From: an uncultured Nitrospira sp.
GTDB lineage: Bacteria > Nitrospirota > Nitrospiria > Nitrospirales > Nitrospiraceae
DNA length: 64,000 bases
Direction of reading: 5' to 3'
Assembly: GCA_902500825.1 (NCBI GenBank)
Contig: CABVRX010000004.1
Coordinates: 124,001-188,000, forward strand
Shown: positions 1 through 64,000 of the stretch, piece by piece
Layout of the letters: each line of letters opens with the position of its first letter
Position numbering within the stretch: position 1 is the first letter of the stretch
Program-made: the position numbers and the translations under genes
Notes under the pieces: model-generated
Seen by the model: the letters and a program-made list of their open reading frames with translations, nothing else
Told to the model about the DNA's origin: nothing
Database searches by the model: none

Positions 1-1075
1 AGATGGCCTGACCTTGTTCATCTGCAGCATGATCACAGACCACGAGGAACCGATAGGGACCTTGCTTGGCCAGGCCTTCAACGAGCGGCCCAACCAAGTC
101 CCGATCGAACTCCTCAATACCGCGAACCTTAGCCTTGATATCGGTCCCGTGGATCACCTCGTCCGTCAATTCGGCATGCACATACACAAAATCCTTCTTG
201 GCCAATTCTTCCAGCGCCACCGCCGCCTTGGTGCGAAGATCGCCGTCGGCCAGCCTCTCGGGATCCGCCGCTTCGAGCCCCGCACTGAGCCCGACGCCAC
301 GATAGACGTCGCTGGTCGCCACAACCGCCCCTCCGATGTCATATTTTTCCACCAAGCTGGGCCACATGACTGCTCGTCCTTCACCCCACAACCAGATACA
401 GTTTGCCGGCTTCTTTCCCTCTGCGACCCGGTCGTCGTTCACAGGATGGTCGCGCAGGGTCAGGTGTGCGGCATCCATCAACTTCCGGAGGATATCCGCC
501 CCGTCTCCCGTGGGGAGGGCATCGGCAATGGATTGGCCCAGGATCGTTTGTGGGTCGGTGCACCGGGCTCGTGGTTTTCCGTTCACCCAGACCATCAGGT
601 GGCGATGACCGGCTCCCGGATAAAACTGGATGGTCTCCGAGCCGAGCTGTTCATTGATCGCTTCTATCAATTCGCGCGCGTCTTCGGTTTCGATCAACCC
701 GGCCGTCGCATCCTCCAGGATCACATGCGGCCCTAATTTCTTGATTTCGTTCCCTTTGCCGCCTTCCGCCCCCAAGGTCACCATCGTACAGCGATACACC
801 ACGTCGTGTTCCGTCACCGAGACACCCAAACTCGCCGCTTCCAGCGGACCTGGGCCTTGATAGAATTTTTTGGGGTCGTAGCCAAGAATCGCGGCCCCGA
901 TCAATCCGCTCCCGTGGCGAACTCCGTCCACGGGCATCACCAACTGACCGAGTTCTCCGATCTGCGCGAGTCGATCGAGATGGGGAATCGATGCCGCTTG
1001 CAGCGCGGTGCGTCCCTCCAGTTCCGGCCTCGGACGGTCCGCCATCCCGCCGGCATGCACCATCACATATTTCAT
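1..1075 (-). CDS. ApgM-family protein, probable homoserine kinase analogue (3' end outside window)
   Basis: The protein starts MKYVMVHAGGMADRP and keeps the overall pattern of archaeal-type cofactor-independent phosphoglycerate mutase (ApgM, alkaline phosphatase superfamily), including LGYDP, GPLEAASLGV, TDEVIH and CDHA. Two hallmark active-site positions are changed. The metal-binding Asp of the N-terminal GDGMAD motif is Gly (AGGMAD). The segment that normally carries the phosphorylated Ser (GSDVANLS then LGYDP) reads GSGLIGAA, so the Ser is Ala. The gene begins 16 bases after thrC and no homoserine kinase (thrB) is seen nearby. ApgM-like proteins in hom/thrC clusters have been proposed, and in Bacteroides supported, as homoserine kinases. 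I infer that role here. It runs off the left edge, so about 358 residues are visible. Confidence 0.8.
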   Translation of the reverse strand, partial: MKYVMVHAGGMADRPRPELEGRTALQAASIPHLDRLAQIGELGQLVMPVDGVRHGSGLIGAAILGYDPKKFYQGPGPLEAASLGVSVTEHDVVYRCTMVTLGAEGGKGNEIKKLGPHVILEDATAGLIETEDARELIEAINEQLGSETIQFYPGAGHRHLMVWVNGKPRARCTDPQTILGQSIADALPTGDGADILRKLMDAAHLTLRDHPVNDDRVAEGKKPANCIWLWGEGRAVMWPSLVEKYDIGGAVVATSDVYRGVGLSAGLEAADPERLADGDLRTKAAVALEELAKKDFVYVHAELTDEVIHGTDIKAKVRGIEEFDRDLVGPLVEGLAKQGPYRFLVVCDHAADEQGQAI

Positions 1076-1091
1076 GAGGTCCACACGTCTG

Positions 1092-2150
1092 TCACACGTT
1101 CAAGAGACGAGCCACGTCTTCGCGCGTTGCCTTGACGGTGACCGGTTGCTTGGACACACTGATCGCCGTATCGGCGTCCTTCAAACCATGCCCTGTAAGC
1201 GTGCATACAACTGTCTCTCCCTCCCGTAGAATCTTGGTTCGATGCAGCTTGGCGACGCCGGCAACGGACGCAGCGGAAGCCGGCTCACAAAAGACGCCTT
1301 CCGTCGCGGCGACCGTCGCATAAGCCTGGAGAATTTCTTCATCCGTCACCATATCGATCGCACCCGCGGATTCCTCCACGGCCTTCAAGGCCGCGGACCA
1401 GCTGGCGGGATTGCCGATTCGAATGGCCGTCGCAATCGTCTGCGGTTGATCGACAACCCTCCCCAACACGATCGGAGCGGCGCCGGCGGCTTGAAAACCC
1501 ATCATGCGAGGCACTCTTGTGGTCTGATTCGCCGCGCGATATTCTTTATACCCTTTCCAATAGGCCGTGATATTCCCCGCATTACCGACCGGCAGGACGT
1601 GAAGCGCCGGGGCCTCACCGAGTTGATCACAGACCTCAAAGGCGGCGGTTTTTTGCCCCTCGATCCTGAACGGATTCACCGAATTCACCAACTCGATGGG
1701 CAGCGTGGCCGAAAATTCCTTGACGAGCGCGAGAGCCTGATCAAAGTTGCCTTCGAGTTGAATGACGGTTGCCTGGTGCATCATGGCTTGGGACAACTTC
1801 CCCATGGCGATCTTGCCCGCCGGGATCAATACAAAAACCGATAGTCCGGCACGGGCTCCGTAGGCGGCAGCCGATGCAGAAGTATTGCCGGTCGATGCGC
1901 ACATCACAGCGCGTGCTCCACTCTCCACGGCTTTTGAGATGGCCAACGTCATTCCGCGGTCTTTGAACGAACCGGTCGGGTTGACTCCCTCGAACTTCAG
2001 GTAGAGTTCGACTCCCGGCGCGATCGCTTTCGCCAACCTTGTGGCTTTGACCAGAGGGGTATTTCCCTCTCCCAAACTGATCACCGGCGTCTTCTCGGTG
2101 ACCGGGAGGAATTTTTGGTATTCCTCAATCACTCCGCGCCAACGAGTCAT
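1092..2150 (-). CDS. thrC: Threonine synthase
   Basis: Converts O-phosphohomoserine to threonine using PLP, the last step of threonine synthesis. At 352 aa it belongs to the shorter thrC class. The PLP-binding lysine is K63 in GSFKDRGMT. The phosphate-binding ASTGNTSAS loop follows, and GHGLKD lies near the C-terminus. It sits three bases after hom and 16 bases before the ApgM-like gene, so the four genes from alaC onward are probably one transcript. Confidence 0.95.
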   Translation of the reverse strand: MTRWRGVIEEYQKFLPVTEKTPVISLGEGNTPLVKATRLAKAIAPGVELYLKFEGVNPTGSFKDRGMTLAISKAVESGARAVMCASTGNTSASAAAYGARAGLSVFVLIPAGKIAMGKLSQAMMHQATVIQLEGNFDQALALVKEFSATLPIELVNSVNPFRIEGQKTAAFEVCDQLGEAPALHVLPVGNAGNITAYWKGYKEYRAANQTTRVPRMMGFQAAGAAPIVLGRVVDQPQTIATAIRIGNPASWSAALKAVEESAGAIDMVTDEEILQAYATVAATEGVFCEPASAASVAGVAKLHRTKILREGETVVCTLTGHGLKDADTAISVSKQPVTVKATREDVARLLNV

Positions 2151-2153
2151 CGA

Positions 2154-3467
2154 TCACTCATCCTTGCCTTCGACGCGAATGAGCGTGGTCGGTTCAGAGA
2201 CGAACGCCTTCCGGTTGATTTCACGAAGCGCCGTTTGCACATCACGCTCTTTCGCAGTATGTGTTTTGATGACGACCGGCACCGTCTGGCCTTCACGGCG
2301 TCCTTGTTGTACCATAGAGGAAATGCTGATCCCGCAGCGGCCTAACTCACCGGCGATCTGTGCCAACACACCGGGTCGGTCCACAACGGTGAACCGCAAA
2401 TAATAGAGCGAGCCGATCTCTTCCATCGGTTTCAGCCGAAGCGGTCTGCGCTGACCCTGTTGAAACGATGCCACCGGGACTCGACCGATGGCGCCCTTGA
2501 GCAGATTCCGCCCGATTGCAATCACGTCACTGACGACGGCACTCCCGGTCGGCATGGATCCGGCTCCACGACCATACAACACGACGTCACCGACGGCATC
2601 CCCGACCAGTTGGATGGCATTGTACACACCTTCCACTTGGGCGATAGGCGAGGTGGAGGGAAGCATGGTGGGATGGACCCGCGCCTCAATTTCCCCATCC
2701 ACAAGCTTTGCGATCCCCAGTAACTTGATTGTACAGCCGAACTGTTTGGCGTAGGCGATATCGGTCGGCGTGATACTCGTAATCCCTTCCGTGTAGATGT
2801 CCTTGAAGTTGACCGGGGTTCCGTACGCGAGACTGACCAGGATGGCAAGTTTATGCGCCGAGTCGGTCCCTGCAATATCAAACGTCGGATCGGCTTCTGC
2901 ATACCCGGCCTGCTGGGCATCTTTCAGCACCTCTTCAAAACTGTGCCCCTCATGGGTCATTCTCGACAAAATATAGTTGGACGTCCCATTGATGATGCCA
3001 TAGATAGACTCGATCGTATTACCGGCGAGCCCCTCGGTCAACGCCCGAATAACAGGGATACCGCCGCCGACACTCGCTTCAAATCCCACATCGACGCCTT
3101 TACGCGTGGCAGCGTCAAAAATTTCCTCTCCATGGAGAGCCAACAGCGCTTTGTTCGCCGTGACCACATGTTTCCCGGCAGCGATCGCCTCCAGGATGAC
3201 TCGCTTCGCCGTCTCGTATCCACCGATCAGTTCGATCACGATATCGATGTCTGGATCGGTCAGAACTTGTTTCATGTCGATGGTCAACAGACCTGGTTTC
3301 AGCAGCACTCCTCGATCTCGCACAATGTCCAGATCCGCCACGCGAACAAGCTCGATCGGCACGCCGGCACGGCGGGTGATGAGGGCGGCATTCTCGAGGA
3401 GAATCTTGGCCACACCGGTGCCGACCGTGCCGAACCCTACGATCCCGACTCCGACGCGCGACTTCAT
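2154..3467 (-). CDS. hom: Homoserine dehydrogenase with C-terminal ACT domain
   Basis: Reduces aspartate semialdehyde to homoserine. The 437-aa protein opens with a Rossmann motif GFGTVGTGV (about residues 11-19). It carries the family segment [17 protein letters not shown] with the conserved lysine, and [13 protein letters not shown]. The last ~90 residues form an ACT domain ([16 protein letters not shown]), the usual site of threonine feedback inhibition. Its ATG overlaps the alaC stop by four bases, which suggests translational coupling. Confidence 0.95.
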
Positions 3468-4660
3468 TCTTCTTCCCCATCGAGCTTGAGGGCTTTGCGG
3501 ATGCCTCTGACGGCCTGTCTGGTACGATGCTCATTTTCCACCAGCCCGAATCGTACATACTCATCGCCGCCTTCGCCGAACCCAATCCCCGGCGAAACCG
3601 CGACCTTCGCCTCTTTGAGCAGGAGTTTTGAAAACTCCAACGAGCCCATATGGCGATAGGGAAGAGGGATACGTGCCCAGACAAACATCGTGGCCAACGG
3701 CTTCGCGACTTGCCAACCGATTCGATTCAGCCCACCCACCAGCGTATCTCTCCGTTTCTGATACCGCAGAACCGTCTCCTTGACACAGTCTTGAGGGCCG
3801 TTCAATGCGATCACACTGGCGATCTGAAGGGGCTGAAAAATACCGTAGTCGAGGTAGCTTTTGATCTTCGCCAATGCTCCCACGACCTCTCGATTGCCCA
3901 CGCAAAAGCCGACTCGCCAACCCGGCATGTTGTAGGCCTTGGACAAGGTGTAGAACTCCACGCCGCAGTCTTTGGCTCCCGGAATCTGAAGAAAGCTCGG
4001 TGCTTTATAGCCGTCGAATACGAGGTCGGCATAGGCGAGGTCGTGGATGACGATGACGTTGTGTTCCTTGGCAAACGCCACGATCTTCTTGAAAAACTCC
4101 AAATTCACCACTGCCGTGGTGGGATTGTGGGGAAAATTGATCACGAGAATTTTCGGTCTCGGAAATGTCTGCCGATAGACGCGCGTCAGATCTTCGAAAA
4201 AATCGCTGTCCTGGCGGAGTTCGATGCCACGGACCTCCCCACCGGCAATGATGAAGCTGTACATGTGGATAGGATAGGTCGGCGTCGGGGTCAGGACGAC
4301 ATCGCCAGGACCGATCATGGCCAAGGCCAGGTGAGCGAGACCTTCTTTCGATCCGATCGTGACAATGGCTTCGGTCTCCGGATCCAGGTCAACAGCGTAG
4401 TTTCGCTTGTACCACCCACAAATCGCATGCCGCAGTTTTGTGATGCCGCGCGAGGCGGAGTAACGATGGTTCTTCGCCTTGCGGGCCGCCTCGATCATCT
4501 TCTCGACGATATGAGGGGGTGTTGCTTGATCGGGATTGCCCATCCCAAAATCAATGATGTCTTCCCCCTGTTGCCGTGCCTCAAGTTTGAGGGATTGAAC
4601 CTGCGCGAAGACATACGGGGGGAGTCGCTTGATTCGATAAAAACCTTCGCCCAACCCCAT
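3464..4660 (-). CDS. alaC: Alanine aminotransferase, AlaC type
   Basis: PLP-dependent class I/II aminotransferase, 398 aa from the chosen start. It resembles E. coli AlaC over its length: RLPPYVF near the N-terminus, [34 protein letters not shown], and the PLP lysine in [15 protein letters not shown]. AlaC makes alanine from pyruvate and glutamate, but the same branch includes LL-diaminopimelate aminotransferases, so the substrate is not certain. The open frame extends 53 codons further upstream. I chose the ATG at 4660 because AAAGGAAG lies just before it and homology starts there. It is first in the alaC-hom-thrC-apgM-like operon. Confidence 0.9.
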
Positions 4661-4739
4661 GAACTTCCTTTGACTGTGTTTAGATATTCCCCAGGCTAAT
4701 GCATCATGATACATGAGCGAAGAGACATAGAAAGCGCGT

Positions 4740-4768
4740 ATTTTAATGGAGGCCTTTGAGCGAGTCAA
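4740..4768 (-). promoter_or_regulatory. Sigma70-type promoter for the alaC-hom-thrC operon
   Basis: Read on the minus strand: a -35 box TTGACT (4763-4768), a 17-base spacer and a -10 box TAAAAT (4740-4745). Transcription would start near 4733, about 70 bases before the alaC ATG. Spacing is ideal and each box differs little from consensus. Confidence 0.6.
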
Positions 4769-4849
4769 TTTGCTCATTTCTATGGGATTCCGTGGTTGCC
4801 ATGGGCCAAGGCTAGTCATCCAGTCCTTCGGCTATCAGCCAACCCGTTC

Positions 4850-4879
4850 TTGCCCCCTCTCATTCCTTTCTGCTACTAA
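4850..4879 (+). promoter_or_regulatory. Weak candidate promoter for pdxJ
   Basis: TTGCCC (4850-4855), 18 bases, TACTAA (4874-4879), about 60 bases before the pdxJ ATG. It shares the 286-base divergent intergenic region with the alaC promoter. The boxes are imperfect. Confidence 0.35.
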
Positions 4880-4946
4880 TGTTGGTTGGGATAGAGTCAG
4901 CCTGTCTCACACGTTCATGATCAGGCTGATCGGATAAGGAGGCTGG

Positions 4947-5660
4947 ATGGCTCGGCTTGGTGTGAATATCGACCATGTGGCGACGTTGCGGCAGGCACGC
5001 GGAGGGTCCGATCCGGATCCTTTGGCGGCGGCTGTACTGGTCGAACTGGCGGGGGCGGATGGTTTGGTCGTTCATCTACGGGAAGACCGACGTCATATCC
5101 AGGACCGAGACCTTCATCTCCTGCGCGAAATCGTCCGGACAAAGCTCGATCTGGAAATGGCAGCCGACGGGGAAATGGCAAAGATCGCCCTGAACATCAA
5201 GCCCGACCTTGTGACGCTGGTCCCGGAAAAACGACAGGAACTCACTACTGAAGGCGGCCTGGATATTGTCGGACAACGTGACCGAATTCAAGGCATTGTG
5301 ACTCTGTTACATAACGGGGGAATTCCCGTGAGCGTCTTCGTTGAGCCGGATCTGAATCAGATCAAGGCCGCGCACAAAATTGCCGCTGATTTCGTGGAAC
5401 TGCATACCGGTCGTTACGCGAATGCCACACGCTCCAAGGAAGCCGACGCGGAGTTCGAAGCAATTACCCACGCCGCCAAGCTGGCCTACAAGCTCGGGAT
5501 CGGGGTCAATGCCGGGCATGGACTGAATTACCGCAACATCAAACGCCTGACGAATATTCCCGAGATCGTGGAGTACAACATCGGGCACAGTATCGTCGCA
5601 CGCGCGGTCCTCGTCGGACTGGTGCAGGCCGTGAAAGAGATGAAGGCCTTGCTCGGTTGA
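4947..5660 (+). CDS. pdxJ: Pyridoxine 5'-phosphate synthase
   Basis: Condenses 1-deoxyxylulose 5-phosphate with 3-amino-2-oxopropyl phosphate to form pyridoxine 5'-phosphate (DXP-dependent vitamin B6 route). The 237-aa TIM-barrel protein has the usual length. It shows the family motifs [57 protein letters not shown] and [10 protein letters not shown] strong AAGGAGG lies seven bases before the ATG. It leads a plus-strand run and faces alaC across a shared promoter region. Its product cofactor is used by several enzymes in the window. Confidence 0.97.
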
Positions 5661-5710
5661 TCTGATGGGTGGACCCATTGGGTCCGCCCGCTCGCCACGT
5701 TCGGTTCACT

Positions 5711-7294
5711 ATGACCAAGATCGTCACCGCTGCACAGATGCAGGAACTCGACCGCCGAACGATCGCAGAGGCTCATATTCCAGCGACCCTATTGATGGAG
5801 CGTGCCGGGTCCGGCATCGTTTCTTGCCTTGAGCAACGATTGGGACCTGTGCGTGGCAAGACGGTTACCGTTGTGTGCGGCAAAGGCAACAATGGGGGAG
5901 ATGGGTTCGTTGCTGCTCGCTTACTCCGTCGCCGGCATGCGAAGGTACGCGTGCTCGCTATGGCATCCATCTCCGAACTCAGCCGCGATGCAGCGACGAT
6001 GTATAGGCAATTCGTACGCGGTGCTGGAAAATCTTCCATTTACTTCTACACCTCAAAGACTCAGACACAAACACTATTGCAGGACAGTGATATTCTCGTG
6101 GACGCCCTCCTCGGAACAGGACTTTCCTCTGCTGTAACCGGGCGCTATGCCGAGACCATCGACAGCATCAACGAAACCGGTCGTCCCGTGGTGGCTGTTG
6201 ATCTTCCATCGGGCCTCCATGCAGATACAGGGACGATCCTTGGCCGAGCCGTTCGCGCCTCCTGTACCGTGACATTCGGACTCCCAAAGTTGGGCCTCTA
6301 TCAGAGGGATGGAATCAACCTGGCTGGAGACGTGGCCATTGTGGACATCGGAATTCCGCCGGCTTACATCGATGCGGTCGAAAGCCGAACGACCTTGATG
6401 ACGGAGCACGACGTGCGGATGTGCCTTCCGAGACGGCAGCCGTCAAGTCACAAGGGTACATTTGGTCATGCCGGCATTATTGCCGGGTCCGTTGGAAAAA
6501 CCGGCGCCGCCGCCATGGCTGCACGAGCGGCCCTGCGTGTCGGCGCGGGCCTTGTGACCGTCGCAGTCCCTACCAGCGTCAATGATGTGTTGGAAGCAAA
6601 GCTGCTGGAGGCGATGACGGCCCCTATGCCTGAAACGAAAGCGCGCACCTTTGCACGGACTGCATTGGATCGGCTCGCCACCTTCATGGCAGCGAAAACC
6701 GCAGTTGCCATCGGCCCAGGATTATCCACCCATCCTGAAACGGTTGAACTCGTCCAAGCCCTGACGAAACAGCTTGACCGACCGGCTGTTCTGGATGCAG
6801 ACGCGCTGAACGCATTGACTGGACGAACGGCTCTCCTGGCATCTTGCAAAACACCCCCCATTATCACGCCCCATCCCGGAGAGATGGCGCGACTGGAGGC
6901 CGACGCAACGGCTCAGAGCATCAACAGCGATCGAGTTGGGAGTGCCTCCCGCTTCGCGCGCGCGCGCGGCCTGTTCGTCGTGTTGAAAGGAGCCCGGACG
7001 GTCGTGGCACGCCCGGATGGAGCTGTGGCTATCTGCCCTACGGGCAATCCAGGTATGGCGACGGCAGGAACAGGGGACGTGTTGACCGGCATGATGGTGG
7101 GATTCTTAGCCCAAGGCGTACCCTCCTGGGAGGCTGCCTGTGCTGCGACATACCTGCATGGTGCCGCCGGAGATTTGGCTGCGACGAGAAAGGGACAAGC
7201 CGCGATGATCTCGGGAGACGTCATCGAGGAGATTCCCTACGCCATGAAGCTCATCCTTGAAGGTCAACCACCGCCTGCAGCCGATCTGAAATGA
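5711..7294 (+). CDS. nnr: Bifunctional NAD(P)H-hydrate epimerase / ADP-dependent dehydratase
   Basis: Repairs hydrated NADH and NADPH. The 527-aa protein is the usual fusion. An N-terminal YjeF_N epimerase (about 1-220) has GKGNNGGDGFVAARLL at residues 57 onward and VDLPSGLHADTG. A C-terminal ribokinase-like dehydratase (about 235-520) has GHAGIIAGS, ITPHPGEMARL, VLKGARTVV and AGTGDVLTGM. The frame opens 14 codons earlier, but homology begins with MTKIVTAAQMQEL. Its stop overlaps the tsaE start by four bases (ATGA). Confidence 0.95.
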   Translation: MTKIVTAAQMQELDRRTIAEAHIPATLLMERAGSGIVSCLEQRLGPVRGKTVTVVCGKGNNGGDGFVAARLLRRRHAKVRVLAMASISELSRDAATMYRQFVRGAGKSSIYFYTSKTQTQTLLQDSDILVDALLGTGLSSAVTGRYAETIDSINETGRPVVAVDLPSGLHADTGTILGRAVRASCTVTFGLPKLGLYQRDGINLAGDVAIVDIGIPPAYIDAVESRTTLMTEHDVRMCLPRRQPSSHKGTFGHAGIIAGSVGKTGAAAMAARAALRVGAGLVTVAVPTSVNDVLEAKLLEAMTAPMPETKARTFARTALDRLATFMAAKTAVAIGPGLSTHPETVELVQALTKQLDRPAVLDADALNALTGRTALLASCKTPPIITPHPGEMARLEADATAQSINSDRVGSASRFARARGLFVVLKGARTVVARPDGAVAICPTGNPGMATAGTGDVLTGMMVGFLAQGVPSWEAACAATYLHGAAGDLAATRKGQAAMISGDVIEEIPYAMKLILEGQPPPAADLK

Positions 7295-7860
7295 TCCGGC
7301 TTACGATGGCCAAGAGAGTCTCATCCAACCGCGCCATGGATCTTGCTCTTCGATCTCGCCATGAGACAGAATCGTTTGGACGCGCAGTCGGTCGCATGCT
7401 TCGTGGGGGGGAAGTGCTGGCGCTGATCGGCGAACTGGGCGCGGGGAAAACAGCTCTAGTCCGTGGAATTGCAGCCGGCCTCGGGGCTCCAGAGACGGCG
7501 GTCAGTAGCCCGACCTTCATACTCATTCAACAATATCGAGGTCGGCTCCCTCTGATTCATATCGATCTCTACCGGTTACGTACAGCGGTCGAAGCCGAGT
7601 CGATCGGACTAGCCGATTGCTTCAGCGACGAGACGATCACCGTCATTGAATGGGCCGACAGGTTTCCGTCCTTACTCCCCACAGACCGACTGGAACTGCG
7701 ATTGACCCATCGCACCCCGACCACGAGAAGCATGCAACTGGCGGCAGACGGGCCACAGTCCCGTTCGCTTCTGGGGCGAATCGAGGCAGCATGGTCTTCA
7801 CCCAAGCGGCGGGGCCTATCACGACAGTCCAAAACCAGCGCGAGAAGAAAGGCTCTGTAG
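7291..7860 (+). CDS. tsaE: tRNA threonylcarbamoyladenosine biosynthesis ATPase TsaE
   Basis: P-loop ATPase that drives the TsaB/TsaD complex in making t6A at position 37 of ANN-decoding tRNAs. Walker A is GELGAGKT (residues 47-54), followed by SSPTF (72-76) and HIDLYRL, the family signature. The adjacency nnr-tsaE is very common in bacteria. An alternative start is the Met at residue 6. The C-terminal ~30 residues are Arg/Ser rich and probably disordered. The protein, at 189 aa, is somewhat longer than the usual ~155. Confidence 0.93.
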   Translation: MIRLTMAKRVSSNRAMDLALRSRHETESFGRAVGRMLRGGEVLALIGELGAGKTALVRGIAAGLGAPETAVSSPTFILIQQYRGRLPLIHIDLYRLRTAVEAESIGLADCFSDETITVIEWADRFPSLLPTDRLELRLTHRTPTTRSMQLAADGPQSRSLLGRIEAAWSSPKRRGLSRQSKTSARRKAL

Positions 7861-7862
7861 CG

Positions 7863-8207
7863 ATGACTCGACTGATTCTGATTGGCATTCTTTCGCTCCT
7901 TTCGCTGGCCTTCTTTCTCCAAAATCAAGAACAGGAAGTCACGCTGCGCTATTTTTTTGGACTGCTCGAGGCCTCCACTCCCATTTACAAACCCATCATG
8001 GCCGGATTTGTCGTCGGCCTTTTGGTCGCGGCGATCCTGCTTTTTCCTCCCTGGGTACGTGGGCGTATCGATCTTCGACGAAAGACGAAGGCATTGCAAG
8101 AAGCCGAAGTGAACTTAGAGCGACTTCGGCAATCTCTTGAGAAGCTATCCGGACAGACCCAGGCTTCCACACCGATGGAGTCTTCGAGAGACCTCACTGA
8201 TGAGTGA
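7863..8207 (+). CDS. LapA-like (DUF1049) inner-membrane protein
   Basis: A 114-aa protein with two membrane segments (about residues 3-18 and 43-60) and a cytoplasmic C-terminal coiled coil (TKALQEAEVNLERLRQSLEKL). NQEQEVTLRYFFG between the segments is typical of the lipopolysaccharide assembly protein A domain (DUF1049). In E. coli LapA works with LapB in LPS assembly control, but small DUF1049 proteins elsewhere are uncharacterised. It starts three bases after tsaE and its end overlaps the mutS start by eight bases. Confidence 0.8.
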   Translation: MTRLILIGILSLLSLAFFLQNQEQEVTLRYFFGLLEASTPIYKPIMAGFVVGLLVAAILLFPPWVRGRIDLRRKTKALQEAEVNLERLRQSLEKLSGQTQASTPMESSRDLTDE

Positions 8208-10833
8208 CCCGACCTTGAGCCCGCTCATGCGGCAGTATCGGGACATCAAACAGGGTTACCCTGAGGCCATCGTGTTTTTTCGGGTCGGGGATTTTTATGA
8301 GATGTTCTACGAGGACGCACAAGACGCTTCTCGCGTCTTATCGATCGCCCTCACGTCTCGTGACAAGAACAGCGCTCATCCTGTTCCACTGTGTGGCGTT
8401 CCCTATCACGCCGCAACAAACTATATCGCCAAGCTATTGAAGGCCGGCCGTCTTGTCGCGCTGTGTGAGCAAGTTGAGGATCCAAAGATTGCAAAAGGCT
8501 TGGTCCGTCGGGAAGTCGTCAGGCTGTATACTCCCGGCACACTCGTAGACACGGAATTCCTGGCCCCTTCCGAGCTCAACTATCTCGTCGCCCTCGCTGT
8601 TCAATCAGGCACTGATCATCGAATACCGATAGGCCTAGCGGTCCTGGAGGTTTCAACGGGCGAATTTTGGGGGATGGAGTTTCATGGTCCCCACGCGTTC
8701 ACTCAACTATTGAACGAAGTCGCTCGGCTGGATCCCCGGGAAGTTCTCTTCCCCGCAGAAAACCAATGTTCATCTTGGATCCGACAAATCACAGGAGCGC
8801 GCCTGTGCGAACGACCACCGGCATCATTCAGCCAACAAGCGACAACGCGCATCTTGACTGAACACTTCCGTGTGCAAACCTTGGAAGCCCTAGGCTGTGC
8901 CGATTTCCCAGCGGCCGGTGTCGCGGCTGGAGCTGTCTTGTCGTACTGCCGCGAGACCCAACCGACGGTTCCTCTTGATCACGTCCGCCGCTTTACTGTC
9001 CGGCATAATGGCGAATACATGCACCTGGATGGAGCAACCATCCGCAATCTGGAACTTCTCAAACCATTTGCGTCGAACGAGACTGCGTCGGGTTCGAAAC
9101 CTACCACGCTTCTGAGTGTGCTGGATCGGACCACCACGGCCATGGGAAGTCGTCTTCTTCGTCAGTGGTTGGTGAGGCCGTTACTTCGCCACGACGAGAT
9201 TCAGCTTCGGCTGGACGCGGTGGAAGAACTGAAGGACCACATGCAGGTGAGGACTGCCTTACGGACAGCCTTGCGGGAGATCCAGGATATCGCACGACTC
9301 GGCAGTCGCATCGTACTCGGCTTGGCCGCTCCACGAGAACTTCTCGCCCTCAAACAGTCTCTCTCGGTTTTACCTGAGATTGTTGTCCAGCTGACACCGA
9401 TCCAAAACCGGCTGCTCAGCGATGCACTGGCATCATGGGATAACGGCCAGGATCTGTACGGCCTGATCGAGCGGGCAATCCGACCTGATGCTCCGCTCTC
9501 CATTCGGGATGGGAATATCATCAACGAGGGCTATGACTCGGTAATTGACCAGCTGCGCAAAACCAGCAAGGAGGGAAAAAGTTGGATCGCCGCAATCGAG
9601 ACTCAGGAACGTGACAGAACGGGTATTGAATCATTGAAGGTCCGCTACAATCAGGTGTTCGGCTATTATATCGAGATCACCAAAGCCAATCTTGCTCGTG
9701 TCCCCGCCGACTACATTCGTAAGCAAACCCTGGTCAATGCCGAACGATTCATGACTGCGGAATTGAAGGAACTGGAAGAACGTGTCATCGGAGCCGATGC
9801 CAAGTTGCTTGCTCGTGAGCAGGAGATCTTTATTCAGCTTCGTTCACGGTTGGCTACCGAAGCTCATCGACTGGACGCCATGGCGACCGTCCTTTCTCTC
9901 ATTGATGTCGTGGCGGGATTGGCCGATGCCGCCGCCCTGCACCGATATACGAAACCAACGGTCACAGAAGGAGGCGCCATCACCATACTTGAGGGTCGTC
10001 ACCCGGTGGTTGAACGACTCTGTACTGAGTCAGTATTCGTGCCGAATGACACCGCGTTGGACCTAGACATGAGCCGACTGCTGATCATCACGGGGCCAAA
10101 CATGGCCGGGAAAAGCACCTATCTTCGGCAGGTCGCGCTGATTGTGTTGATGGCTCAAATCGGCAGTTTCGTGCCCGCTGCAGAAGCGCATATCGGATTG
10201 ACCGATCGCATTTTCACAAGAGTGGGGGCATCGGATAATCTAGCCGGAGGTCAGAGTACCTTCATGGTTGAAATGGTCGAGACGGCAAATATTCTCCAAA
10301 ACGCCACTCAACGCAGTCTGATTCTGTTGGATGAAATCGGTCGCGGCACGAGCACCTACGATGGCCTGAGCATCGCCTGGGCGATAGCAGAGCACATCCA
10401 TGACCGCGTACGATTGGGCGCACGCACGTTGTTCGCCACCCATTACCATGAGATGACACAGCTGGAGCAACAACGGACCGGAATCAAGAATTATCGTGTG
10501 ACCGTTCAGGAACGCGGCGGGGACGTCGTGTTTCTCAGAAAAATCGTCGCAGGCAAGGCCGACCGGAGTTATGGTATCCACGTCGCAAAGCTTGCGGGAC
10601 TCCCCGCCGACATCATTAGCCGGGCACAAGCCGTCTTATCCCAACTTGAACAACCAGAGTCGGTTCGTTCCGAGTTGATCCAGGAAGAACTCCTACTGAC
10701 AACTGAGCCCCTTCCTCAGCCTCATCCACTCATTGAGGAGGTCAAGCAGATCGACTTATTCTCAATGACTCCGCTTGATGCACTGAATCGCCTTGCCGAG
10801 TTGCAGCGTATGGTGAGATCGGATGGTGTATAA
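8200..10833 (+). CDS. mutS: DNA mismatch repair protein MutS
   Basis: Recognises mismatches and small loops and starts repair with MutL. The 877-aa protein shows the mismatch-wedge motif VGDFYEMFYEDA near residues 29-40 (the Phe inserts at the mismatch). It also has the connector and core domains, Walker A GPNMAGKS at 632-639, Walker B LILLDEIGRGTSTYDG and the FATHYHE segment. I took the ATG at 8200, where homology begins (MSDPTLSPLMRQY), although the frame is open further upstream. A strong hairpin terminator begins right after the stop. Confidence 0.97.
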   Translation: MSDPTLSPLMRQYRDIKQGYPEAIVFFRVGDFYEMFYEDAQDASRVLSIALTSRDKNSAHPVPLCGVPYHAATNYIAKLLKAGRLVALCEQVEDPKIAKGLVRREVVRLYTPGTLVDTEFLAPSELNYLVALAVQSGTDHRIPIGLAVLEVSTGEFWGMEFHGPHAFTQLLNEVARLDPREVLFPAENQCSSWIRQITGARLCERPPASFSQQATTRILTEHFRVQTLEALGCADFPAAGVAAGAVLSYCRETQPTVPLDHVRRFTVRHNGEYMHLDGATIRNLELLKPFASNETASGSKPTTLLSVLDRTTTAMGSRLLRQWLVRPLLRHDEIQLRLDAVEELKDHMQVRTALRTALREIQDIARLGSRIVLGLAAPRELLALKQSLSVLPEIVVQLTPIQNRLLSDALASWDNGQDLYGLIERAIRPDAPLSIRDGNIINEGYDSVIDQLRKTSKEGKSWIAAIETQERDRTGIESLKVRYNQVFGYYIEITKANLARVPADYIRKQTLVNAERFMTAELKELEERVIGADAKLLAREQEIFIQLRSRLATEAHRLDAMATVLSLIDVVAGLADAAALHRYTKPTVTEGGAITILEGRHPVVERLCTESVFVPNDTALDLDMSRLLIITGPNMAGKSTYLRQVALIVLMAQIGSFVPAAEAHIGLTDRIFTRVGASDNLAGGQSTFMVEMVETANILQNATQRSLILLDEIGRGTSTYDGLSIAWAIAEHIHDRVRLGARTLFATHYHEMTQLEQQRTGIKNYRVTVQERGGDVVFLRKIVAGKADRSYGIHVAKLAGLPADIISRAQAVLSQLEQPESVRSELIQEELLLTTEPLPQPHPLIEEVKQIDLFSMTPLDALNRLAELQRMVRSDGV

Positions 10834-10873
10834 TGAAACGGGCGGCGTCCCTTTCGGGAGGCCGCCCGTTTCA
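10834..10873. terminator. Bidirectional intrinsic terminator between mutS and the exported-protein gene
   Basis: A perfect 13-bp stem (tgaaacgggcggc at 10834-10846, its complement at 10861-10873) encloses a second small stem TCCC/GGGA. It separates two convergent genes, starting one base after the mutS stop and ending 12 bases before the stop of the facing gene. T-runs are short, so I call it from the stem strength and position. Confidence 0.7.
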
Positions 10874-10885
10874 TCTGAATAGCCT

Positions 10886-11548
10886 TCAGTGCGCTCGATT
10901 ATACTGTGCGGACCAGGGAATAAGACCACCGAGGGTTTTTCCACCAGGAAGCATGACATCGTATTGCATGCCCACATTGTGTCCGTCAGGAGTGACCGGC
11001 GAAGTGTTGAGATCTTGCTTGCCTGCTGCGCAGGCCTTGTCGATTTCACTTTTCCCGGCACAATCTTTGAGGCGAAGCGCGGACATGCTCAGAGGCTTCC
11101 CCATGGCACCGGCCACTTCAGGAATCTTCTTCACCGATGAAATGACCCGGTGGTTCTGCTCGGTTTCTGTAACGACGAATTCAATCAAGTCCGTCGTGCT
11201 GCCCGGAGGAACTTCTTTTGCCGCCGCCGGTCCGGCATGAGTCCGTCCCATCTTCTTCAGTTCTTGCCAGGCGGACTTATCGGCATAGAACTTCACATTT
11301 TTACCTGGATGAATTTTTTGCCAGTACAAGCCGCTTTCGGCATTACCGCCGAAGACGGCGATGTTAATCCACACCGCTTCATCGTAGGGGTCAAGGACGA
11401 TCACCCGACCCTGAAGGGTAGTCGGTTTGCTCATATCACCCCACTCGAATCGCTCTTGGAATGACTCAATGGCTGAGGCAGTCGAACCCATACCGACTAC
11501 CAGCGCAACGGCTGCTAGAACGGCTGCACCTCGCTTCTGCAACATCAT
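10886..11548 (-). CDS. Exported protein of unknown function (TLQGRV family, member 1)
   Basis: A 220-aa protein with a clear signal peptide (QKRG, then a hydrophobic stretch ending STASA), so it is secreted to the periplasm. I recognise no catalytic motif. The mature N-terminus holds PTTLQGRVIVLDPYDE, and the next gene upstream has the same TLQGRV at an equivalent place. The frame is open ten codons further up, but AAGGAGG placed eight bases before the ATG at 11548 supports this start. The gene follows its neighbour by about 40 bases, so the pair probably forms an operon. Confidence 0.75.
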   Translation of the reverse strand: MMLQKRGAAVLAAVALVVGMGSTASAIESFQERFEWGDMSKPTTLQGRVIVLDPYDEAVWINIAVFGGNAESGLYWQKIHPGKNVKFYADKSAWQELKKMGRTHAGPAAAKEVPPGSTTDLIEFVVTETEQNHRVISSVKKIPEVAGAMGKPLSMSALRLKDCAGKSEIDKACAAGKQDLNTSPVTPDGHNVGMQYDVMLPGGKTLGGLIPWSAQYNRAH

Positions 11549-11587
11549 AATCGCGTCCTCCTTCAACATCTTCGACATTGAGAGTGG

Positions 11588-12100
11588 CTAGTCCTTAATT
11601 ACCTTGAAGCCGGTGATGGTTCTGCCGTCCAGTGTGACCTCCATGGCGACCAATTCTTGAGAGGCCTTGATGATTTGATCCATCAGCGCTTTATCTTTGA
11701 CGGCCAGACGAACCGTTGTGGCGGCATGGTACCAGCCTGAATAGGTTGAATTTTTCTCACTGCCGCCGGTGAAGCCCCAAGCACAACAACTGAACAAGGG
11801 ATCAGGCGGCTTCACGTCAAACGTCGTAGAGGATCGACCACCTGGAGTACCGGATCCAGGCTCTCCCGAATTCCAGTATTGGATGCCGAACAAGAGTTCT
11901 CCATCCGGATTATCCGCCCACTGCGACCAAACACGGCCTTGCAACGTCTTGGCCGCGGCTTCGGATTTCAGTGGTTTTCCACCGACCACTGCATCGGCAA
12001 GACCCAACGCTTCGAGTCCGGCAGCTAATGTAAACTCGGCCGTTAGCAAGCCGAATCCAGAAAACACTGCCACGGCGGCTAGAACGACAGCCTTTTTCAT
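11588..12100 (-). CDS. Exported protein of unknown function (TLQGRV family, member 2)
   Basis: A 170-aa protein with an N-terminal signal peptide (KKAVVLAAVAVFSGFG) and probable cleavage after the LAA near residue 27. The mature part has AKTLQGRVWSQWADNPDGEL, a Gly/Pro-rich loop, a two-Cys segment LFSCCAWGF and a C-terminal segment VTLDGRTITGFKVI. No known domain is recognised. GAAGGAGGG lies too close to the first Met of the frame (12106), so the second ATG at 12100 is the better start. It is first in a two-gene unit with its diverged relative. Confidence 0.75.
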   Translation of the reverse strand: MKKAVVLAAVAVFSGFGLLTAEFTLAAGLEALGLADAVVGGKPLKSEAAAKTLQGRVWSQWADNPDGELLFGIQYWNSGEPGSGTPGGRSSTTFDVKPPDPLFSCCAWGFTGGSEKNSTYSGWYHAATTVRLAVKDKALMDQIIKASQELVAMEVTLDGRTITGFKVIKD

Positions 12101-12394
12101 ACGCATCCCTCCTTCGGCAAATTGAGCCCAACAGTCCTAATGAGACGTTATTCGTCGCCAATGCTGGGTATTGCTAAATAAAACCTGTGGAAAATTTTCG
12201 TTCTTCAATGGTCTATGCACAAAAAAGCACTGGGAAACTGTTCCGCCTGGTACCGGAACGGTACTGAAACTGCGATGTCCCGTCAAGAGCATGTGTGATG
12301 GATTCGACTCTAGAGAAATGTGTGCCCAAATGTCAATACATAACAGTCTGTTGTGAGATTTCAATAAGTGAGTTTTCATGTGCAGCAACAGCAG
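12101..12394. other. Intergenic region with an inverted repeat
   Basis: About 290 bases between the M16 peptidase stop and the exported-protein operon. No gene is seen. It must hold the promoter of the exported pair. The inverted repeat GTACCG-gaa-CGGTAC at 12250-12264 is the only symmetric element noticed and could be an operator. Confidence 0.4.
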
Positions 12395-13660
12395 TTAGGA
12401 AAATTTTGCGCTCAACCCCTCCACTTGACGTGAAGAAAGAGGACCCAAGCCGGTCAACGCGATTTTGTCGCCGATGAACAGATTTTGTGCGGTCTGAAAT
12501 ACTTGCTGCTCAGTGATGGCATCAATCTCCGTAATCAAATCCTCCAGGGTCGTATGGGTCCCAGCAATCAACTCGTCCTTGGCAAGCTTGTTCATCCGAC
12601 TATGGGAACTCTCCAAACTCAGCATGAGACTGCCCTTCATTTGATCTTTTGTGCGTTTCAGCTCGTGACCATCGATACCATGTCTGGCCAGTTTTCGAAT
12701 TTCGCGGTGGACCAAGTCTAGAACCCGCTCAACCTCTCGTGATCGAGTTCCGGCGTACACCGTAATCGTGCCACCATCGGAATAGCCGGATAAAAACGAG
12801 TAGACCGAATAGGATAAACCACGTTTTTCTCTGATTTCCTGGAACAGCCTCGAGCTGACACTGCCACCCAGCACCGCGTTCAGCGCATAGACCGCATAAC
12901 GGTCCTTATGCCCTGCTGCAACACCCTCAAACCCGACACAGAGGTGAACCTGTTCCAACGGTTTCTGTTTCACCATCAGGCCTCCCCGCAATTCAGGAGG
13001 CCATCGTTTGCGGGGACTGCCGTTCGAGGATTTGCGATACCGGCCGAAGATACGAGCCATTGTTCTTTCAAGTTGACGATGATCGAAATTCCCTGCCACC
13101 GCCACGACGATCTCTTCCGGGCGGTAATGAACGTCGATATACTCAAGGAGATTCTGCCGGTTGAGCCGAACGATGGTTGATTCTCGCCCCAAGATGGGCC
13201 GACTTAGAGGATGGCGCCCCATGACCACCTTTGTATGAAGTTCCTGGACCAGATCTTCGGGATCATCTTGAACCATACGAATTTCTTCCAGCACCACCTG
13301 TTTCTCTTTCTCGATTTCTTTCCGGCCCAGACGAGATCGAAGAAACAGATCTGAAAGCAGGTCCAACGCCTTGGGCAAGTGCTGATCCAAGACCTTGACA
13401 TAGAACGTCGTCGTTTCTCGTGTCGTAAAGGCGTTCATCTCGCCTCCCAACACATCAATTTCACGGGAAATATCCGTCGCCGAACGGGTACCCGTCCCCT
13501 TGAAGAACATATGTTCAATGAAGTGTGAATACCCGGCCTGTGCGGGGCTCTCATCACGAGAGCCCGCATTGACCCAGATACCGACCGTGACAGATTTAAG
13601 GGTCGGAATCCGCTCGGAGACCAAGCGAATTCCGTTATCAAGAATGAGCTTACGGTACAA
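12395..13660 (-). CDS. M16 family zinc metallopeptidase
   Basis: A 421-aa pitrilysin-type peptidase of the processing-peptidase-like branch. The inverted zinc motif HFIEH is at residues 46-50 (H46, E49, H50), with the downstream glutamate in the VVLEEIRM segment. The second, non-catalytic M16 domain begins near residue 190 and includes the HLCVGFEG and RGLSYSVYSF segments. It begins three bases after pnp, an arrangement also found in Bacillus (pnp then mlpA). There is no signal peptide, so it is probably cytoplasmic. Confidence 0.9.
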   Translation of the reverse strand: MYRKLILDNGIRLVSERIPTLKSVTVGIWVNAGSRDESPAQAGYSHFIEHMFFKGTGTRSATDISREIDVLGGEMNAFTTRETTTFYVKVLDQHLPKALDLLSDLFLRSRLGRKEIEKEKQVVLEEIRMVQDDPEDLVQELHTKVVMGRHPLSRPILGRESTIVRLNRQNLLEYIDVHYRPEEIVVAVAGNFDHRQLERTMARIFGRYRKSSNGSPRKRWPPELRGGLMVKQKPLEQVHLCVGFEGVAAGHKDRYAVYALNAVLGGSVSSRLFQEIREKRGLSYSVYSFLSGYSDGGTITVYAGTRSREVERVLDLVHREIRKLARHGIDGHELKRTKDQMKGSLMLSLESSHSRMNKLAKDELIAGTHTTLEDLITEIDAITEQQVFQTAQNLFIGDKIALTGLGPLSSRQVEGLSAKFS

Positions 13661-13662
13661 GC

Positions 13663-15780
13663 TTAGCTGCTCGCTGAATCTTTTGCGCCGTTTCCTGCCG
13701 GCGCGGGGATCGTTTCTTTCCGGCTGAGCCGGATCTTACCTTGCTTATCGATCTCCAGAACTTTCACGAGAATCTGGTCGCCTTCGGCGACTTCGTCGGA
13801 CACGGCTTTCACACGGTGATGGGCAAGTTGTGAGATGTGGACCAACCCATCCGTGCCCGGCAATACCTCTACGAACGCGCCAAAGTCCATGATCTTTCTC
13901 ACCGTACCCATGTAGACCTTCCCGACTTCGACTTCCTCAGTCAAGCGATTGATGATCTCCTTGGCTTTTTGTAACGACGCGCCGTCCGCAGAAGCGATGG
14001 TCACAATACCGGTATCTTCAACACTGATTTTGACTCCACAGTCGGATTGAATCCCGCGGATAGTCTTGCCTCCCTGACCAATAATATCTCGAATCTTATC
14101 TTGTTTGACTTTCATCGTGTGGATGCGAGGTGCAAAGGGCGACAAGTCGGTACGGGGGGCGGCAAGCCCCTTGGACATGCGGTCGAGAATATGAAGGCGT
14201 CCCAACCGAGCTTGCTCCAAAGCTTGCTGCATCAGTGCCGTGGTAATGCCGCCGATCTTGATGTCCATTTGAAGCGCCGTAATGCCGTTCTTGGTGCCGC
14301 AGACCTTGAAGTCCATATCGCCCAGATGATCTTCAAGGCCGAGGATGTCCGACAGGATAATGACGCCGTCCCCTTCTTTGATCAATCCCATTGCGATGCC
14401 GGCGACCGGCTCCTTGATTGGGACGCCGGCATCCATCATGGCCAGCGTTCCACCACACACGGTTGCCATTGAGGAAGATCCGTTTGATTCCAGAATTTCA
14501 GACACAATCCGCAATGTGTATGGGAAGACATCCTTGTTCGGGATCACGGGCTTCAACGCCCGTTCAGCCAGGGCTCCGTGCCCAACCTCGCGCCGTCCAG
14601 GCGAGCGGAGCGGCCGCGCCTCACCGACGCTGAAGGGCGGGAAGTTATAATGCAACATAAACGTCCGGGTGTACTCGCCTTCCAAAGCGTCAATGCGCTG
14701 CTCATCGTCGGTCGTCCCTAGCGTCACCACCGCCAAGCTCTGTGTTTCGCCTCGGGTAAAGATCGCCGAGCCATGTGCGCGAGGCAAGGCACCGACCTCG
14801 CAGGTGATCGGCCGAATATCAGCCGGACCGCGGCCGTCGGCACGCGACCTGTTCTCTAAAATCATCTTCCGCACTTCCGTGTATTCCAATTGATGGAACA
14901 CGATCTTGATATGCCGTTCGCTTGATGGATTATCAGGTTTTTTCAGCTTTTCAATCGCGTCGGTCAGAACTTGGTCCAACCGTTCCTGTCGGGCGGTCTT
15001 GTTGGCGATCATGATGGCGTCACGAATCGGTTGCGCAACCAGCGTCTTGATCTCGGCTTGCAATGCGGAGTCGATCGACTCGGCAATAACCGTCCGCTTC
15101 ACTCGACCGACCTTCTTGGCTAATTCGTCGATCTTCTGAACGATTTTCTTGATCTCCGCGTGCGCCAATTCCAACGCCTCGAGCATCGTCTGCTCCGATA
15201 ATTCACCGGCGCCTGCTTCTACCATCATCACTGCGTCCGCCGTGCCTGCGACGACCAGATGCAGCTCACTCTGTTCCATCGTTTCGAGGTCAGGATTGAC
15301 AACGAGCCGGCCGTTAACCCGTCCGATCTTCACTCCGGCAACCGGACCGTTGAAAGGGATGTTCGACACGGCGAGAGCGGCTGATGCCGCCGTGATTCCG
15401 ATGACGTCGGAAGAGCCGGTCTTATCTGCCGACAGGACCGAAGCAATGACCTGCGTTTCGTAATAGTAGCCTTCGGGAAACAACGGGCGGATCGGACGGT
15501 CGATCAAGCGGCTTGTCAGGACTTCCTTTTCAGCCGGTCGCCCCTCCCGCTTGAAGTACCCTCCTGGTATTTTTCCGGCCGCGTAGGCCTTTTCCTGGTA
15601 GTCGACGGTCAACGGAAGAAAATCGATACCCGGCTTGGCCGTTTGCGCGGCCACGGCCGTCGCAAGGACAACTGTGTCGCCGTACGAGGCCCAAATCGAT
15701 CCATCAGCTTGCTTTGCGACCCGGCCGGTTTCGAGGCGGAGGGTTCGACCTGCAATATCGACTTCGACTACGTGTACCAT
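13663..15780 (-). CDS. pnp: Polyribonucleotide nucleotidyltransferase (PNPase)
   Basis: Phosphorolytic 3'-5' exoribonuclease of RNA turnover. The 705-aa protein contains two RNase PH domains (the first with [11 protein letters not shown] and GGYFKREGR, the second with [26 protein letters not shown] and [15 protein letters not shown]). A KH domain ([13 protein letters not shown]) and an S1 domain ([20 protein letters not shown]) follow at the C-terminus. It follows rpsO as in many bacteria, with about 200 bases between them that could host a promoter or RNA-processing site. Confidence 0.97.
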
Positions 15781-15978
15781 CTATGGTCTCCTCTGGTTAG
15801 ATCCACAGATGCCCACTGAGATACGCTCAAGGACAAGTGTTAAAGTTGAACGTCCGAGACTTCTCAGCAATTGATCACTTTCCCGCTATGCACATCCTGG
15901 AAGCGCATGTCGGTGTTCATCTGTGGGACATTCGAACAATGCTATGGCGTCGGTAAACGCCGCTATCAGTAGACCCGG

Positions 15979-16248
15979 TTACTTGCGAATGCCGAGTCGA
16001 TCGATCACGGCTCGGTAACGCGCGTCATCCACACCACGGAGATAGTCCAGCAAACGCCGCCTGCGGCCGACCAGCTGCAACAATCCACGCCGCGAGTGGT
16101 GATCCTTTTTATGGCTCTTGAAATGTTCAGTAAGATACGTAATCCGGGTAGTCAACACCGCAATCTGAACTTCCGGCGATCCGGAGTCCTTGTCGTGCTG
16201 CTGATATTGCTTGATGAGTTCGCCCTTCGCTTCTTTCAATAACGCCAT
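15979..16248 (-). CDS. rpsO: Ribosomal protein uS15
   Basis: An 89-aa S15, the standard length. It has the family segments [46 protein letters not shown] and [12 protein letters not shown]. It binds 16S rRNA early in assembly of the 30S platform. AAGGAGTAGGT lies before the ATG. It sits between truB and pnp, the common bacterial order. Confidence 0.98.
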
Positions 16249-16266
16249 ACCTACTCCTTCCAGATT

Positions 16267-17208
16267 TTAATGACTCAAGAGACTCAACACCTTACGAACT
16301 CGTATCGAGCCGGCGCGGCCGGTTTCGTGAGTGCCAATGGCCAACAACTGACCTGCTTCATTCTTCAGGCGTACAGTGGAAGTGGAGAATAGTTGCTCTA
16401 CGCCCACCGAAAAAATGGGTGCGCCATGCAAGACACGTTGCGCCTGCTCATCGTTCACGACCACCGCCGGGAGTTGGAAGAGGAGTTGGTCCAACGAAAT
16501 GAATTGTCCAGGGAGCGTTCCCATCGTGAGATGGCCGGCAACTTGATCAATCGTGACTGCCTGTTCGATCGATAGTGGACCGACACGGCGACGTTCGAGG
16601 GTATGGAGATGTCCGCCCACGCCTAACGCCTGACCGATGTCTGCGCACAGCGTGCGTATATACGTACCTTTTGAGCACACAATGCGCAGGGCCACGTCAC
16701 GACCGTCAAAAGCCCCGATCTCCAACTGATGAATCGCGATCGACCGCTCTTCCCGCTCGACCGTTCTGCCTGCTCTGGCTGCTTTGTACAGCGGCTGCCC
16801 ACCCACTTTCACGGCAGAATACATCGGCGGCAGTTGCTGTTGGACTCCTCGGAATCGAGCGATCACCGCCTGAAGCGCATCCTCCGTCACCTCACCTGGA
16901 TCGACCCTGGTCAAAACCTGCCCGGTTGCATCCTGAGTATCGGTCGTTTCCCCCAGGCGTAAGACGGCATGGTATTCTTTATCCCAATTAATCAGATATT
17001 CCGCGATTTTCGTGGCCCGCCCGACAAGGATGGGTAAGACCCCCGTGGCACTCGGATCCAACGTGCCGGCATGACCGACTTTGCTGCCGCGCAATAAGCT
17101 CCGAACCTTGGCCACAACATCGTGTGAAGTCCAACCGGCTTCCTTGCGGAGGATGAGGACTCCTTCCAGAACGCCCCCCGGGTCGGTTGTGATACTTGTC
17201 CGATTCAT
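16267..17208 (-). CDS. truB: tRNA pseudouridine(55) synthase
   Basis: Makes pseudouridine 55 in the T-loop of tRNAs. In the 313-aa protein from the chosen start, the catalytic aspartate is D51 in GHAGTLDPSATGVLPI. YHAVLRLGETTDTQDATG, PPMYSAVKVGG and CSKGTYIRTLCADIG follow, and a C-terminal PUA-like part ends the protein. The frame is open 40 codons further up, overlapping rbfA. The ATG at 17208, five bases after the rbfA stop, is where homology starts. Confidence 0.96.
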   Translation of the reverse strand: MNRTSITTDPGGVLEGVLILRKEAGWTSHDVVAKVRSLLRGSKVGHAGTLDPSATGVLPILVGRATKIAEYLINWDKEYHAVLRLGETTDTQDATGQVLTRVDPGEVTEDALQAVIARFRGVQQQLPPMYSAVKVGGQPLYKAARAGRTVEREERSIAIHQLEIGAFDGRDVALRIVCSKGTYIRTLCADIGQALGVGGHLHTLERRRVGPLSIEQAVTIDQVAGHLTMGTLPGQFISLDQLLFQLPAVVVNDEQAQRVLHGAPIFSVGVEQLFSTSTVRLKNEAGQLLAIGTHETGRAGSIRVRKVLSLLSH

Positions 17209-17212
17209 ACGC

Positions 17213-17620
17213 CTAGGAATCAGTGCTCCTCTGCTCACTATCTGGAGAGTTCTGGGTCTGTTGTTCCGACTCCCCGTGCAATTCTTCCAAGAGCCGCATA
17301 ATACGGTCACCGCGAACCCCACTGACATCCTTCTTGAAGATCACATCCGGAAGGTAGCGAAGCGAGAGCCGCCGTCCCAATTCCGACCGCACAAACCCAC
17401 TGGCTTTTGAGAGACCCGTGAAGATGTCCCGTTCAGCATCGCCCGCTTCCATGGTCGTGACAAAAACATGAGCGATGCGCAAATCCCCTGTCAGTTCGAC
17501 ATCGGTGACCGTGACGTCACGAACTCGGGGATCCTTGATTTTTCGCATGAGGATATCCGCCACTTCCATCCGGATCTGATCGGCCACTCGATCCGCTCTT
17601 TTATAGGTCGCCTTCGACAT
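17213..17620 (-). CDS. rbfA: 30S ribosome-binding factor A
   Basis: A 135-aa KH-type assembly factor for the 30S subunit needed for 16S 5'-end maturation and cold growth. Family features are KRADRVADQIRMEVADIL, KDPRVRDVTVTDVELTGDLRIAHVFVT and LRYLPDVIFKKD. The C-terminal ~25 residues are Gln/Ser/Asp rich and probably disordered. It lies between truB and DUF503, but a 119-bp repeat separates it from DUF503. Confidence 0.95.
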   Translation of the reverse strand: MSKATYKRADRVADQIRMEVADILMRKIKDPRVRDVTVTDVELTGDLRIAHVFVTTMEAGDAERDIFTGLSKASGFVRSELGRRLSLRYLPDVIFKKDVSGVRGDRIMRLLEELHGESEQQTQNSPDSEQRSTDS

Positions 17621-17680
17621 CTTGCTATCCTGACCTTGGCAATCACAACTATTGTGTGCCCCTTAGAGTAAGACCGTAGA

Positions 17681-17799
17681 GGATGCTGAAAAAGCACTTC
17701 CAGCAGGGCCGCAGCGAGCGAACGGTCGAGGCGTACGCAGTTGGTACGTTGAGACCTTGAGCGATGCGAGAACGACGCTGGATGGCTTTTGCAACATCC
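17681..17799. repeat. REP-like palindromic repeat element
   Basis: The ends form an imperfect inverted repeat: ggatgctgaaaaagcacttcc at the left and, on the other strand, ggatgttgcaaaagccatcc at the right. Inside are gcgagcgaacggtcgaggcgtac and gtacgttgagacc, which can pair as a second arm. It ends exactly at the DUF503 stop codon. No second copy is in this window. From its form it resembles the dispersed intergenic palindromes of Nitrospira-type genomes. Confidence 0.6.
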
Positions 17800-18081
17800 T
17801 TAGAGCAATTCCAATCTGGTTCGGACAACTTCGACTGCCGGCATGCTCTTAATTACGTTCAACGCTTGTTCAAGCACCTGGTTCACGTGGCTGCTCTCAT
17901 TCGAAACACAAGCCATTCCAAGAATGGCTTTCTGCCAGAGGTCCTGCCCGTCCACTTCGGCAACCGAGAGATTAAACTTGCCCCGAAGCCTGTCCTTGAG
18001 CCCGTGAATGACCTGTCGCTTATCTTTAAGCGATTGGCTCCCTGGGATGAATAATTCTACCGTGCATAGCCCCACAACCAT
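17800..18081 (-). CDS. DUF503 family protein
   Basis: A 93-aa protein with the family opening (VVGLCTVELFIPGSQSLKDKRQV) and a ferredoxin-like fold pattern, including SVAEVDGQDLWQKA and a C-terminal VVRTRLELL. DUF503 proteins are conserved beside infB and rbfA, here as infB-DUF503-rbfA-truB. A ribosome-linked role is likely but unproven. Its stop codon is the first triplet after the 119-bp repeat. Confidence 0.9.
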   Translation of the reverse strand: MVVGLCTVELFIPGSQSLKDKRQVIHGLKDRLRGKFNLSVAEVDGQDLWQKAILGMACVSNESSHVNQVLEQALNVIKSMPAVEVVRTRLELL

Positions 18082-18186
18082 GGACAGGGTTCAGCTAAAC
18101 TTGGTGCTCGGGGAGACTCTACAATTTCGTTTAATAAACATGTCGAGACTTTGGACAGGGGCTCCCCAAAACTTTTGCGGGCTCGA

Positions 18187-20760
18187 TTAAAGTTTCGCGG
18201 CAATCTTATCGATTGCATAGGCCTCGATGATATCGCCAGCTTTGACATCGTTGAAATTCTCGACACTCAAGCCACATTCATACCCCTGCTGCACTTCGCG
18301 CACATCGTCCTTAAAACGTCGCAACGAGGCGAGTTTGCCCTGATAGACCACCACATTGTCCCGAATCACTCGCACCCCAGCGCTGGAACGAGCGATTGTC
18401 CCATCAATGACATAGGACCCTGCCACAGCTCCGATCTTCGGAATCGTGAACACCTGCCGGACCTCGGCGCGTCCCAATGCACGCTCCTTCAGGGTAGGCT
18501 CAAGCAAACCTTCCATCGCAGCTTTGATGTCGGCAATGGCGTCATAAATGATCGTGTAGAGCCTGATATCGACACCCTGCTGTTCGGCCAATGCGGTCGC
18601 CTTCGGCTCCGGCCTGATATTGAACCCGATAATGATGGCTCGTGATGCAGAGGCAAGCAGGACGTCGGATTCCATGACTCCACCGACTCCGTTATGAATC
18701 ACACGGAGCTTGACGGCATCCGTCGACAGCTTTTCGACTGCGCCCGCCAATGCTTCGGACGATCCTTGCACGTCCGCCTTGATGACAATGGCCAATTCTT
18801 TCACAGATCCTTCTTGAATCTTCGCGAAGAGATCATCCAAGGTTACTTTCGCAGGACCGGCAAGTTCTGCTGCCCGCCGCTTTTGAGATCGCTCTTCTGC
18901 TATCTCTCGGGCGACTCTCTCATTGGAGACGACATGAAAGACGTCTCCCGCCGACGGAACGCCCGGCAATCCGATTACTTCCACCGGAATGGACGGTCCG
19001 GCCTGCTGCGCTTTTTCGCCACGATCATTGATGAGCGCCCGAACACGCCCGCTGAATGTTCCGACGACATACGCGTCCCCTGCCCGTAGAGTCCCGCTTT
19101 GGACCAATACAGTCGCAACGGGGCCTCGCCCCCGTTCGATCTTGGCTTCGATGACGGTGCCTTTGGCCTGCCTGTGCGGATCCGCTTTGAGTTCAAGCAC
19201 CTCCGCCTGAAGCAAAATCATTTCGAGGAGAGTATCCAGTCCCGTTTTTTGTTTGGCGGATACCTCGACCATGATGGTATCCCCGCCCCATGCTTCTGAG
19301 ATGAGCCCGTGTTCAGAGAGGGCATTTTTGACCCGATCAGGATTGGCGGTCGGTTTATCGATCTTATTCATCGCCACGATCAGGGGCACCCCCGCTGCCT
19401 TGGCATGGTGGATCGCTTCGATGGTTTGCGGCATGACGCCGTCGTCTGCTGCGACGACCAAAATGACGATATCCGTGACTTTGGCTCCGCGAGATCGCAT
19501 GGCCGTAAAGGCTTCATGGCCCGGAGTGTCAAGAAACGTTACTTGCTTACCGCGCACCGAGACGGTATAGGCGCCGATATGTTGGGTAATGCCGCCGGCT
19601 TCCCCTTCCGCCACGTTTGTTTGGCGAATCGCATCAAGAAGAGAGGTCTTCCCGTGATCGACATGGCCCATAATGGTCACCACCGGCGGCCGATGTTCGG
19701 GCCGTTCGTCACCACCCGTCTCCACTACATCCTGAAGCAATTCGTCCCCGACTTTCTCGACTGATATTTCAACTTTCACTCCGCTTTCTTCCGCAAAGAT
19801 CGAGGCGGCATCCAGGCTCATCGGTTGGTGAAACGTCAGCATTTGGCCCATGTCCATCAGCTTCCTAACGATGTCCGCCGGCCGCTGACCGATCAACTCG
19901 GCGAATTCTTTGACCGTCGTCCGTGGGGTGACTTTCACGCTCTTCCGGCGTGGTTTCGTGATTTCTGCGGGGGTGCTATGGTGTACATGCTTGGACCGGT
20001 CATCCCGCCGCTGCACCGGAATCGCACGAAGGTCCTGCCAACGGGCGGCATCCTCACGGAATTTCACATCTTGTTGTTGCTGCTGATCGTCCCTGGGGCG
20101 ACCTGGCTTTCGTACCTTCTTGTTCTTGTCCTTTTGTGCCTCTGCCTCGATAGCCTCGAAAGCCATGCTTTTCTTTTTGCCCGCCACAGACTCCGGAGTG
20201 GGCGTCCCGATCGTCGGCGGAGCGAGGGTCGGCTTTGCGGGCACCTCTACCTGCTTCGCAACGAGAGGCACCGGTACGGGCGGGGCAACCTCCACCGGGC
20301 TGTCTTCCCCTGGAAGGCCGTGATCGGCTAGACCACTACCGGGCTGCTCGGGGGATGAGGGCGGTATCAGTTCGGTGATTGAGGGCGCCGGCTGCGCAGA
20401 CAGCTCACCTTCAGCGATTGAAGTTGAAGAAATGGCTTCGATCGGTTCATCTTCTTTCTTTCGCTTGATGAGAATACGGCGCTTGTCGGGCTTGGGTGGT
20501 TCTTCAACGACGAGGCCCTTTGCCGCCACGGCTTTACCGTGACTGCCATGCTCCGCCGACTTTGCACGAAGCTCTCCTTCAATGTCCGCCCCCTGGCCTT
20601 TCGACTTTGAGCCCAGCTTGTCCAACGCTTTCTGAACGATCTCATCGTCGAGCGTACTGCTATGGGAGGAAACCGATGCTCCCATCTTCTTGAGCTCAGG
20701 GATGAGCACTCGATTTTCCATTCCTAACTTCTTCGCGAGTTCGTATACACGCATAGACAT
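18187..20760 (-). CDS. infB: Translation initiation factor IF-2
   Basis: GTPase that brings fMet-tRNA to the 30S subunit. At 857 aa from the chosen start, it has an N-terminal IF2_N helix bundle ([20 protein letters not shown]) and a long Pro/Lys/Glu-rich linker. A second IF2_N unit ([20 protein letters not shown]) comes next. The G domain has GHVDHGKT (365-372), DTPGHEAF and NKIDKP. Domains II-IV end with [19 protein letters not shown]. Two Met codons (20760 and 20754) are possible starts; the open frame goes further up only through a non-ATG start. It follows nusA by 16 bases. Confidence 0.97.
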
Positions 20761-20776
20761 GAGACGGTTCCGTTTT

Positions 20777-21928
20777 CTATCCGCTCGTTGCTTCCTCGGC
20801 TCTGGCAGCCTGCCGCGCTTCTTCTTGCAACCGTTGAGCCTCGGCTTCCTCTGCAAGCGCGGCTTTGATTTCCTTATCGCGTTCGACTTTTTCTTTCTCG
20901 TATTCCGTGGCGCTGATAATATCGATCTTCCAGCCCGTTAAGCGGGCCGCAAGCCGAACATTCTGACCATTTTTGCCGATCGCCAAAGACAATTGCGAGT
21001 CGGCTGCGACCACGAGCGCCGACTTCTTCTCTTCGTCGATCCCTACCTTTTCGATCGTCGCAGGGTTCAACGCTTCGGCAATAAAGACTCTCGGGTCTTG
21101 AGTCCAGGTAATGATATCGATCTTCTCCCCACGCAATTCGCGAACGACGGCCTGCACGCGGGAGCCTTTTATCCCGACGCAGGCCCCCACCGGATCCACG
21201 GCCTTTTCACGCGACGTGACTGCGATCTTTGTCCGGTCTCCCGGCTCTCGAACAACCGATCTGATTTCGATGATCTTTTCCATGACTTCCGGCACTTCGA
21301 GTTCAAAGAGCTTCGCCACGAACTGCGGATGGCTACGGGACAGAATGACTTGTACATCCTTCGGCGTACGACGCACCTCCAGCAACATCGCCTTCACGCG
21401 ATCGCCGCGCCGATACGTTTCACGCGGGATCTGCTCTTGGATCGGCAGGACAGCCTCTGTCTTTCCGAGATCCACAAGGTAATTCCGCCGCTCCATGCCC
21501 AGGATGATTCCCGTCATGAGATCCCCTTGACGCGTCGAATATTCTTTTTGAACCGCTTCCCATTCCGCCTCGCGCACCTTCTGGAAGATGACTTGTTTCG
21601 CCGTCTGTGCGGCAATTCTCCCCAATTCGTTCATTTCAATCAGCGATCCGATTTCATCGCCGACCTCCGCTTCACTATCATATTGACGAGCCTCTTGAAG
21701 GGAAATCTCCGCTTTGGGATTGCTGACCGTTTCGACGATGATCTTCTTGGAAACAACGGAAATTTCGCCCGTCTTTGGGTCGATCTCCACTTGGATGTTT
21801 TCGGCCTGGCCGAACCGTTTTTTCGCGGCTGTCTGCAGGGCGGATTCAATGGCCCCGATGACTCGGGCTTTGTCGATTCCTTTCTGACGCCCGATCTCGT
21901 CGATCACTGAAATCAGTTCTCGGTTCAT
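20777..21928 (-). CDS. nusA: Transcription termination/antitermination factor NusA
   Basis: Binds RNA polymerase and nascent RNA in pausing, termination and rRNA antitermination. The 383-aa protein has the N-terminal domain ([18 protein letters not shown]), an S1 domain ([23 protein letters not shown]) and two KH domains ([38 protein letters not shown]). It stops soon after KH2 with a charged Glu/Ala tail, so the acidic-repeat domains of the longer proteobacterial protein are absent. It sits in the conserved rimP-nusA-infB order. Confidence 0.97.
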
Positions 21929-21981
21929 ACGTCACGCTCCTGCATCCGGTTACCGCTTACAATCTCCAAACTCTCCATCCC

Positions 21982-22488
21982 CTAAATTTTCACGACCAGC
22001 TTCGCCTCAGCAATCATCGCTCGATCCAGCCTCACCGTCTGGGGTGCCCGCGATACGGCCACGGTCAGGATCACCGCCTGCTCATCCACATGCACCAGTC
22101 GCCCAGTGACCCTCCATTGACCTTCGAGCGGTTGCCGAAGTTTGAGGCTCACCTGTTTTCCAACTGCCCGTTGATAGTCTTGAGATCTCTTGAAGGGCCG
22201 ATCGAGACCCGGAGAAGAGACTTCAAGCGTATAGGCATGGGGGAACGGATCGACTACGTCGAGCGCCGGTCCTAGGGCCTTATGTGCCTGCTCACAATCT
22301 GCGATGCCGACTCCACCCGATTTATCGATCAGAACACGAACGACCGAGCGAGGGCCTTGCCCCACACACACCACATCAACCAACTCAAGTCCGAGCGTCC
22401 AGAGGATCGGCGAAATGACTTCGCGCAACCGGTCGGCAACCGGCTTCTGACCATTGACCGGGTTGCTCACCTCATTTTCTTTTGACAT
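21982..22488 (-). CDS. rimP: Ribosome maturation factor RimP
   Basis: A 168-aa 30S assembly factor. Recognisable parts are SPILWTLGLELVDVVCVGQGPRSVVRVLIDKSGGVGIADCEQ, followed by VSSPGLDRPFKRSQDYQRAVGKQV, the usual RimP core, and a C-terminal Sm-like domain. The frame is open 23 codons further upstream, but that part would read through the terminator hairpin. The ATG at 22488 fits the family. It heads rimP-nusA-infB. Confidence 0.94.
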   Translation of the reverse strand: MSKENEVSNPVNGQKPVADRLREVISPILWTLGLELVDVVCVGQGPRSVVRVLIDKSGGVGIADCEQAHKALGPALDVVDPFPHAYTLEVSSPGLDRPFKRSQDYQRAVGKQVSLKLRQPLEGQWRVTGRLVHVDEQAVILTVAVSRAPQTVRLDRAMIAEAKLVVKI

Positions 22489-22498
22489 GTGTCCAAAC

Positions 22499-22522
22499 AA
22501 AAAAGTGGGCGTGAGCCCACTT
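22499..22522 (-). terminator. Terminator-like hairpin just upstream of rimP
   Basis: On the minus strand an 8-bp stem (aagtgggc at 22515-22522 in transcribed order, loop tcac, partner gcccactt) is followed directly by a run of T residues. That is a normal intrinsic terminator. It lies 45 bases after the D-amino-acid transaminase stop and only about ten bases before the rimP ATG. Confidence 0.65.
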
Positions 22523-22567
22523 ACAGAGGGAGCACCATACCATGCACCCCAATGCAAAGCAAGGGTG

Positions 22568-23407
22568 CTAGCCGGTCAACAGGGCCCAGCGAGCCGCCAG
22601 CGCCTTTGTGAGAAGACCCGGTTGGCCCGAGCCGATGGGTTTCCCATCGATCTGCACAACCCCGAGTACTTCGAGCGTGGTTCCGGTCAGAAATACCTCA
22701 TCCGCACGATACAGGAGATCGATTGGTATGAATCGTTCTTCAATCGCTACGCCTTCCTTTTTCGCCAACTCTAACACCACGGTTCGTGTGACGCCGGATA
22801 GAATGCGCGAACCTTCGGGAGCCGTGATGACATGCCCATCTTGAATCACCATGACATTGCTCACCGCACCTTCCATGACAAAGCCATCTCTGACCAAGAT
22901 TGTTTCGAAGACACCGGCCTTCCTCGCTTCTTCACGGGCAAGGACGTTGGCCAGGAGATTGACGCTTTTGATATCGCAGCGCCCCCAGCGAAAATCCTCC
23001 CTGGTACATGCGCTGACGCCGGCCCGACGGATTTCTGGTGCCAAGGGATGAAACTCTCTAATGGTCATGACGACCGTCGGGAGAATATCAGAGGGGAAAC
23101 TATGCTCACGGGGAGCCACCCCTCTGGTAAGCTGAATGTAGATCTTGGCATCTTGATATCCGGCCAGACTGAGTCCTTGTTGAATCCACCGCGTCCATTG
23201 AACAGTGCTATATGGTTGACGAAGCGAGAGTTCTCTTGCACTCCGATCCAACCGAGCAAGATGTGCGGTCAGCTCGAACGGGCTTCCTCGATAGGTTCGA
23301 ATGACTTCGTAGACGGCGTCTCCGAATTGGAATCCCCGATCGTCGATGGAAATATTCGCTTCTTCCCAAGGAAGAAAGCGGCCGTTGATGAATGCAATGT
23401 CGGGCAT
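22568..23407 (-). CDS. dat: D-amino-acid transaminase (class IV aminotransferase)
   Basis: PLP enzyme that probably interconverts D-alanine and D-glutamate, supplying cell-wall precursors. In the 279-aa protein the catalytic lysine is K147 in RCDIKSVNLLANVL. RGVAPREHSFP carries the R100-x-H102 pair typical of D-amino-acid transaminases rather than branched-chain ones. DRGFQFGDAVYEVIRTY and GTTLEVLGV support the family. A branched-chain or aminodeoxychorismate role is less likely. It starts four bases after the chagasin-like gene. Confidence 0.88.
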   Translation of the reverse strand: MPDIAFINGRFLPWEEANISIDDRGFQFGDAVYEVIRTYRGSPFELTAHLARLDRSARELSLRQPYSTVQWTRWIQQGLSLAGYQDAKIYIQLTRGVAPREHSFPSDILPTVVMTIREFHPLAPEIRRAGVSACTREDFRWGRCDIKSVNLLANVLAREEARKAGVFETILVRDGFVMEGAVSNVMVIQDGHVITAPEGSRILSGVTRTVVLELAKKEGVAIEERFIPIDLLYRADEVFLTGTTLEVLGVVQIDGKPIGSGQPGLLTKALAARWALLTG

Positions 23408-23411
23408 TGGC

Positions 23412-23750
23412 TCAATCCCTTGATGGTGGCTCTGCTTCTATTCTGAACAAACGCCGGTCTTCCGCGGTAAACTTCCATCCCATGCGCTTTTCAAAAATCA
23501 GCTCATAAGTCCCTGACTGCACGGCTTTAAATTCGAAAATACGTTGCCCGTTTTCCACAGCGTTATTGCTCGCGATGCGAAGAAACTCATCACTGAGAAG
23601 CGCAAGCCTTTGAGTATCGTAAGACGGCACCCACTGTTCGCCTCTGGTGCGATCTTCCCATAGATGGATGAAGAATGACTGGTCGACCGTGACCTTGCGG
23701 TGGTCGCTGCCGTCCAACGCGGCGTGGTGATCGGTACTGGGAATACTCAC
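23412..23750 (-). CDS. Chagasin-like (inhibitor family I42) protein
   Basis: A 112-aa all-beta protein resembling chagasin-type inhibitors of papain-like cysteine peptidases. It has a Trp-containing loop WEDRTRGEQW (31-40) where the family has NPTTGYxW, then GQRIFEFKAVQSGTYELIF and an EKRMGW loop (87-92) in place of the RPW loop. Two of the three inhibitory loops are therefore diverged. No signal peptide is seen, although most bacterial I42 proteins are exported. It lies four bases from dat. The inhibitor function is inferred from fold pattern only. Confidence 0.65.
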   Translation of the reverse strand: MSIPSTDHHAALDGSDHRKVTVDQSFFIHLWEDRTRGEQWVPSYDTQRLALLSDEFLRIASNNAVENGQRIFEFKAVQSGTYELIFEKRMGWKFTAEDRRLFRIEAEPPSRD

Positions 23751-23800
23751 ATCGATAGCCTGATCCGGGTTATTGAAGACCGTTCAGCCGGATTTCCCTT

Positions 23801-24118
23801 TTACATTTTCCGCCGAGGGCCGATCAGAATATCGTCTCCGTCCACCCGGACTTCGTAGCTTCCGACACAGTAGCCGCCGCCGTCGATGCCTTGCCCATTT
23901 CTGATATCGAACGCCAGGTCATGCCAGGGGCACGCGATGACATATCCTTTCAGTCTCCCCTCAATGAGCGGTCCACCCTCATGGGGGCAGCTATTATGGA
24001 TGGCGTACAACTTTCCCTCGACGTTAAACAACGCGATCGGGCGGTCATTGATCTTGACGATCTTTGATTTGCCCGGAGGCAATTCATCTATCTGCGCAAC
24101 CTTTTGAAAGACATCCAT
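23801..24118 (-). CDS. Rieske [2Fe-2S] ferredoxin
   Basis: A 105-aa soluble Rieske protein of the dioxygenase-ferredoxin / NirD-like type. Cluster ligands are C44 and H46 (SCPHEGGPL) and C63 and H66 (CPWHDLAFD). No membrane anchor or catalytic domain is present, so it should act as a small electron carrier for an unidentified oxygenase or reductase. It follows the DUF192 gene by about 30 bases on the same strand. Confidence 0.9.
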   Translation of the reverse strand: MDVFQKVAQIDELPPGKSKIVKINDRPIALFNVEGKLYAIHNSCPHEGGPLIEGRLKGYVIACPWHDLAFDIRNGQGIDGGGYCVGSYEVRVDGDDILIGPRRKM

Positions 24119-24151
24119 CGTGCGAACTTCCTCTTGCTTGCCTCCTAGACT

Positions 24152-24652
24152 TTACATGCGAAGGGCATACTTGAGCTCGTCGTTTTTTGCAACTCCGGCT
24201 TTCTTAATGAAACCCGATTCTGCCTGTATCACATACCGAACAGATTCGGGCGGCGGACCGAAAAAGGGACAAGGATCTTTAGCGCATGGCTCCGCATGTT
24301 CCAGTATATGCACCACATGATGACTCTCGTCCACCCACAGAATATCGACGGGGAATCGATACTCCTTGGTCGTCACACGATGCATCCCGTTTTGCTCAAA
24401 GATATAAAGCATGCCGCCGTTTGGAGGCAATACGTCGCGAAAGGCAAGCCCAAAGAGCAACTTCTCCGGCGTGTCCGCCACTTCGGCCTCCAGCTCGACA
24501 CCGTTCGGGAAGGTAACGACGATGACGCTTGACTCCTTGCGTTCGACGAGGAAAACCGACGCGCTCATCAGGAGAAGGGCGAGCAGGATCATCATGATGA
24601 TCCGCTTCTTCCGCTGTTCTCGATTGCTCGCCGGGGCTTGATCAGGTGCCAT
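24152..24652 (-). CDS. DUF192 family membrane-anchored protein
   Basis: A 166-aa protein with a basic N-terminus (REQRKKR), one membrane helix (IIMMILLALLLMSASVFLV) and an exported DUF192 domain. The domain shows VEVADTPEKLLFGLAFRD-type features, the mid-region GGMLYIFEQNGMHRVTTKEYRFPVDILWVD and a C-terminal IQAESGFIKKAGV. Its function is unknown. Upstream in-frame starts exist (ATG 24700, TTG 24706) and no strong ribosome site decides between them. An acidic Cys pair in EPCAKDPCPFF is an insertion not usual in the family as I know it. Confidence 0.8.
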   Translation of the reverse strand: MAPDQAPASNREQRKKRIIMMILLALLLMSASVFLVERKESSVIVVTFPNGVELEAEVADTPEKLLFGLAFRDVLPPNGGMLYIFEQNGMHRVTTKEYRFPVDILWVDESHHVVHILEHAEPCAKDPCPFFGPPPESVRYVIQAESGFIKKAGVAKNDELKYALRM

Positions 24653-24800
24653 TGTTATGGTGACCGACGCTCTCTTTCGCTGTTGGGCCCAATGGCCCAT
24701 GCGCAATAATGACCTAGGTCTTCTGACCGGATTCCGTTCAGTTGACTTAGAAAAGAATCACGGAATAAAATGTCGCTTCGCGTATCTGCTCGCCATATAG

Positions 24801-25220
<420 letters not shown>

Positions 25221-25244
25221 CCTTCTGGAAGTGAATTATCGTAG

Positions 25245-25281
25245 GGCCCTGGTTCCGGTGGAACCAGGGCCTTTTGTTTTT
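25245..25281 (+). terminator. Intrinsic terminator of the ferredoxin gene
   Basis: A perfect 12-bp stem (ggccctggttcc, loop ggt, ggaaccagggcc) is followed by TTTTGTTTTT, 25 bases after the ferredoxin stop. Confidence 0.9.
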
Positions 25282-25296
25282 CTGGAAGGTTGCGGC

Positions 25297-25337
25297 AGAA
25301 AAATAAGAAGGCCTCGGTGTGTTACACCGAGGCCTTC
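25297..25337 (-). terminator. Intrinsic terminator of the cupredoxin gene
   Basis: A perfect 14-bp stem (gaaggcctcggtgt at 25307-25320 and its complement at 25324-25337, loop gtt). Read on the minus strand it is followed by TTATTTTT. It lies 23 bases after the cupredoxin stop, back to back with the ferredoxin terminator. Confidence 0.88.
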
Positions 25338-25360
25338 TCACTACTCGATAGGGAAATACA

Positions 25361-25837
25361 TTACTTCAGCATAAGCAACTTGCCACCGACATGGGCCGGA
25401 TGCAAGTGGCAACGATATTCAAGGACATTCCCCGCTGCATAAAACAAATCGCTGGTTGGAACGCCGATGTATCGCGTTTCTCCTGGCTTGAGCACCAACT
25501 TGGTATCCAAGACAAATGGTCCCGATTGATTGACCGCGGCACTCAGATGAAAGCCATGTTCGGCAGCGGAATTATTCGTTACTTTTAACAGAACCGGAGC
25601 GCCTGGACGCGTCTTAAAATCGATGACTGTCGTGGGAGGATACCACGCCTTCATGTTGCCGATTTCGACAGTGAAGAACGACGCATCCACGGTCAGCTCT
25701 TTAAACGGCTGCCCGACGACGGTACCGGTTTCCAGGTCACCGGTCTCAACACCACCCGCTTGAAGCGCATACGAACCAGATGCCCCAGCCAATACCACTC
25801 CAAGGCCGAGGAAGACCGCCAACAATGTCTTGCTCAT
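25361..25837 (-). CDS. Periplasmic cupredoxin-domain protein
   Basis: A 158-aa protein with a signal peptide (KTLLAVFLGLGVVLAGASGSYA) and one cupredoxin fold. Candidate copper ligands are H94 or H97 (AAEHGFHL), C143, H146 or H149 (YRCHLHPAHVGG) and M156. The C-terminal loop is unusually His-rich, so the metal site may differ from a plain blue-copper centre. It resembles nitrosocyanin/plastocyanin-like exported proteins of nitrifiers. A role in periplasmic electron transfer or copper handling is inferred. AAGGGGGG lies before the ATG. The gene stands alone with its own terminator. Confidence 0.85.
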   Translation of the reverse strand: MSKTLLAVFLGLGVVLAGASGSYALQAGGVETGDLETGTVVGQPFKELTVDASFFTVEIGNMKAWYPPTTVIDFKTRPGAPVLLKVTNNSAAEHGFHLSAAVNQSGPFVLDTKLVLKPGETRYIGVPTSDLFYAAGNVLEYRCHLHPAHVGGKLLMLK

Positions 25838-26150
25838 GACTACCCCCCTTGCGAGAAAAGAAGAGATAAATTGAGGCTTGTGAAATCTATGATGTCAAAA
25901 TTGGAGGACGTGCAGGATTTTGGTACTGTGCACCTTTCATCTATTTTCTATGCACCGATGTATCAACACTGACCACATCACACGATGCTCCTTATAGCAT
26001 AGGGTTCAAAACGGAAGCAACTGATCCGATCTCAACTTAACACTGCAAAGAGGCAGGAGTTACCGGCAAAAACGACGCTGCATGGATTTTGCCTGTCCTC
26101 GGCTTAAGTATTTTCCGAAGATTCCGATACGGCAGTTGAGGAGCTACAGA
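25838..26150. other. Divergent intergenic region
   Basis: About 310 bases between the divergent cupredoxin and CBS genes. On the cupredoxin side TTGACA occurs at about 25895-25900 (minus strand) with only a poor -10 match downstream. No RNA gene or repeat is evident. Confidence 0.4.
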
Positions 26151-26765
26151 ATGCCCATCATTCTGGCGGTCAATGGAATCGTTGAGACGTATCCGGTCAA
26201 ACCGGTTGGCCCACGAAATGGCCGCGCCGAATCTGCCGGAGAACGCGAGCATCATGGCCGACAATCTTCTTCCTTGGATCACTCAGCCTTGGCAGCACAA
26301 ACAGCTTATCAACAGCAGAGTATGGAACGGCCACACGTGAAGCCTGCAATCCTGGCTCGCGATCTGATGAGTGCTCCGGTTCTCTCTCTTGCATCCGACA
26401 GCACCTTGCTGGACGCCTGGACAAGCATGTCGCAGAGAGGATTTCACCATGTCCCCATCACATCAATGCACGACACCCTCGTCGGGATGGTGTCGTATAG
26501 CGACCTCCTCCACCATGTCCCGGAACTTATCACGGCGACCGATACGCGACAGGCCGCCAGGCGGCGATTGGCTGAAATCATGACGCTTCGAGTGATTTCT
26601 GCCACACCCGTGACAGAGGTCCGTGAAATTGCCCGCGTCATGCTGGATGAACGGATTCATGCGGTTCCGATCTTGGATCACAATCGCTGTCTCGTGGGTA
26701 TCCTGACAATCCGAGATCTGCTGCAGGGAATCGCGAACCACGGCCCTCTCGAACTCTGGACCTAA
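26151..26765 (+). CDS. CBS-domain pair protein
   Basis: A 204-aa protein with a low-complexity N-terminal ~75 residues (Gln/Ser/His rich) and two CBS domains: ARDLMSAPVLSLASDSTLLDAW with GMVSYSDLLHH, and AEIMTLRVISATPVTEVREIARVM with GILTIRDLLQGI. Such modules bind adenine nucleotides and act as energy or redox sensors. The partner is unknown. The frame is open 23 codons earlier, but GAGGAG eight bases before the ATG at 26151 fixes the start. Confidence 0.85.
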   Translation: MPIILAVNGIVETYPVKPVGPRNGRAESAGEREHHGRQSSSLDHSALAAQTAYQQQSMERPHVKPAILARDLMSAPVLSLASDSTLLDAWTSMSQRGFHHVPITSMHDTLVGMVSYSDLLHHVPELITATDTRQAARRRLAEIMTLRVISATPVTEVREIARVMLDERIHAVPILDHNRCLVGILTIRDLLQGIANHGPLELWT

Positions 26766-26846
26766 CTGACCCTTCTCCGACACATCCTCAGTACCAATTA
26801 ACGCCGGGTCTTCCGCGCCGATCCTCTTTGTCACAGGCTTCCTCGA

Positions 26847-27353
26847 TCAAGACAGATTGGTCCATTGTGAGAACGTCGCTGCTTGACCGAGAGGGCTTCC
26901 GACAGAATCGATCACGTTCCAGATCAAGGCTTGCTCGACGCGAAAACGCCTCCCGGTTGAAGAGATTCGTACTCCTCGATATCCGTCGAAATAGCCATCG
27001 GTTCTTGCTTGTGTCAACATCCGGTCTCGTTCGGCCCGGTCATCCGGCTCTGCCGTGAGTCGCGACGGCGTCCTGATGAATTGATCCCAGGACAATTCCC
27101 ACAAGTCCAAGGCGGTTTGATTGCCATAGTTCAAGATCGGGTCTACCCCCACCCCGTGCGACACGACGACAATGGATGCTTCGAACAACAAGCGGGCCTG
27201 CTGATGTGCATCGAGTGTCCGCTCGACCAGATCTTTTCCTATCCAATGACGATAGCTGTCCAGCAACGCCTGACTCCATTCCACAATGCGTGGCTCGTTC
27301 CACGGTGCGGTATTCACAAGCGTGGTGGTAACACGACTGACGTGACAGGGCAA
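26847..27353 (-). CDS. MEKHLA domain-containing protein
   Basis: A protein of up to 168 aa that matches the PAS-like MEKHLA domain along its whole length: [63 protein letters not shown] and GQAATFSQW near the end. In plants this domain ends HD-ZIP III factors. Stand-alone bacterial copies are uncharacterised. The start is uncertain: the frame begins with TTG at 27353 and a GTG lies at 27317, neither with a clear ribosome site. It is divergent from leuC. Confidence 0.82.
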
Positions 27354-27367
27354 GCCTCACAGACACC

Positions 27368-27398
27368 TTGTCAAGACCATGGGATTCCTCTGTATAAT
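27368..27398 (+). promoter_or_regulatory. Candidate promoter for leuCD
   Basis: A perfect TATAAT (27393-27398) with TTGTCA 19 bases before it (27368-27373). The start point would be about 25 bases before the leuC ATG, leaving no room for a leader peptide. The spacer is longer than optimal. Confidence 0.55.
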
Positions 27399-27429
27399 AG
27401 GACGTTGGCTTAACAAAGTAGGAGTACAG

Positions 27430-28833
27430 ATGGCGGGCAAAACGTTGTTCGACAAGATTTGGGATTCGCATATCGTCCGATCAGAACCGGACGGAACGAC
27501 ACTGCTGTATATCGATCGACAATTGGTTCATGAAGTAACGTCCCCTCAGGCCTTCGAGGGGTTACGGCTCGCGGGACGCCGCCCGAGACGACCGTCCGCA
27601 ACTCTTGCCGTGCCGGATCATAATGTCCCCACCACAGACCGAAGGTTGGGGATCGCCGATCAAGTGAGTGCGCTTCAGATTCAAACGCTCGAGGACAACT
27701 GCAAGGGTTTCGGCATCACCCTTTTCAACATGAGCGATATCCGTCAGGGTATCGTTCATGTCATCGGTCCGGAACAGGGATTCACGCTCCCGGGCACCAC
27801 GATCGTCTGCGGCGACTCCCATACCTCCACCCATGGGGCGTTTGGGGCTCTGGCGTTCGGCATCGGAACCAGTGAAGTGGAGCATGTGTTGGCCACGCAA
27901 TGTTTGGTGCAAAAACGACCCAAGACCATGGAGATACGTGTCGATGGAACACTCGCCGACCGCTGCTCGGCCAAGGATATTATTCTTGCGATTATTGGGA
28001 AGATCGGCACCGCCGGAGGGACGGGGTATGTCATCGAGTATACCGGCTCGGCAATTGAGGCGCTCAGCATGGAGGGTCGCATGACTCTCTGTAACATGTC
28101 GATCGAAGGTGGTGCTCGTGCGGGCATGATCGCGCCCGATGAGAAGACGATTGCCTATATTGAGGGGCGCCCGCTCGCTCCCAAGGGAGATCTTTTAGAA
28201 CAGGCGGTCCGGGCATGGCGACATCTCAAGACTGATGCGGATGCCAAGTACGATATGACCGTGACATTGGAAGCTGAACGGATCGCTCCGCAAGTCAGCT
28301 GGGGCACCAGTCCAGGCATGGTACTGGGTGTGGACCAGAATATTCCGGATCCTCGAACGATGTCCGACGAGAACACGAAGAGCGCCACCGAGCGGGCATT
28401 GGTCTATATGGGACTTTCACCCAATATGCCGATTACCGACATCAAAATCGACAAAGTGTTCATCGGCTCCTGCACCAACTCCCGGATCGAAGATCTTCGG
28501 CTCGCAGCCAGCTTCGCCAAAGGCAAGAAGGTCGCGAAGACCGTGCATGCGATGGTGGTTCCTGGATCGGGGCTCGTCAAGGAACAGGCCGAAGCCGAAG
28601 GACTGGACCGGGTGTTCCGCGACGCAGGGTTCGAGTGGCGGGAGGCCGGGTGCAGCATGTGTCTCGCGATGAATGCCGATGTCCTGAAGCCCGGCGAGCG
28701 CTGCGCCTCTACAAGTAATCGGAATTTTGAGGGACGCCAGGGAGCCGGAGGTCGCACCCATCTGGTGTCGCCGGCCATGGCGGTCGCCGCAGCCATCGAA
28801 GGACACTTTGTTGATATCCGACACTGGAGCTGA
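27430..28833 (+). CDS. leuC: 3-isopropylmalate dehydratase large subunit
   Basis: With LeuD it isomerises 2-isopropylmalate to 3-isopropylmalate in leucine synthesis. The 467-aa protein has the aconitase-family motifs [21 protein letters not shown] and IGSCTNSR. The [4Fe-4S] ligands are the Cys of CTNSR and the two Cys of AGCSMC. It ends with [32 protein letters not shown] precedes the ATG; the frame opens 17 codons earlier inside the promoter. leuD follows after seven bases. leuA and leuB are not in the window. Confidence 0.97.
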
Positions 28834-28840
28834 TCACGCA

Positions 28841-29464
28841 ATGGAACCTTTCACAACATTAACCGGTCTCGTGGCCCCCTTGGATCGTGTGAACGTCGAC
28901 ACCGATCAGGTGATTCCGAAGCAGTTTCTGAAGACGATCAAACGCACCGGGTTGCGCGAAGGTCTGTTCTTCGATTGGCGGAAACGAAAAGACGGTTCGC
29001 CTGATCCAGCCTTCTTTTTGAACCAGCCACGGTATCAGGGCGCGACGATCCTTGTAACCAGGGATAATTTCGGCTGTGGTTCCTCGCGTGAACATGCACC
29101 CTGGGCATTATTGGATCAAGGGTTCCGGTGCATCCTCGCCACGAGTTTTGCCGATATCTTCTATAACAACTGCTTTCAGAACGGAATTCTGCCGGTGGTT
29201 TTGAAATCGGACGACGTGCTGTCCATTATGAGCGACGTGCTCGGCACTGAGGGTTATCAGCTGACAGTTGATCTGGGTCGCCAAACCGTGACCACCCCGA
29301 ACGGAACGACGTACCGGTTCGAGATCGACACCTTCCGCAAGGATTGCCTCTATCGAGGTCTTGATGCGATCGGTCTCACGCTCCAGCATGAGCATGCGAT
29401 CACGGCCTATGAAACCCGTCGAAAGACTGAGGCCCCTTGGCTGTTCAGTGACGTTCGTTCATAA
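28841..29464 (+). CDS. leuD: 3-isopropylmalate dehydratase small subunit
   Basis: A 207-aa swivel-domain partner of LeuC. It shows [17 protein letters not shown] near the N-terminus, [15 protein letters not shown] (the substrate-binding loop) and the [16 protein letters not shown] segment. The length is typical of the bacterial LeuD class with the C-terminal extension. The frame opens 38 codons earlier inside leuC. The ATG at 28841, seven bases after the leuC stop, is the start supported by homology. Confidence 0.96.
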
Positions 29465-29478
29465 CTCAGGAGAAATGG

Positions 29479-29823
29479 ATGAAACTGTTTGTGACGTTTC
29501 TGTTCTTTGTCGGTGCGGCCTACCTCATCGTCGTGTTCAATTGGGCCTATTCCGATGGAAACCGCGCCGGGTACATGCAAAAATTGTCCACGAAGGGCTG
29601 GTTGTGTAAGTCGCATGAAGGAGAGATGGCGATGACGACCGTGCCGGGGACCGCGCCGGTGCTCTGGGAATTTACGATCTGGGACGATAAAATCGCCGCA
29701 CAATTATCAGAGGTGATGGGGAAACGCGTGATCTTGCATTACAAGGAGTATCGCCACATTCCAACCACCTGCTTCGGTGAGACCACCTATTTCGTGGATA
29801 AGGTGGAAGTTCAAGAAGAGTAG
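29479..29823 (+). CDS. Small membrane-anchored protein of unknown function
   Basis: A 114-aa protein with an N-terminal membrane helix (LFVTFLFFVGAAYLIVVF) and a beta-rich soluble part (KGWLCKSHEGEMAM, LWEFTIWDD, VILHYKEYRHIPTTCFGETTYFVDKV). I recall similar conserved proteins in proteobacteria, some with unreliable enzyme names. It contains two Cys residues that could form a disulfide outside the membrane. AGGAGAAATGG precedes the ATG. It follows leuD by 14 bases and may be co-transcribed, but no link to leucine synthesis is evident. Confidence 0.75.
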   Translation: MKLFVTFLFFVGAAYLIVVFNWAYSDGNRAGYMQKLSTKGWLCKSHEGEMAMTTVPGTAPVLWEFTIWDDKIAAQLSEVMGKRVILHYKEYRHIPTTCFGETTYFVDKVEVQEE

Positions 29824-29837
29824 GCTTGCCTCGTCAC

Positions 29838-30893
29838 CTACAGCCATTTCTTTCGTCGAAATCCGATCAGCATCACAGCCGCCACGACACCCATCAGGCC
29901 CACCGCCAGGGGATAACCCCAGGGCCATTTCAACTCGGGCATATACTCGAAATTCATCCCATAGATGCCGGCGATGAAGGTGAGCGGCATGAAAATCGTC
30001 GTGATGACCGTCAGCACTCGCATGACGGTGTTGAGCCGATAGCTGACGCTTGAAAGATAGATGTCGAGACTGGCCGAGACCATTTCGCGCAATGTCTCGA
30101 TGGTATCGACGATCTGCACCACATGGTCGTAGACGTCTCGAAAAAATACCTGGGTGGGTTCACGTAAAAATGGACATTCCGAACGGGACAGATTGTTGAT
30201 CGCCTCCCGCAGCGGCCAGACGGCGCGCCGTACGAACAACAACTGCCGTTTGAGCGCGTGAATGTCTTTGAGCGTTTCCGGTTTCGGATCGGCGATCACC
30301 CGTTCTTGCAGCGATTCGATCCGTTCTCCGAGCATTTCGAGCACAGCGAAATATTGGTCGACCGCGGCATCAATGAGCGCATACAACAGATAGTCCGACC
30401 CATGTTGCCGAAGACGCCCTTTGCCCCCTCTCAGACGATCCCGCACCGAGTGAAAGACATCCGCCCCGTTTTCTTGGAACGAAAGGACATAATTGCGCCC
30501 AAGGACGAAACTCACCTGTTCGACCACGATGTCCCCTCGTTCAGAGAGCATGAGCATCTTCATGACGAGAAAGAAATAGGACTCATAGTCATCGAGCTTC
30601 GGGCGCTGGTCCGTATTGGCAATGTCTTCGAGAAGAAGAGGATGCAGGCCGAAATGTTTTCCGAAGGCCTCCAAAACATCGACCTTATGTACCCCACCGA
30701 CATTCACCCACGTGACGGTTTCGTCCGCAGGCAGCCGAAGCTCGTTCGGGTCTGTGACGACATGCTCTTCGCATCGAGGACCGGCATAATTGAACAGCGT
30801 GATCGTCACGGCCTCGGTTCGCTGTTCGCCGATGTGAATGAGCGTCCCAGGCGAGAGCCCCGTCTTCTTCGACCGTTTCTGTACCAGTTTCAT
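29838..30893 (-). CDS. corA: Magnesium/cobalt transporter CorA
   Basis: A 351-aa pentameric divalent-cation channel. It has the cytoplasmic funnel domain (TWVNVGGVHKVDVLEAFGKHF, LLLEDIANTDQRPKLDDYESYFFL), the long stalk helix, and two C-terminal membrane helices. The universal YGMN motif sits in IAGIYGMNFEYMPEL between the helices, and the protein ends in a basic tail (RRKKWL). It runs convergent to the leuD operon, with 14 bases between stops. Confidence 0.95.
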   Translation of the reverse strand: MKLVQKRSKKTGLSPGTLIHIGEQRTEAVTITLFNYAGPRCEEHVVTDPNELRLPADETVTWVNVGGVHKVDVLEAFGKHFGLHPLLLEDIANTDQRPKLDDYESYFFLVMKMLMLSERGDIVVEQVSFVLGRNYVLSFQENGADVFHSVRDRLRGGKGRLRQHGSDYLLYALIDAAVDQYFAVLEMLGERIESLQERVIADPKPETLKDIHALKRQLLFVRRAVWPLREAINNLSRSECPFLREPTQVFFRDVYDHVVQIVDTIETLREMVSASLDIYLSSVSYRLNTVMRVLTVITTIFMPLTFIAGIYGMNFEYMPELKWPWGYPLAVGLMGVVAAVMLIGFRRKKWL

Positions 30894-30985
30894 CGTACCG
30901 TGCTTGTACGCAGATTCAGAGTCCAGGTCAAGCCGGTAGAAGCTGATCGCTTTTCATCTATGTCCAGGCCTGCTACTCTTCCGAC

Positions 30986-31792
30986 ATGGCATGGAACCAC
31001 GAACTTGAGATTCTCATCGATGTAATCCGTAGGGCCGGCAGAGAAGCTCTGCGGTTCGTCGTCGATGGATTTGAAACGATTCAGAAGCCGGACCAGTCGC
31101 CGGTGACCTCCGCGGACCTGGCCGTGAATCGGGTTCTCCAATCTCGCCTGGAGTCGGCATTTCCTCAAGATGGATGGCTCTCAGAGGAATCGCCTGATAG
31201 TCTGGAGCGACTTCAGAAGAGACGCGTCTGGATCGTTGATCCGATAGATGGCACGAAGGCGTTCATCAATGGTGAATCGGAATTTTGCATTTCTGTCGCC
31301 CTCATTGAACAGAATCATCCGGTCGTCGCATGTATTTTCAACCCTTCCACCGACGAACTCTTCACCGCGACGCGAGGGGGAGGCGTTCGTCTCAATGATA
31401 AGTCGGTTGCACCACCGACAGCGTGGGAAGGGCGGCATCCGGTCATCGCTCTGAATCCGTGGGAGCGACGGATCGGCCGCTTCACGTCCCTCGAGCCGTC
31501 GGCCAACAGCCGCCCTATCCGCTCAATTGCTTGGGTACTTGCACTCGCCGCAACCGGCCGCATCGAAGCGGTGGTCACGTTGGAGCCTGAAAATGAATGG
31601 GATGTTGCGGCAGGGACTCTCCTCATCACGGAAGCAGGTGGAACCATCTCCGACGGACACGGACATGACCTGGCCTTTAATCGACGTGAGCCTCGCTATC
31701 GGGGAATCATCGCCACCAGCCCGTCTTGTCCCGATGCTCTCACGCGACAGCTCAAGCTCCTAACTCGTTCGGTCGTTGGAGGCAAAGGATAG
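30986..31792 (+). CDS. cysQ: 3'(2'),5'-bisphosphate nucleotidase CysQ
   Basis: Removes the 3'-phosphate from PAP/PAPS, recycling a by-product of sulfate assimilation. The 268-aa inositol-monophosphatase-type enzyme has metal ligands in SEES (about 66-69), DPIDGTKAF (85-93) and EWDVAAGTLLITEAGG near residue 205. It faces corA across about 90 bases and converges on the aminotransferase downstream. Other members of the superfamily (SuhB, Fbp) lack the GESEFCISVALIE segment, which favours CysQ. Confidence 0.92.
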   Translation: MAWNHELEILIDVIRRAGREALRFVVDGFETIQKPDQSPVTSADLAVNRVLQSRLESAFPQDGWLSEESPDSLERLQKRRVWIVDPIDGTKAFINGESEFCISVALIEQNHPVVACIFNPSTDELFTATRGGGVRLNDKSVAPPTAWEGRHPVIALNPWERRIGRFTSLEPSANSRPIRSIAWVLALAATGRIEAVVTLEPENEWDVAAGTLLITEAGGTISDGHGHDLAFNRREPRYRGIIATSPSCPDALTRQLKLLTRSVVGGKG

Positions 31793-31797
31793 TTGTT

Positions 31798-32955
31798 TTA
31801 GAAATCGGTTTGGGTCAGCCGACGACAGGCCTCATCGAGATCAGAGTCCGTCTTGGCATAGCTGAAGCGAACGAAGTTGGCTCCTGCCGCACCGGAGAAA
31901 AACGCCTCTCCCGGTACACCAGCCACGCCGGTTTTCTCTAATAGATACATGGCGCGAGCTTTCCCGGTGTCGCCTGGAAGCCGAGATACATCCGCCAACA
32001 CGTAATAGGCCCCTTCTGGGATTGATGGTACGAGACCCGCCTTGGCCAGAGCGCTGCAAAATCTGTCGCGCTTCTGCTGATAATCCCGAGCCAGGATTCC
32101 ATAGAAATCGTCCGGCAACTCTCTGATGCCACGAGCCACGCCTATTTGGAGCGGCGCCGGAGCACAGACGTAGAGGAGATCGTTCATCGCGCCGATGGCT
32201 CTTGTCCATGGTGGCGCAGCCATACTGTACCCGATCCGCCACCCCGTCACGCTGAACGTTTTGGAGTACCCTCCGATGGTCACCGTCCGTTCCGCCATAT
32301 TCGGCAAGGAGGCCATGCTCACATGCCGCCGCCCGTCATAGAGAAAGTATTCGTAGATTTCATCCGTCAGGACGAACAGATCATGCCGGCATGCAAAATC
32401 CGCCAGGGCCTCAAGTTCCGTTCGGCTGAATATCTTACCCGATGGGTTGCCGGGCGAATTGACGACGATGGCCTTAGTCTTGGGTGTCACCGTCTCTTCG
32501 AGCTGAGCCTGGTCGAACGTCCATTTCGGGGTCCTCATCTTCACAACCACCGCCACGGCCTCGACTGCGCGCAAGGCACTGATGTGGTACTGGTAGTATG
32601 GTTCGAAGAGAATGACTTCGTCACCGAGATCCAGTAAGGCCTCACAGGCGCAGTGAAAGGCGCCGGTTGCCCCGGCGCTGACGGTGATCTGCGTTTCTGG
32701 ATCGGCTTCAATACCGTTATAGTGCGCCAACTTGTCGGCGATGGCTTGGCGCAATTCAGGCACGCCGTCGAAGCGGGTGTAGACATTGTGCCCATCCCTG
32801 ATGGCCTTCTCTGCCCCTTCGAGAACGATTGGTGGCACCGCCGTGTCACAGACACCCTGTGCCATATTGAGGCCCTTCATGCTCGCGCAAGCCTGTGTCA
32901 TCGCCCGAATTTCCGATTGGGCGAGATCCACCATCCGTCGACTGACCGTTCGCAT
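31798..32955 (-). CDS. PLP-dependent class I/II aminotransferase
   Basis: A 385-aa fold-type I aminotransferase. Key parts are NVYTRFDGVPELRQAIADK, SAGATGAFHCACEALL, the VVNSPGNPSGK loop, LTDEIYEYF and the PLP lysine in IGGYSKTFSVTGWRIGY. The substrate cannot be fixed; it resembles aspartate/methionine-type enzymes. The frame is open 42 codons upstream, but GAGGGAG seven bases before the ATG at 32955 decides the start. It stands alone and converges on cysQ. Confidence 0.88.
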   Translation of the reverse strand: MRTVSRRMVDLAQSEIRAMTQACASMKGLNMAQGVCDTAVPPIVLEGAEKAIRDGHNVYTRFDGVPELRQAIADKLAHYNGIEADPETQITVSAGATGAFHCACEALLDLGDEVILFEPYYQYHISALRAVEAVAVVVKMRTPKWTFDQAQLEETVTPKTKAIVVNSPGNPSGKIFSRTELEALADFACRHDLFVLTDEIYEYFLYDGRRHVSMASLPNMAERTVTIGGYSKTFSVTGWRIGYSMAAPPWTRAIGAMNDLLYVCAPAPLQIGVARGIRELPDDFYGILARDYQQKRDRFCSALAKAGLVPSIPEGAYYVLADVSRLPGDTGKARAMYLLEKTGVAGVPGEAFFSGAAGANFVRFSYAKTDSDLDEACRRLTQTDF

Positions 32956-33470
32956 CACAATACTCCCTCTTTGGCAGGTCTTCTTTGTCGCAGAGGACTG
33001 CGTCTGCGTCAAGATGGCTTCGCGTTCATTCGGGGTGGAAGATCTATCAATCGAGATGGCTTTTAGGACATCCCTGCTCATTTTAAGTGGCCTCTTCGAT
33101 CGATCAGGTCGTTGTCTGCTGGATCGATGGCAACCAGTTCGGCTTGGAGTTCACCAGCATTTGCCTAGCTCAGGGAAAACGACCGAGAAACCTGATCATG
33201 AAAGTCAGATCTTGAGATCAGTGACAGGTCACGTCTTTCGCCAGTTCAACAAATCATAGGTGTAGATCATCATAGGCTTTCCGGTCAGTGGCCACCTCCA
33301 TGATTACCTTGAACTCGAAGACGAAGCCTGTCAGTCCATTGTGGTATCGATGATTCCTCGCTCGATAGCAGAGCTATCGGCTATTTACTCGACACACTTC
33401 GGTTGCTTCGAAAACAATAAGTCAATAGTCATGCAGACCTCATTGATCATTACTGACCTTTTTCATTTTT

Positions 33471-33540
33471 TGAGCCCGCTGGAGTGCACCCACCGGATCG
33501 ATGGGTCTTAACCGGTGTCCACGAAACTCGGGCGAGCTCA
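33471..33540. repeat. Possible miniature inverted-repeat element or insertion-sequence end
   Basis: The stretch opens with TGAGCCCGC and closes with the reverse complement of TGAGCTCGCC, giving imperfect terminal inverted repeats. Inside, ACCCA and TGGGT can pair. The sequence GTTTCGTGGACACC read from the right end resembles IS3-family termini. No transposase is present. Tentative. Confidence 0.3.
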
Positions 33541-33560
33541 TCCCGATCCCTTTAAAGGTT

Positions 33561-33606
33561 ACACGGCTTCCATTCACTTCAGCACTGTGAAGTACCACTT
33601 CCGTGT
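33561..33606 (+). other. Nested hairpin in the putative leader of the caspase gene
   Basis: An outer stem ACACGG/CCGTGT (33561-33566 with 33601-33606) encloses an inner stem ACTTCA/TGAAGT (33576-33581 with 33588-33593). It ends 86 bases before the caspase ATG. There is no T-run after it, so it is not an obvious terminator. Confidence 0.35.
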
Positions 33607-33692
33607 ATGCGTCTAAAGCATAATTGTTAGACCACGCATTTCATCGTAAAAGGAGTTCACCGACCGGGCTATCGTTTTCACATGGAGGTAAT

Positions 33693-34931
33693 ATGAATAT
33701 CCTGTTTGGCGTTCTGGCTTTAATCGCAAGTCTGTCGACGGGATGTGCCACAATTGTTAGCAACAGCACGGTCGATGTTTCCCTAGCCACCACTCCTCCC
33801 GGTGCCAAAGCCCAAGTGAATGGTCAGACGTACGCAACCACAAATCCTGTAACAATCCCGATTCGACGTGGAAAGAACCCTACTATTCATGTTGAAAAGG
33901 ATGGATACGAGCCTCAAGATATAAGACTCGAAAGAAAATTCGGCGGTTGGGTATGGGGCAACATCCTATTCGGAGGCTTAATCGGACTCGGCATTGATTT
34001 AATTACCGAACATGCCTATGGGGTAGAACCAGATGATATATACATCACGCTACAACCAGTTAGCGCAGCATCAAAACAAAACGCCCCAAACTTGATCGCT
34101 GCTCCTGTCAGCTCTCCACCGCCGCTTTCTGCAAGTGACGTTGATTCTCCGCCCGTTTCATCAACAAGAAGAAAGAACGCCCATGCCATCGTCATCGGAC
34201 TTGAGATATATCGGAACCAACTACCGAAGGCTGATTATGCGGAAACAGATGCAAAGGTCGTGGCTCAGTATTTGTCAAAAAGTATGGGTTTTGAAGAAGA
34301 AAATATTGCATTGTTAGTGAATGAGCGGGCCTCGAAGAGCGATCTTGAGAAGTACTTTGAAACCTGGCTGCCTAACCGAGTCGAAAAAGATGACACGGTC
34401 TTTGTTTACTATTCCGGCCACGGCGCTCCCAATACAAAAACAAATGAAGCTTTTCTGATGCCTTACGATGGTGATCCAGTATTCTTAAACAATACCGGCT
34501 ATTCCCTAAACCGACTTTACCAGAATCTAGCCAATCTCCCTGCGAAAGAAATTATCGTTGTCCTCGACTCCTGCTTTTCCGGTTCCGGTGGCCGTTCTGT
34601 TATAGCCAAAGGCATGCGACCCATCATCACGGAAGTTAGGAATCCCATTTTAGGAAAAGGAAAAACGGTTGTCATAGCAGCGAGCACGGCAGAGCAGGTT
34701 TCGGCTACTTACGATCAACAAAGGCATGGGCTTTTCACATATTTCTTCTTAAAGGGACTACAAGGCGAAGGGGATACAAACAAGAATGGGAAAATCGAGG
34801 TTGCTGAACTGTTTGAGTACCTTCGACCTCAAGTAGAACGGGTTGCACGGCGACAATTCAATACCGAACAGACTCCACAATTGATCGGTAGCACAGAGTT
34901 GATCACAAACGGCATCAATCTGCTGGAGTAG
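33693..34931 (+). CDS. Caspase (peptidase C14) lipoprotein with PEGA domain
   Basis: A 412-aa protein. It has a lipoprotein signal peptide with lipobox LSTGC (Cys at residue 18), a PEGA-like beta domain (about 28-80: TTPPGAKAQVNGQ, HVEKDGYEPQ), a hydrophobic segment (90-104), a Pro/Ser linker and a caspase p20 domain (about 161-400). The catalytic dyad is visible: H243 in YYSGHG and C294 in VLDSCFSGSGG. It should be an orthocaspase/metacaspase-like cysteine peptidase anchored in an envelope membrane. GGAGGT lies before the ATG. The DUF4384 gene follows after nine bases. Base composition is more A/T-rich than its surroundings, suggesting transfer. Confidence 0.9.
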   Translation: MNILFGVLALIASLSTGCATIVSNSTVDVSLATTPPGAKAQVNGQTYATTNPVTIPIRRGKNPTIHVEKDGYEPQDIRLERKFGGWVWGNILFGGLIGLGIDLITEHAYGVEPDDIYITLQPVSAASKQNAPNLIAAPVSSPPPLSASDVDSPPVSSTRRKNAHAIVIGLEIYRNQLPKADYAETDAKVVAQYLSKSMGFEEENIALLVNERASKSDLEKYFETWLPNRVEKDDTVFVYYSGHGAPNTKTNEAFLMPYDGDPVFLNNTGYSLNRLYQNLANLPAKEIIVVLDSCFSGSGGRSVIAKGMRPIITEVRNPILGKGKTVVIAASTAEQVSATYDQQRHGLFTYFFLKGLQGEGDTNKNGKIEVAELFEYLRPQVERVARRQFNTEQTPQLIGSTELITNGINLLE

Positions 34932-34940
34932 ATTGCTCTC

Positions 34941-35927
34941 ATGTCAGACCCACTACACCGGGTTTTTGGATTGTTAATGGCATTGCAAATCTCACTACAA
35001 TCCTGCGCAGCTATGCAGCACGGACTACAAACGGACATGAGACAACCCACAGAAGGACGCCAGACTGTTGAGACAGCCGGTAGCCTTGATGCGAAGGTTT
35101 TAGATATGGATCCAGATCACTGTACGTGGGTGGAATCCACTGCCACTGTTGTGTTCGGAGACCAAGATACCAAGCACCAGGCTTTTGCCCAAGCGGTGAT
35201 GGAAGCCAGAATTAAGGCCATGAATCGCCTACTAGGCGTGCATTTAGAGCATCAGTTCATAGACTTTCAGCACGAGAACAGTCTTAGAGGAGAAGCATCG
35301 TTGACCGAGCATCTCCTCCGCGTCACACAGTATGGTCGGGCTATACACGAGAGGGTTGTGCATGCGGGGCTCATCAATGAAGGGGGATGTGTTGGTTGCC
35401 GATTTCAAGCGACAATTCAAACCTGTATCGTTCCCGAACCGGGTCGAAAAGACAAGGATTTCAAAGTCACCCTACGGCTGAACAGGTCAAGTTATTTAGA
35501 TGGAGATGAAGCGCTCATTTCTGTGACCTCTTCTCGCGACGCCTATCTCTATCTGTATGGCGTTGACATGAATTTGAATGGTTCCTTAATCTTTCCTAAC
35601 GATTACGCCAGAGACAATCACATTCGAGCAGGAGAGACCTGGACCTATCCGAACCAAGACGCACGGGAGAAAGGCATCCGTGCGATAGCCAAGCTTCTAC
35701 CTGGCGCTTCAGTGTCTGCTGAGATAATACGAGTCATTGCCTCAAAAACTCCGCTACAGGTGTCAGTTATGTCACTAGCTGAGACGAACTACAGAGGGGG
35801 AACTGTTCAGACTGCCGGGGAAGTAACCCCCGGTAGAGGGTCATTCTTGGACCTAATGCGAAAACTGAATGCCACGGATGTGGAGTGGGTTGAAGATGTG
35901 CAAGCATTTACTATCCGTAACGAATGA
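34941..35927 (+). CDS. DUF4384 domain lipoprotein
   Basis: A 328-aa protein with a hydrophobic N-terminus and a probable lipobox (SLQSC, Cys at 22). Residues 85-170 form a domain whose CRFQATIQTCIV segment resembles outer-membrane assembly-type proteins. A DUF4384 domain follows (about 180-275: LRLNRSSYLDGDEALISVTSSRDAYLYLYGVDMNGS-type, SLIFPNDYARDN). DUF4384 is repeatedly found with caspase-domain proteins. No strong ribosome site precedes the ATG, so translation may be coupled to the caspase gene nine bases upstream. It probably works with that peptidase, but the role is unknown. Confidence 0.82.
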   Translation: MSDPLHRVFGLLMALQISLQSCAAMQHGLQTDMRQPTEGRQTVETAGSLDAKVLDMDPDHCTWVESTATVVFGDQDTKHQAFAQAVMEARIKAMNRLLGVHLEHQFIDFQHENSLRGEASLTEHLLRVTQYGRAIHERVVHAGLINEGGCVGCRFQATIQTCIVPEPGRKDKDFKVTLRLNRSSYLDGDEALISVTSSRDAYLYLYGVDMNLNGSLIFPNDYARDNHIRAGETWTYPNQDAREKGIRAIAKLLPGASVSAEIIRVIASKTPLQVSVMSLAETNYRGGTVQTAGEVTPGRGSFLDLMRKLNATDVEWVEDVQAFTIRNE

Positions 35928-36140
35928 GCGTTCTGGTTGCGTGCGCCATACAGTTCTGCACGGCTGCCAATGCTGGTCGTTGCCATCATAAGGTTAACCC
36001 AAGATTGAGGTCACATCTTGATTTGTGCATCATCACATTTCCTAGAATTCACAATGCGACTGATCGTCGAATAGTGCAACACCTGCCGGGTGAGCGCTTG
36101 GGTTGATCCCCACCCTGGATTGGGCGCAGAGTTATTACGC

Positions 36141-36761
36141 TTATGGTTTCCCCCATAAGGCCTCCAACCGCTGGGCTCGGCCGCAGCTGTACTTGTAATA
36201 CTTATATCGGAGCGGGTTCTTCTTGTAGTAATCCTGGTGATAGTCCTCGGCTGGATAGAAGGTCGACGCTTGAACTAGCTGCGTCACGATCGGGGCAGAA
36301 AGCCGCTTGGACTGTTCGATCTTGCTTTTCGATTCTTCTGACAACCGCTTCTCTTCATCGGTGGTATAGAAGACGACCGCCCGGTATTGATTGCCATGAT
36401 CGCAAAATTGCGCATTCGGCATGACTGGGTCGATGTTGCGCCAAAAGGAATCTAATAATTTCTGATACGTGACCTTGGTTGGATCATACATGACTTCGAT
36501 GGACTCGGCGTGGCCCGTGCGTCCATCTGAGACCTGTTCATAGGTGGGATTGGCGACCGTGCCTCCCATATAGCCGGATACGACCGTGATGACGCCATCG
36601 ACTTTTTCGAAGGCCTCTTCCATGCACCAGAAGCAGCCACCGGCAAAGTAAGCCTTGGCGGTGGTCGATGCGCTCTGAACTCCGCTTGAGAGCCAGGCTG
36701 TGAGAGTCGCGCAGGTCACGAGACCGACCGTCATGAATATCCAACGTCGGAGTGTTGCCAT
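36141..36761 (-). CDS. msrA: Peptide methionine (S)-S-oxide reductase MsrA, exported
   Basis: Repairs oxidised methionine. The 206-aa protein has an N-terminal signal or anchor (RRWIFMTVGLVTCATLTAWLSSG) not present in the cytoplasmic enzyme, so it should act in the periplasm. The catalytic Cys is C43 in GGCFWCMEEAF. VSGYMGG, GHAESIEVMYDP and FWRNIDPVMPNAQFCDHGNQYR follow. A C-terminal Cys in YKYSCGRAQRL may serve as the resolving residue. AGGATAGGAAA precedes the ATG. Confidence 0.94.
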   Translation of the reverse strand: MATLRRWIFMTVGLVTCATLTAWLSSGVQSASTTAKAYFAGGCFWCMEEAFEKVDGVITVVSGYMGGTVANPTYEQVSDGRTGHAESIEVMYDPTKVTYQKLLDSFWRNIDPVMPNAQFCDHGNQYRAVVFYTTDEEKRLSEESKSKIEQSKRLSAPIVTQLVQASTFYPAEDYHQDYYKKNPLRYKYYKYSCGRAQRLEALWGKP

Positions 36762-36896
36762 TTTCCTATCCTCCCCTCTCCTAGTCCTCCTCGCGGCCGG
36801 ATTCTTACATCTTACTACAATGCTCCCTGAGAGGTGGATGTAGGTGCAACTTGTGGGGACACGAGGCGGGCCGGCCCGGCGTAAGTCTCTCGCCCT

Positions 36897-37439
36897 TCAG
36901 ACTGGAACGTACCTGTCTAGATCTTGTGCAGCACGACGCGCCCGTCGTTGCGGCCCATCCATGAGTTTCATGATCCGCTCAATTGCCTCCTCCGGTGACG
37001 AAGCAGCGTGGACCAGTCGCTTATCGAGTTTGTGGAAGAACGCCACGTCAGCAGGAGTGGCTTCAACAAGAATAACCGGCTTACCCGCCTTCACCGCCAA
37101 GGCAACCTCCGAGACCGTACCCGATCCGCTCAATCCACAGACCACGACGACATGGCTGGTCAGGACATTGATGTTGTTACGGCCACTGCCCATTTCGGTG
37201 ATGATCGGCACGTCCACATGACGAGACACCTTATCCTTGGCCGTCGGCAAGATCCCGATAGTCAAACTTCCGCCCACCCGCTTGGCCCCTTCGCAAGCCG
37301 CATCCATGACGCCCACGTCACGACCGCCGGTCAACACAACCCAGCCTCGCCGAGCAATGAATTCCCCCAGAATCCTGGCATTGTCGAGGTCCTTCTTCGG
37401 AGCTTTAGCCGGCCCCATCACGCCAACCACAAATCGCAT
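36897..37439 (-). CDS. TIGR00725 / LOG-like Rossmann-fold protein
   Basis: A 180-aa protein of the lysine-decarboxylase-like (LOG) superfamily: VVGVMGP near the start, VLTGGRDVGVMDAACEGAKR and a GLSGSGTVSEVALAVKAGKPVIL motif. It does not keep the PGGxGT motif of true cytokinin-producing LOG enzymes, so it fits the TIGR00725 branch of unknown substrate. TAGGAGAAGC before the ATG at 37439 supports this start over upstream frame openings. It follows the TPR gene by about 30 bases. Confidence 0.85.
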   Translation of the reverse strand: MRFVVGVMGPAKAPKKDLDNARILGEFIARRGWVVLTGGRDVGVMDAACEGAKRVGGSLTIGILPTAKDKVSRHVDVPIITEMGSGRNNINVLTSHVVVVCGLSGSGTVSEVALAVKAGKPVILVEATPADVAFFHKLDKRLVHAASSPEEAIERIMKLMDGPQRRARRAAQDLDRYVPV

Positions 37440-37468
37440 TGCTTCTCCTACCGTCCGTTTGTGCTCCC

Positions 37469-39106
37469 TCAAAATCGAGAGGCTGTAAGGGTTACATCCG
37501 CATGTTCCCAGGCTTGCTGCCATTGCTGTTCCACGGCGTCCGCTTCACGGCCTTTCCGCTGAGCGCGGAGGCTCTGCAGGAGTCCAAACTGGGCCCAGCC
37601 GTTCTGCGGACTCTTCGCCAGGTCCGCTCGGTAAACGGCTTCCGCCTTGCCGGGTTGACCGGCTCTCAGCAAAGCGGCGCCGAGATAGTGGCGGATCGGA
37701 ATCGGCCAGTACGGAGGTTCGGTGTACGGAAGCCCCTCCTCCAGCTTGACGGCATCCATGAACGAAGCGACACCCTCGTCGTATTTATGGCGATGCATGG
37801 CAAGCTCACCGGCCAATAGTCGTTCCGCAATCTTGAGCAGCGTCCGTTCGGTTTTCTCCTCTGACGTTCGATCACGGCCGAGGCGTTTGGCCAATCCGGC
37901 CAGCACGACGTGCTCGCCCTCGGCTCCTGGCAAGCGGCCTGACGCCGAGAGCGCCATTCCCCTTCCCAATCGCCATATCCCCTGGTGCAGACGCAGCGAC
38001 TTAGAAGGAGGCGGCTCGCGCAGCAGTTCGTCCCACTGCCCGAATCTGATCATCGACCACAAGGGAGTGGGAAGGTACAATTCCTTCCATTTTTCCCTCC
38101 GGGCTTCCTCTTCAGTGATCGTTCCCGTCAGTTGACGAGCCACCTTCAAGGCCTCGGTTCTTCGCCCCTCCATCGCCAAGGAAGCCCAAAGAAAATGCAG
38201 GTTGTGGGTGTAGTAGCCGTCGGCATAATTACCGCTTAATTTTCGGCCGGACAGATAGTTGCGATCGACCTCCGCGGCATGCGCATTCCGTTCAGTCGCT
38301 TCATGGTATCGACCGAGCCGCATATAGATGTGGGCCGGCATGTGAACCAAGTGGCCGGAGCCCGGCATCAGGCCGGACAATCGCTCTGCACAAGCCACGG
38401 CTCGATCCGGAGTCGAGGAAGCTTCCACACTATGGATATAGTAGTGGCAAGCTCCCGGATTATCCGGGAAACGCGCCACAAGCGACTCCAAGGTGGATAC
38501 GATCTCCTCGGTGCCGGGCTTTGGCCGACCACCCGCCGCCCATAAATCCCACGATCGCAAGTCCATCAAGGCTTCAGCAAACAATACGCCGGCATCCGGA
38601 TCGTTCGGAAGGTGCCGCCAGACTACACGCATGGCGTCCGCATAAGCCTTATCGAGAGCCGATCTCGTATGCGCGTGGAGATCGTATCGCTTGCCGATTG
38701 CGTCGATATAAGCCTGCTCGGCTGGACTCGCGTGAGCACGATGCGCGCGGGCTTTTAGTACGGCATCCCACGCCCGTCGTTCTGCCGCCTTATCCATCGC
38801 TGCGTTGATGTTCGGACCGGATGCAAGCGCCACACCCCAATAGGCCATTGCCGCAGAGGGATCAAGACGCGCGGCTTCTTCAAAGGCCAGGACCGCCTCT
38901 TCATGGTTGAAGGCGTACACCAACCGCAACCCTTGATCAAAATATTGCTGCGCCTCGTTGGAGTTCGTTGTGATGGGATGGTGAAGGGTGCCGAGATTGT
39001 CAAGGAGGGGCACCCGCGGGACATGGCGTTCTGCTGCCACAGCTGGATCAATCCCCAACAGACCTAACCATGGCACCACCCACAGGAAGAGGAGAAGGGT
39101 ACTCAT
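37469..39106 (-). CDS. Exported TPR-repeat protein
   Basis: A 545-aa protein with a signal peptide (LLLFLWVVPWLGLLGIDPAVAA) followed by TPR-like helical repeats. The clearest are EAQQYFDQGLRLVYAFNHEEAVLAFEEAARLDPSAAMAYWG near the start and YLGAALLRAGQPGKAEAVYRADL near the end. His-containing motifs GACHYYIHSVE and HLVHMPAHIYMRLGRY in the middle are conserved in this family as I recall it. No enzymatic function is known. It is probably co-transcribed with the LOG-like gene downstream. Confidence 0.85.
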   Translation of the reverse strand: MSTLLLFLWVVPWLGLLGIDPAVAAERHVPRVPLLDNLGTLHHPITTNSNEAQQYFDQGLRLVYAFNHEEAVLAFEEAARLDPSAAMAYWGVALASGPNINAAMDKAAERRAWDAVLKARAHRAHASPAEQAYIDAIGKRYDLHAHTRSALDKAYADAMRVVWRHLPNDPDAGVLFAEALMDLRSWDLWAAGGRPKPGTEEIVSTLESLVARFPDNPGACHYYIHSVEASSTPDRAVACAERLSGLMPGSGHLVHMPAHIYMRLGRYHEATERNAHAAEVDRNYLSGRKLSGNYADGYYTHNLHFLWASLAMEGRRTEALKVARQLTGTITEEEARREKWKELYLPTPLWSMIRFGQWDELLREPPPSKSLRLHQGIWRLGRGMALSASGRLPGAEGEHVVLAGLAKRLGRDRTSEEKTERTLLKIAERLLAGELAMHRHKYDEGVASFMDAVKLEEGLPYTEPPYWPIPIRHYLGAALLRAGQPGKAEAVYRADLAKSPQNGWAQFGLLQSLRAQRKGREADAVEQQWQQAWEHADVTLTASRF

Positions 39107-39233
39107 TGATGAGGGTTTGTAGCAGACGTGACAGATGCCTGGCTAGTGGGAACCAGGTGTGCACCGATAAGGTGCACTCTTGCGGGTCGGTAAGATTCGG
39201 CTCTGTTGTCTGCGAAGCGCTCAAAAAAATCGT

Positions 39234-39923
39234 TTAGAGCCTGCCGTCAATACCGGACGGACCTGGCCCAAGATTGAGCGGTGGGCCTTCACTTTTCTGA
39301 GAGGAAAACTGATGCCCGTTTTCCTGAGGAGAATCCGGCGTCTCATTCTCGGTGGATTTCTTCCGACTGATACGGCTTCGCTTGACAGAGGAGGCCGCCG
39401 TACCGGTCGTTGTTGAAAATGCACCGGCTTCCAGCTCTTTACCAAGATGAACGAGGACCTGTTGCTGAGAGCTGACCAAGGAGGTGAGTTCTTGAATGTG
39501 AGACGTAAGCCGGGCAATCTCATCCTGCTGTCCGACTAGATAGGCGCGGAGTTCAGCGACTTCTTCAGACTGAACAAGAGTCGGCGTCTGGGTCGGCTTT
39601 TGTAGAATCGTGACGTTTGCAGCCGGCGGATTCTCTGTTTCCTGGACTTGTTTCCCGTTCGGCTGAACGGTATCTTGATGGATCGCGGCGCGCTCCATCG
39701 TTCGATCAGGCAGGGCAAGAGGCTTATGGACCCGTGGATGGGTCTCGCCCTCATACCGTGTCACATACGTGAAGAGATCAACCATCTTTCGCCAGCAAAC
39801 AGCTCCGGCATTGAGCAAGAGCTGACCGTATGGTGCTGGCACCGGACGAGCTTCATCGATCTGCTTCTGCGACGGAATTCGATGAATCAGGTTAATCGGT
39901 TCTTTATTGAATCGGGGGGCCAT
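39234..39923 (-). CDS. Hypothetical protein with coiled coil
   Basis: A 229-aa protein of unknown function. The first ~85 residues look folded (NLIHRIPSQKQIDEARP, WRKMVDLFTYVTRYEGETHP). A coiled coil follows at about 115-165 (EEVAELRAYLVGQQDEIARLTSHIQEL), and the rest is a low-complexity Ser/Lys/Pro tail. GGGGACAG lies before the ATG. It has no close neighbours on its strand, with about 120 bases on each side. Confidence 0.6.
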   Translation of the reverse strand: MAPRFNKEPINLIHRIPSQKQIDEARPVPAPYGQLLLNAGAVCWRKMVDLFTYVTRYEGETHPRVHKPLALPDRTMERAAIHQDTVQPNGKQVQETENPPAANVTILQKPTQTPTLVQSEEVAELRAYLVGQQDEIARLTSHIQELTSLVSSQQQVLVHLGKELEAGAFSTTTGTAASSVKRSRISRKKSTENETPDSPQENGHQFSSQKSEGPPLNLGPGPSGIDGRL

Positions 39924-40041
39924 CTGTCCCCTTCATTTGGACCTATTGTTCCACCTATGATGTACCTACTCCTCGAGAGTCGAAGAGTCAACCCTTTTAT
40001 TCTGAGGGGGCTGAAATATATTCGGAGTCCTTACGATAGTT

Positions 40042-41382
40042 CTAGAATCGTGTCACGCTCGAGAAATGAAACTGCGGGAGGGCCATAGCTGGAACCAACA
40101 TCTTCGCCGTCTCCGAATTGACCGCTTCCATTGGCGTGGTCCATGCGCTGAGACGTTGAAATGCCAGGAGCGGGCTCTCATGAAAGCGGAAATTCTTGAC
40201 TGCGGAGACAATTTCTCCTTTCTCGACCAAAAACGTGCCGTCCCGCGTCATGCCGGTCAACATGAGATCACGGGAATTCACGGGACGGATATACCAAAAA
40301 TTCGTCACAAGAATCCCGCGTTCCGTGCTTTTGATCAGATCCTGAATCGAATGGGCTGAAGCCCCCTCGATCGACAACACAGGAGCTTCCAACGTAGGAA
40401 TGGTGTTGACTCCACCGGCCTTGGCCGTAAATCGGTCGTAGGCCAGCTGCTTGAGGATCCCCTGGTCGATCCACACCGAATCTGTGCTCGGCAACCCCTC
40501 ATGAGTAAATGCCTCTCCGAGCAGATCGGCATGATCCGGAGCGTTCCGAAGGGTCAGCCGTTTATCCACAATCGCTTGTCCCAGCTTGTCGGCGAACGGG
40601 CTCGTCTTTTTCATGTACGACTTGGCATCCAGCGACCGAATCAACCACGCCCAGAGGCCGGCCACGGCAGCCGGTTCAAGAATGACGGAATACCGTCCGG
40701 CCGGCAGCTCATATGCATCCCGCCCCCGCTTGGATTTGGCGATGGCCACCAAGGTCCGTTCTTGGACTTTCAAGTGATCGATGGACCGATGGGCAGCCGC
40801 GCTCCAACCGGTTGCATCACCCGCTTGGACTGTCAGGCTGAACCGCGCATCCGTCCGGCGTTCGTAGCCGAACAGTCCGGTGTCGGCGGCAATTCCGACT
40901 GCCGTCGCCGACGACGAGACGACGCCGGCCGCCATGATGTTCTCCATCCGGCAGTGTCCGATCGCTTCATTGGCATACTCCAGACGTTTCGCCGGACCTG
41001 CCGCCATGGTTTCCGGGCTGGCCGTCTCTCGAACAGGGAACGTGCAGGGATCGGGAGGCGGAAGGTATTCGGGATCGACCGGTGAAATTCGAGCAATCTG
41101 TTCGGCACGCGCCAATGTGTCCTGGATCGCGCCGGCGGTAAAATCCGTCGTGCTGGCGGTCCCATGCCGACCCCCGAAGGCCACCGTCACGGCCAGTGAG
41201 CCCCGTCTTACATCGACGTTTTGAATGACTTGATTATTGGCGAACCTCGTCGTCCCGGCATGGTGATCGCGCAGGCTGATGATCGTATGATCAGCGGACG
41301 AGCGGGTCAGGACCAGCTCGCTCAGAAAGCGAAACTCGTCTGAGCCGGTCATCTTCGGCCACGTGCCGCTCAGTACCGTCAT
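40042..41382 (-). CDS. pmbA: Metalloprotease TldD/E family, PmbA (TldE)-like subunit
   Basis: A 446-aa protein of the TldE/PmbA branch, the non-catalytic partner of TldD in a heterodimeric peptidase that processes modified peptides (microcin B17 and CcdA in E. coli). It has FANNQVIQNVDVRRGSLAV, GRYSVILEPAAVAGLWAWLI, the LGEAFTHEGLPS loop and GILVTNFWYIRPVN. It has no HExxxH motif, as expected for TldE. The start codon overlaps the tldD stop by four bases (ATGA). Confidence 0.88.
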   Translation of the reverse strand: MTVLSGTWPKMTGSDEFRFLSELVLTRSSADHTIISLRDHHAGTTRFANNQVIQNVDVRRGSLAVTVAFGGRHGTASTTDFTAGAIQDTLARAEQIARISPVDPEYLPPPDPCTFPVRETASPETMAAGPAKRLEYANEAIGHCRMENIMAAGVVSSSATAVGIAADTGLFGYERRTDARFSLTVQAGDATGWSAAAHRSIDHLKVQERTLVAIAKSKRGRDAYELPAGRYSVILEPAAVAGLWAWLIRSLDAKSYMKKTSPFADKLGQAIVDKRLTLRNAPDHADLLGEAFTHEGLPSTDSVWIDQGILKQLAYDRFTAKAGGVNTIPTLEAPVLSIEGASAHSIQDLIKSTERGILVTNFWYIRPVNSRDLMLTGMTRDGTFLVEKGEIVSAVKNFRFHESPLLAFQRLSAWTTPMEAVNSETAKMLVPAMALPQFHFSSVTRF

Positions 41383-42836
41383 GAGTCTCCTTCTCCTCGA
41401 ATCACCTGGATCCGGCGAAATCTCGCCGGAGCGGCGGCATGGGTCATCCAGCCGGACTGGCCGGGCTGCCCCTTCCCACAGGTAATGAATCCGTACCGCC
41501 GGCGAAACGATCGGTCTGCCACTCCGTCGCAACTGCTCCAAAATTCCGGCGTGATCCCATGATAGATCACATCCCGCAGCATATGGGTTCGCCTGCCGTT
41601 TTCTATCAGCCAGAAGGCGTCGCCGCCGAACTGGAAATTGTAGCGGCGTTGATCAATGCTGTAAGATCCATGACCTTCGATATAAATGCCGCGTTTCACG
41701 TCGGCAATGAGCTGATCGCGCGTAGCCTCGCCCGGCTCCAGTCCGATATTGGCGATGCGCACGATCGGAATGTTCCCCCATCCGTCAGCCCGATTGGAGC
41801 CGCATGAGCGAGATTCGCCGATCTTTGGCGCCGTTTCACGGCTCGTACAGTATCCGACGAAGATTCCATGGCGGACGATATCCCATCGCTGACACGCCAC
41901 CCCATCATCGTCGTAACCGGTTGCAGCCAGTGTTTCCGCTTCGGTGTTATCGGCTATCAAGTTCACCTGCCGCGAGCCATAACGAAAGTTGCCGCGCGTC
42001 TCCGTCGTCAAGAAACTGGTACCGGCATAATTGGCTTCGTAGCCGAGCGCGCGATCCAGTTCGCTCGGATGGCCGCAAGATTCATGGATGGTCAATGACA
42101 GGTGTTCAGGATCGAGCACCAGATCATACTGGCCGGCATCGACCGCCGGAGCCTTCACCTTTTCGAGCGCTTGGTCGGCGACTCGGGACGCCTCACGAGA
42201 GAAGTCCGCTTCTTCGATCAGTTCATAGCCTTTCCTGAGATACGGCGTACTGAAACTGCGCGACGCAAATCGGCCTTCATACAACGCAGTCGCCGTACAC
42301 TCGCCCTGCCCTGCCAGGAGATCGAACTCCAGACGAGACCCCTCCGACGACACAAACAACGTTTTGTCCCGACGCGCCCAGAGACTCGCACTGCTCCTCG
42401 CGACGCCGGATTGCCGTTGCAACACGTCCATGGTGTTGAGCACCAAGTCGGTTTTTTTCTCCAACGGCACGCTGAAGGGGTCGATACGACACGGCGTGAC
42501 GACGCGATCGCGATGAACCGGCTCAGACGCCAATCGCACTTTTTCAAGAGCCACCGATGCAGACCCTTTGGCGATCTCAACAGCCAGGTCCGCTACTCGC
42601 GGCACCTCTTCCAACGACAAGATCGAACTCGCCGCGAACCCCCACGCTCCGTGATAGAGCACCCGCACGCCGAAGCCGATGTCCTTGACATCTCGAACAG
42701 ACGCGATCCGACGATCTTCGCCTTCAATCTGCTCCGTACTGCTGTCCTGAATGCGGATGTCGCCGTACTCGGCACCCGACTTTGCAATGCGCTTCAACGC
42801 AAGCTCGGCGAATTCGTCCCAAGCTGGAGTGCTCAT
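41379..42836 (-). CDS. tldD: Metalloprotease TldD
   Basis: A 485-aa catalytic subunit of the TldD/TldE peptidase. The zinc motif HESCGH is at residues 251-256 (H251, E252, H256). The N-terminal part shows GFGVRVLYHGAWGFAAS, and the C-terminal part has RHGIFVGYCTSRETA and EGHGSYSIDQRRYNFQFGGD. It is first in a two-gene operon with the PmbA-like gene. No ribosomally made peptide precursor is evident beside it, so the natural substrate is unknown. Confidence 0.92.
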   Translation of the reverse strand: MSTPAWDEFAELALKRIAKSGAEYGDIRIQDSSTEQIEGEDRRIASVRDVKDIGFGVRVLYHGAWGFAASSILSLEEVPRVADLAVEIAKGSASVALEKVRLASEPVHRDRVVTPCRIDPFSVPLEKKTDLVLNTMDVLQRQSGVARSSASLWARRDKTLFVSSEGSRLEFDLLAGQGECTATALYEGRFASRSFSTPYLRKGYELIEEADFSREASRVADQALEKVKAPAVDAGQYDLVLDPEHLSLTIHESCGHPSELDRALGYEANYAGTSFLTTETRGNFRYGSRQVNLIADNTEAETLAATGYDDDGVACQRWDIVRHGIFVGYCTSRETAPKIGESRSCGSNRADGWGNIPIVRIANIGLEPGEATRDQLIADVKRGIYIEGHGSYSIDQRRYNFQFGGDAFWLIENGRRTHMLRDVIYHGITPEFWSSCDGVADRSFRRRYGFITCGKGQPGQSGWMTHAAAPARFRRIQVIRGEGDS

Positions 42837-43000
42837 GCAGCTGGCTCTCGGATTGAATGAAGGGTTGAGTCAGTATAACAGGTGGTGAGCAAAACGGTGA
42901 GCGTATCGGGATCGATGAGCGAAACTAGAATGACTACCGATAGGCCATCGCAATGACTGTAGCCTCTCGACGGCTCACCGACACTCTCCAACTGTATCCT

Positions 43001-43264
43001 TCATAGCCGACTCTTCAGCCGCTCGTAACCCTTCTTCAATTCGTCGAGGGCTAGCCCCAGCGCAGTGCTGACGGATTCTGCGGTCTTGCCGGCCTCCTCC
43101 TTCGCCGCCTCCAATTTGGGTTTTATTTCTTCCCATTGATTCTCCAGACGGGTCCATTCGTCCTTCGCATCCGCCTTCGCCAGGTGAAGCTGGACTTGAA
43201 GTTCATCGCGCTGCTGCTTCAGGTACTCCACCGCTTTCGTCATCTGTTCTTTTGCGTCTGACAT
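43001..43264 (-). CDS. Small coiled-coil protein
   Basis: An 87-aa highly charged, almost fully helical protein (YLKQQRDELQVQLHLAKADAK, WTRLENQWEEIKPKLEAAKEEAGKT, LDELKKGYERLKSRL) without signal peptide or Cys. The length and repeat pattern resemble small apolipoprotein-like or phasin-like bacterial proteins of unknown role. AGGAG lies ten bases before the ATG. Confidence 0.7.
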   Translation of the reverse strand: MSDAKEQMTKAVEYLKQQRDELQVQLHLAKADAKDEWTRLENQWEEIKPKLEAAKEEAGKTAESVSTALGLALDELKKGYERLKSRL

Positions 43265-43381
43265 AGGAGTTGCTCCTTTTCTTCGTGTGGAAGTCCGCCG
43301 TTGTTGCTTCTGTTTGATCGTGACCTTGTGAACCCGGCCGGTTGAGTCTCCCCGGACACGTAATCAGGCGTGCGGTGCTGG

Positions 43382-43825
43382 TCACACCGTAACAGTTACC
43401 CCATTGCGCTTGAGCACATCAAGTAGCTTTGGAACATCAGGCGGTCCTGGGGAAATCTCCTTGTCGATGGCCGTGAACATCTGAGCCGCGAGCGCGCCCA
43501 CCCCCGTAATCTCGAGCATCTGACCACCGCCACTTCCGTAGCGAAAGCCATGCACGGTCCCTCCAGGAACGTGCACGAAAGTCCCAACCGTGCAGGCATA
43601 GTTTTTCCCGTCGCATAGGAAGTGAATCTCGCCTTTCAGGACGTAGAATGCTTCGTCCCAATCATGGCTATGCGGTGGAGGGCCTGTTCCTTCCGCGCCC
43701 TGCTGCAAGGTGATCCCATAGCTTTGCGTCGCCGCGTTGGACGCCAACACCGTCACCTGCGTTCCGATCACATTCAAGGCTGGCTCATGCTGATCCGGTC
43801 TCAAAACAATGGGTTGAACGCTCAT
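43382..43825 (-). CDS. Single-domain cupin protein
   Basis: A 147-aa cupin. Motif 1 is PPPHSHDWDEAFYVLKGEIHF and motif 2 is VPGGTVHGFRYGSGG, giving metal ligands His, His, Glu and His. The reaction is unknown; such proteins may bind Fe, Mn or Ni and act as small dioxygenases or sensors. GGAGGTAGC before the ATG at 43825 fixes the start, since the frame is open 11 codons earlier. Confidence 0.88.
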   Translation of the reverse strand: MSVQPIVLRPDQHEPALNVIGTQVTVLASNAATQSYGITLQQGAEGTGPPPHSHDWDEAFYVLKGEIHFLCDGKNYACTVGTFVHVPGGTVHGFRYGSGGGQMLEITGVGALAAQMFTAIDKEISPGPPDVPKLLDVLKRNGVTVTV

Positions 43826-43964
43826 GACCTCGCTACCTCCTACAAAGATGGTGATCATGTACCTTGCAGCTTAACGGCCCCGCAGTTTCACCGGCAGTCA
43901 TGGAGTAACCGGTGACTGCGCAGCAGCTGTCTGGTGTTGGAACGTTTGCTACCCATATGCGGCA

Positions 43965-44711
43965 CTACCCGAACAGGTCGCCCTCAATGAGCTTAAGGTA
44001 TTTGTTGACGTAGAAGACATCAGGTTCATGCCGCGACGCACGAACCCGAATAGAGAAGCCAGGCTCCTTGGGGTTGGAAGCGTCAAACAGGATGAACCCG
44101 ATACCGAATATGCGGGCGAGAGCGTCTAGCCGTGAAATGTCTTCCTCGGACGAGTTCTGTGGAACGACGATGTATGCACGATGAGAGAACAGTTTGTAAG
44201 AGCAGCATTGACCAAAAGCCGTAATAAGGCCATTGAGGTCAATCTTGATCTCCGCAGTCACGATCTCGGTGGGAGGCTTGATAATGTCACTTCTTTTTGC
44301 GTCTCGAATTCCGATGACGTCGGGTGTACCCCATTTGTCGCGGAACACGTTTCCGCCAACAGCAATAGCGCTTGTGCATTCCTCTAATTCGTTTATGAGC
44401 CACTCGGCGAAAGGCTCATAGAAAGCTTCTTCCTTGATCTTAGGCGTGGCAGGTTTTAGCGGTAACGGCACTTCGGTTGCTGTGACTTCCTCGCGGAAAG
44501 AGATATGACGATAGAGGCCTTTTGCAGGCTGATAAATTTCTGACGGAAGTTCTGTTCTGAACTTGTGCAATGCCCCGTGAATAGTGTTGGGCGGGATGTC
44601 TGGGAACGCGGCCGCTATCTGCTGATGCAATTGAGCATAGCGAATGCCTTTTGACGCGCTTGCCAGTAGCTCGCTCGCCTTTGCAATTACCTTCCCGGTG
44701 CTTGTGCTCAT
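43965..44711 (-). CDS. Winged-helix (HARE-HTH-like) protein with PD-(D/E)XK nuclease domain
   Basis: A 248-aa protein. Residues 1-72 look like a HARE-HTH type winged helix (ASKGIRYAQLHQQIAAAFPDIPPNTI, LPSEIYQPAKGLYRH). Residues 95-235 carry a restriction-endonuclease-like fold with D131 (WGTPDVIGI), E154 and K156 (VTAEIKID), and a QxxxY motif at Q168 (QCCSY), as in RecB-type nucleases. The pattern fits COG2958-like proteins, seen near restriction and mobile loci. No methyltransferase is adjacent. It borders toxin-antitoxin genes, so it may be a defence or mobile-element nuclease. That is inference. Confidence 0.75.
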   Translation of the reverse strand: MSTSTGKVIAKASELLASASKGIRYAQLHQQIAAAFPDIPPNTIHGALHKFRTELPSEIYQPAKGLYRHISFREEVTATEVPLPLKPATPKIKEEAFYEPFAEWLINELEECTSAIAVGGNVFRDKWGTPDVIGIRDAKRSDIIKPPTEIVTAEIKIDLNGLITAFGQCCSYKLFSHRAYIVVPQNSSEEDISRLDALARIFGIGFILFDASNPKEPGFSIRVRASRHEPDVFYVNKYLKLIEGDLFG

Positions 44712-44852
44712 CGCGACTGTTCCTCATATGGCTATGGCCACGCATGAATTGCGCCGGACACGGACAAAACAGCACAGCGCCACAACGCATATCATAATGT
44801 CAGTTCGATACGTTGATTAGCTCGGATTCTGCAGTTGCCCACTGCCCCTCTC

Positions 44853-44926
44853 GTCATTCCCGCGTCTTTAAGCGGACATTCAGGGGAGGTCCGGAACGCC
44901 TGGATGCCCGCTTCCTCAGGCATGAC
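44853..44926. repeat. REP-like inverted repeat (gtcattcccg type)
   Basis: The left arm gtcattcccgcg then aagcggacattcagg is mirrored by the right arm cctggatgcccgctt then ggcatgac, with a few mismatches. It has the form of the common bacterial intergenic palindromes that start gtcattcccg. It marks the accessory island and may be decayed. Confidence 0.5.
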
Positions 44927-45021
44927 CCTCTTTCCCAAGACCACATCATCTTCTCATCTGGCAATTGCGTTCTCATCGCTCGATCGTGCTCGGAACCGTT
45001 CAACTGCGGAATCCGGGCGTA

Positions 45022-45044
45022 GGTGAAAGCCGAGGCCTTTCACC
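45022..45044 (-). terminator. Hairpin downstream of higA
   Basis: An 8-bp stem ggtgaaag/ctttcacc with a 7-base loop lies 16 bases after the higA stop. It has no T-run, so terminator function is uncertain. Confidence 0.35.
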
Positions 45045-45059
45045 GCGTCCGTCAGCCGG

Positions 45060-45353
45060 TTAGGCCGCTGTGAGCCGGACTTTTCCGACCTTGCCGAGTT
45101 TCACATGCTGCTTGGCTTGCCAGAGATCGTGGTTGTACTGCATGGCAAGCCAACTCTCCGGCGAACGGCCAATCGCCTTGGAAAGGCGTAGCGCCATTTC
45201 AGGGCTTATTCGGCTCGTACCCGTAAGAATGCGATTCAACGTTGAAGCAGCCACACCGAGCTTTGAGGCTAGTTCACGGCCACTCAGATTGTTGGGCTCC
45301 AGATAGACCTGGATAATGAACTCGCCGGGATGGGGAGGATTGTGCATAGCCAT
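45060..45353 (-). CDS. higA: HigA-family antitoxin
   Basis: A 97-aa HTH antitoxin: HNPPHPGEFI near the start, then a helix-turn-helix (SGRELASKLGVAASTLNRILTGTSRISPEMALRLSKAI) and WLAMQYNHDLWQA, all typical of HigA. It neutralises HigB and represses the operon. The ATG at 45353 is one base from the higB stop. Upstream and downstream Met codons (45371, 45347) are alternatives. The gene order toxin first, antitoxin second is the hallmark of hig modules. Confidence 0.93.
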   Translation of the reverse strand: MAMHNPPHPGEFIIQVYLEPNNLSGRELASKLGVAASTLNRILTGTSRISPEMALRLSKAIGRSPESWLAMQYNHDLWQAKQHVKLGKVGKVRLTAA

Positions 45354-45354
45354 G

Positions 45355-45633
45355 TTAGTGGTAGTCCTCATAATCCATGACGTAGGCGTGTCCGTCTTTG
45401 AACGTAAAAGTTAGGCGCCAGTTTCCAGTTATCCACACCGACCATCGACCGCGCTCCGATCCCTTTAGGGAATGGAGCCTGAACCCAGGAACACTCAAGT
45501 CCTCAATGGACAAAGCCGTGTCCAAGGCTGCTAACAGCATACGCAGGCGTTTGGAGTGGTGCGGTTGGATACCCGCCACACTCCCCGACTCAAAGAACTT
45601 CCTGAGTCCCTTGTGTCGGAATGATTGGATCAC
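45355..45633 (-). CDS. higB: HigB-family toxin (RelE/ParE superfamily)
   Basis: A 92-aa mRNA interferase of the RelE superfamily that cuts mRNA on the ribosome. It matches HigB end to end: IQSFRHKGLRKFFESGS, GIQPHHSKRLRMLLAAL, LHSLKGSERGRWSVWITGNWRLTF and the C-terminal DYEDYH. The start is GTG. The predicted promoter puts the transcript start at or next to this codon, so the mRNA may be nearly leaderless. The toxin looks intact. Confidence 0.94.
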   Translation of the reverse strand: MIQSFRHKGLRKFFESGSVAGIQPHHSKRLRMLLAALDTALSIEDLSVPGFRLHSLKGSERGRWSVWITGNWRLTFTFKDGHAYVMDYEDYH

Positions 45634-45639
45634 AAGCCA

Positions 45640-45668
45640 GGTATATCATGTTGCGCATTACGCAACAA
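45640..45668 (-). promoter_or_regulatory. higBA promoter with operator palindrome in its spacer
   Basis: On the minus strand: TTGTTG (45663-45668), 17 bases, TATACC (45640-45645). The inverted repeat GTTGCG/CGCAAC (45650-45666) fills the spacer, a good candidate HigA operator. Confidence 0.6.
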
Positions 45669-45676
45669 GATGTGAG

Positions 45677-45898
45677 TCAGGACTCGAAAGCGCTGCGAGG
45701 GATACCGCTCTGTCGGATGATGGCCTACAGCGTGCTGATTCTGATTTCGGCATGATCAGGAATTGGGACTGTTGCGGTTCCACCATCGATACGCCGTTGC
45801 ATGACCATATGACTGCCTCGTTGCCGAACGATCTGGAAGCCATGTTGTTCAAGGATGCGGCACACATCCAGGCCGGAAAGGATACGGAGCTTACCCAT
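45677..45898 (-). pseudogene. hicA: hicA toxin interrupted by one in-frame TAG codon
   Basis: From the ATG at 45898 the frame reads MGKLRILSGLDVCRILEQHG and keeps the active-site histidine H30 in RQRGSHMVMQ. It meets TAG after codon 57 (45725-45727). Without any frame change, reading continues AIIRQSGIPRSAFES to a TGA at 45677, which is exactly the usual HicA C-terminus. So a single nonsense codon, replacing what is normally Arg in TLRAIIRQ, cuts the double-stranded-RNA-binding-like toxin. It overlaps the hicB end by eight bases. Truncation probably inactivates it, but a short active product or amber readthrough is possible. Confidence 0.85.
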
Positions 45899-46115
45899 GC
45901 GCCGCTTCAAAACGGGTAACAAAGATCTGTGTGTGAAGTCGGCGTTCTACTTCGGCAGGATCGGCACATTCTAAAAACAGCTCGACCGCTTCCTTCAAAT
46001 TCGCGGTGGCGGATTCAACGGTGTCTCCTTGGCTGGCTACGTCGAGTTCAGGGCAGAGCGCGACATATCCCGCCCCTTCCTTCTCTACGATTGCCGTGTA
46101 GCTTCTGGATGCCAT
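45891..46115 (-). CDS. hicB: HicB-family antitoxin, short form
   Basis: A 74-aa protein with the HicB partial RNase H fold (YTAIVEKEGAGYVALCPELDVASQGDTVESATANLKEAVELFLE). It lacks the C-terminal DNA-binding domain of longer HicB proteins, and its length suits the short class. It binds and blocks HicA. It comes before hicA and overlaps it by eight bases. With hicA broken by a stop codon it may now be an orphan antitoxin. Confidence 0.92.
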   Translation of the reverse strand: MASRSYTAIVEKEGAGYVALCPELDVASQGDTVESATANLKEAVELFLECADPAEVERRLHTQIFVTRFEAAHG

Positions 46116-46141
46116 GTTTCACCCTACTTCTTTAATCCTAT

Positions 46142-46184
46142 CTATCGATAGTCTCATTATAGTCAATCCTTTGCCCAGTGCCTA
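46142..46184 (-). promoter_or_regulatory. hicBA promoter with palindrome
   Basis: On the minus strand a perfect TATAAT (46156-46161) has TAGGCA (46179-46184) 17 bases upstream. The perfect palindrome CTATCGATAG (46142-46151) lies across the expected start point, a likely operator. It is about 27 bases before the hicB ATG. Confidence 0.55.
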
Positions 46185-46260
46185 GCGAAGGTCTCAAAAA
46201 CATAATGAGGAGATTTATCCCCGACACTTCAGCTTCAAGTTCAGGTTCGAACAAATGGGT

Positions 46261-46995
46261 TTAGAACAGCCCCGCAATCCCGGTGGAAATTTTCTCTTGG
46301 ACGATCGGGGTGGCTTCGGGAATGTCTAAACTTTTTTGCCGCACGTGGCCGACCATTCTCATCTGTTGAACCTTCGAGCCGGCTGACTGATGTCCGATCG
46401 CTTTGCCGATCTTCCGGTCGGTAATTTGGACGTCGGTGACGCACAAATAGGTCACGCCATCTTCCTTTGGCGGCGGTTGCGCACCGGGGAACCCGGACAT
46501 GCCGCCAAATCCCGCTCGTCCACCGCTCATGGCCATGACCTGTTTCATCATGGCGTTCATATCCGGCATACCGGCCATGCCCATTGCAGGCCCGTCACCC
46601 ATAGAACTGGCAGAAACCATAGCCGCGCCTCCGCTGCTGATACCGGCACCTGGACCAGCTTTCGCCACCGCTTCCGGCGTCACACTATCGGCTGCTTTGT
46701 GGCAGTAGATGACCTTGGCCTGTATCCAGTAGTTCGCCTGCTGCGGGTCCTGAACCAGTTGATATCCCTTTACCGTGAGTTTTGCGTTCACCTCGCTCAA
46801 CGTCGCCTGTTGATTTTCGGAGACGTTTCTGAGTTGTGTATAAATGGTTCGGTTGGTGTTGGGATCGAGAAAGATCGTGTTGCTGTTCATGAGGCCGGAT
46901 CGGATAACGTTTGAACAGCCGGTGACCAGCGTCATTAGGATTACAAGCGAAAGGGGGAGAAAGTGAGAGAGAGTACGTCTGAACATGATAGGCAT
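46261..46995 (-). CDS. TraT-like lipoprotein
   Basis: A 244-aa outer-membrane lipoprotein with a signal peptide and lipobox VTGC (Cys at 27). It keeps the TraT family pattern: NSNTIFLDP, RTIYTQLRNVSENQ, KGYQLVQDPQQANYWIQAKVIYC, a Gly/Ala/Met-rich hydrophobic centre, YLCVTDVQITDR, and ATPIVQEKI at the end. In F plasmids TraT gives surface exclusion and serum resistance. No conjugation genes are present here, so it is a chromosomal relative of unknown role. It overlaps the upstream paralogue by one base (TAATG). Confidence 0.85.
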   Translation of the reverse strand: MPIMFRRTLSHFLPLSLVILMTLVTGCSNVIRSGLMNSNTIFLDPNTNRTIYTQLRNVSENQQATLSEVNAKLTVKGYQLVQDPQQANYWIQAKVIYCHKAADSVTPEAVAKAGPGAGISSGGAAMVSASSMGDGPAMGMAGMPDMNAMMKQVMAMSGGRAGFGGMSGFPGAQPPPKEDGVTYLCVTDVQITDRKIGKAIGHQSAGSKVQQMRMVGHVRQKSLDIPEATPIVQEKISTGIAGLF

Positions 46996-47696
46996 TAAAA
47001 GTTTCCTGCCACCGCAGCGCTCAGTTTCTGTTGAAGCAACGGCGTCGCTTCGGCTTCATCGAGCTTTTTTTGGTGCACATCGGCAGCCAGTCTGGTCTGG
47101 TACACACCAGACTCCTCCCCTGTGCCTGCCTTCATTCCTCCGGGAAGGGGCACGGCGCCTTGTTCCGTGATCTGGACGTCGGCCACGCAGGCATAGTTGA
47201 CGTCATCCGGCATCTTGGGAGTTGATGGGGAAGAACTGATCAATTCACTGATTCCTTGGATCGCGCTCAAACCTATCGACGCCGCCGTGCCGGCCGCCGC
47301 GCCATACGGTCCGGCCATGCTTGCCATGCTGGTGAGGCCTTGCATGGCCCCCATCGTCGAGTTGAACGCAGATCCATAGCCGCTTGCCACCATGGCCTCG
47401 ACCGGCATCTCTGGCTTCGTGATGTTGCAGTAGACGATGTTCGCCAACACGATGTACTGCGCACTGTCCGGATCGTTCACGACCTGATATCCCTTCTCGG
47501 CTATGCGTGGTCCGAGATCATGAAACGAGACGCCCTGATTATCGGACGAATTGCGGACCTGGATGAACACCGTTTTGTGCGTGCTGGGCGTCAGGAAGAA
47601 GGTGTTGCTGGAGATAAGATCCGTGTCTTTGATGTTGCCGGCGTGTGAATTGAGGGGGAGCGCAAGGAGCAGAACGAAAAGTGCCTGGTACCGCAT
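46995..47696 (-). CDS. TraT-like exported protein without lipobox
   Basis: A 233-aa paralogue of the downstream gene: SSNTFFLTPSTHKTVFIQVRNSSDNQG, KGYQVVNDPDSAQYIVLANIVYC, a Gly/Ala/Ser-rich hydrophobic centre, YACVADVQITEQ and ATPLLQQKL. The signal peptide (ALFVLLLALPLNSHA) has no lipobox Cys, so this copy should be soluble in the periplasm or inserted without lipid. It is first in the pair. Confidence 0.85.
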   Translation of the reverse strand: MRYQALFVLLLALPLNSHAGNIKDTDLISSNTFFLTPSTHKTVFIQVRNSSDNQGVSFHDLGPRIAEKGYQVVNDPDSAQYIVLANIVYCNITKPEMPVEAMVASGYGSAFNSTMGAMQGLTSMASMAGPYGAAAGTAASIGLSAIQGISELISSSPSTPKMPDDVNYACVADVQITEQGAVPLPGGMKAGTGEESGVYQTRLAADVHQKKLDEAEATPLLQQKLSAAVAGNF

Positions 47697-47722
47697 TGAC
47701 GCCTCAGCTCAAAGCCGAGCGG

Positions 47723-47752
47723 ATTCTACGCAAGAGCCAGGCGGAATAGCAA
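47723..47752 (-). promoter_or_regulatory. Candidate promoter of the TraT-like pair
   Basis: On the minus strand TTGCTA (47747-47752), 18 bases, TAGAAT (47723-47728), about 27 bases before the first ATG. Confidence 0.45.
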
Positions 47753-47864
47753 CGGTCACATGAAGCTGAAATGGAAGATTTTCACGACTGATAGGCTTGA
47801 AGAATCACCTCACGTGATCCATCTATCCTGCCGACTCACCATGAGCCGTTCACCTGTGCAGCGC

Positions 47865-49409
47865 TCAGACCGCCGTTCCCATACGGGATTCATCGACGAA
47901 TGTCTCGGTGGAATCGTCGATGGCCCGACCCTGGCGGCCTTTCGCCGGTAGGATGTAGAGCTGCTTCGCGTCGATCTTGTCTTTCTTCTCCGGCGGTGGA
48001 GTCATTTCGTAGACGACCGGCCGGCGGTGATCCGCCATTTGCAGCTCGGGATTGTAGACGCTGTTGAACTTCCACAACATCTTGATGAAGTTGGTCTGCC
48101 CCCGCATCAGATGCCCCGCTGCGATCTTGGCCGTGCCTTTGAGCGCAGCCCAGCCCAGATGTTTCTTGTTCAAGATCTGTTGCGTCTTCACCAGTTCCGC
48201 GTAGAACTCCGGAAGCGGCATCTTAGTCGGCATCACGGCGTGTTGAATATCAAACAGACGGTAATCCCGCGTGTGGAGTTTGCGGGATTCCGTGACCCAG
48301 CTCTCGGTGCCGGGGTACGGAGTGTTGACGCTGATATTCACGATTTCCGGAATGTCCAAACACCACTGCCGAACGGTCTCGAACCGCTCCCGATCCCAAT
48401 CCGGATCGGCGATGAGATTGATGGCGACTGTGATCCCAAGAGACCGTGCAAATTCGAGCGCCTCGAAGTTTCTGCCCAGCGAGATGCGCTTCCGATGCAT
48501 CTTGAGGCCTTCCGCGTCGATCGCCTCCACGCCCAAGAACATGTACTGAAGCCCGAGCGTCTTCCAAAATTGGAAGACTTCTTTGTTTCGCAGCAAGACA
48601 TCGCCCCGTGTCTCCATATAGTACTGTTTCTTGATCCCTCGCCGCGCCACGGCTTCACCGATCTCCATGCCCTGCTTGGCTTGGATGAAGGCGACGTCGT
48701 CGACCAGAAAAATACCCGGCTCTTGAACTTGCTCCAACTCCTCCACGGCTTTCTCGGTGCTGACCGTGCGATAGCTGCGGCCATAAAAGGTCCAGGCGCT
48801 GCAGAAGGAACAATCCCAGGGACAACCCCTCGCAAACTCGACGGACGCGCAAGGGTCGAGCACACCGATGAAGTATTTGTGCCGATTGCGGAGCAGATCG
48901 CGCGCCGGACGGACATCGTCCAGATTTTCGATGAATTGTGCCGGAGGTCCTTCGCCGTCAAGCGTGACAACTCCTGGAACTTTCGCGATCGCCTTGCGAT
49001 CCTGTTCGACCGCCATCAACAGTTTGGGAGCTGCGACCTCCCCTTCGCCTTTCAGCACGCAATCGATGGCCCCGTTGCCATGCTCCAAAAAATCCTTGGC
49101 GACAAACGAGGCGCTATGCCCACCCACGAAGACAAAGGAGTTCGGCAATTCCTGTTTGGTCAGCTTCGCCAAATCCACGATCTCTGGAACATTCGCCAGG
49201 TAATTACAGCCGAACGCAACGGCGTCAGGCTTCCAGGTCCGGATAAGCGCCTCGTAGTCTTTCCACGTATCCGCCTGCAAGTCGATCAACCGGACATCGT
49301 GTCCCGCTTGGCGGCACGCCTGCGCCACCATCTCGAGGCCAAGGGGTTCCAGACGCAGATAAATCTTGGTGTACATGAGCGGACCGGGATGGACTACGAG
49401 GAACTTCAT
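47865..49409 (-). CDS. hpnR: B12-binding radical SAM enzyme, probable hopanoid C-3 methylase HpnR
   Basis: A 514-aa protein. An N-terminal cobalamin-binding-like domain (1-170: VVHPGPLMYTKIYLRLEPLGLEMVAQACRQ, FVGGHSASF, VLKGEGE) precedes a radical SAM domain. Its cluster motif is C196-x3-C200-x2-C203 (RGCPWDCSFCSAWTFYGRSYR), followed by GVEAIDAEGLKMHRKRIS. The CSAWTFYGRSYR sequence and the length point to HpnR, which methylates hopanoids at C-3. A related class-B methylase cannot be excluded. No other hopanoid gene lies nearby. Confidence 0.75.
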   Translation of the reverse strand: MKFLVVHPGPLMYTKIYLRLEPLGLEMVAQACRQAGHDVRLIDLQADTWKDYEALIRTWKPDAVAFGCNYLANVPEIVDLAKLTKQELPNSFVFVGGHSASFVAKDFLEHGNGAIDCVLKGEGEVAAPKLLMAVEQDRKAIAKVPGVVTLDGEGPPAQFIENLDDVRPARDLLRNRHKYFIGVLDPCASVEFARGCPWDCSFCSAWTFYGRSYRTVSTEKAVEELEQVQEPGIFLVDDVAFIQAKQGMEIGEAVARRGIKKQYYMETRGDVLLRNKEVFQFWKTLGLQYMFLGVEAIDAEGLKMHRKRISLGRNFEALEFARSLGITVAINLIADPDWDRERFETVRQWCLDIPEIVNISVNTPYPGTESWVTESRKLHTRDYRLFDIQHAVMPTKMPLPEFYAELVKTQQILNKKHLGWAALKGTAKIAAGHLMRGQTNFIKMLWKFNSVYNPELQMADHRRPVVYEMTPPPEKKDKIDAKQLYILPAKGRQGRAIDDSTETFVDESRMGTAV

Positions 49410-49648
49410 TGTCCCAAACCTCCTGATCTATGGCACGCTAGACCGGAAGAAAACTGTTTCGTGATACGAAGGACTGGTCCGGCCCGCTTGGTTACTGGTT
49501 AGTCGTGATGTGACAATTGATGCAGGGACGGATTTTGCCAGATTGGAGGCGTTGGTGCAACCGTTAAGTGCTCAAGACTTAAGATGATTCGTGGAAACCT
49601 CACTCAGATCATCTGGCTTTTCTTTGATCTCGTCCTTACCATACGGGC

Positions 49649-50017
49649 ATGCTGTCTCCCGAACGCACGCTCCGCCAGCGCATTATTGAGCTTCTGACCG
49701 ACCGCCGGATGACGACCGATCAACTGGCTCGGCTGCTCGGTATTCCGGAACGGGAGGTGGAGGAACACTTGGCTCATGTGGTAAAAACGGTGGCTCGGGA
49801 CCGTTCACAACGGTTTATTCTTGAACCGTCCATGTGCTTGGATTGTGAGTTTATGTTTCGCGACCGAACAAGATTGACACGACCAAGCCGCTGCCCACAC
49901 TGTCGAAGTGAAGGGATTTCTGCTCCACGCTACGGAATCGATTCGCTTGGATCAGGATCTACTCACGCGAACACGAAGGCGTCACAGCAGAAAGATGCCA
50001 GGAAAGGATCACTATGA
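49649..50017 (+). CDS. HTH / zinc-ribbon transcriptional regulator (COG3357-like)
   Basis: A 122-aa protein with a winged helix (TLRQRIIELLTDRRMTTDQLARLLGIPEREVEEHLAHV, residues 7-48), then a zinc ribbon with C70/C73 (CLDCEF) and C90/C93 (RCPHCRSEGISAPRYGI). This HTH plus Zn-ribbon layout fits COG3357 predicted regulators, common in archaea and scattered in bacteria. The tail is disordered. Its stop overlaps the start of the TPR lipoprotein gene by four bases. Confidence 0.82.
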   Translation: MLSPERTLRQRIIELLTDRRMTTDQLARLLGIPEREVEEHLAHVVKTVARDRSQRFILEPSMCLDCEFMFRDRTRLTRPSRCPHCRSEGISAPRYGIDSLGSGSTHANTKASQQKDARKGSL

Positions 50018-50235
50018 TAACCGCCCGACTCGTACTCTGTGCCCTCTGTTTGATGCTGCTCGGCTGCTCCGATCAGAAAGCGAAGGAGCTGTTTGAAACG
50101 GCCGCCTTCGAAGAAAACCAAGGGAATGTCCCTCATGCCAAGCAGCTCTACCAAGAACTGGTGAATCTCTACCCATCCACCAAAGTGGCCGAGATCGGTC
50201 GGGCACGGCTTGCCGATCTGGACAGCAGGAAATAG
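50014..50235 (+). CDS. Small TPR-like lipoprotein
   Basis: A 73-aa protein with a lipoprotein signal (LVLCALCLMLLGC, Cys at 18) and a single TPR-like helical hairpin (AKELFETAAFEENQGNVPHAKQLYQELVNLYPSTKVAEIG). It resembles the N-terminal part of BamD/YbgF-type repeats and is probably a complete small gene. It is translationally coupled to the regulator upstream by the ATGA overlap. Confidence 0.78.
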   Translation: MITARLVLCALCLMLLGCSDQKAKELFETAAFEENQGNVPHAKQLYQELVNLYPSTKVAEIGRARLADLDSRK

Positions 50236-50308
50236 ACGCGCGCGACGACATGCCGACAGTCCTGGAAGACGTTCATGATTGCGAGCGTGCTCCGGCCAAT
50301 CCTTTGGG

Positions 50309-51142
50309 TTATGAAGGAGTAGCCATATCCGGTCGTCGCCGAGGAAACCACGGGAAAAAGGCATTGGTCGTCGCCTGATAGGCTTTATACTCCTCTCCCC
50401 GGCTTGAAAGCGCTTGTGCTTCTGTCCGTGGGATACCCGTCAGCTTGAGCAGGGCGAGCCCCATCCCGATCGGCCCGATCCAGGTGAAGATCCAACCGGG
50501 TGCCCCCAACGTCATCACAACGTACGAGCACCAGTGCAGCCATTCGAAAAAATAGTTGGGATGGCGTGAGTATTTCCAGAGACCTTCTCGGCAGACGCGG
50601 CCCTGATGTCTTGGGTCGGCCCGGAAGTGGGCAAGTTGTCTGTCGGCTCTAGCCTCACCGGCGACTGCGACGCCCCAGATCATCAAACCAATGAGCTCAA
50701 CCAATGCGGAGGGTGGACGTGGATTCCACATCAGCACCAGAAACGGGAGCGAAAAGGCCGCCACGGCCAGCGCTTGCAGCAGAAAGTACGCGAGCATTTT
50801 GGCGGACCCCGCCTCACCCCACTCCTCCCGAAGCCGACGATACCGGGCATCCTCTTCTTTGCCGATCACGCGATTGAACAGAATGTGGAGACCCAGTCGT
50901 CCCGCATAGAGTGTCACGAGCATCACGGGTAGAAAGACTCGCGAGAAACCGCCGCTTGCTTGTGTGGCATACCACAGCACGGCAAGAATAAGTCCAAAGC
51001 ACCATCCGACATCTCCAATCGCGGCATTCCTGGTCTTCCGCTGCACGGCCCACAACACGCCCATAACCACTGTCATGAAGAGATACGCCGTCAGGACAAG
51101 CGGCAGCGGATCCGATGCAAATATCCCGTTCTCTGGTTCCAT
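50309..51142 (-). CDS. DUF1295 integral membrane protein (steroid 5-alpha-reductase-like)
   Basis: A 277-aa protein with about six membrane helices. It has the DUF1295 pattern VGWCFGLILAVLWYA near the N-terminus, YRRLREEWG, and the C-terminal motif GLWKYSRHPNYFFEWLHWCSYV with HPNYF, shared with steroid reductases and isoprenylcysteine methyltransferases. It probably reduces or modifies a lipid or isoprenoid substrate; which one is not known. It begins 13 bases after the reductase gene upstream. Confidence 0.85.
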   Translation of the reverse strand: MEPENGIFASDPLPLVLTAYLFMTVVMGVLWAVQRKTRNAAIGDVGWCFGLILAVLWYATQASGGFSRVFLPVMLVTLYAGRLGLHILFNRVIGKEEDARYRRLREEWGEAGSAKMLAYFLLQALAVAAFSLPFLVLMWNPRPPSALVELIGLMIWGVAVAGEARADRQLAHFRADPRHQGRVCREGLWKYSRHPNYFFEWLHWCSYVVMTLGAPGWIFTWIGPIGMGLALLKLTGIPRTEAQALSSRGEEYKAYQATTNAFFPWFPRRRPDMATPS

Positions 51143-51155
51143 GATCTTTTATGCC

Positions 51156-52037
51156 TCACAGTAAACTGGGTTCATAGTCCCACAAGTCGATACCTCGATG
51201 CACCCGACCTTTCAACCAACTCCGAAAGCCTGGTATGGGAAACGACAGGAGCGCCTGAATTTTTTCACAGTTCAGTGAGAGATCGGTGGGGCGCGGCGCG
51301 CCGATATGATTACGGGCATAGCCTTTCCCGAGACGGCCCTGCAGTTCCGGATACCAGGGCAGCAGTGCCTGGCCTATCTCCCATCGCGACAGACGTTCAC
51401 GTCCCCCAAGGTGAAAGAGCCCGGACTCGCCCTTGCCGACTAACTCCCAGATCGCGCGCGCTATGGCTCCCGCCGGCAATGGACAACGATACTCATCAGC
51501 ATAAAGAGTCACACTCTTGCCGCTCTTCACCGCCCGCCACATATCTTCGACAAAACTTCGATCGCCGTTCTGCGACGTACCGGCCGTCAAAACGATGCGA
51601 ACCACGGTGTGACGAGGATTTTCCAATACCAGCTGTTCAGCCTCAAGCTTTGTCTTGCCGTAGAAGTTGATCGGATTGGGTGTATCGGCCTCACGATACC
51701 AACCAGCCCGGCCGTCGAAAACTTCGCCGCTCGACAAGAAGATAAAAGGAATGTCGTTGCAGAGACGGACGAGATGAGCTGTAGCCTCTACGTTGACGCG
51801 ACGGGCCAGTTGGGGATCTTGCTCACAATCCTTTGTTCGGCTCAGGGCCGCGCAGTGGATGACGGCGCTGGGTTTGAGATCCCGCCAAGCCTGCTCGGCA
51901 GCGGCGAGATCCGTGAGGTCAAAGTCGGTTCGGCTAAGGCCCCGCACTTCCCAGTCCGGCGCCCAACGGGAGGCGGACGTCACACAGTACTGCCCAATTA
52001 GTCCCGCCGCCCCGGTGACGATGATTCGTGGCTTCAT
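51156..52037 (-). CDS. RmlD-like NAD(P)-dependent sugar nucleotide reductase
   Basis: A 293-aa extended short-chain dehydrogenase. The nucleotide-binding motif GAAGLIGQY is at 8-16. AVIHCAALSRTKDCEQDP, the active-site YGKTK and SSGEVFDG follow. It resembles dTDP-4-dehydrorhamnose reductase, but the rest of the rhamnose pathway is not present, so the substrate is open. It is first in a two-gene run with the DUF1295 gene. Confidence 0.82.
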   Translation of the reverse strand: MKPRIIVTGAAGLIGQYCVTSASRWAPDWEVRGLSRTDFDLTDLAAAEQAWRDLKPSAVIHCAALSRTKDCEQDPQLARRVNVEATAHLVRLCNDIPFIFLSSGEVFDGRAGWYREADTPNPINFYGKTKLEAEQLVLENPRHTVVRIVLTAGTSQNGDRSFVEDMWRAVKSGKSVTLYADEYRCPLPAGAIARAIWELVGKGESGLFHLGGRERLSRWEIGQALLPWYPELQGRLGKGYARNHIGAPRPTDLSLNCEKIQALLSFPIPGFRSWLKGRVHRGIDLWDYEPSLL

Positions 52038-52325
52038 GGAGATTCCATATTGAAACGACCTTTTCTCAGAAACTCTCTCAAACTATCCTCTTCGATGAGT
52101 GAGTCGTTGCGTATCGGTTCCTGATGACACGTCATCAAGGCGCACAGGATTTATGGGAGCGGGGATTCTACGACTTCAAGCTGCTCGTTGGAAGAGACTA
52201 GGAAGGGAGGTGAATATCGGCAGATGTGGAATCTAGAATATACCAGCCGTTGCTGCGTTGATCCGCTTGTGAACCAATATGATCGTGGGAATGTACGCGA
52301 AGGCTCTATGTCCTACTGACCTCTT

Positions 52326-55300
52326 CTATGCCGCCTTTGGAGCGGCCGTTTCGTGGGGTAGCCAGCGATTCAGGACGGCAGCCAGAGATTTGCTGACGAT
52401 GGGCTTGCTGAGGAAGTCATCCATTCCTGCCTCCAAGCACCGATCACGATCCTCCTGCATTGCGTTGGCAGTCATGGCGATGATGGGTAAATGGGACAGC
52501 TTGCCGGCAGCCTGTCGAAGACTCGCTTCCTGTTTCCTGATGAGCCTTGTCGCTTCAAAACCATCCATTTCCGGCATCTGACAGTCCATAAATATCAAGG
52601 CATAGGGAATTCGTGCCAGCGATTCCACGGCTTCTCGCCCATTTGCGGCAACGTTGACCAGATAGCCGAGCTTCTCAATCATTTTCGCCGCTATCTTTTG
52701 ATTGACCGGGTTGTCCTCCACCACCAGAATAAGCGGCCGCGATCGCTTCTGCGTCTCCATGAGACTATGCCGGGTAATGATCGGAGGAGGTTGAGCGATA
52801 GAAGCAGCAGACTCTGATGTGCTTCCTAGAACCACGTTGAGACACTCGAACAGCAGCGACTGCCGGATCGGTTTCGTCAGATAGGCGGCAATACCGGCGC
52901 TTTGAGCGGCTTTGGCGTCACCACGCCGGCCGACCGATGTCAGTAGTACCAGACATGTCGTACTGATCGCCTGTTCAGCTTTGATCCGCCTGGCTAATTC
53001 TAAGCCATCCATTCCCGGCATTTGCATGTCCAAAATGGCGAGCGCGAATGGAGCCTGCCGACCGGCCGCGTTGCGCAGGCACTCCAGCGCTTGGTACCCG
53101 TCCTCCGCGCTTTCATACATCACCCCTTGTCCTCGGAGACTCTGCTCAAGCACTCGCCGGTTCGTGGCATGATCGTCCACGATCAAAATTCTACGGCCCC
53201 GTAGCTCAGCCGGAATCGTCGCGTCCGGTTGAAGCCCTTCGGATTGGAGCGGAAACCGTACTGTGAACCAAAAGATGCTGCCTTTTCCGACCTTGCTGCC
53301 CAGACTGATTCTCCCTCCCATCATCTCCACGAGCTGTTTGCAGAGGGCAAGCCCAAGGCCGGTGCCTCCATACTTCCTCGTGGTGGAGCCGTCGGCTTGC
53401 GTGAATGGCTGAAACAATTTCGCTTGCTGCTCCGGCGTGATGCCGACTCCGGTGTCCGACACTTCAAATCGTAGCGTCCGGTGCGATGAACTCGTGCCTG
53501 CAGCCGTCATTCCACTGGGCTCGTCCTCCATGCTCACAGTGACCACAACCTCGCCCTGCTCCGTGAATTTGACGGCATTGCCGATCAAATGCACCAAGAT
53601 TTGCCGCAGACGGCCGGGGTCCCCTCGCAGAGCCGTCGGCACGCCCGCCTGCACGAGACAGGTCAGCTCAAGACCTTTGGCGTAAGCCTGTTCGCCGGGC
53701 AGACCGATGGCCTCCTCCATGGTCGCATGGAGGTCGAAATTGAGTACTTCCAGATCGAGTTTGCCGGTTTCGATTTTAGAGAAATCCAGGATCTCATTGA
53801 TGATATCCAACAGATGTTCACCGGAAAGCCGAACGGTCTCCGCGTATTCGCGTTGCTCCGGGGTCAGTGACGTATCAAGCAGCAGCCCCGTCATACCGAT
53901 GACGCCGTTCATCGGTGTCCGAATTTCATGGCTCATTGTGGCCAGAAACTCCGCTTTAATCTTCGCTGCTTCAAGGGCCTTATCCCGAGCCTCAGCAAGG
54001 TCTCTATTCTTGCGTTCCAAATCCTGTGCGGCTTGAGCCAACGCGCCCTCCGACTGCTTGCGCTCGGTGACATCCTCCATGATGCCGCGCAGCTTGGTCA
54101 CCCGTCCCTTCTCAACAAGCACGGAGACGAGGTGCCGAATCCAGACGGTGCGGCCGTCGGCGGCCAGCATGCGGTATTCGAAGGTGTGTGCGCGATGTTT
54201 GCGAACCTCCTCATGACAGTACCGCGGCGCCCAGTTCCGGTCCTCGGGATGGATGTGGTCCACCCAGAAGGTCGGCGAGGAGAGCCATTGTTCGACCGGA
54301 TAGCCGAGGATGGCCTCGGCTTGCCGGCTCATGAAGGTAAACTGCGTCGTCGTGGCGTCGGCTTCCCACACCATGCCGTTGATCGAATCGATCAGATCTT
54401 TGTAACGATGCATGATTCGTTCGAGAGCTCCCTCTGCCCGCTTGCGTTCGGTGATGTCGCGGACGAAGGCACAATGGAATTCCCGTCCCTCATAGGCGAG
54501 GAAACTGACTCGAATGTCGATCGGGATGAGCCGCCCATCCTTGGCGCGATGGTTGGTTTCGAGCGACATCGTCTTGTTTCGCCGCGTCTCCTCCCAGAAG
54601 CCCGGCCACATGGAAGCAGGAAAGTCCGGATTGAGGTCGTGAACCGTCATGTTGAGGAGTTCTTCTGTTGAGTAGCCCGCCATGAGGCTCGCGGCTTCAT
54701 TTGCGTAGAGAATCTTGGCTTGAGGATCGACCCAGTAGACTGCATCCACCGCCTGGTCCATGGCGAAGTAGGTTTGACGCAACCGCTCCTCCGTCCACTC
54801 GCGGGCACAGAACTGGCTGAGCTGGTCGGCCACGGCTTGGAAGGTGGTCAAAAGCGAGGAATCCGCCGGTCGAATCTCATGGTGGAAAAACTCCAGCACC
54901 GCATAGACACGATCGGCCAGTCTGACGGGAAAGGTGGCAGCCGTATGAAAACCCGCCTGTTCGGCCAACGCCGCTCGTGGGAAATTCTCCTCGCGGGTGA
55001 CGTCTGAAATCCACACCGGCTTTGCGTCCGCCCAAACCCGACCGGGTAACCCGACGCCGCGAAGAAAGGTCAACTCTCGGCTCGCAGCGCCGAAATGTTC
55101 CGATGCTGTGCCCGATACCGTCCACATCGAATGGCATCGGAGTCTCTTGGCCGACTCATCCACCACCCACAGTAACCCCTCATCCCATCCGAGTGTTTCA
55201 CAGACCGGTTGGAGGATCGCCGAAATCGCGGCATCCAACCCGGTTGCCTTCGCCAGCACGTCGGCGACCTCATGCTGGATGGTCAATCGCCGTTCCAGGT

Positions 55301-55715
55301 GCTTACGCTCGGTAATGTCCGTATCGGTGCCGAGGACGCGGAGAGGGTTGCCGTCCTTCGTCTGCGAAACGATCTTCCCTCGTTCGAGCACCCATTTGTA
55401 CAACCCGTCCTTGCATCGTATCCGGTGCTCATTTGTAAATTCCGAAATCTCGCCCTGACCGCATCGCTGAAAGTCGGCCAGAGCCGTTGAACGATCGTCA
55501 GGATGGATGAGAGAGGACCATGCGTTGAAATTGTCGCCGACCTCGTCCTGTGCATAGCCGAACAGGTCTTTCCATCCGTTTGCGACACCAACCTTGTTTG
55601 TGGCGACATTCCAGTCCCACAGGCCAATGCCGCTGCCTTCGAAGGCGAATGCCCAGCCGTCGCTGTCGATTGGTAACACCCCGGTAGCAGTCTTATCAGA
55701 ACGCTTCTTGATCAT
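52326..55715 (-). CDS. Hybrid sensor histidine kinase with PAS, GAF and two receiver domains
   Basis: A 1129-aa protein with no membrane segments. Order: PAS (about 20-140), GAF (about 150-290), two further PAS domains (about 300-430 and 435-555, the first with YWVDPQAKILYANEAA), HisKA with H596 (ATMSHEIRTPMNGVIG), HATPase (up to ~840), receiver 1 with D896 (LAILDMQMPGMDG) and receiver 2 with D1044 (LIFMDCQMPEMDG). It ends without an Hpt domain, so a separate phosphotransfer partner is expected. The frame is open 77 codons upstream; the ATG at 55715 fits the PAS start. No response regulator is adjacent. Confidence 0.93.
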   Translation of the reverse strand: MIKKRSDKTATGVLPIDSDGWAFAFEGSGIGLWDWNVATNKVGVANGWKDLFGYAQDEVGDNFNAWSSLIHPDDRSTALADFQRCGQGEISEFTNEHRIRCKDGLYKWVLERGKIVSQTKDGNPLRVLGTDTDITERKHLERRLTIQHEVADVLAKATGLDAAISAILQPVCETLGWDEGLLWVVDESAKRLRCHSMWTVSGTASEHFGAASRELTFLRGVGLPGRVWADAKPVWISDVTREENFPRAALAEQAGFHTAATFPVRLADRVYAVLEFFHHEIRPADSSLLTTFQAVADQLSQFCAREWTEERLRQTYFAMDQAVDAVYWVDPQAKILYANEAASLMAGYSTEELLNMTVHDLNPDFPASMWPGFWEETRRNKTMSLETNHRAKDGRLIPIDIRVSFLAYEGREFHCAFVRDITERKRAEGALERIMHRYKDLIDSINGMVWEADATTTQFTFMSRQAEAILGYPVEQWLSSPTFWVDHIHPEDRNWAPRYCHEEVRKHRAHTFEYRMLAADGRTVWIRHLVSVLVEKGRVTKLRGIMEDVTERKQSEGALAQAAQDLERKNRDLAEARDKALEAAKIKAEFLATMSHEIRTPMNGVIGMTGLLLDTSLTPEQREYAETVRLSGEHLLDIINEILDFSKIETGKLDLEVLNFDLHATMEEAIGLPGEQAYAKGLELTCLVQAGVPTALRGDPGRLRQILVHLIGNAVKFTEQGEVVVTVSMEDEPSGMTAAGTSSSHRTLRFEVSDTGVGITPEQQAKLFQPFTQADGSTTRKYGGTGLGLALCKQLVEMMGGRISLGSKVGKGSIFWFTVRFPLQSEGLQPDATIPAELRGRRILIVDDHATNRRVLEQSLRGQGVMYESAEDGYQALECLRNAAGRQAPFALAILDMQMPGMDGLELARRIKAEQAISTTCLVLLTSVGRRGDAKAAQSAGIAAYLTKPIRQSLLFECLNVVLGSTSESAASIAQPPPIITRHSLMETQKRSRPLILVVEDNPVNQKIAAKMIEKLGYLVNVAANGREAVESLARIPYALIFMDCQMPEMDGFEATRLIRKQEASLRQAAGKLSHLPIIAMTANAMQEDRDRCLEAGMDDFLSKPIVSKSLAAVLNRWLPHETAAPKAA

Positions 55716-56023
55716 GAGAGTACCGCGCACGGCGGGATGAAATCCTCGTAGCTCAAGGCACTGACGCCATCGGCCGTCATGAATGGCTCGACAATATGCT
55801 CCTCCGCCTCCTGATTTATATCGGGTCCTACACGACTTATCTTGAGGAGGGTTGAGGGTGGGGTACGCCCACTTGCCGTTGTCGGAAAAGGCGGATGAAT
55901 TGGGGGTTAACCGGTGTCCTGCGGTGAACGGACTAAGGAGCGGCATGGAGCCGTCGGTGCAGGCGCCCTGAGCACCATCAGGGCGTCGCTGCCGCCCTGA
56001 ATGAGAGAGCGGGAAATAACTTT
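55716..56023. other. Intergenic region with a hairpin
   Basis: About 310 bases between ettA and the histidine kinase, no gene seen. A stem cgccctga/tcagggcg with a 6-base loop (55964-55985) follows the ettA stop by about 40 bases without a T-run and may be a weak terminator. The kinase promoter should lie here. Confidence 0.4.
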
Positions 56024-57703
56024 CTACCGTGTCAGCTTCCGATACCTAATCCGATGGGGCTGATCGGCCTCTTTACCCAAACGCTTCTTTCGATCCGCTT
56101 CGTACTCACTGTAGTTTCCCTCGAACCAAACCACCTTGCTGTCACCTTCAAAGGCAAGGATGTGGGTCGCAATCCGGTCGAGAAACCAGCGGTCATGGCT
56201 GCTGATCACTGCGCAGCCGGCGAAATTTTCCAAGCCTTCTTCCAGTGATCGCAAGGTATTCACGTCGAGATCGTTCGTCGGCTCGTCTAGAATGATGAGA
56301 TTCGCGCCTTCTTTCAGCATGCGGGCAAGGTGCACGCGATTACGCTCACCGCCCGAGAGATCTTTGACCTTTTTCTGCTGATCGGTCCCGGCAAAGTTGA
56401 AGCGAGCACAGTAGCCGCGCGCATTCACTTCGGTTTTGCCGAGCCTGACGGTATCTTGCCCTTCAGAAATGATCTCGTACACGCTCTTGTTGCCGTTGAG
56501 GCTCCGATCCTGATCCACATAGCCGAGCTTGACGGTCTCGCCCACCTTGATCGACCCGGCGTCCGGTTTCTCCTTGCCGATGATCATCTTGAACATGGTC
56601 GTCTTACCGGCGCCGTTGGGTCCGATTACGCCGACGATACCGCCTTTCGGCAGGCTGAAGCTCACGTTCTCATAGAGCATATTGTCACCGAAGGCCTTGC
56701 TGATGCCGTTTGCTTCAACCACGACATCGCCTAATCGCGGCCCCGGTGGAATGTAGATTTCCAGATCGTCCGCCACCTGATCCTGTTTTTGATTGACCAG
56801 TTCTTCATAGCGATTCAAGCGCGCCTTGCCCTTGGACTGCCGCGCTTTCGGTGACATGCGGATCCATTCCAACTCATGTTCCAATGTCTTTTTTCGCTTC
56901 GACTCCGCCTTCTCCTCTTTTTCCAAGCGGTCTTTTTTCTGCTCCAACCAGGAACTGTAATTGCCTTGGAACGGAATCCCGTGACCTCGGTCCAACTCCA
57001 AAATCCACCCTGCGACATTGTCGAGAAAATATCGGTCGTGGGTCACCGCAATGACCGTGCCTTTATATTGTTGGAGATGCTGTTCAAGCCATTGGACTGA
57101 TTCAGCATCGAGATGGTTCGTCGGCTCGTCCAGTAGGAGAATATCCGGTTCTTGAATCATCAGACGGCAGAGTGCCACCCGCCGTTTCTCACCACCTGAC
57201 AGGGTCCCGATCTTCTGATCGGCAGGCGGACAGCGCAGCGCATCCATGGCGATGTCGAGATGGTTTTCAAGCTCCCATCCGTTGGCGACTTCGATCTTCT
57301 CTTGCAGTTGCGCCTGCTTGTCGAGCAACCTTTCCATCTCCTCGGGTCCGACTTCACCGATCTTGTTGCTGACCGCCTCGTATTCATGGAGCAGCGCCAC
57401 CAACTCGGCCTTCCCCTCTTCAACCACTTCTTTCACTGTCTTGTTTTGATCGAGCTGCGGTTCCTGTTCGAGCAGACCCACGCTGTAGCCTTTAGATCGT
57501 GTGATCTCGCCGGTATAGTTCGGATCCACGCCCGCGATAATATTGAGCAGCGAGCTTTTGCCCGAACCGTTCAAGCCCAGCACCCCGATCTTTGCGCCGT
57601 AGTAGAAACCGAGATAGATCTCCCGCAGCACCTGTCTCTTCGGTGGATAGACTTTGCCGACATTAACGAGTGAAAAAATAACTTGTTTGTCGTTCGTGGC
57701 CAT
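56024..57703 (-). CDS. ettA: Energy-dependent translational throttle protein EttA (ABC-F)
   Basis: A 559-aa cytoplasmic ABC-F ATPase that acts on the ribosomal E site and links translation to the ATP/ADP ratio. It has two ABC domains: Walker A GLNGSGKS with signature [14 protein letters not shown], and Walker A GPNGAGKT with signature [25 protein letters not shown] and [11 protein letters not shown] are the Walker B segments. The EttA linker carries the arm. GAAGGGGAATCC precedes the ATG. Confidence 0.95.
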
Positions 57704-57901
57704 GGATTCCCCTTCAGAAGTTCAATGCGATCAAAAGAACGCACACGATAACAAAGCTGGTTCCGATTCACAACCTGAGGACTTGGGCTTAGACCTGAGC
57801 ATGTACGGACTCCGGTCAGCTAAACCAGCGGCGAGGTTTCGCGCAGGTCAGATGGTCGGTCGAGGATAGAAAAAGGTATCGATCATCTGTCTTGGAATCT
57901 G

Positions 57902-58069
57902 TTAAATCCCCAGCTCCTCCGACAGCCGCACTTCGGATTCGTCGAGAATTTCTTCCAGACAGGTGAAACAGGGAAAGGGGAAGTGATCGACTGGAATCGC
58001 GCAAACTTCGCCGATTGGTGATTCTTCCAACGCCGGACCGCCGCATTCTTTATGGATTAATACCAGCAT
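57902..58069 (-). CDS. 55-aa Cys-containing small protein
   Basis: A short gene (MLVLIHKECGGPALEESPIG, then PFPCFTCLEEILDESE) with cysteines at 9, 23, 34 and 37. The spacing CxxC plus two isolated Cys suggests a zinc or metal-binding knuckle. Its ATG overlaps the stop of the alpha/beta hydrolase gene (ATGA), and GAGGAAAGCCTG lies before it, so it is a real gene at the end of that operon. No homologue is known to me. Confidence 0.7.
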   Translation of the reverse strand: MLVLIHKECGGPALEESPIGEVCAIPVDHFPFPCFTCLEEILDESEVRLSEELGI

Positions 58070-58815
58070 CAGGCTTTCCTCATCACCAGTCGACAGAATA
58101 GGTCAAGGTGTTCTGGGCCACTGAGTCGATGGTCGCCCGGAATCAGCCGCAGATCAAGTGGAAAGTTTGGATCGCAACGAAGCAGTTCATCGGCAAAAGA
58201 CTTACTGCCTTCCGGCAAGATCACCGTATCTTGAAGCCCGTGCAGAATCGTCGTCTTCACTGGGCAAGGATAGTTGAACGTCTTGGCCCAATAGGCTTCG
58301 CTCTCCTCCACCCACTTCCAGGACAATGGCCAATCCTTGTGTAACGGATCGTCGTCCCAGGGCATCCATCCGGCGGTATGCCAATCATGGAGACGGTCTT
58401 GGGAGATGGTCTTGGCTCGCTGGCCCATCATGTTGAACGCCGGCGCGACCAAGATGAGTTCTTCAACGATGGGAAACCCTTGCGCGACCAGCCAGGCAAT
58501 CCAACTACCGAGAGAGTTTCCAACGATAGTAATGGGCGGTCCAGATTTAACGGATTCCAGGACAGTCTGCGCATCGGCGATCCAATCCGATAGCGTGTAA
58601 TCCGTGAACTGTCCTTCGGAGTCACCGAACCCGCGCACGTCGTAACAACAAAACCCCCACCCCTTCTCCTGACACCATTGCGCAAGCGCCTTGCTCTTGT
58701 TCCCCCAGCGCTTGGACAGAAAACCAGTGATGAACAGGATCTGCCGATCAATCCCATCGGCATGATCACCTCTGATACGTTTGCCATCCGCGCCGAGCAG
58801 CTCGAAGGACTGCAT
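58069..58815 (-). CDS. Alpha/beta hydrolase
   Basis: A 248-aa hydrolase. The nucleophile elbow is GNSLG, and CCYDVRGFGDSEG is the usual strand-4 motif with oxyanion-type turns. The acid is probably the Asp of HGLQDTVILPEGS and the His that of GDHRLSGPEH. It lacks a signal peptide. The substrate is unknown. It sits three bases after the carboxylesterase gene and overlaps the 55-aa gene downstream. Confidence 0.88.
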   Translation of the reverse strand: MQSFELLGADGKRIRGDHADGIDRQILFITGFLSKRWGNKSKALAQWCQEKGWGFCCYDVRGFGDSEGQFTDYTLSDWIADAQTVLESVKSGPPITIVGNSLGSWIAWLVAQGFPIVEELILVAPAFNMMGQRAKTISQDRLHDWHTAGWMPWDDDPLHKDWPLSWKWVEESEAYWAKTFNYPCPVKTTILHGLQDTVILPEGSKSFADELLRCDPNFPLDLRLIPGDHRLSGPEHLDLFCRLVMRKA

Positions 58816-58818
58816 GCG

Positions 58819-59535
58819 TTATCCTTTGAGTGTGTTGAGGATGAATATACTCAGTCGACGCAGCACAGCTTGTGGAATCTCATGCCCCCCTCGAAAGCTG
58901 TGCCACTCCACGACGAGATCCGATTGAATCAGTGCGTCTTTCAGACGTTCCGCACCGATATGGGGAAGAATATCGTCCAACGTGCCGTGGCTTTGAAAGA
59001 CCGGGAGACCTTTGCGTTTTGGCATGAGAGGACCCCATGCCGCCTCAGCCAGGAGGTTCCCAGAGAGCTGCACGAGACCGGCAAATGGATAATCGGTATG
59101 GAGCACGGCATCGCAGGTAAGCATGGCGCCTTGTGAAAATCCGCCGATGATTGTCTTTTTGTAATCAATCGCGATTTGTCTCGGTAGTTCCTTAAGAAAG
59201 GCTAGAAACCGCTCACGAGCCAGGGCTAGACCCTGGGGAACTTCCACAGACAGGTCACGAATGCGACCGGCGGCGCGATCTTCCTGGATACGCGCAAAGT
59301 CGATGATCCACCAGGCCCGCGAATCGCCGAAACCCATATTGAGAGAAAGCGGCGCTTCCGGAAAGAGCCAACGGGTTGTTGCCGGAGCATCGATCACGTC
59401 GGCCAGCGGCACCAGATCGTCCCCCGGCGCTCCAAAACCATGGAGCAGCATGACGACCGGACCGTTGCCGCTACCATGACCATCTGAGCCGCCGGTGACT
59501 CGAACCTTTATTCCACCAAGAACAGCTGTTCGCAT
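58819..59535 (-). CDS. Phospholipase/carboxylesterase family hydrolase
   Basis: A 238-aa serine esterase with alpha/beta fold. The nucleophile is in GGFSQGAM, and LLHGFGAPGDDL and LFPEAPLSLNMG are typical of the carboxylesterase/PhaC-like short family. The acid and base are in HGTLDDILP and RGGHEIP. It starts directly after the stop of the membrane protein gene upstream (TGA followed by ATG). It shares an operon with a second hydrolase. Confidence 0.9.
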   Translation of the reverse strand: MRTAVLGGIKVRVTGGSDGHGSGNGPVVMLLHGFGAPGDDLVPLADVIDAPATTRWLFPEAPLSLNMGFGDSRAWWIIDFARIQEDRAAGRIRDLSVEVPQGLALARERFLAFLKELPRQIAIDYKKTIIGGFSQGAMLTCDAVLHTDYPFAGLVQLSGNLLAEAAWGPLMPKRKGLPVFQSHGTLDDILPHIGAERLKDALIQSDLVVEWHSFRGGHEIPQAVLRRLSIFILNTLKG

Positions 59536-59931
59536 TCACACTCCTTCACTTCGATAGAGATACTGCAGCAGCGCCACCAAACCGTACAGTGGCGATTCGA
59601 CAACCGGATGCTGATAGAGCGGGACGACGGCGCCTGATTCGTTGTCTTTCACTTGGTTGATGACCTGTTGGATTTGTTTCTCTCGGACATCATGGTTTGT
59701 CCCGATACCCAAAGTCTGGACGATTTGCCGATTGAGCCCGGCGAGCATCGCCGCTTTTGCCTGACTGGCGGATTGATAGAGAAGGAAGGCCCCGAGGAGA
59801 GCTACCAGCACGTTCACCGGCCAAGTGAACAAAAACAGGAGTGGGTAATTCCAGATGTCGAAATACTCGTTGCGCGCCGCGATCATAATCAAGAGCGCGA
59901 TGAATGGGTACCAGATCAGTCGATTGGCCAC
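59536..59931 (-). CDS. Membrane protein, probably cut off from its N-terminus by a frameshift
   Basis: A 131-aa protein with two membrane segments (LIWYPFIALLIMIAA and FLFTWPVNVLVALLGAFLLY) and a soluble tail. The only start in frame is GTG at 59931. Upstream codons in that frame read LAQRTEV and join naturally to the 59951-60040 fragment if one base is removed near 59950. The function is unknown. It heads the hydrolase operon. Confidence 0.65.
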   Translation of the reverse strand: MANRLIWYPFIALLIMIAARNEYFDIWNYPLLFLFTWPVNVLVALLGAFLLYQSASQAKAAMLAGLNRQIVQTLGIGTNHDVREKQIQQVINQVKDNESGAVVPLYQHPVVESPLYGLVALLQYLYRSEGV

Positions 59932-59950
59932 TTCCGTCCGCTGCGCTAAT

Positions 59951-60040
59951 GTGGTTCACCACCGCCAGGTACTTTAGCTTGTCGAATTTGGCTTTCGGCG
60001 TGCCCGCCACCGCCAATTTTGAATCGCCAACCTTCGCCAT
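59951..60040 (-). pseudogene. Detached N-terminal fragment of the membrane protein gene
   Basis: The ATG at 60040 starts MAKVGDSKLAVAGTPKAKFD and reads KLKYLAVVNH, after which the frame drifts into an antisense-like sequence. Deleting one base near 59950 turns NH-ISA into NH-LAQRTEVANRLIWYPF and gives a continuous protein of about 168 aa. It could be a real frameshift or a sequencing error. Confidence 0.55.
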
Positions 60041-60105
60041 GTACGTCCCTATTCTTTGCGATCAACCGACTGGATCGGCCATCGCCACTCTACAACAGAC
60101 GGCGA

Positions 60106-60135
60106 GGGGGACTGCAAGCATGCTTGCAGTCCCCC
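60106..60135. terminator. Perfect 30-bp palindrome after the sugar dehydrogenase gene
   Basis: GGGGGACTGCAAGCA is followed immediately by its exact complement. It lies 22 bases after the stop of the dehydrogenase gene and upstream of the membrane protein gene. It can form a strong hairpin in either direction, but no T-run follows. Confidence 0.55.
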
Positions 60136-60157
60136 GGCAGTGGCTTGGACGTAGAAG

Positions 60158-62371
60158 TTAATGTGGGACGACGCGATAGATCCCGTTGCTGCTGGACACG
60201 TAGACATATCCATCTGCGCCGAGCATGAGGCTAAGTAGGAGGCCCTCGCCACCGTTGTAGGCGATGCTGGAGGTCCCGAGCTGGGTGAGATTTGGACCAC
60301 TCAACACGACACGACGGATCATGCCGTCGTTAAAATCGACGAAGAGCAGATTGTTGCGATAGGCAGCCGGGTAGACAGTCGAGTCCTCCGGAATCGCGAC
60401 GATTCCGGTCGGTGCAATAGTCGGCGTGTAGGATAGGATCGGGTCGATGAAGTTCGGATTGCCCGCGATACCCCGAACGGTCGGCCAACCGTAGTTGCCG
60501 CCCGCCACGATCCGGTTGATTTCGTCGCTGTCGCCGGGTCCATTCTCAGTTTGCCAGAGTTGGCCCGTATGGCCGTGGAAGGTAAAGCCATAGCTGTTCC
60601 TAATGCCGAGCGCGTACACTTTTTTGGCATTGGCATTGGCGTCGGCGGCGAACGGATTGTCCGATGGAGGAGTCCCGTCCGGATTCAGGCGCAAAATCTT
60701 CCCTGCCAGCGAGGTGAGCGACTGGGAATTGGCGGTGTTGTCCGTGTCTCCGGTAATGATGTAGAGCTTGCCGTCCGGACCGAATTGGATAATACCGGCA
60801 TTGTGGATGCTGCTCGAAGGAATGTCGTCGAGAATGACCGTCTCGCTACCCTGTACACACTGCCCGCTTGATTCCGTGTAACGGACGACGCGATTTTTCG
60901 GACCGCTGGCCGTGTAATAAACATAGACGAAGTGGTTGCTCGCAAAGTTCGGATCGAGTGTGAGCCCGAGCAATCCCTGTTCGTTGCCTGCGAGCACCGT
61001 GAGCTGGCAGAAGGGAGTGCTCACCAATTGCCATTGTTGGTTGATGATTCGAATGGCGCCGGTGAGGCGCTCGTTGAAGAAGATACGGCCATCGGGCGCC
61101 AGCGACATCCCCACGGGGAAGTTGAGCCCGGGCAGCGCCGATTGCAGCTGTAGATCGCCGCTCGGCGGCTGGCTGACCGTGATGTTCAACGTCTTCGTCG
61201 CCTCAGCATTTGTGAGCTCGGTGTGGTTTGCATCCGCCAAGATCACTCGAACGTCATGAGCGGTGGACGAAAGGCCGAAAATCTCGAACGATCTGCCCGT
61301 CTTCCAATGGGCGAAGTGAGTGTGGGCGTTGTTGTATTGGACTCCGTTGTCTTCATTGATCCCTGCCCCGTCGTAGAACATGTAGGGTACGGGATCGTTA
61401 TCGAGATAGAAGTGCAAGTGCGTTTGTCCCGATGTGCCCATCGCAAAGAATTGGGTCGTGAACGAGACGGTGACCGGCCCGACCGGGACTGTTGCATTCG
61501 GTGCCGGACTGACAATCGTGACCGTCGGCTGGTTGCTCGAAGGCACCGCCACGGAGAACATCACGGTCTTCGTCGCGTCAGCATTCATCAGTTCCGTGTC
61601 GGACGGATCGGCCAAGACCAACCGAACTTGGTGCGTGCCGACTGCCAGCGCAGGAAAGCTGATCTGCGTATCGCTCTGCCACTGGGCATTGTCCGCCGCT
61701 GACAATCGGTAGAGCACCTGGCCTGGAGATCCGGCATAGAAGTGATAGGGAATAGGGTCGCTGTCCAGATAGGCGTGGACGTGCGCCTGGTTGATAGGGC
61801 CGACCGTGAAATTCTGCGTGTCAAACGTGATCGTGACCGGTCCGTTCGGCAACATGACATTGTTCACCGGGCTGCTGATCGTCACGCCGGGGGTCACAAC
61901 CGGAGGGGATGCATTGTTGGCCGGACCAGGTGTCACGCCCATCGGCGGGGTTTCCGGTGTCGCCTGAGTGCCCGCTGTCGTCACGTGACCAAGCTCGATC
62001 GCGGTCGGTGTGTTGATGGAGAAGACATTGCTGATTGGATTCCCGAAGTACATTGGATACACATTGCCGCCCGTGAGGAAGAAGATTCTGAGGTTCGTGT
62101 CGGTCGGGAGGTTTCGAAGCTGCCAGCTGATCTGCCCCTGTGCATTCGGCATGCGTCCAGTCGTGTCCTCTTCCGCAACGATCTGATCGCTGCTGTTGAC
62201 TGCAACGATGCGGGTGCCGGAGACCGTCCCGCTCATCGACGCGGTGGGCTGCGCCGTCGGCGCGGTCCCTTCGCTGTCGCCGCTCTGCGAACAGGCCGCA
62301 AGCAAGACGCCAAGTGCGAGGAAGCCGAATGTGCAGACAACCGACCGTAAAGATCGTCCCATCATGGTCAC
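60158..62371 (-). CDS. Lipoprotein with two His-rich repeats and a PQQ-type sugar dehydrogenase beta-propeller
   Basis: A 737-aa protein with a lipobox (GVLLAACSQ, Cys near residue 27). After a beta-sandwich region come two repeats of about 115 residues, each with a HxH and YLDxDPxPYxFY motif (AHVHAYLDSDPIPYHFY and THLHFYLDNDPVPYMFY). The last ~320 residues form a glucose/sorbosone dehydrogenase-like propeller (GLLGLTLDPNF, IQFGPDGKLYI, ALGIRNSYGFTFH, DEINRIVAGGNYGWP). I prefer the GTG at 62371, eight bases after AGGAGG, over the ATG at 62365. It is 26 bases after selO. Confidence 0.82.
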   Translation of the reverse strand: MTMMGRSLRSVVCTFGFLALGVLLAACSQSGDSEGTAPTAQPTASMSGTVSGTRIVAVNSSDQIVAEEDTTGRMPNAQGQISWQLRNLPTDTNLRIFFLTGGNVYPMYFGNPISNVFSINTPTAIELGHVTTAGTQATPETPPMGVTPGPANNASPPVVTPGVTISSPVNNVMLPNGPVTITFDTQNFTVGPINQAHVHAYLDSDPIPYHFYAGSPGQVLYRLSAADNAQWQSDTQISFPALAVGTHQVRLVLADPSDTELMNADATKTVMFSVAVPSSNQPTVTIVSPAPNATVPVGPVTVSFTTQFFAMGTSGQTHLHFYLDNDPVPYMFYDGAGINEDNGVQYNNAHTHFAHWKTGRSFEIFGLSSTAHDVRVILADANHTELTNAEATKTLNITVSQPPSGDLQLQSALPGLNFPVGMSLAPDGRIFFNERLTGAIRIINQQWQLVSTPFCQLTVLAGNEQGLLGLTLDPNFASNHFVYVYYTASGPKNRVVRYTESSGQCVQGSETVILDDIPSSSIHNAGIIQFGPDGKLYIITGDTDNTANSQSLTSLAGKILRLNPDGTPPSDNPFAADANANAKKVYALGIRNSYGFTFHGHTGQLWQTENGPGDSDEINRIVAGGNYGWPTVRGIAGNPNFIDPILSYTPTIAPTGIVAIPEDSTVYPAAYRNNLLFVDFNDGMIRRVVLSGPNLTQLGTSSIAYNGGEGLLLSLMLGADGYVYVSSSNGIYRVVPH

Positions 62372-62397
62372 GGAATAATCCTCCTGAACAGGGTTCG

Positions 62398-63888
62398 CTA
62401 AGATGAGCAACTGACAGCTATATGCTTGCCCCAGTTCGGCGGCGGCAGAGCATAGGTGTTCATACCCGGCTGCTCCGCGAAAGGGTCTTGCAGCAACGTG
62501 AAGAGCCGGTTGATTTCGGAGAAGTCCTTGTCCTGTGCCTTCTCAATAGCCGTCTGAGCAAAATAGTTTCGCAGTACATACCTGGGATTCACACGACTCA
62601 TACGGTCACGCCGCTCATCGTCACGACTGTGCTCACTCCGCAGTCGATCCCGATAACGCACCGCCCAGTCGTTGAAACGGTCACGATTGAGGAAGTGTTC
62701 ACGCAGCTTTTCGTTGAGTGCGCTGTCGGCCGTGGAGAACGCGCTCAACTCCCTCAACACAATCGTATAATCCGCATGGCTTCCCTGGAGAAGGCCCAGG
62801 AAGTCGCGAACGAGGCCGTCGTCTTCCGCTCGCTCCTCCGCCAATCCGAACTTCGCCCGCATACGCCTTAAATACTCCCGCTCAAACAATGGTTGATAGG
62901 TATCCAGACCCGCCTTTAGCGCCTCCTTTTCCGCCAACGGCAACAGAGCTTGTGCCAAGCAGCTCAGATTCCAGAGACCGATGTAGGGCTGTTGGTTGAA
63001 GGCATAGCGGCCATTGTGATCCGAGTGATTGCAGATGAACCCCGCGTCGTAGTCGTCCATGAAACCATACGGTCCATAGTCCAGCGTCAGGCCCAGAATC
63101 GACATGTTATCGGTGTTCATCACCCCGTGCGCCCAGCCGACGGCCTGCCACTGAGCGATCAGCGTCACGGTGCGCTCGACCACTTCGGTAAAGAACCGGA
63201 CGTACCTTTCTTCGACATCGCGAAGATGCGGGAAATGCTGCTCGATCACATAGTCTGCCAGCGTTTTCAGATGCTCATGTTGCTTCCGATAATAGAACAC
63301 TTCGAACGTGCCGAAGCGGACATGGGAGGGCGCCATACGGACCAGCATCGCGCCGGTTTCGATCTGCTCGCGGTACACCTTGTCGTCGCTGCCCACCAAA
63401 CAAAGCGCCTGCGTGGTTGGAATCCCAAGACCCCGCATCGCGGCGCAACAGAGATATTCGCGGATCGTCGAGCGCAGCACCGCCCGACCGTCCCCATCGC
63501 GTGAAAACGGGGTCATGCCTGCGCCTTTGAGATGCAAGTCCCATCGCTCTCCCCGCTCGTTCTTCACCTCGCCGAGGAGAATGGCCCGTCCATCGCCAAG
63601 TTGCGGCACGTAGACGCCGAACTGATGACCGGAATACAGCATGGCAAGGGGCTCCATCCCTGTCGCCAACGCACTCCCGCCGAAGAGAGCCGCGAATTCG
63701 GATCGTCCAAATTGATCCGGATCGAGATCGATCAGCTGGGCTGCTGCCGGATTGGCGTGAATCAAGTAGGGCGGGGTACTAAACGGAGTCGGGTTCAACC
63801 GCGCGTAAAAGGCTTGAGGAAGACGAGCATAGGTATTGTCGAAGCAGAGCGTTTCCAAGGTGTGTCGAGTCATAGTTCTCTGTAACAT
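62398..63888 (-). CDS. selO: SelO / YdiU protein adenylyltransferase, Cys form
   Basis: A 496-aa pseudokinase-fold enzyme that transfers AMP to protein hydroxyls. It shows PLAMLYSGHQFGVYVPQLGDGRA, DLHLKGAGMTPFSRDGDGRAVLRSTIREYL, AHGVMNTDNMSILGLTLDYGPYGFMD and NWGKHIAVSCSS at the end. Animal SELENOO has selenocysteine at the position of this penultimate-region Cys (C494). Here it is an ordinary Cys codon. Two Met residues (1 and 6) are possible starts. It may be co-transcribed with the sugar dehydrogenase gene downstream. Confidence 0.95.
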   Translation of the reverse strand: MLQRTMTRHTLETLCFDNTYARLPQAFYARLNPTPFSTPPYLIHANPAAAQLIDLDPDQFGRSEFAALFGGSALATGMEPLAMLYSGHQFGVYVPQLGDGRAILLGEVKNERGERWDLHLKGAGMTPFSRDGDGRAVLRSTIREYLCCAAMRGLGIPTTQALCLVGSDDKVYREQIETGAMLVRMAPSHVRFGTFEVFYYRKQHEHLKTLADYVIEQHFPHLRDVEERYVRFFTEVVERTVTLIAQWQAVGWAHGVMNTDNMSILGLTLDYGPYGFMDDYDAGFICNHSDHNGRYAFNQQPYIGLWNLSCLAQALLPLAEKEALKAGLDTYQPLFEREYLRRMRAKFGLAEERAEDDGLVRDFLGLLQGSHADYTIVLRELSAFSTADSALNEKLREHFLNRDRFNDWAVRYRDRLRSEHSRDDERRDRMSRVNPRYVLRNYFAQTAIEKAQDKDFSEINRLFTLLQDPFAEQPGMNTYALPPPNWGKHIAVSCSS

Positions 63889-64000
63889 GACGTTCTAGAT
63901 GTTTTCTATCCGCAAAGCAACTTGAGCAAATCGTCGATTTGCCCATCCATCCCTCAACGCATAGGGTCTGCCGTACGGTCATCCGACATGCAGCCTCTTC

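Follow-up and report, generated by a model that had tools for sequence, protein, structure and literature searches.

Towards the end of the window, as we call the whole stretch of 64,000 nucleotides that was analysed, lies a gene for a lipoprotein in which an N-terminal beta domain is followed by two repeats and by a six-bladed propeller of the GSDH family. The gene, its parts and the neighbouring selO gene, all on the minus strand, are the following:

60158..62371 (-), lipoprotein gene, 737 aa, GTG start at 62371, stop at 60158-60160 (open reading frame and sequence inspection)
62291..62371 (-), signal peptide and lipobox LLAAC, residues 1-27, Cys27 (sequence)
61952..62248 (-), N-terminal beta domain, residues 42-140 (no Pfam match; full-length model)
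61541..61891 (-), Repeat 1, residues 161-277, DUF4399-like, without the second His cluster (repeat comparison and profile)
61736..61783 (-), HVHAYLDSDPIPYHFY of Repeat 1, residues 197-212 (sequence, repeat alignment)
61166..61531 (-), Repeat 2, residues 281-402, Ig-like fold, DUF4399-like, full His set (profile, model, hhalign)
61373..61420 (-), HLHFYLDNDPVPYMFY of Repeat 2, residues 318-333 (sequence, repeat alignment)
61304..61324 (-), HTHFAHW cluster, residues 350-356, confined to the propeller-adjacent repeat (repeat profile tally)
60164..61153 (-), GSDH-family six-bladed propeller, residues 407-736 (PF07995 E 4.4e-64; 3a9g_A Z 32.8)
60803..60805 (-), H523, equivalent of the sGDH catalytic His144, kept (alignments)
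60596..60601 (-), R591-N592, equivalent of Arg228-Asn229, kept (alignments)
60521..60541 (-), GPGDSDE calcium-type loop, residues 611-617, kept (alignments)
60329..60331 (-), N681 at the Lys377 position, cation lost (alignment tally)
60233..60241 (-), L711-L713 at the Arg406/Arg408 positions, cations lost (alignment tally)
62398..63888 (-), selO (PF02696 E 4.5e-146), 26 bp upstream of the lipoprotein gene, same strand

The GTG at 62371 is well placed as a start, since an AGGAGG motif lies 8 nt ahead of it, at 62380-62385. An earlier note on this DNA described the product as a lipoprotein, and we find the signal peptide followed by a lipobox, LLAAC, that ends in Cys27, a residue invariant in 7/7 rows of an alignment of relatives; lipidation is predicted. 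The open reading frame, the lipobox and both His motifs exist as that note described them. The protein, a lipoprotein of the cell surface or the periplasm, is specific to the Nitrospira lineage, and its host genome, from the Nitrospira family, measures 3.79 Mb and is 99.78% complete. Just downstream of the gene, at 60105-60135, is a near-perfect palindrome, either terminator-like or a repeat element.

Sequence, repeat profile and the PF07995 match agree on the central proposition of the note, which saw two His-motif repeats joined to a GSDH-type propeller. A Pfam search with the 737 residues returns GSDH over residues 417-729 (E 4.4e-64), a short match to Big_7 and DUF4399 just below its cut-off, and finds no domain match in the N-terminal 159 residues. 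Structure prediction, a check proposed in the note, recovers beta domains and a six-bladed propeller: the full-length model, built from an alignment of 7 sequences, has three beta domains and the propeller, with a mean pLDDT of 69.8 and a pTM of 0.45, and is poor in the pocket and linker regions. The architecture was also said to look uncharacterised, and among the titles of the literature searched, none describes a propeller-repeat lipoprotein. The combination is real and lineage-specific, and it is probably functional.

The motif that gave rise to the note, HxH with YLDxDPxPYxFY, is present in each repeat exactly as written: HVHAYLDSDPIPYHFY in Repeat 1 and HLHFYLDNDPVPYMFY in Repeat 2. The repeats do not arise by chance, since they are 43% identical over 126 columns and each of the relatives scanned with the repeat profile has 1-3 copies, the full ones with E-values of 1e-30 to 1e-61. 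Proteins with one, two or three copies number 7, 10 and 3 among the intact relatives, window protein included, to which one split gene must be added. That the two repeats are equivalent is ruled out: Repeat 1 has no second His cluster, and within the window protein HTHFAHW is present in Repeat 2 alone, a difference that the note had missed. Over the fusion family, H350, H352, H355 and W356 (HTHxxHW) are found in 21/21 propeller-adjacent repeats, and the three His of this motif in 0/17 upstream repeats, totals in which the single repeat of L007 was counted by hand as propeller-adjacent, disregarding a spurious match at E 0.9. The residues H318, H320, D324 and H372 are kept in 20, 17, 20 and 20 of the 21 propeller-adjacent repeats. 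We infer that each protein has a single functional site, next to the propeller. The repeats may plausibly bind a metal, mainly the propeller-adjacent one. Modelled alone from 15 sequences, Repeat 2 takes an Ig-like fold with a pLDDT of 95.0 and a pTM of 0.88. No function can be deduced from this fold, because the rows of the fold search are only generic Ig-like ones, the best being an antibody (Z 10.0, rmsd 3.0, 106 aligned).

The repeats are related to the family DUF4399 (PF14347). When 15 fusion repeats are compared with an alignment of 7 of nine genuine DUF4399 proteins, hhalign gives a probability of 93.8 and an E-value of 1.7e-7 over 104 columns across the domain, and three features are in register: HxHxxxD, the second pair of His and the closing GD/AD..H. 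The layout in common comprises HxHxxxD, the second His pair and (K/A)H...(G/A)DxxH, whereas both HTHxxHW and a YMFY stretch are confined to the fusions. The fusion repeats also stay below the Pfam gathering cut-off (25.9 against 28 bits, and 22.1 for Repeat 2 alone), and the genuine members seen here, in contrast, are small, stand-alone and of exported type; they exceed the cut-off in 8/395 Nitrospirota genomes. Because of the profile homology and the aligned His motifs, the motif of the note is taken to form the opening half of a DUF4399-like domain that has diverged.

The propeller passes the GSDH cut-off of PF07995 with 217.3 bits against 25, and fails that of NCBIfam TIGR03606, the glucose/sorbosone PQQ dehydrogenases, with 132.2 bits against 434.55. 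It aligns with 3a9g_A at Z 32.8 and rmsd 2.8 over 308 residues (VIA-align). The PQQ aldose sugar dehydrogenases and sGDH (2ISM, 3A9G, 3DAS, 1C9U; Z 30.8-32.8) have in common with it the six-bladed fold, the catalytic His, the Arg-Asn and the calcium-type loop, but the window protein lacks their clamping Lys/Arg/Arg, carries three extra N-terminal beta domains and is a lipoprotein. We take Arg621 of CcPDH to correspond to Arg406 of sGDH, and the places of Lys377, Arg406 and Arg408 within the sGDH sequence are likewise assumed, the columns being supplied by our alignments. PMC6881810 and PMC6881789 name the sGDH residues His144, Arg228, Asn229, Lys377 and Arg408, and state that Arg430 and Arg621 of CcPDH are conserved in both sGDH and Asd. 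Of the clamp cations, Lys377 pairs with the C-7 carboxylate of PQQ, and Arg406 and Arg408 likewise contact its carboxylates.

In the fusion propellers, the catalytic His is kept in 21/21, and Arg and Asn in 20/21 each. Both G611 and E617 are found in 21/21, the former as a main-chain calcium-site Gly and the latter as a structural-calcium Glu, roles assigned by analogy with PMC6881810. The Arg406-type column contains Arg in 0/21 fusions against 11/11 controls; the Arg408 column has it in 0/21 fusions, 7/7 sGDH/Asd-type controls and 0/4 PqqC-linked paralogs; and the Lys377 column is cationic in 0/21 fusions, with Arg in 5/7 sGDH/Asd-type controls. The controls are 2 solved structures, the 4 PqqC-linked paralogs and 5 plasmid-borne relatives. 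These propeller counts leave out L001, a duplicate of the window, L008, whose record is that of L035, and, of the split gene L013, the half with repeats only; the long paralog of L058 stands outside them, and in the clamp tally the external rows L070 and L094 have no usable reading frame and L091 is partial. The two paralogs in the host genome, L002 and L003, both have the His and the Arg-Asn, with changed clamp positions.

The note's claim of a PQQ-type sugar dehydrogenase, which it tied to PQQ- or calcium-binding residues in the propeller, therefore divides in two: on one side stand the fold and the retained residues (catalytic His, Arg-Asn, calcium-type Gly and Glu), on the other a PQQ carboxylate clamp (Lys377/Arg406/Arg408) that is non-cationic in 21/21. 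What the sequence supports is the GSDH fold, and the label of PQQ sugar dehydrogenase is unsupported because the clamp cations are lost and no PqqC is detected in the host genome. The AA12 residues of the CcPDH type, Arg621 and His560..Trp563-Asn564, are also absent from the window protein. By contrast with the fusions, four PqqC-linked GSDH paralogs (L044-L047) all have H-GSWN and GRP. They resemble fungal AA12 (CcPDH), and some relatives of Nitrospira likely have a genuine PQQ enzyme in these paralogs.

The PqqC profile search, for which positives in sister genomes serve as control, exceeds its cut-off in 15/98 genomes of the family: 6/16 carriers of a fusion propeller and 9/82 others, the 16 carriers being our reading of the homologue listing. 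The fusions of these 6 PqqC-bearing genomes likewise lack the PQQ clamp. A PQQ-free lifestyle of all carriers, suggested by the draw over the phylum, is ruled out by the 6/16. PqqE was dropped as a marker of PQQ synthesis: it matched in all 14 controls, none above cut-off. Missing synthesis is in any case weak evidence, since E. coli, which makes no PQQ, is said in PMC6881789 to draw it from the environment.

In a tree of 47 propellers, those of the fusions form one clade of 22 rows with support 98/93, and the sGDH/Asd-like rows stand apart from it with support 97/88. Nested in the fusion clade is SOLO_L095, from genome G033, a lipoprotein with the propeller and without the repeats, for which a secondary loss of the repeats would be the simplest explanation. 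Strong purifying selection on the propeller is supported: its dN/dS is 0.055-0.115 over six pairs, dS being saturated or high in several, and it is the lowest of the four domains in 4/6 pairs. The repeat itself occurs in 6/148 genomes of the phylum draw, a genome search that covered Nitrospirota, and only inside this fusion family; a search of plasmids and phages with the repeats gave no match. Some copies have a history of their own. A tandem paralog with three repeats lies between selO and the two-repeat gene at L034:2938-5508 and L036:2216-4858, L013 is split into two frames in G073, L019 is a fragment with an internal TAG in G056, and L005 has a Gly/Met-rich run-on at its C-terminus in G037.

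The selO gene is directly upstream, on the same strand, in 13/16 assessable loci out of 17 distinct ones: L048, L051 and L055 have no selO upstream, and L058 is cut by a contig end. In the window, the two genes are probably co-transcribed. SelO is an AMPylase family, according to PMC12663964, and a functional link between it and the lipoprotein would be speculation. Further downstream, at 59536-59931 (-), an open reading frame of 131 aa matches, in frame and at 73-76%, the C-terminal end of a protein of about 1080 aa in L033, L034 and L036, of which the L033 copy has no Pfam match; the window frame looks like a remnant of that gene.

With the architecture, the residue losses, the single propeller clade, the purifying selection and the selO linkage established, we give about an even chance to the following reading: a propeller that no longer uses PQQ has been joined to a probable metal-binding domain. 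The protein would be exported and lipid-anchored in the Nitrospiraceae, and would extend outward from its N-terminal beta domain through one to three DUF4399-like Ig domains to a calcium-type propeller. Since only the propeller-adjacent repeat keeps the full His set, this domain would bind a transition metal, Cu or Zn, and the upstream copies would be spacers. The propeller, presumably of common ancestry with PQQ sugar dehydrogenases, would no longer hold PQQ in the normal way; the old pocket might now bind or transform another small ligand, with the adjacent His domain as its metal or ligand partner. Several observations weigh against this reading. Some active-site function may persist, given the catalytic His kept in 21/21 and the Arg-Asn in 20/21 each; with PqqC in 6/16 against 9/82, the carriers taken together cannot be called PQQ-poor; only 17/21 propeller-adjacent repeats have H320; and CcPDH depends on PQQ although several of the sGDH residues are missing from it (PMC4133262).

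In an alternative that we consider unlikely, the protein is still a PQQ-dependent dehydrogenase: it would hold PQQ through different residues, obtain it from neighbours that make it, and use the His repeats for electron transfer or binding. This alternative would account for the kept His, Arg-Asn and calcium-type residues, for the closest solved chains being PQQ sugar dehydrogenases and for the PqqC of 6/16 carriers, and CcPDH illustrates how a PQQ site may vary (PMC4133262, PMC6881789). However, the Arg that sGDH, Asd and CcPDH (Arg621) all keep is lost in 21/21 fusions, including those of PqqC-bearing genomes, the CcPDH substitute H..WN is absent from the fusions and present in the PqqC-linked paralogs, and no PqqC is detected in the host genome. 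It is doubtful, too, that the whole protein is a non-catalytic binding scaffold like human HHIP, its His cluster being structural or binding zinc for stability. HHIP chains match the window propeller at Z 28.5-30.1, and the GSDH-type propeller of HHIP serves protein binding. Propellers of HHIP and HHIP-like proteins have the catalytic His together with altered PQQ residues, and HHIP is said in PMC4133262 to conserve the catalytic His without the PQQ residues. The paralogs L002 and L003, too, combine the kept His and Arg-Asn with altered clamp positions. HHIP is eukaryotic, however, with other domains and only about 25% identity; the very strong constraint on the propeller and its kept Arg-Asn are also expected of an enzyme, and no partner is known.

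Very improbable, in our judgement, is a new metalloenzyme in which the neighbouring domain docks its His cluster over the former PQQ pocket, so that a Cu or Zn centre takes the place of PQQ. The cluster is found strictly in the repeat beside the propeller, and within one clade it coincides with the loss of the PQQ clamp. There is also an independent precedent in DrSOD, where, according to PMC12362111, an Ig-like metal domain, Cu/Zn-SOD, is joined to a six-bladed calcium propeller; that protein differs in both families, its propeller being a lactonase (SGL), and it gives only a weak Foldseek row against the window protein. But the domain-domain model is unreliable (pTM 0.45), stand-alone DUF4399 proteins have similar His pairs without any propeller, and the clade member SOLO_L095 has a propeller without repeats. 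Such an arrangement, if true, would give Nitrospira a two-domain metalloenzyme of a new kind on its cell surface.

Automatic annotation names such propellers PQQ sugar dehydrogenases, as it does for some plasmid relatives, and so invites the conclusion that nitrifiers oxidise sugars; the residue evidence argues against it here. The most useful testable claim is metal binding by the propeller-adjacent domain. The position-specific His cluster gives a testable metal-binding hypothesis for DUF4399 as well, a family for which the listing of literature consulted yields no function. The small stand-alone protein of exported type at L097:557-916 (-), which contains HAHVYLDG, may be a relative of the repeats with a single domain.
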